Shown here piece after piece: positions 1 through 16,122 of a stretch of DNA of 16,122 nucleotides. Each line of letters opens with the position of its first letter. Position 1 is the first letter of the stretch. A program made the translations under genes and the position numbers. The stretch is from an archaeon. GTDB taxonomy: Archaea > Nanobdellota > Nanobdellia > SCGC-AAA011-G17 > GW2011-AR17. Under the pieces are notes generated by a model. The model did not search any database and was not told the DNA's origin. It worked only from the letters and a program-made list of their open reading frames with translations. The stretch lies in contig JAHFJF010000008.1 in assembly GCA_023245975.1 (NCBI GenBank), positions 1 to 16,122 on the forward strand, read 5' to 3'.

Positions 1-307
1 TAGTCATCTTTGATAGAGAGATTAATGACTTACCTTTCAAGAACTCCTTGCTAAAGCCTTCAGCCGGCCCAATGCAAAAGGTAAGATTTCTTTCAAGAAG
101 GATTTTTGAAAAATCCTAAGAATCCAACTGCTTTCCATGCTCGTCCAATACAAATAAAATACCCTTGATATTCTTTTCAATATCATCTTCTTTCTTTACA
201 TTAATTAACTCTAATAGATTGTATTTACCAATGCGCTTGGCGTATTCATTTATCCCTTCCAAGACATATTTCTCCCTTGGCTTTCCAACTAAGATAATCC
301 TTAACAT
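1..307 (-). CDS. rlmH: RlmH-like 23S rRNA pseudouridine-1915 N3-methyltransferase, partial, with in-frame TAG
   Basis: SPOUT-class methyltransferase (COG1576 type) acting on helix 69 of 23S rRNA. The start is ATG at 307, just after the TGA of the upstream gene, rather than the TTG further upstream. The first 63 residues read MLRIILVGKPREKY then a strand-helix-strand pattern ending FVLDEHGKQLDS, the usual RlmH N-terminal half. A TAG follows at 116-118. Past it the same frame continues as DFSKILLERN, then the SAM-loop motif IGPAEGF and the family signature SLSKMT before the window edge. No base need be added or removed to join the halves, so this is one reading frame broken by a single amber codon. 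It could be a nonsense mutation, a sequencing error, or amber decoding. The C-terminus lies outside the window. Identification is firm; functional status is open. Confidence 0.8.
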
Positions 308-312
308 AGAAA

Positions 313-600
313 TCAACCCGTGCTGTTAGTTACGTTAACTTTAGAAAAATTAGCATCTGCTGTAAGATTAATTTCGTTATTAACTTCGTTATTGCTTAAA
401 ACCATTTCATCTAAGTTTGATTCCAAATTATCCTTTGCCAGACCGGTAAGCTCGCCAAAGTCAACAAAGCCAAAGGCCAAAATCCCTATTATCAATGCCA
501 CCAAAGCCAACCTGAATATAAATCTAGTAACTTGAGAGAATACAAGGAATGCAATGTAAATAAGCACGATGACAATTACGATTTTTATCCAATCAACCAT
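313..600 (-). CDS. small two-helix membrane protein
   Basis: A 95-aa protein not recognised as a named family. Residues about 5-22 (IKIVIVIVLIYIAFLVF) and 28-46 (FRLALVALIIGILAFGF) form two hydrophobic helices separated by a short QVTR turn. An acidic, Asn-rich, soluble tail of about 45 residues follows, ending VNVTNSTG with possible N-glycosylation sequons (NVT, NST). A tail outside the cell is plausible but not proven. The gene starts 26 nt after the CTP synthase stop, and a TATA-like TTAAATATT that overlaps that stop lies about 26 nt from the ATG, so it may have its own leaderless promoter. RlmH begins 5 nt after its TGA, suggesting co-transcription. Confidence 0.7.
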   Translation of the reverse strand: MVDWIKIVIVIVLIYIAFLVFSQVTRFIFRLALVALIIGILAFGFVDFGELTGLAKDNLESNLDEMVLSNNEVNNEINLTADANFSKVNVTNSTG

Positions 601-621
601 TATTATAAAATACTAAATAAG

Positions 622-630
622 AATATTTAA
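622..630 (-). promoter_or_regulatory. TATA-like box overlapping the CTP synthase stop
   Basis: Minus-strand TTAAATATT is centred about 26 nt upstream of the ATG at 600 and contains the TAA stop of pyrG. It would allow leaderless transcription of the small membrane protein and rlmH. Judged by position only. Confidence 0.4.
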
Positions 631-2294
631 GACTTGCTATATTTGATTGCTGCCTTTACAAACCCGAAAAAGAGAGGATTTGGTGTTTCTAACTTAGAAG
701 TTAATTCGTTGTGGGCTTGCGTTCCTACGAAAAAAGGATGCTGGGGCAATTCGATAAATTCAACAAGCTTGCCATCCGGCGACATCCCTGAGAACAATAA
801 TCCATTCTTTGTCAATTCCTCATGAAACCCCGGATTTACTTCATACCTGTGGCGGTGCCTTTCTCTGCATTTGTCTGAATTATACAATCTCTGCACCAAG
901 GAGCCCTGCTTCAATACTGCATCATAACCGCCAAGCCTCTGTGTGCCGCCAAGCTTGGTAACATTTTCCTGAGATTCCATTATGCAAATTACAGGATGTT
1001 TTGTGTCTTTGTCTATCTCAGTAGTGTGAGCATCTTCCATCTTGCATACATTCCTTGCAAATTCAATAACCGCCAATTGCAAACCGTAGCATAAGCCCAA
1101 GTAAGGCATCTTATTGTCACGAGCATATTTTATTGCAGTAACCATACCCTCAATACCCCTCTTACCATAGCCGCCAGGCACAATCAAGCCGGCTATATTC
1201 CCTCCGAGGAATTGGCCTGGGTTATTCTCTATTTTTTCTGCATCTACCCAAGAGATGTCCACAGTAACATCCAAATTTGCAGCCGCATGAGCCAAGGCTT
1301 CCCGTACCGAAGCATAGGAATCCTGCAATTTCATATATTTGCCACAAATTGCAATGCTAATCTTTTTCTTGTTTGGATTCTTGATTTTGCTAACAAGCGA
1401 TTCAAGGCTTTTCATAGAAGAATCCAGCCTTCTCGCCTCCGCCCTTGTCTCTTTTGATGATTTATTGTTCAACAGCCTGTCATTAATCATGTCAAATATT
1501 TCTCCATTATAAAAATTTAATGGTATCTCGTAAATTGTCTTTGTGTCTGGAGCGAGCATTATTGATTCTATACTTATGCCAGATGCATCTGCAATCTTAT
1601 TCTTTTTTTCATCATCTATGCCATCAACTGTTTCACATCTTGCAATCAATATATCGGGAGTTATTCCCAGCCTCCTTAATATCTCCAAATCTATCTGCGC
1701 CAATGCAGTCTTATTTTCCTGAACACATCTCAAGTAATCTATCCATGTCAAATGGCAATAAAGTATGTTCTCTTCCCCAACTTTATCTTTCAACCTCCTC
1801 ACGGATTCTATTCCGGGCCTTGACTCATCCTGCCAAGGCGTTCCGCCAATTTCTATAAGGACTACATCTGCGTTCTCCTTATCTGAAATAGAAAGTATTT
1901 TCTCCTGAATATGCTCAACAACGTGCGGCACGTAACGTATTGTCTCGCCAGCATAATTACCATTTCTCTCTTTCTCCCTAATCTCATCAAGGACACGGCC
2001 CATTGTAATGCTCCATTCTATCTTGCAATTAACACCAATAAACCGTTCATAATGGCCAAAATCCATATCAACTTCCCTACCATCATCAAGAATGAAAACT
2101 TCTCCATGCTGCTCTGGGTTTTGCGTGCCAGGGTCAGCATTAAGATAACCATCAAATTTTATAGGCAAAACACGATAGTTTGGGGCTAAGATTCTTCCTA
2201 TAGAAGCTGCAGCAGTGCCCTTGCCCAATCCAGACATCGGGCCGCCAGTAATTACTATGAATTTCCTTGGCCTTTTTCCGCTCTTTTTAACCAT
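627..2294 (-). CDS. pyrG: CTP synthase (glutamine-hydrolysing), divergent UTP/CTP site
   Basis: Converts UTP to CTP with ATP and glutamine. The start is ATG at 2294 (an upstream GTG is possible), 26 nt from a TATA box. It is 555 aa, the normal family length. The amidoligase domain (about 10-275) has the P-loop GGPMSGLGKGT (17-27), the DPGT and QHGEVFILDDG segments and GHYERF. The glutaminase domain (about 310-550) has GLCYGLQ with nucleophile Cys402, RHRHRYEVN, and QAHNELTSK supplying catalytic His528 and Glu530 (usually FHPEFTSK). The amidoligase is unusual: the common GGTVGDIES reads GGTPWQDES and the common KTKPTQHSV reads KTALAQIDL, both at segments known in E. coli to bind UTP and feedback CTP. 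It is first in a minus-strand group with the membrane protein and rlmH. Confidence 0.95.
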   Translation of the reverse strand: MVKKSGKRPRKFIVITGGPMSGLGKGTAAASIGRILAPNYRVLPIKFDGYLNADPGTQNPEQHGEVFILDDGREVDMDFGHYERFIGVNCKIEWSITMGRVLDEIREKERNGNYAGETIRYVPHVVEHIQEKILSISDKENADVVLIEIGGTPWQDESRPGIESVRRLKDKVGEENILYCHLTWIDYLRCVQENKTALAQIDLEILRRLGITPDILIARCETVDGIDDEKKNKIADASGISIESIMLAPDTKTIYEIPLNFYNGEIFDMINDRLLNNKSSKETRAEARRLDSSMKSLESLVSKIKNPNKKKISIAICGKYMKLQDSYASVREALAHAAANLDVTVDISWVDAEKIENNPGQFLGGNIAGLIVPGGYGKRGIEGMVTAIKYARDNKMPYLGLCYGLQLAVIEFARNVCKMEDAHTTEIDKDTKHPVICIMESQENVTKLGGTQRLGGYDAVLKQGSLVQRLYNSDKCRERHRHRYEVNPGFHEELTKNGLLFSGMSPDGKLVEFIELPQHPFFVGTQAHNELTSKLETPNPLFFGFVKAAIKYSKS

Positions 2295-2315
2295 CTTCAC
2301 AAAAACTTCCTTTGA

Positions 2316-2324
2316 TTTTAAATA
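2316..2324 (-). promoter_or_regulatory. TATA box of pyrG
   Basis: Minus-strand TATTTAAAA is centred 26 nt from the ATG at 2294, the distance expected for a leaderless archaeal transcript. Confidence 0.6.
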
Positions 2325-2345
2325 ATTATCTATACTCCATAGATA

Positions 2346-2355
2346 CTTTTAAAAA
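2346..2355 (+). promoter_or_regulatory. TATA box of the 59-aa ORF/HIT operon
   Basis: CTTTTAAAAA is centred about 27 nt before the ATG at 2378. This spacing selects the ATG at 2378 over the in-frame ATG at 2360, which is too close to the box. Confidence 0.6.
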
Positions 2356-2377
2356 GAATATGACAAATAACACTCAA

Positions 2378-2557
2378 ATGGAAAAAGAATTCGCAGTCAG
2401 GTTTAAAATAGTGGAAGGCAACATAGAGACGCAGATGAAACAGAAAAATGTCTCGCCACAGGAGGCAATCGGCCTGCTTGAAATGGCAAAGTCACAACTT
2501 CTTGAGAATCTTTCCAAAAACAGGAAGGATATATTCTCAGGGACATTCAAGGAGTAG
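2378..2557 (+). CDS. small conserved-looking helical protein upstream of HIT
   Basis: A 59-aa protein, probably all alpha, with no recognised family: MEKEFAVRFKIVEGN, then a helix with NVSPQEAIGLLEMAKSQLL. The start at 2378 is chosen by its distance from the TATA box; ATG at 2360 is an alternative giving 65 aa. It ends in TAG, the only TAG terminator among the complete genes here. The HIT gene begins 3 nt later in the same frame, and a GGAG overlapping the end of this gene is the likely ribosome-binding site for HIT. The two are almost certainly co-transcribed. Reading through the TAG would give a fused 59-aa + HIT protein. Confidence 0.7.
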   Translation: MEKEFAVRFKIVEGNIETQMKQKNVSPQEAIGLLEMAKSQLLENLSKNRKDIFSGTFKE

Positions 2558-2560
2558 AAA

Positions 2561-2977
2561 ATGGACTGTATCTTCTGCAAGATTGTATCTGGAGATATCC
2601 CCGCCTCTAAGGTTTATGAAGATAAGGATTTAATAGCATTTTTAGACATAGCTCCTGCAAGCAAAGGGCATGTTCTGGTAATACCAAAAAAACATTCTGA
2701 AAGCATAGCTGACACTTCTGAAAGGGTCTTATCTTCTTTGAGCATAGCTGTAAGAAAAGTTTCTAAAGCCTTGCTTAAGGATAATGAAGGAGTCAATGTT
2801 TTGCAGAATAATGGAAAGGCTGCCGGGCAACTTGTCAATCATCTCCATTTTCATGTAATCCCCAGGAATTCAGGAGATGGGCTTGAAATTGCACATTGGC
2901 ATGCAAAAAAATATGCTGATGGAGAGATTATTCAGTTTCAGGATAGAATCAAAAAGCATTTAAAGGAAACACGTTGA
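2561..2977 (+). CDS. HIT-family nucleotide hydrolase/transferase
   Basis: A 138-aa Hint-type histidine-triad protein. Family members hydrolyse nucleoside phosphoramidates, dinucleoside polyphosphates or aminoacyl-adenylates; the substrate here cannot be read from sequence. It opens MDCIFCKIVSGDIPAS with the CxxC pair (Cys3, Cys6) that, with His45 and His94, forms the usual structural zinc site. The catalytic triad HLHFHVIP is at 94-99. The length is standard and no key residue is missing. GGAG about 6 nt before the ATG serves as a Shine-Dalgarno site inside the end of the upstream gene. The promoter for the following tRNA-Met lies within its last codons. Confidence 0.93.
   Translation: MDCIFCKIVSGDIPASKVYEDKDLIAFLDIAPASKGHVLVIPKKHSESIADTSERVLSSLSIAVRKVSKALLKDNEGVNVLQNNGKAAGQLVNHLHFHVIPRNSGDGLEIAHWHAKKYADGEIIQFQDRIKKHLKETR
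2958..2965 (+). promoter_or_regulatory. TATA box for tRNA-Met, inside the HIT gene
   Basis: ATTTAAAG is centred about 28 nt before the tRNA 5' end at 2989. It is embedded in the last coding codons of the HIT gene. Confidence 0.5.
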
Positions 2978-2988
2978 TTTTTCATATT

Positions 2989-3061
2989 GGCACCGTAGCT
3001 CAGCGGTTAGAGTACCGGTCTCATGAGCCGGATGTCGGGGGTTCAAATCCCCTCGGTGCCA
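2989..3061 (+). tRNA. tRNA with CAT anticodon (Met; G at position 37)
   Basis: A full cloverleaf can be drawn. The acceptor GGCACCG (2989-2995) pairs perfectly with CGGTGCC (3054-3060), with discriminator A at 3061. The D stem is GCTC/GAGT, the anticodon stem CCGGT/GCCGG closed by a T:G pair, the variable loop ATGTC, and the T arm GGGGG-TTCAAAT-CCCCT. The anticodon loop is CTCATGA, giving anticodon CAT at 3022-3024. The anticodon stem lacks the three G:C pairs of initiator tRNA and the acceptor starts G1:C72, so elongator Met is favoured; a lysidine/agmatidine-type tRNA-Ile(CAT) cannot be excluded. Position 37 is G, where tRNAs reading AUN codons normally carry A for t6A. No intron and no encoded CCA. 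Confidence 0.9.
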
Positions 3062-3069
3062 CTCTTGAA

Positions 3070-3732
3070 TTACCTTAACTTCCTGTAAGAAATTATTACT
3101 CCGTTCCTTCTTTGCTGCCCTATATATATGTTTAACCGATTATAGAACCGAACGTAAGGAATATTCAAGAGATTGGCTGAACCATTCCAAAGAGAACTGC
3201 TCATTATATCAACATCCTCGTCGTTTAATATCCTTCTCCTTAAATCCCTTGTAACAGAATAGCCCCAAATTCCATGCTCATCTGCAACCCTAGAGAACAA
3301 TCTTCTGCCACGCCGATTTATCATGTCTGAAAATACAGCATGAGTAATTACATCCTTGCGCGAGATTGCTTCCAATGATATTCCAGGATAATCACTAGAT
3401 GGGCACCAATCATGAGGATGCGTATGATATTCGTATATTGGGCCATTAGTTTCAGCCAATACCCGGTTTATTTCTTCATCATTCTGATCAACAGTAGCCT
3501 CACCTTCATTTACACCGACATCGTACCATTTACCAGACACATATAACCACATATCCTCAAAACAATTAGTTTTTGCAAGCCTTGTCAGATCCATCTCGCC
3601 ATTGAACCTAGACCTTCTATAAACAGCACCTGATAAATCCCTGAACTCAATCGGACCCTCCCTTAAATCCGCAATAGACAAGGAAGAAGCTAGGCTAAGG
3701 GATAAGGATAAAACAATAGTTTTAAGCTTCAT
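3070..3732 (-). CDS. secreted protein with JAB/MPN-like HTHP motif
   Basis: A 220-aa protein with a signal peptide (basic MKLK, hydrophobic stretch to about residue 20, likely cleavage after SIA). The core has a strand reading PIYEYHTHP (98-106) and, about 18 residues on, SRKD (124-127). H-x-H-P followed by S-x-x-D is the metal-binding pattern of JAMM/JAB isopeptidases and DUF4329-like relatives; Glu76 or Glu78 could be the upstream acid. The spacing from the second His to Asp127 (21 residues between) is longer than the classic 10, so the assignment is tentative. Its stop lies 8 nt from the 3' end of the convergent tRNA-Met. A TATA-like TTTTTATT at 3756-3763 is about 28 nt upstream. The substrate is unknown; a bacterial-type cell-wall substrate would be unexpected in an archaeon. 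Confidence 0.75.
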   Translation of the reverse strand: MKLKTIVLSLSLSLASSLSIADLREGPIEFRDLSGAVYRRSRFNGEMDLTRLAKTNCFEDMWLYVSGKWYDVGVNEGEATVDQNDEEINRVLAETNGPIYEYHTHPHDWCPSSDYPGISLEAISRKDVITHAVFSDMINRRGRRLFSRVADEHGIWGYSVTRDLRRRILNDEDVDIMSSSLWNGSANLLNIPYVRFYNRLNIYIGQQRRNGVIISYRKLR

Positions 3733-3810
3733 AAAAGGATGTTATTAAAGAATGCAATAAAAAGCTATCGGAAATTTAGAGGCGGCCTGTGCGCCAAGCT
3801 TTGTAAACTC

Positions 3811-5199
3811 TCACAATTTTTTAAGTTTAATGCCTTCAGCAGAATCCTCGATCAAATAGCCTTTATCACGAATCTTAACCCTTAATTCATCTGCTTTCTT
3901 GAAATCTTTATCTTTTCTAGCTGCTTCCCTATGCTCCAAGAGCTGCTTAACTTCATTGCTTACTTCTAATCTCTCTTCCTTAGCTTCTTCTAATTTCAAC
4001 CCTAGAACCGAATCAAACTGCAATAAAGCGTCATACCTGTCTTTCTTAGGAACAGCTTCGTCTTTTACCATCTCCCAGACTACAGCCAATGCTTTAGGCA
4101 TATTCAAGTCATCATTTATCGATTTCAAGAATTCTTTTTTATAAAGTTCAACAGATTTTGGCAGTGATTCCTCGCCTTTCCTGAACTCTATCACTCTTGA
4201 TTTTAGTTTTTTATGAGCATTCCTTGCAGCATCCAACTCTTCAAAACTGAAATTCAATTGGGTATGGTAATGGCCTGTCAAGCAGAAGTACCTAAAATCC
4301 ATTGGGCTATAGCCTTTCTTCTCTAGCTCTGACAAGGTAAGAAAATTATTTCCTGATTTTGCCATCTTTTCTTTATTTATCACTAGAAAATCTCCATGGA
4401 GCCAGTAATTCACCCATTTCTTTCCTAAGTAAGCTTCTGACTGGGCTATTTCATTAGTGTGATGAACTGGAACATGGTCTATGCCGCCGCAATGGATGTC
4501 TATTCTTTTACCTAAATATTTAATTGCCATTGCAGAGCATTCTATGTGCCAGCCTGGGAACCCTTTTCCGTTCCAAGGTGAATCCCATTCCATCTGCCTC
4601 TTATCATCTTTAGGAGAGAATTTCCATAAGGCAAAATCTGTTGGAAGCCTTTTTTCCCCGACTTTTACCCTGGCGCCGGCCTTCAAGCCTGATTTTTTTA
4701 ATTTAGCTAATCTTCCGTAATCCTTCAGCTTTGAAGTGTCAAAATAGACCCCGTCATTTGTAATGTAAGTATATCCTTTCTTTTCTAATTCTTTGATTAA
4801 TTCCACCTGCTCCTTGATATTGTCGGTAGCCTTGCACCATACAGAAGGCTCTAATAAATTTAATTTCTTGAAATCTAACTTGAAAGCATTTGTATAAAAA
4901 ACTGCAATGTCCCAGACTGATTTCTTTTCTAATTTGGCTTCTTTTTCCATCTTGTCTTCGCCAGTGTCTGCATCTGAAGTTAAATGCCCGACATCTGTTA
5001 TGTTTATAACATGCTTTACTTTGTAACAATTATAAAGCAAGGTTCTCTTAAGAATATCTTCGAAAACATAAGATCGTAAGTTTCCGATATGTGCATAATG
5101 GTATACTGTCGGGCCGCAGGCGTAAATTAATACTTCATTCTTATCTATCGGCTTAAATGATTCTAATTTCCTTGACAGTGTGTTGTATAGCTTTAGCAT
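3811..5199 (-). CDS. cysS: cysteinyl-tRNA synthetase
   Basis: Class I synthetase charging tRNA-Cys, 462 aa. Residues 28-40 contain the first zinc ligand Cys28 (YACGPTVY) and the HIGH-type motif [13 protein letters not shown] supplies Cys221 and [14 protein letters not shown] supplies His246/Glu250, completing the Cys-Cys-His-Glu zinc site that recognises cysteine. The KMSKS loop reads KMAKSGNN (278-285), with Ser replaced by Ala. The C-terminal region (about 330-462) is helical and charged, including the [19 protein letters not shown] segment found near the end of the family, so the gene is complete. The ATG at 5199 is 28 nt from a TTTTAAAA box, consistent with a leaderless monocistronic transcript. 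Confidence 0.97.
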
Positions 5200-5222
5200 C
5201 CTTTATGCCAAAGGTGCTGGTG

Positions 5223-5230
5223 TTTTAAAA
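5223..5230 (-). promoter_or_regulatory. TATA box of cysS
   Basis: TTTTAAAA, a palindrome, is centred about 28 nt from the cysS ATG. The 5200-5331 gap holds this box and a further TATA-like element near 5301-5310, and no gene that I can support. Confidence 0.55.
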
Positions 5231-5331
5231 GGTTTTGTTTAAAAGTAGAGGCAGCTGTGATATTCGGTAAATAATCCTAATTCGTAGTTATTCACTTAAA
5301 AGTTTATATGCCTTTCTGGGATTTTTCCAGA

Positions 5332-5778
5332 TTATTTACGCTCTCTTCGCAAATAATCCCCTAAGTCTATAATATTTCTAAAGCTTGCCTCATTGCCGGT
5401 AATCTTCTTTAGCTTTGCCATGCCCAAACATTCATTTTTCTCATTTACAACAATCTTCAAGAAACCCTCTTTCATTGTGCCTTCAATCTTGAGGATGTGC
5501 CTTGGCCTTAAATTCTTGCCGTAAAGAAAATCATTTTCGCCTATCTCCTTGATTATGACTTTTTCATTTGTGTCTTTAGCAATAATAGAAAGCAATGGCA
5601 GGCTCGGACTGAACTTGCCGTCTTTAATTTCTCCTAAAAAGGTACCTATCAGTTCAGGCTTCTTGTCAATTTCCTTGTTTAATGCAAGCAGCTTTTCTGA
5701 AGCCGTATAATACCTATTTCCGATGTTAAAATAAGCCAATTTCGCTATTCCAAACTTTGAAAGGAATATGTCTATCAT
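5332..5778 (-). CDS. NIP7-like PUA-domain protein
   Basis: A 148-aa homologue of the NIP7/UPF0113 family; in eukaryotes NIP7 acts in 60S ribosome assembly and binds the m5C methyltransferase NOP2. Family segments are clear: NRYYTASEKL (21-30), IGTFLGEIKDGKFSPSLPLL (44-63), ENDFLYGKNL (81-90), and the C-terminal DLGDYLRRE that matches the ADIGEYVRHE end of human NIP7. The C-terminal half (about 70-145) is the RNA-binding PUA domain. It is shorter than eukaryotic NIP7 (180 aa) at the N-terminus. Its ATG overlaps the methyltransferase stop (ATGA) and has GGTGA four bases upstream, so it is translationally coupled. The context supports a joint role in rRNA modification or ribosome maturation. Confidence 0.88.
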   Translation of the reverse strand: MIDIFLSKFGIAKLAYFNIGNRYYTASEKLLALNKEIDKKPELIGTFLGEIKDGKFSPSLPLLSIIAKDTNEKVIIKEIGENDFLYGKNLRPRHILKIEGTMKEGFLKIVVNEKNECLGMAKLKKITGNEASFRNIIDLGDYLRRERK

Positions 5779-6632
5779 TTTCTCACCATCTTAGCTATGA
5801 AAAAGCCTTGTGTGCCTACTAGGTCTGGCCAAATCCTTTTTGCATTCTTTATCTGGCTGTCAAGCTTATTCCCAAAAACATCTGTAAGCCCATTTGCACC
5901 AATGCAGTCTATAGGAACTACCTTTAATCCTAACTTTTCAATTGCCCATTGTAATACCATCTCATTTTCTTCTGGCTCCAATGAACAAGTTGAATAGACT
6001 AATTCGCCCTTTTCTTCCAATAATGTCAAGACATTTGCCAATATCTCTTTCTGCAATTTCTGCCTTGAATTAAAATTAGACAAAGACTGCTTCTCGAACC
6101 AGCCCTTGTCTGTAACGAAATTTCCTGAGCATGGCGCATCAACAAGTATCTTTCTGAATTTTAGCTTTGCCTCAAATGACCTTGCATCTGACTGATAAAC
6201 TAAGGCATTACTTACTCCAAGCCTTTCCAGGTTGTTTACCAATGAAGGAATCCTTGAGCTCTGGCTTTCCAATGCTATAACGGCATCTGCCTTCTCTGCA
6301 ATCTGCGCCGTCTTCCCACCGGGTGCGGCACAAGCATCAAGAACCAATCCTTCCGGCTTCAATACCTTAACTGGCAATTGCGAAGCAACTTCCTGCGACC
6401 CGTACAAGCCAAGCAAGTATTCTGGGGTTGCTCCCAATGAATATTTGCTCCTTACATAATAACCATTTTCCAAGAAAGGCACTTTCTTAATGCTCATGCC
6501 TTTAGCTTCCAATCTTTTGATTAGTTCTCTTGCATTTGTCTTAAGATTATTGACCCTGATGCAATGCTTATTATGCACTTCCACAAATTCCCAGCCTAAT
6601 TCCTCGTACCTTTGCGTGAATTGATTATTCAT
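5775..6632 (-). CDS. NOP2/RsmB/NSUN-type RNA m5C methyltransferase
   Basis: A 285-aa SAM-dependent cytosine-5 RNA methyltransferase. An N-terminal part (1-90) includes RVNNLKTN and YYVRSKYSLGATPEYLLGLYGSQE, the usual lead-in to the catalytic domain. The Rossmann domain has motif I DACAAPGGKT (99-108), motif IV DAPCSG with Cys168, and motif VI STCSLEPEENE with the catalytic Cys216; both cysteines required by the family are present. It lacks extra RNA-binding domains; the PUA domain is supplied by the separate NIP7-like gene coupled downstream. The target (rRNA or tRNA) cannot be read from sequence; the NIP7 partner hints at a NOP2-like rRNA role. The ATG overlaps the NFACT stop (ATGA), with GGGG upstream. 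Confidence 0.93.
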   Translation of the reverse strand: MNNQFTQRYEELGWEFVEVHNKHCIRVNNLKTNARELIKRLEAKGMSIKKVPFLENGYYVRSKYSLGATPEYLLGLYGSQEVASQLPVKVLKPEGLVLDACAAPGGKTAQIAEKADAVIALESQSSRIPSLVNNLERLGVSNALVYQSDARSFEAKLKFRKILVDAPCSGNFVTDKGWFEKQSLSNFNSRQKLQKEILANVLTLLEEKGELVYSTCSLEPEENEMVLQWAIEKLGLKVVPIDCIGANGLTDVFGNKLDSQIKNAKRIWPDLVGTQGFFIAKMVRK

Positions 6633-7696
6633 AATTCAACCCCAAACTTTCCTTCTGAAACATCGATTCCATTTGGTTTTAATTTAGTTGCAATTTCCTG
6701 CCAGCTTATCTTTTTAGACCTGGCTAGCTTTATAGCCTCCATTATCTCTTTTATCTTATGATAATGCGAATATATTAAATCACCTTTCTTCTTGTCTTCG
6801 ATTAATGATCTTTCTGCAGATTCCAGCTGTTCTTTTTGCATTTTTAGTATATTTGTTAATTGGCTTAATTTTTTATTGTAAGATGTTTCTTTTTCTTGAA
6901 GATCTTCATGCTCGATGTATTTTCCGTAATATTCATCCAATGCATCATTGAAAGAATTTATTCTACCTGAGAATAAAAATGCATCATCTTCCTTTAATGA
7001 AGGGTAGGCAGCTGCGAGCATTTCTTTTAATTTGATTGATAGCCTATAAACCTCTTCTGCGCCCAATGATTTTGAATCCTTGTCTAAATCTGCTTCTTTG
7101 CAAAGATATTCTGAGTATTTCCCGCCCAAAGATAATTCAATTGCCAAGAATTTAACAAGACTGCTACGCTCCATATCTTTTATTGCATTTGAAAGCCCTT
7201 CTTCAGTTATATCTAATGGGTTAAGACTTTTAGATGGCGGGTAAACATATGGCTGGTTAGGCAGCAATTTCCTGTCCCTCCATTTCTGGTATTCCAAAGC
7301 TGATATTATCTTATAATCAGGATGGCAAAGGATTAAAGTGCCGTTTGGCAGGAATTCAGCTATCAAGATGTAAGAGCCCTCTTTTGATTTAAACTTCAAT
7401 TCAACAATCCTCTCAAAATCTTTCTGTGTTATTGATTCTATTCTTGTGTTCGTAAGCCGCTTCCTCAATAATTTAGAAAAACCTAGCTGCGCATCAGGAT
7501 TGGGGCGCTTTTTAGTTGTTAGGTAAATCGCCAAGCCAGGAATTATCCTCAATAATCTCTTTCCCAAGCCAGTCTTATGAAAATCTATTACAATCTCCTT
7601 GTCATCAGGCTGATAGACCTTGCTTACCTTGCCGCCTAGCAAAACCTGCAATTCCCTTACAATGTGATATATTTCTAAAGATACCAGCTGCTTCAT
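6629..7696 (-). CDS. short NFACT (NEMF/Rqc2/RqcH-like) protein lacking NFACT-R
   Basis: A 355-aa protein of the NFACT family, which binds stalled large subunits and peptidyl-tRNA in ribosome quality control. NFACT-N covers about 1-160 (MKQLVSLEIYHIVREL, LPNGTLIL); the tRNA-binding Asp-Arg pair of the family appears as FERIVEL (Glu95-Arg96). A helix-hairpin-helix region (about 165-235) includes LSLGGKYSEYLC, followed by the typical SFNDALDEYY (248-257) and a coiled coil (about 262-330). The protein then ends IDVSEGKFGVEL. Archaeal NFACTs usually continue about 250-300 residues through a second coiled-coil half and the NFACT-R (DUF814) domain. The stop overlaps the next start in ATGA, so this is a real end rather than a frameshift. 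It leads the operon and has a TATA box 28 nt upstream. Confidence 0.9.
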   Translation of the reverse strand: MKQLVSLEIYHIVRELQVLLGGKVSKVYQPDDKEIVIDFHKTGLGKRLLRIIPGLAIYLTTKKRPNPDAQLGFSKLLRKRLTNTRIESITQKDFERIVELKFKSKEGSYILIAEFLPNGTLILCHPDYKIISALEYQKWRDRKLLPNQPYVYPPSKSLNPLDITEEGLSNAIKDMERSSLVKFLAIELSLGGKYSEYLCKEADLDKDSKSLGAEEVYRLSIKLKEMLAAAYPSLKEDDAFLFSGRINSFNDALDEYYGKYIEHEDLQEKETSYNKKLSQLTNILKMQKEQLESAERSLIEDKKKGDLIYSHYHKIKEIMEAIKLARSKKISWQEIATKLKPNGIDVSEGKFGVEL

Positions 7697-7719
7697 AAAA
7701 GAATAAAATAAAGAAGTAG

Positions 7720-7728
7720 TATATAAAA
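7720..7728 (-). promoter_or_regulatory. TATA box of the NFACT-NOP2-NIP7 operon
   Basis: Minus-strand TTTTATATA is centred 28 nt upstream of the ATG at 7696, indicating a leaderless first gene. Confidence 0.6.
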
Positions 7729-7735
7729 CAATAAG

Positions 7736-7742
7736 AAAAAAA
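7736..7742 (-). terminator. oligo-T tract after the pilin-like gene
   Basis: Seven consecutive T on the minus strand directly follow the TGA at 7743-7745, fitting archaeal factor-independent oligo-T termination. There is no hairpin. It also separates this gene from the NFACT operon promoter just downstream. Confidence 0.45.
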
Positions 7743-8285
7743 TCAGGCTCTTACCCTTACCGTGAAGGGGAACCTTTTTCCATCACCACAGCCGTCTGCG
7801 GTGCACTGAAGCTGTATCTTGAACCGATAAGAGCCGGGAACAGCATCTGAAGGAATATCCAATGATAGCAACTCCTCTGAATTGTCGCCAACACCCAAAG
7901 AACCTAAATCCCCGCCGTCCAGCATCCAATCAACTTTTGTTATGCCTGTGGGGGCTGATTCCAAGTCAATCTTATATTTGAAATCACCTTGTGTTGTCCC
8001 TATATTCCTGAAACCAATTGCAAAGTCTTCCGACTCCCCCTGCTTTATAGAAATAGAATTGGTAACCAATGCAACAGGGTCCTCACTTTCGCCAAACAAT
8101 TCCCTTAATTGCTTCTTTGTGGCTTCATCAACAGATTTCTGCTGCTGTGTTATGCCTGAAAAAGTAGTATATACAAACCTTAAGCCTAATGTCAATAAAG
8201 TTATTCCGATAACAACAACGATGATAGTCTGCATAGACATCTCAATCGCACCTTTTTTATGTATCCTTACAGGATGAGTATTCAT
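7743..8285 (-). CDS. pilin-like surface protein with class III-type leader
   Basis: A 180-aa protein with a short basic leader ending HKKG, then AIEMSMQTIIVVVIGITLLT, a hydrophobic helix of about 25 residues. This is the archaeal type IV pilin/archaellin-like arrangement in which the leader is cleaved near the KKG|A site by a prepilin peptidase and the helix packs in a filament or anchors the protein. The remainder (about 65-180) looks like an Ig-like beta-sandwich: ISIKQGESEDFAIGFRNIG and PSDAVPGSYRFKIQLQC, with two cysteines near the end (CTADGC) that may pair. Glu lies at +3 from the cleavage point, not the bacterial +5. It has GAGGTGA four bases before the ATG, a strong Shine-Dalgarno site. 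Single-gene unit, ended by a T tract. Confidence 0.8.
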   Translation of the reverse strand: MNTHPVRIHKKGAIEMSMQTIIVVVIGITLLTLGLRFVYTTFSGITQQQKSVDEATKKQLRELFGESEDPVALVTNSISIKQGESEDFAIGFRNIGTTQGDFKYKIDLESAPTGITKVDWMLDGGDLGSLGVGDNSEELLSLDIPSDAVPGSYRFKIQLQCTADGCGDGKRFPFTVRVRA

Positions 8286-8342
8286 TCAATCACCTCTTTT
8301 TAATTGTGTTAATTACATATTTAAGCCTTTTGTTGCCAAAGC

Positions 8343-8350
8343 TTTAAATA
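8343..8350 (+). promoter_or_regulatory. TATA box of the 141-aa gene, possibly bidirectional
   Basis: TTTAAATA is centred about 28 nt before the ATG at 8375. On the minus strand the same bases could drive the pilin-like gene with a short leader; a second minus box, TTAAATATG, lies at 8317-8325. Confidence 0.55.
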
Positions 8351-8374
8351 ATAGATATTTTCCACAGGAATACC

Positions 8375-8800
8375 ATGAGAAACTGGAACAGGCTACTAAA
8401 GGCAGCAAAATATCTTTATAGAAGTTCTCTAGCTGATGCGCTTGAGCAAAATAAATCTGAGAATTGGAAAAAAATTAATCCTGAAGACAAGGTAGAGTAT
8501 GCAAATTACTGCTCTGGACCTGTAGAAAAATATAGGACAGTAACTGAAAGATACATTACCAGAATAAATGATTTATCAATAATTATTGACAAGACTTGCA
8601 GATTTGAAAGAAAAGGCGCATACACAAGGCAAGAAATAGGAAGGACATACTCATTGGGGATATTTGATAATATACATAATAGGTTAGTCAAAACATATTC
8701 CGGAGAGGAAGCAAAAGAAACATATGATTCAATTGAAAACATGTTAATCAATGCTGAACTAAAGCTTAGGCCTAGAAGCTTAATTGATTCTGATAGTTAA
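8375..8800 (+). CDS. uncharacterised helical protein
   Basis: A 141-aa protein, family not recognised. No signal peptide or membrane segment. It appears mostly alpha-helical and charged: MRNWNRLLKAAKYLYRSSL, EKYRTVTERYITRINDLSII, and a second half with ARG/LYS-rich FERKGAYTRQEIGRTY. Two cysteines (in NYCSG and KTCRF) are too far apart for a zinc knuckle. The start is fixed by a TATA box 28 nt upstream. It sits between the divergent pilin-like gene and the convergent tRNA-Phe, so it is monocistronic. Codon use and AT content resemble the neighbours. Confidence 0.7.
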   Translation: MRNWNRLLKAAKYLYRSSLADALEQNKSENWKKINPEDKVEYANYCSGPVEKYRTVTERYITRINDLSIIIDKTCRFERKGAYTRQEIGRTYSLGIFDNIHNRLVKTYSGEEAKETYDSIENMLINAELKLRPRSLIDSDS

Positions 8801-8824
8801 GCCACCAAAATTTTAAAAGATTTA

Positions 8825-8898
8825 TGGGCCGGGGGGGGTTTGAACCCCCGACACCACGGTCTTCAGCCGTGTGCTCTCCCAGGCTGAGCTACCAGCCC
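8825..8898 (-). tRNA. tRNA-Phe (GAA)
   Basis: On the minus strand, acceptor GGGCTGG pairs with CCGGCCC (one T:G), discriminator A at 8825. The D arm is GCTC/GAGC, the anticodon stem CACGG/CCGTG with loop CTGAAGA (anticodon GAA, G37 as expected for wyosine-type modification), and the T arm GGGGG-TTCAAAC-CCCCC. No intron, no encoded CCA. The T stem plus acceptor creates an eight-base homopolymer (8831-8838). A TATA-like TTTTAAATA lies about 34 nt upstream at 8928-8936. Confidence 0.96.
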
Positions 8899-8927
8899 AT
8901 TCTGGAAACGTAATGACAAACAAGCCT

Positions 8928-8936
8928 ATTTAAAAC
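8928..8936 (-). promoter_or_regulatory. TATA box for tRNA-Phe
   Basis: Minus-strand TTTTAAATA is centred 34 nt from the mature 5' end, leaving room for a short leader removed by RNase P. Confidence 0.45.
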
Positions 8937-8983
8937 TTTCTAATCAAAATTTTATTTTTCATAATGAAAAATTTAAAGCAAAG

Positions 8984-8993
8984 CTTATAAATA
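8984..8993 (+). promoter_or_regulatory. TATA box of the SWIM-like gene
   Basis: CTTATAAATA is centred about 28 nt before the ATG at 9016. Confidence 0.6.
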
Positions 8994-9015
8994 AATTGAG
9001 GATAACAACCAAAAG

Positions 9016-9954
9016 ATGTCAAAAGCAAATTATTTCGAACTGCCCAATACTGTAAATGAAGTATTGAAAGGAAAAAATGTAAAAGAGGCATATGCAAGAG
9101 ATAATCTTGTAGCGCTTGTGGACAATCTGGCAGAAAATGAAGCATTATTAATCAAAGGCAAGCTAATACCGGACAGGTTCTCGAATGCAAAGAAATTTTT
9201 TAGGTACGGAGATGAACTTTCGCTTAGAATTCCAAAGTCAAAATTAGAAGCAATAAGAAGAAGACTAAGGCCATCAATGCTGCTAATAGATGCATTTTCA
9301 AAAATACCAGAACAGCCAATTGCAGCAGTTTCATTCTTTTCACTCTATGACTTCTCAACATTGCACAGGTATACAATAGACGATGTAATCCAGGGCGTTA
9401 AAATATACGGCTATTCAACACGATTCGCAGAGATTGAGATTGCAGAAGACAAGGAATTTGCAAAGACAAAGGAAATGGGGTCAAATATTGTTGTTGGCGT
9501 GCCATCAAGGACAGAAAAAAAGCCAAGGCGGGAATTCACAATGCAGCATATCCCGATGGTAGACAACCACAACAAATACCTTTTATGGTCAGTGGTTGAA
9601 GGCAACTGCTTCTGCGAGGACAAGAGGTATGAAACTAGCTTAAAACCAAAGACTCCAGGCCATCACCCAGTAAATTACTGCCCACATGAAGTGGCGGCAT
9701 ACATTGCAATAGCAGCAAGGCAGCGAAGGAAGGGAAATAATGTTACTGCTGAAGTGATGCCATTTCCAAAAGTTTCGCCAAGGCTTGCAAATTTCTGGAA
9801 AAAGCTTACTACAAGAGTAATGATTGAGCCAGATCGGAAGAGAGTCCTTAATAAGGCAGAGAGGAACATACTTCTTGCAGATTTTGTAAAAGAATATGGC
9901 GCAAAGGAAGCTATGTTTTCACGTAATGCCCAATATTCAGACTATCGATGGTAA
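9016..9954 (+). CDS. SWIM-like CxCxnCxH zinc-binding protein
   Basis: A 312-aa soluble protein of unknown function. Its clearest feature is GNCFC (Cys198, Cys200) followed 22 residues later by YCPHEVAAYIAIA (Cys222, His224), the C-x-C-x(n)-C-x-H pattern of SWIM zinc fingers, where the hydrophobic-Ala segment after the last His is also typical. SWIM domains bind DNA or proteins. The N-terminal 195 residues are mixed alpha/beta without a motif I know; a PSRTEKKPRREF segment (163-174) is basic. The C-terminal 60 residues are basic and helical (RKRVLNKAERNILLADFVKEYG). The start is set by a TATA box 28 nt upstream. The spacer in the finger is long, so I hold the SWIM call as moderate. Confidence 0.75.
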   Translation: MSKANYFELPNTVNEVLKGKNVKEAYARDNLVALVDNLAENEALLIKGKLIPDRFSNAKKFFRYGDELSLRIPKSKLEAIRRRLRPSMLLIDAFSKIPEQPIAAVSFFSLYDFSTLHRYTIDDVIQGVKIYGYSTRFAEIEIAEDKEFAKTKEMGSNIVVGVPSRTEKKPRREFTMQHIPMVDNHNKYLLWSVVEGNCFCEDKRYETSLKPKTPGHHPVNYCPHEVAAYIAIAARQRRKGNNVTAEVMPFPKVSPRLANFWKKLTTRVMIEPDRKRVLNKAERNILLADFVKEYGAKEAMFSRNAQYSDYRW

Positions 9955-9955
9955 A

Positions 9956-9964
9956 TTTTAAATA
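9956..9964 (+). promoter_or_regulatory. TATA box of the membrane protein gene
   Basis: TTTTAAATA begins 2 nt after the stop codon of the SWIM-like gene and is centred 26 nt before the ATG at 9986, giving the gene its own leaderless promoter despite the 31-nt gap. Confidence 0.6.
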
Positions 9965-9985
9965 GCTTCTAATCTGCTTAATTTC

Positions 9986-10777
9986 ATGGATTATTATTCT
10001 ATAACAAAAAAATCCTCATTAGACTTAATTAAATGGCCAAAACTTTTCCTGCCGAACATAGCTTATTTCCTGATACAATTAATATCAACAACATTACTGT
10101 TGGTCTCGCCTGCAATAAAAGGACTATCTGATTTCAAGAATTTAGAGCAAAGCATCAGGGACGAGATTGCAAGGCAATTAACTGGACAAACATTATTGCA
10201 GGTTGCCGCATCATTCATAATCTTTGCATTATTCTCTTTTTTCCTTAGCGTTGGCGTTGAAGCATTGAAATTTAACATGATGGCGCAGGCAGTAACTGAG
10301 AATAAATGCTCTTTGAGAAAAGCATGGAAAGAAAGGCTTAAGAATTATATAAAATTGGGATTGCTTAAGTTGCTGATATATATTATGCTCATAGCAATGG
10401 CAGCGATAGTAGCCTCCCCGCTAATAACCTTTGAAGCATCCAAATTCAAATATTTCGGATTATTAGTTGCCATATTTGCAGCATTGCTTATACGAATAGC
10501 AATAATATTCTCGTTCTCTTACATGTTCCTGAAAAAAGAAGGACCAATGCATGCCTTCGGAAATTCCATATTGCATTTAATAAGGCACCCATTGCATTCA
10601 ATTGGATCTTGGGCTGTGTTAACTGGCTTTGAAATAATCAGCGCAATCTTAGGCTTGACAATGTATTATCTAATCGGCGGCGCAATGGGAACTTTTATGG
10701 TTTCAATTCTCTATATCTTGTACAAAGTGTGGTCAGAAATGTTCCTTTTTGAATCGCTTAATGCATTCAGACAGTAA
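9986..10777 (+). CDS. polytopic membrane protein, about six helices
   Basis: A 263-aa integral membrane protein. Hydrophobic helices are visible at about 20-42, 69-91, 122-146, 155-182, 206-230 and 231-250, with a short amphipathic N-terminus (SITKKSSLDLIKWPK). The pattern of an N-terminal helix, a charged loop (EQSIRDEIARQL) and paired helices around RKAWKERLKNYIKLG resembles the DUF7544/GDPD-type membrane-domain proteins common in archaea, but no catalytic motif is visible and no function should be inferred. It has its own promoter and overlaps the convergent RNase Z gene by 11 nt at their 3' ends. Confidence 0.8.
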   Translation: MDYYSITKKSSLDLIKWPKLFLPNIAYFLIQLISTTLLLVSPAIKGLSDFKNLEQSIRDEIARQLTGQTLLQVAASFIIFALFSFFLSVGVEALKFNMMAQAVTENKCSLRKAWKERLKNYIKLGLLKLLIYIMLIAMAAIVASPLITFEASKFKYFGLLVAIFAALLIRIAIIFSFSYMFLKKEGPMHAFGNSILHLIRHPLHSIGSWAVLTGFEIISAILGLTMYYLIGGAMGTFMVSILYILYKVWSEMFLFESLNAFRQ

Positions 10778-11660
10778 CTTTCATCAAGTCTTTAGCGCAA
10801 GAAACATTCTTGAAAATTTTAGAAGCATCCTTCTTGAATCCTAAAACTGACTTGTAACGCTGGCTGAAATGCGTTAACATGAGCCTTTTAGCATTTGCCT
10901 TCTTTGCCATCTCTGCTGCCTGTACTGAAGTCATGTGCATATGCCCGGCTGCCTTCTCTTCCATGTCTTTTGCATATGTTGATTCACAAATGAATAAATC
11001 TGAATCTTTTGCGATATCAATTATATTATCATTTACGATTGTATCAGTAACTAAAGCTAGTTTCTTGCCTTTTCTCAAAAATGTTGCATCAGAAGCCTTT
11101 ATTGCATGGCCTTTCCATTTTATGTCCTTGCCCTGCTGTAAATCTTTAAGAATTGGATCCCTTGTTAAACCGAACTGCTTCAAGTAATCAACGTTAATCT
11201 TTCTTTTATCTTCTTGCTTTATAGAATAAGCGTAACACTTAACAGAATGCTTCATTGGCATTGCCTCAAAAGATAAATCTGCAGTGTTCAAGAAATTCCT
11301 TTCTTTTATCTCGTGAATCTTGATTTGCATGTCGCCTTTCTGCAAAGCGAAAGAATGCCACATCCTGTCAAAGAACTGGCCTGTGCCGTCTGGGCAATAT
11401 ATCTCTATAGTGCCATGATAGTCATTTGCCATCATTGACTGCAATAATCCCGGCAAACCTAATACATGGTCTCCATGCCAGTGGGTTATCAGTATCCTTG
11501 TGATTTTTGTTGCGGAAATTCCAGCAAACCTCAACTGCCTTTGTGTTCCTTCACCACAATCTATCAGGATAGTTTCCTCATTATGCAAAACCAAATACCC
11601 GGAATGGTTCCTTTCCCTTGTAGGTACCATCGCGCCTGTTCCTAAGAATAGTACTTCCAT
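10767..11660 (-). CDS. rnz: ribonuclease Z (tRNA 3'-processing endonuclease)
   Basis: Metallo-beta-lactamase nuclease that removes 3' trailers from tRNA precursors, leaving the discriminator for CCA addition; both tRNAs here lack encoded CCA. It is 297 aa, the short homodimeric form. Metal ligands are HWHGDH (60-65), MKHSV (His138), LVTDT (Asp206) and LTHFSQRY (His264), with GHMHMTS (240-244) covering the usual GHxT element. The segment about 145-200 corresponds to the flexible tRNA-gripping arm; it lacks the Gly-Pro motif of some family members. The ATG is 27 nt from a TATA element shared with the divergent endA. The 3' end overlaps the convergent membrane protein gene. Confidence 0.96.
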   Translation of the reverse strand: MEVLFLGTGAMVPTRERNHSGYLVLHNEETILIDCGEGTQRQLRFAGISATKITRILITHWHGDHVLGLPGLLQSMMANDYHGTIEIYCPDGTGQFFDRMWHSFALQKGDMQIKIHEIKERNFLNTADLSFEAMPMKHSVKCYAYSIKQEDKRKINVDYLKQFGLTRDPILKDLQQGKDIKWKGHAIKASDATFLRKGKKLALVTDTIVNDNIIDIAKDSDLFICESTYAKDMEEKAAGHMHMTSVQAAEMAKKANAKRLMLTHFSQRYKSVLGFKKDASKIFKNVSCAKDLMKVTV

Positions 11661-11683
11661 ATAATGATAAACTAAAAGAAAGC

Positions 11684-11690
11684 TTTATAT
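11684..11690. promoter_or_regulatory. single TATA element between rnz and endA, bidirectional
   Basis: TTTATAT read as plus (ATATAAA on minus) is centred at 11687, 27 nt from the rnz ATG and 29 nt from the endA ATG. Purine-rich BRE-like stretches flank it on both sides: GAAAGC before the plus box and AAAAGG before the minus box. No second TATA of equal quality lies in the 55-nt gap. Confidence 0.6.
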
Positions 11691-11715
11691 CCTTTTCTGA
11701 ACATTTTAAGGCAAA

Positions 11716-12258
11716 ATGGTAGAAGAAGCCAAAGGGGAAATTATACTTGGGGAATTCCAGAATTCAAGAGTAATTGCAGTAGATTCCAATCTAACAAGGG
11801 AAATGCATGACAAGTCAAGATATGGTGAGCCGTTCGGACATAAGAAGTTTCAGTATTCACTGCATGAAGCACTATACTTAATCGAAAAAGAAAAAATGGA
11901 AGTCTACGATGGCAAGAAGAGGCTTAACTTTGACGCATTCAACAAGAAAGCAAAGAAATTTGAGCCTAATTTCCTGATAAGGCATGCTGTATTCAGGGAT
12001 TTGAGGAATAGGGGATACATTGTCAAGACTGCATTGAAGTTCGGGGCAGATTTCAGGGTATATGACAGGGGAGTTAAACCTGGTGATGACCATGCAAAAT
12101 GGGTTGTATTTACAGTGCCTGAGGGTGATACATTAACATGGTACGAATTTGCTGCCAAGAACAGAGTTGCCCATTCAACAAGGAAAAGATTGCTATTGGC
12201 AATAGTAGATGATGAAAGCGAAGTTACTTTCTATGAAGTAAATTGGGTTAGGCCATAA
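11716..12258 (+). CDS. endA: tRNA-splicing endonuclease, homotetramer type
   Basis: Excises introns at bulge-helix-bulge motifs in archaeal pre-tRNAs. It is 180 aa, the alpha4 length seen in Methanocaldococcus. The catalytic triad is present: Tyr116 in ADFRVYDRGVKPGDDHAKW, His126 in the same segment, and Lys157 in STRKRLLLAIVDDE. The N-terminal domain (about 1-85) has YSLHEALYLIEKEKMEV. The C-terminal domain ends VTFYEVNWVRP, the strand used in dimerisation. The start is set by the shared TATA element 29 nt upstream. Neither tRNA gene in this window has an intron, so its substrates lie elsewhere. Confidence 0.97.
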   Translation: MVEEAKGEIILGEFQNSRVIAVDSNLTREMHDKSRYGEPFGHKKFQYSLHEALYLIEKEKMEVYDGKKRLNFDAFNKKAKKFEPNFLIRHAVFRDLRNRGYIVKTALKFGADFRVYDRGVKPGDDHAKWVVFTVPEGDTLTWYEFAAKNRVAHSTRKRLLLAIVDDESEVTFYEVNWVRP

Positions 12259-12309
12259 GAACATAAACTAAGTACAATTCTCATACTAATTATTACAATA
12301 GGTGAATTA

Positions 12310-12402
12310 ATGAAAAAGCAAGAAAGGCGACCGCGATTTTACTCTGATATAGAATTGTGGCCTGCTCAAAACAGATTTCTGAGCCATCCTAGGAATTTTT
12401 GA
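12310..12402 (+). CDS. candidate 30-aa small ORF
   Basis: Encodes MKKQERRPRFYSDIELWP and then 12 more residues, ending TGA; too short for usual gene calling. The support is its ribosome-binding site: AGGTGA sits four bases before the ATG, the same GGTGA-N4-ATG arrangement as the pilin-like and NIP7-like genes. It is 51 nt downstream of endA and could be co-transcribed. Its last 37 bases overlap the 3' end of the convergent secreted-protein gene. The product is basic and has no recognised family. The rest of the 12259-12365 gap holds nothing else I can support. Confidence 0.4.
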   Translation: MKKQERRPRFYSDIELWPAQNRFLSHPRNF

Positions 12403-14312
12403 ATTAAACTAGAACTTATACATTTTCCATCTACGCAAACATTGCTACTGCATTCAAAATTATTCTCGCAAGCCTCTTCTTTTAGCTGCTCAATAAATGT
12501 TCCCTGATCAGAACAAAACTTTTGAGATTTCCTGTAGCCAAATGGATAGCACTTATCATCTAGCGGGCAAGAATCCTTGCAGACCAAGACTGGCTCTATT
12601 ATTGGTATTGTTTCAGTTGGTTCCCCCCCGCATACGAGAGAATCCGCCCAGCTTTTAATTTCATCACTTTTCATAAATCCTTCTTTTCTAAAGTCACATC
12701 CCCCTTTATAAAAAATAAAGGACGGTACCATCTTAACATCAAATTTCTGTGAAATACCCTCTTCTTTGACATTGTAAACCACAATCCCATAATTATTAAA
12801 AAATCCATTTTGTTTTAAGAAACCTATTTCTACATCCATTTCCTGGCAATATTCGCAATTATCATCACGGAAATAATACAGCGTGCCTTGTGTAGGAATT
12901 GATGCTTGTACCTCGCTTGGAGCTGTAGGGGTTGCAATCCTTCCTTCCGTATAACAATCATTTGATATAGAAAAGGAATTAACGCCACACTTACTATTAT
13001 CCTTGTAACATTTATCCTTGCAGAACTCAGCTGCAGATTGCTGCCATGCTTCGCTTGACTTGCAAGAAAGCCCATCTCCAGATTTTGATTCTGTCCCGTC
13101 ATAACACTGCCAGTATGCAACTCTAAATCCCTTATTCTTAACTTCCGCAAAATTGATTTCTCCTGCATTGCATTCAAATTTAATTTCCTTATTGCTTCCA
13201 TCCTGAATTGTATATTGATAGCCACCACATGTTGATTTCCATGTAACCTGCTCCCCTTCGTAACCGTTATGATTTATAATACAACTGCCTTTGCCCCTGC
13301 AGAATTTTGTTTCTGGCTCTTTTCCACTTAAAGAGCCTGAAGGATAACATTCCTGCTCATTCCCAGAATCAGTAAATATGCAAGTTACTTGCTCAGAGAT
13401 TTCTTTACCCCTTATGCAAGCACCATTTTGACAGCCAAAGGTACATCCATAAGTGAAACTTACTCTTGCAAGATTACCGTCACAAATATATTCCAGAAGA
13501 GTATTGCCATCGCAAACATCTATCTCACATGTGGCGCCTGCACAGGTTTTTCCTTGTGTATAATAATCTGGACCGTCAGAATCTGTGCATGTTGAAGCCT
13601 GAATCGGCGATGGTTGGACTTGGCTTGAAATTGGCTGTGCAAGTTGTGGGCATTCAAAATTGATTTCATTATTTTGTCCGTCTATTACTGTCTCAAAATA
13701 ACCGCCGCAGCTGCTTTTCCAAGCCAGTTTTGTCCCCTTGATTCCGAATACATCAACCAAACAGTTTCCTATTCCAGAACAAGCAAACTTCCCATCATAA
13801 GCATAACATTTCTGATATGCATTTGAATTCAAAAAGGTGCATTTTACTTGCTCTCTTATAGATTCTGTAGATTGCACCGGAACAGGTTCTGTATTCAGCA
13901 CTGGAGTTGGAGTTATTGTTTGTACCGGAGTCTGGGTTGTTGTGCTTTGTATTGGAACACATTTAAAGACTATCTCCTCACTATTTCCATCGATGGTAGT
14001 AGAGACCTCACCGCCGCAGCTGCTTTTCCAGGTAAGTGCCTTACCACCCCCCCCATAAACATCGGAAGTACACGCCGTTGTGCCTGAACATTTAAATGAC
14101 CCATCGCCAGTATAACAAGTTTGCACTGAATTAGACTCTAAAAAGGTGCACTTTACTTGCTCATTAAAAATCGGAACGGGTTCTGTGCTATCAGTAACCT
14201 TACCAGTAATCAGATAAAACTTTTCAAACAGCCAATCAAAATTTAATGCTGATGAAAAAGGCACCGCCAATAAAAGGATTAAAAACACTGGAAGCAATAT
14301 CCTCATTTTCAT
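12366..14312 (-). CDS. large secreted Cys-repeat protein with thioredoxin-like domain
   Basis: 648 aa from the ATG at 14312 (a TTG upstream gives 655). Signal peptide 1-22 (MKMRILLPVFLILLLAV, cleavage near SSA). Three homologous modules at about 50-118, 153-221 and 307-381 share six cysteines each and the consensus EQV-C-F, CY, C-G, WKSSCGG, DG, and a final I-F-C. Thr/Pro/Gln-rich linkers join them. Between modules 2 and 3 is a Cys-rich segment (243-302: CTDSDGPDYYTQGKTC). After module 3 comes another, then a thioredoxin-fold domain (475-563) with CEYC (486-489) and VPSF holding the cis-Pro. A Cys-rich knot (CENNFECSSNVCVDGKC) and a short amphipathic tail (LIQKFLGWLRNLF) end the protein. Likely extracellular and disulfide-rich; function unknown. 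Confidence 0.85.
   Translation of the reverse strand: MKMRILLPVFLILLLAVPFSSALNFDWLFEKFYLITGKVTDSTEPVPIFNEQVKCTFLESNSVQTCYTGDGSFKCSGTTACTSDVYGGGGKALTWKSSCGGEVSTTIDGNSEEIVFKCVPIQSTTTQTPVQTITPTPVLNTEPVPVQSTESIREQVKCTFLNSNAYQKCYAYDGKFACSGIGNCLVDVFGIKGTKLAWKSSCGGYFETVIDGQNNEINFECPQLAQPISSQVQPSPIQASTCTDSDGPDYYTQGKTCAGATCEIDVCDGNTLLEYICDGNLARVSFTYGCTFGCQNGACIRGKEISEQVTCIFTDSGNEQECYPSGSLSGKEPETKFCRGKGSCIINHNGYEGEQVTWKSTCGGYQYTIQDGSNKEIKFECNAGEINFAEVKNKGFRVAYWQCYDGTESKSGDGLSCKSSEAWQQSAAEFCKDKCYKDNSKCGVNSFSISNDCYTEGRIATPTAPSEVQASIPTQGTLYYFRDDNCEYCQEMDVEIGFLKQNGFFNNYGIVVYNVKEEGISQKFDVKMVPSFIFYKGGCDFRKEGFMKSDEIKSWADSLVCGGEPTETIPIIEPVLVCKDSCPLDDKCYPFGYRKSQKFCSDQGTFIEQLKEEACENNFECSSNVCVDGKCISSSLIQKFLGWLRNLF
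13701..13721. repeat. internal direct repeat, copy in module 2
   Basis: 21-nt sequence beginning ACCGCCGCAGCTGCTTTTCC, identical to 14010-14030. It encodes the WKSSCGG core of the second Cys module on the minus strand. Confidence 0.75.
14010..14030. repeat. internal direct repeat, copy in module 1
   Basis: Identical at 21 nt to 13701-13721, with a second near-identical stretch nearby (AAAAAGGTGCA, then TTTACTTGCTC, at about 13834-13855 and 14142-14163). Module 3 has diverged at the same place, so modules 1 and 2 are the more recent pair. Confidence 0.75.
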
Positions 14313-14337
14313 GATATAATCTTTTATGGGCAACTAT

Positions 14338-14346
14338 GTATATTAA
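14338..14346 (-). promoter_or_regulatory. TATA-like box of the Cys-repeat protein gene
   Basis: Minus-strand TTAATATAC is centred about 30 nt from the ATG at 14312 and favours that start over 14306. Confidence 0.4.
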
Positions 14347-14388
14347 TTTATCGTAATAACTGCTTATAACGTACAAGAAACATAAATG

Positions 14389-14397
14389 TATTTAAAT
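14389..14397 (+). promoter_or_regulatory. TATA box of the winged-helix gene
   Basis: TATTTAAAT is centred 27 nt before the ATG at 14420. It rules out the TTG at 14402, which is too close to the box. Confidence 0.6.
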
Positions 14398-14419
14398 TGA
14401 ATTGATATCAAGAAAAAGA

Positions 14420-15373
14420 ATGCAAATCACAAAAGAGCAAATATTAGATTTGAAAAAGAAGATGCTTGATTACGTAATAGCAAACGGGCCTGTAATACCG
14501 GTACATCTTTCTAAGGCAACTGGAAGCTCAACAATATTCGCAGGAGCAGTACTATCAGAGATGATTGCCCAGCGAATGGTCAAGGTAACAACTGCAAAAA
14601 TTGGTGGCTCTCCAATGTATTATTGCCAAGGGCAGGAAGAAAAATTAGTGATTCTAAGACAATATTTGGGAGAAAGGCCCAAACAAGCTTTTGACATCTT
14701 AAAAGAACAGAAGATATTGCATGACAGGAGTTGTGAACCTTGGCAAAGGGTTGCATTACGCGAAATAAAAGATTTTGCAATGCCAATTTACATAGAGATA
14801 AACGGCTCACAAGAAATATTCTGGAGATGGTATTTGCTTCCTGAAGAAGAGGCTATTAAAGAAATAAAAATTGTACTGGAAGAAGAAGAGAAAAAAAACA
14901 AAAAAGAAGAAAAGATTATAGAGATATCAAAAGAGATTAAATTAGAAGAAAAGGCAGCTGCCTTGCCGCAAATAAAAGAAAATCCAATGGTAGTTGAAGA
15001 GATACAGAGCGAAATTGTAAGAGAAAAGACAAAACCAAAAAAAAGAAAAGAAAAAAAACAAGATGATTTGTTCTATAAGGGGATATTAAAGTTATTCACA
15101 GACAAAAAGATAGATATAATCGAACAAAAAATAATTAAGCCTGGCAAGGAATTCAATTTTGTAGTAAAAGTCCCATCAAGCTTGGGCTTATTGAGCTATC
15201 TGGCGATAGCCAGAGATAAGAAGAAAATAAGCGATTCAGATATTTCAATAGCATTCTCTGAAGGCTTTAATTCCAAGATGCCAGTAATGTATCTAAGCCA
15301 GGGGGAACTTAGCAAGAAAGCAGAAAAAGTCCTAGAATCACATCTGAAAGGCGTAGTATTCAAGAAAATCTGA
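14420..15373 (+). CDS. winged-helix protein with charged linker and conserved C-terminal domain
   Basis: 317 aa from the ATG at 14420. Residues about 1-75 look like a winged helix: KMLDYVIANGPVIPVHLSKA, SSTIFAGAVLSEMIAQRMVK (recognition helix) and a wing ending GSPMYYCQGQEEK. A second small domain follows (to about 150), then a highly charged Glu/Lys linker (about 150-220: EEEEKKNKKEEK, KPKKRKEKKQ). The C-terminal domain (about 222-317) has FNFVVKVPSSLGLLSYLAIA, DKKKISDSDISIAF and LSQGELSKKAEKVL. I have a sense of similar proteins in DPANN genomes but cannot name a family; a restriction-endonuclease-like fold is conceivable, unproven. It is probably DNA-bound. The 3' end overlaps the convergent PLC-like gene by 14 nt. 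Confidence 0.75.
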   Translation: MQITKEQILDLKKKMLDYVIANGPVIPVHLSKATGSSTIFAGAVLSEMIAQRMVKVTTAKIGGSPMYYCQGQEEKLVILRQYLGERPKQAFDILKEQKILHDRSCEPWQRVALREIKDFAMPIYIEINGSQEIFWRWYLLPEEEAIKEIKIVLEEEEKKNKKEEKIIEISKEIKLEEKAAALPQIKENPMVVEEIQSEIVREKTKPKKRKEKKQDDLFYKGILKLFTDKKIDIIEQKIIKPGKEFNFVVKVPSSLGLLSYLAIARDKKKISDSDISIAFSEGFNSKMPVMYLSQGELSKKAEKVLESHLKGVVFKKI

Positions 15374-15995
15374 ATTTTAACATAACAAAGAAACCTGTTA
15401 ATCTAGAGCCAAGACTTTGATAACATTCCTTCTCGTAATATGCATGAGACAAAGCATAACCAGCTTCCAAAGCATTTGATAATTCCCTTGATTGTATAAG
15501 AAGATCTTTCTTTCTCAGCCAGAACCCCCAATCTTTCTCTGACAACTGCCCTTTAGAAAGATATTGCTCTGCATCCTTCTCACCAACTGCGCATTTAGCC
15601 AAAAAAGGAACGCCTTCGGCCTCCTTCTCAAACTTTGCATGCTGGCTATACTCCTCACCATTTATATTATGCGGCGCGGCAAAGCTATCAGAGATATAAT
15701 GGGTGGCAATGCCTAAAGACAAGCTAGCCAAAGAATAATTACTAACGTCATAGAAATCCTTAGAAGCCTTGAGCCAGTAATCTGCTTTCTTTACAGAACT
15801 AGGATAGCTATGGTACTCAAAATCCTGGAATACACTATCTGGCATTATAGACCCTTCCTCAATTATGCTTACGTTAAGGTTTGACCTTATATCATTTGGA
15901 AAACTATCATATATCTTAACTGCAAACTCCTTATGAGTTGGCCAGTTCCAGGCAGAGACTAATAAAAGCAACAAAAGGAATGCAATCTTTCTCAT
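15360..15995 (-). CDS. secreted zinc-dependent phospholipase C/S1-P1-fold protein
   Basis: 211 aa from the ATG at 15995 (the TTG just upstream is unlikely). Signal peptide 1-15 (MRKIAFLLLLLLVSA) with predicted cleavage exposing Trp16 as the new N-terminus, as in Bacillus cereus PLC where Trp1 is a zinc ligand. The other ligands line up in order: His21, Asp53, His62, His99, Asp103, His109, His119, Glu123. The run HYISDSFAAPHN matches the His-x3-Asp-x5-His core, and HAKFE the His-x3-Glu end. Trinuclear-zinc enzymes of this fold hydrolyse phosphodiesters in lipids or single-stranded nucleic acid; which one applies here is open. It is shorter than bacterial PLC (about 245 mature residues). TATA box 28 nt upstream, leaderless. 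Confidence 0.88.
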   Translation of the reverse strand: MRKIAFLLLLLLVSAWNWPTHKEFAVKIYDSFPNDIRSNLNVSIIEEGSIMPDSVFQDFEYHSYPSSVKKADYWLKASKDFYDVSNYSLASLSLGIATHYISDSFAAPHNINGEEYSQHAKFEKEAEGVPFLAKCAVGEKDAEQYLSKGQLSEKDWGFWLRKKDLLIQSRELSNALEAGYALSHAYYEKECYQSLGSRLTGFFVMLKFRFS

Positions 15996-16018
15996 CAAGA
16001 AACTATTTTGTCAAACTA

Positions 16019-16027
16019 ATATTTAAT
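16019..16027 (-). promoter_or_regulatory. TATA box of the PLC-like gene
   Basis: Minus-strand ATTAAATAT is centred 28 nt from the ATG at 15995. Confidence 0.55.
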
Positions 16028-16030
16028 ACT

Positions 16031-16117
16031 ATGTCCGAGACTTCAGGAAAAAAATCAGATTCCGCGCCTGTTCCCTATAACCAATATAAACAAAGAAAGA
16101 AGCAGCAGCATTACTGA
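16031..16117 (+). CDS. possible 28-aa ORF at the window edge
   Basis: Reads MSETSGKKSDSAPVPYNQ and then 10 basic or Gln-rich residues to a TGA. An ATG overlaps that stop (TGATG at 16115-16119) and could begin the next gene beyond the window. There is no Shine-Dalgarno site, and the nearest TATA (16019-16027) is too close for leaderless use. It may be a real small gene, the leader of the next one, or chance. Confidence 0.25.
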   Translation: MSETSGKKSDSAPVPYNQYKQRKKQQHY

Positions 16118-16122
16118 TGCAA

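Follow-up and report, generated by a model that had tools for sequence, protein, structure and literature searches.

Does the amber codon that interrupts an otherwise intact rlmH gene at the end of an archaeal contig mark a recoded stop, or does it reflect some more ordinary event of mutation or assembly? The window, by which we mean the whole stretch of 16,122 bases analysed, comprises bases 1-16122 of contig C72 (16,709 bases; window base 1 is C72 base 1), part of a metagenome-type assembly of 875,457 bases in 128 contigs that is 75.7% complete. A run of ten N (C72:16123-16132; L050:624-633) directly adjoins the last base of the window, and C72 is therefore a scaffold. On the plus strand, positions 116-118 read CTA, hence TAG on the minus strand, and this codon lies only 115 bases inside the raw end of the contig. 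Ahead of it on the minus strand, at 119..307, stand the N-terminal 63 codons of rlmH, a SPOUT methyltransferase gene, with the piece at 119-304 matching PF02590 at 35.4 bits (cut-off 27). Beyond it, at 2..115 on the same strand, 38 more in-frame codons run up to the contig end. A C-terminal rlmH piece on another contig, C68, also exceeds the PF02590 cut-off, at 97.5 bits, and a profile search of the genome returns the interrupted frame as a single PF02590 match with one TAG inside. Because the pieces on both sides match the family and the interrupted frame scores as one match, this is not a chance frame, and the initial annotation was right to place a real in-frame TAG within RlmH.

The profile search also located the assembly's second rlmH match, at the end of C68. 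Window positions 1..237 overlap the end of that contig (17633-17869) with 236 of 237 bases identical, the sole difference being window base 117, where C72 has TAG and C68 has TTG, a leucine codon. C68 carries the remainder of rlmH, complete at its C-terminus, where it ends in NEPYHRG followed by a stop. Judged from the alignment, the two contigs are best described as two versions of one rlmH locus. Two separate rlmH copies were considered and rejected, since each contig holds a partial gene cut at the contig edge and the parts common to both overlap. Very probably, then, the TAG is a single-base nonsense variant on a dead-end tip of C72 and not a recoded stop; it looks like ordinary variation or error rather than recoding.

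A leucine at this position fits the family. The homologous proteins compared were the best 120 of 432, one of which (P0102) is the window's own truncated 63-residue product. Among these, the 12 closest RlmH sequences (67-78% identical) have L, L, I, V, V, I, I, I, L, M, R and V at the site, so that L, I, V or M occurs in 11 of the 12, while the other 107 have I in 33, V in 31, E in 29, L in 6, K in 3, M in 2, and D, P and Q in one each. Eight relatives identified from whole genomes have I, I, I, E, R, R, K and M. The expectation in the initial annotation of Glu, Gln or something similar at this site is thus borne out for a minority of sequences (E 29 and Q 1 of the 107), the position being occupied mainly by I, V, L or M. 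These eight come from a search covering the genome itself and 59 others, in which full-length rlmH lacking any internal stop, with a sense codon at the site in question, was found in 8 of the 59; one further genome has a partial rlmH close to the edge of a contig, and in another a match below the cut-off lies within a 573-codon frame. No rlmH match exceeded the cut-off in any of the four archaeal control genomes. RlmH is therefore patchy in this archaeal order, with the present genome, eight full-length copies and one partial copy over the cut-off among the 59 others (window 2-307; L001, L003-L010).

RlmH is the 23S rRNA pseudouridine-1915 methyltransferase, and in the portions of PMC5430550 drawn on here it is treated as a bacterial (eubacterial) enzyme, of which the C-terminal tail residues Y152, H153 and R154 are essential for catalysis in E. 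coli. The gene described here resembles that enzyme in that both of its pieces exceed the PF02590 cut-off and the C68 piece ends in a Tyr-His-Arg tail; unlike it, this copy resides in an archaeal genome. The archaeal assignment follows from the release factor aRF1, whose family profile (TIGR03676) is over its cut-off in this genome; of the 14 control genomes, the four archaea alone exceed it as well. We do not favour the view that rlmH came in with contaminating bacterial DNA, given that rlmH is found in related genomes and that the gene adjoins a CTP synthase whose named relatives are mostly archaeal. Where the 120 listed relatives of this CTP synthase bear organism names, these are mostly Candidatus Woesearchaeota, along with some Nanoarchaeota, unnamed archaea and one Deltaproteobacteria bacterium, at ~49-54% identity. 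Three rlmH and three CTP synthase homologues fall in clusters with matching longest contigs (7120, 6887 and 2626), which suggests that the two genes are neighbours in relatives as well. A scan of genome contigs gave 409 relatives, none of them close and the best 80 bearing Flavobacteriales or Bacteroidetes names, and a scan of viral contigs gave none; in both scans the records nearest this genome may have been left out.

An in-frame TAG in an archaeal gene is reminiscent of pyrrolysine decoding (PMC2933860), and the initial annotation had listed amber decoding first among three possible causes. Under that reading, pyrrolysine or a suppressor tRNA would insert an amino acid at the TAG and full-length RlmH would be made, a proposal that draws on the continuity of the RlmH frame across the codon and on the incompleteness of the genome. 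The sense codon in C68 already speaks against it, as does the general use of TAG. In the window, TAG does look rare, terminating none of the 13 non-overlapping ORFs that are 150 aa or longer (the earlier count was 1 of 18 genes), but this rarity does not extend to the genome sample: across 44 sampled stretches making up 37% of the assembly, TAG terminates 37 of the 234 ORFs of 150 aa or more (TAA 134, TGA 63) and 22 of the 125 that reach 250 aa. In the part of the genome sampled, TAG serves as an ordinary stop.

One observation runs slightly against this. Of the 37 TAG-ended ORFs, 8 continue in frame for 40 codons or more beyond the stop, as opposed to 19 of the 197 with other stops (Fisher P 0.049); the extension lengths of the two groups as a whole give a Mann-Whitney P of 0.16. 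In two of the eight TAG cases the two halves belong to different families (Lit then Lgt, and a Fis-type HTH then a HAD hydrolase), and in a third they look, by sequence, like an ADP-ribosylglycohydrolase and, after it, a NUDIX-type protein. One pair has a Pfam match in neither half, and four of the extensions are 44-51 codons long. The Lit and Lgt matches (lipoprotein intramolecular transacylase, PF07314, and prolipoprotein diacylglyceryl transferase, PF01790) adjoin one another at L142:18512-19930 (G000:C54), and both are bacterial-type lipoprotein enzymes, here present in an archaeal bin.

The decoding machinery was likewise sought. None of the 35 tRNA genes found in this 75.7% complete genome has the anticodon CUA; anticodons were assigned by ARAGORN for 32 of them and by eye for three intron-bearing genes, read as Tyr GUA, Ile UAU and Ile GAU. 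The tRNA-Leu with anticodon CAA (L037), the reader of TTG, is present. PylS reaches at best 33.9 bits in this genome against a cut-off of 178.15 and exceeds that cut-off in none of the 60 genomes, this one included (the profile is positive in 1 of 14 control genomes), and PylB reaches 24.1 bits against 348.2. Because the genome is only 75.7% complete, these absences are weak by themselves; the sense codon in C68 is not. Compared with pyrrolysine decoding (parts of PMC2933860), the present case thus differs in that no CUA tRNA was found, PylS and PylB are sub-cut-off and a sister contig carries a sense codon. Amber decoding was accordingly rejected on the strength of the C68 leucine codon, the sub-cut-off PylS and PylB matches and the ordinary TAG stops, and we would assign it next to no probability. 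Together with the intact relatives, this is the outcome that the initial annotation had named as refuting amber decoding, seen here in contigs rather than in reads. Were the TAG decoded after all, against this evidence, it would be a new case of recoding for these archaea. Nonsense mutation and assembly error, the other two causes that had been put forward, remain.

Of the intron-bearing tRNA genes, the one read by eye as Ile UAU lies at L034:1501-1610 (G000:C22:6959-7068). The same Ile codon is read in most archaea by a modified CAU tRNA.

How a lone nonsense codon might come to sit at a contig end is suggested by the geometry of the assembly. When a mixed population is assembled with a de Bruijn graph, contigs break at single-base variants. 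Exactly 120 bases (window 118..237) separate the variant from the C68 end, a length equal to the exact overlap of 120 identical bases shared by the other end of C72 with contig C23. Both ends of C72 and 43 stretches of other contigs, a sample of 37% of the assembly in which C42, C54 and C57 were covered short of their far ends, were compared with one another, and seven matches resulted. Three of them are slightly mismatched end overlaps: C58/C89 (143 bases, 2 mismatches), C73/C85 (166 bases, 3 mismatches) and C42/C77 (181 bases, 5 mismatches), with the first mismatch lying 120, 120 and 119 bases, respectively, from a contig end. The ten mismatches comprise five that are synonymous in the open frame and five that between them alter two residues; none makes a stop in it. 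Since C68 ends 120 bases past the TAG variant and the other mismatched overlaps share this geometry, we infer that the assembler probably used an overlap of ~120 bases and that its graph split wherever reads carried two versions, the TAG base being what split C72.

The likeness to de Bruijn contig breaks lies, then, in pairs of contigs whose ends are roughly one overlap length away from a single difference, at several contig ends. Two features depart from it: here the difference makes a stop codon, and the start of C72 lies 116 rather than 120 bases from the variant, a distance not expected of a simple bubble and one that counts against the explanation. On the preferred reading, the read set would have supplied two versions of one rlmH locus, one base apart, and the graph would have divided at that base, the leucine path with its complete C-terminus running to the end of C68 and the TAG path to the start of C72. 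If transcribed at all, the TAG version would meet an ordinary stop and give a 63-residue fragment. This product stops short of the Tyr-His-Arg tail present in the C68 version, and it should be inactive, as it lacks the C-terminal tail that is essential in E. coli RlmH (the relevant portions of PMC5430550).

The bin as a whole looks like a strain mixture, both from the slightly mismatched contig-end overlaps and from the ends of C68 and C48 (L051:1-1052, L166:1-1052), which overlap over 1055 aligned bases at 89% identity. The comparison of contig stretches also paired tRNA-Leu genes on C81 and C82, over 95 bases at 82%. Two tRNA-Thr genes, both with anticodon CGU, occur in this small genome (L015:643-714, G000:C33; L022:1194-1269, G000:C109), one of which could come from a different strain within the bin.

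Within the preferred explanation, the TAG version has two conceivable sources: a handful of erroneous reads, or a null allele that is rare and arose recently. The second of these, a true rlmH null allele segregating in the natural population, has somewhat less than an even chance in our estimation. It gains from the evidence that the assembly mixes variants, as seen in the three end overlaps with ten mismatches and in the C68/C48 pair. Such an allele could survive, because rlmH mutants are viable elsewhere (in E. coli and Lactococcus lactis, according to parts of PMC7056703 and PMC7938551) and the gene is patchy in the order, where just 8 of 59 related genomes have it in full length, and hence would seem dispensable. 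Set against this, the TAG variant stands alone in 237 bases, while the C58/C89, C73/C85 and C42/C77 overlaps have their 2, 3 and 5 differences packed into the last 23, 46 and 62 bases. The solitary difference tilts the balance toward error or a very recent mutation, and we slightly favour error reads as the likely origin of the TAG version.

A more particular origin has to be weighed in light of the sequence around the variant, which forms an imperfect inverted repeat at 99..117 whose arms are 9 bases long as read in the window and 8 as read in C68. A template switch within this quasipalindrome, in the cell or during library preparation, would have made the TAG by copying the other arm, a mechanism described for E. 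coli (in the part of PMC7202029 that bears on it). Arms of at least 9 bases would result from 4 of the 711 possible single substitutions of the overlap. The repeat was, however, noticed after the fact and the gain is one base only; moreover, one of the ten other contig-end differences likewise lies in a longer repeat in one version (arms of 4 as compared with 8), for which reason the lengthening is given little weight. We regard an origin by template switching as unlikely.

The finding itself, a nonsense variant on a contig tip, is of little importance. Its lesson is a practical one: where an in-frame stop occurs near a contig end, the first step should be to compare the site against the remaining contig ends of that assembly.

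An intein-like insertion in the release factor of this genome would be of interest in its own right. Its aRF1 (G000:C19, L187:175-1677), the only one over the cut-off in the genome, contains an insertion of 132 residues between GGQ and SAQRF that has the features of an intein. The insertion scores 54.8 bits with Pfam Intein_splicing (cut-off 35.8), the NCBIfam profiles intein_Cterm and intein_Nterm fall just over and just under their respective cut-offs, and solved inteins are among its 12 PDB sequence matches. These similarities point to a putative mini-intein inserted in the catalytic GGQ motif of an archaeal aRF1. Before splicing, aRF1 should be incapable of terminating translation, so that splicing could act as a switch. 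One might then imagine that the TAG is a real allele, partly read through because the mini-intein slows termination, with nonsense alleles being tolerated as a consequence; we consider this very improbable. In the open-licence literature we found no paper title on an intein in an archaeal release factor, which is no proof that such inteins are unpublished.

Across the order, 31 of 60 genomes, this one included, have an aRF1 match that breaks in two at profile position 172-175; in 28 it is unsplit (one of them partial), with none found in the one remaining genome. Six of the 31 split sequences were read (L187-L192): each has a Cys after GGQ, and an HN-Ser end is present, by pattern, in five. 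Outside the present genome the insertions read are of 130-507 residues. Pfam Intein_splicing is over its cut-off in each of the four of these six that were checked, two of which also contain a LAGLIDADG domain.
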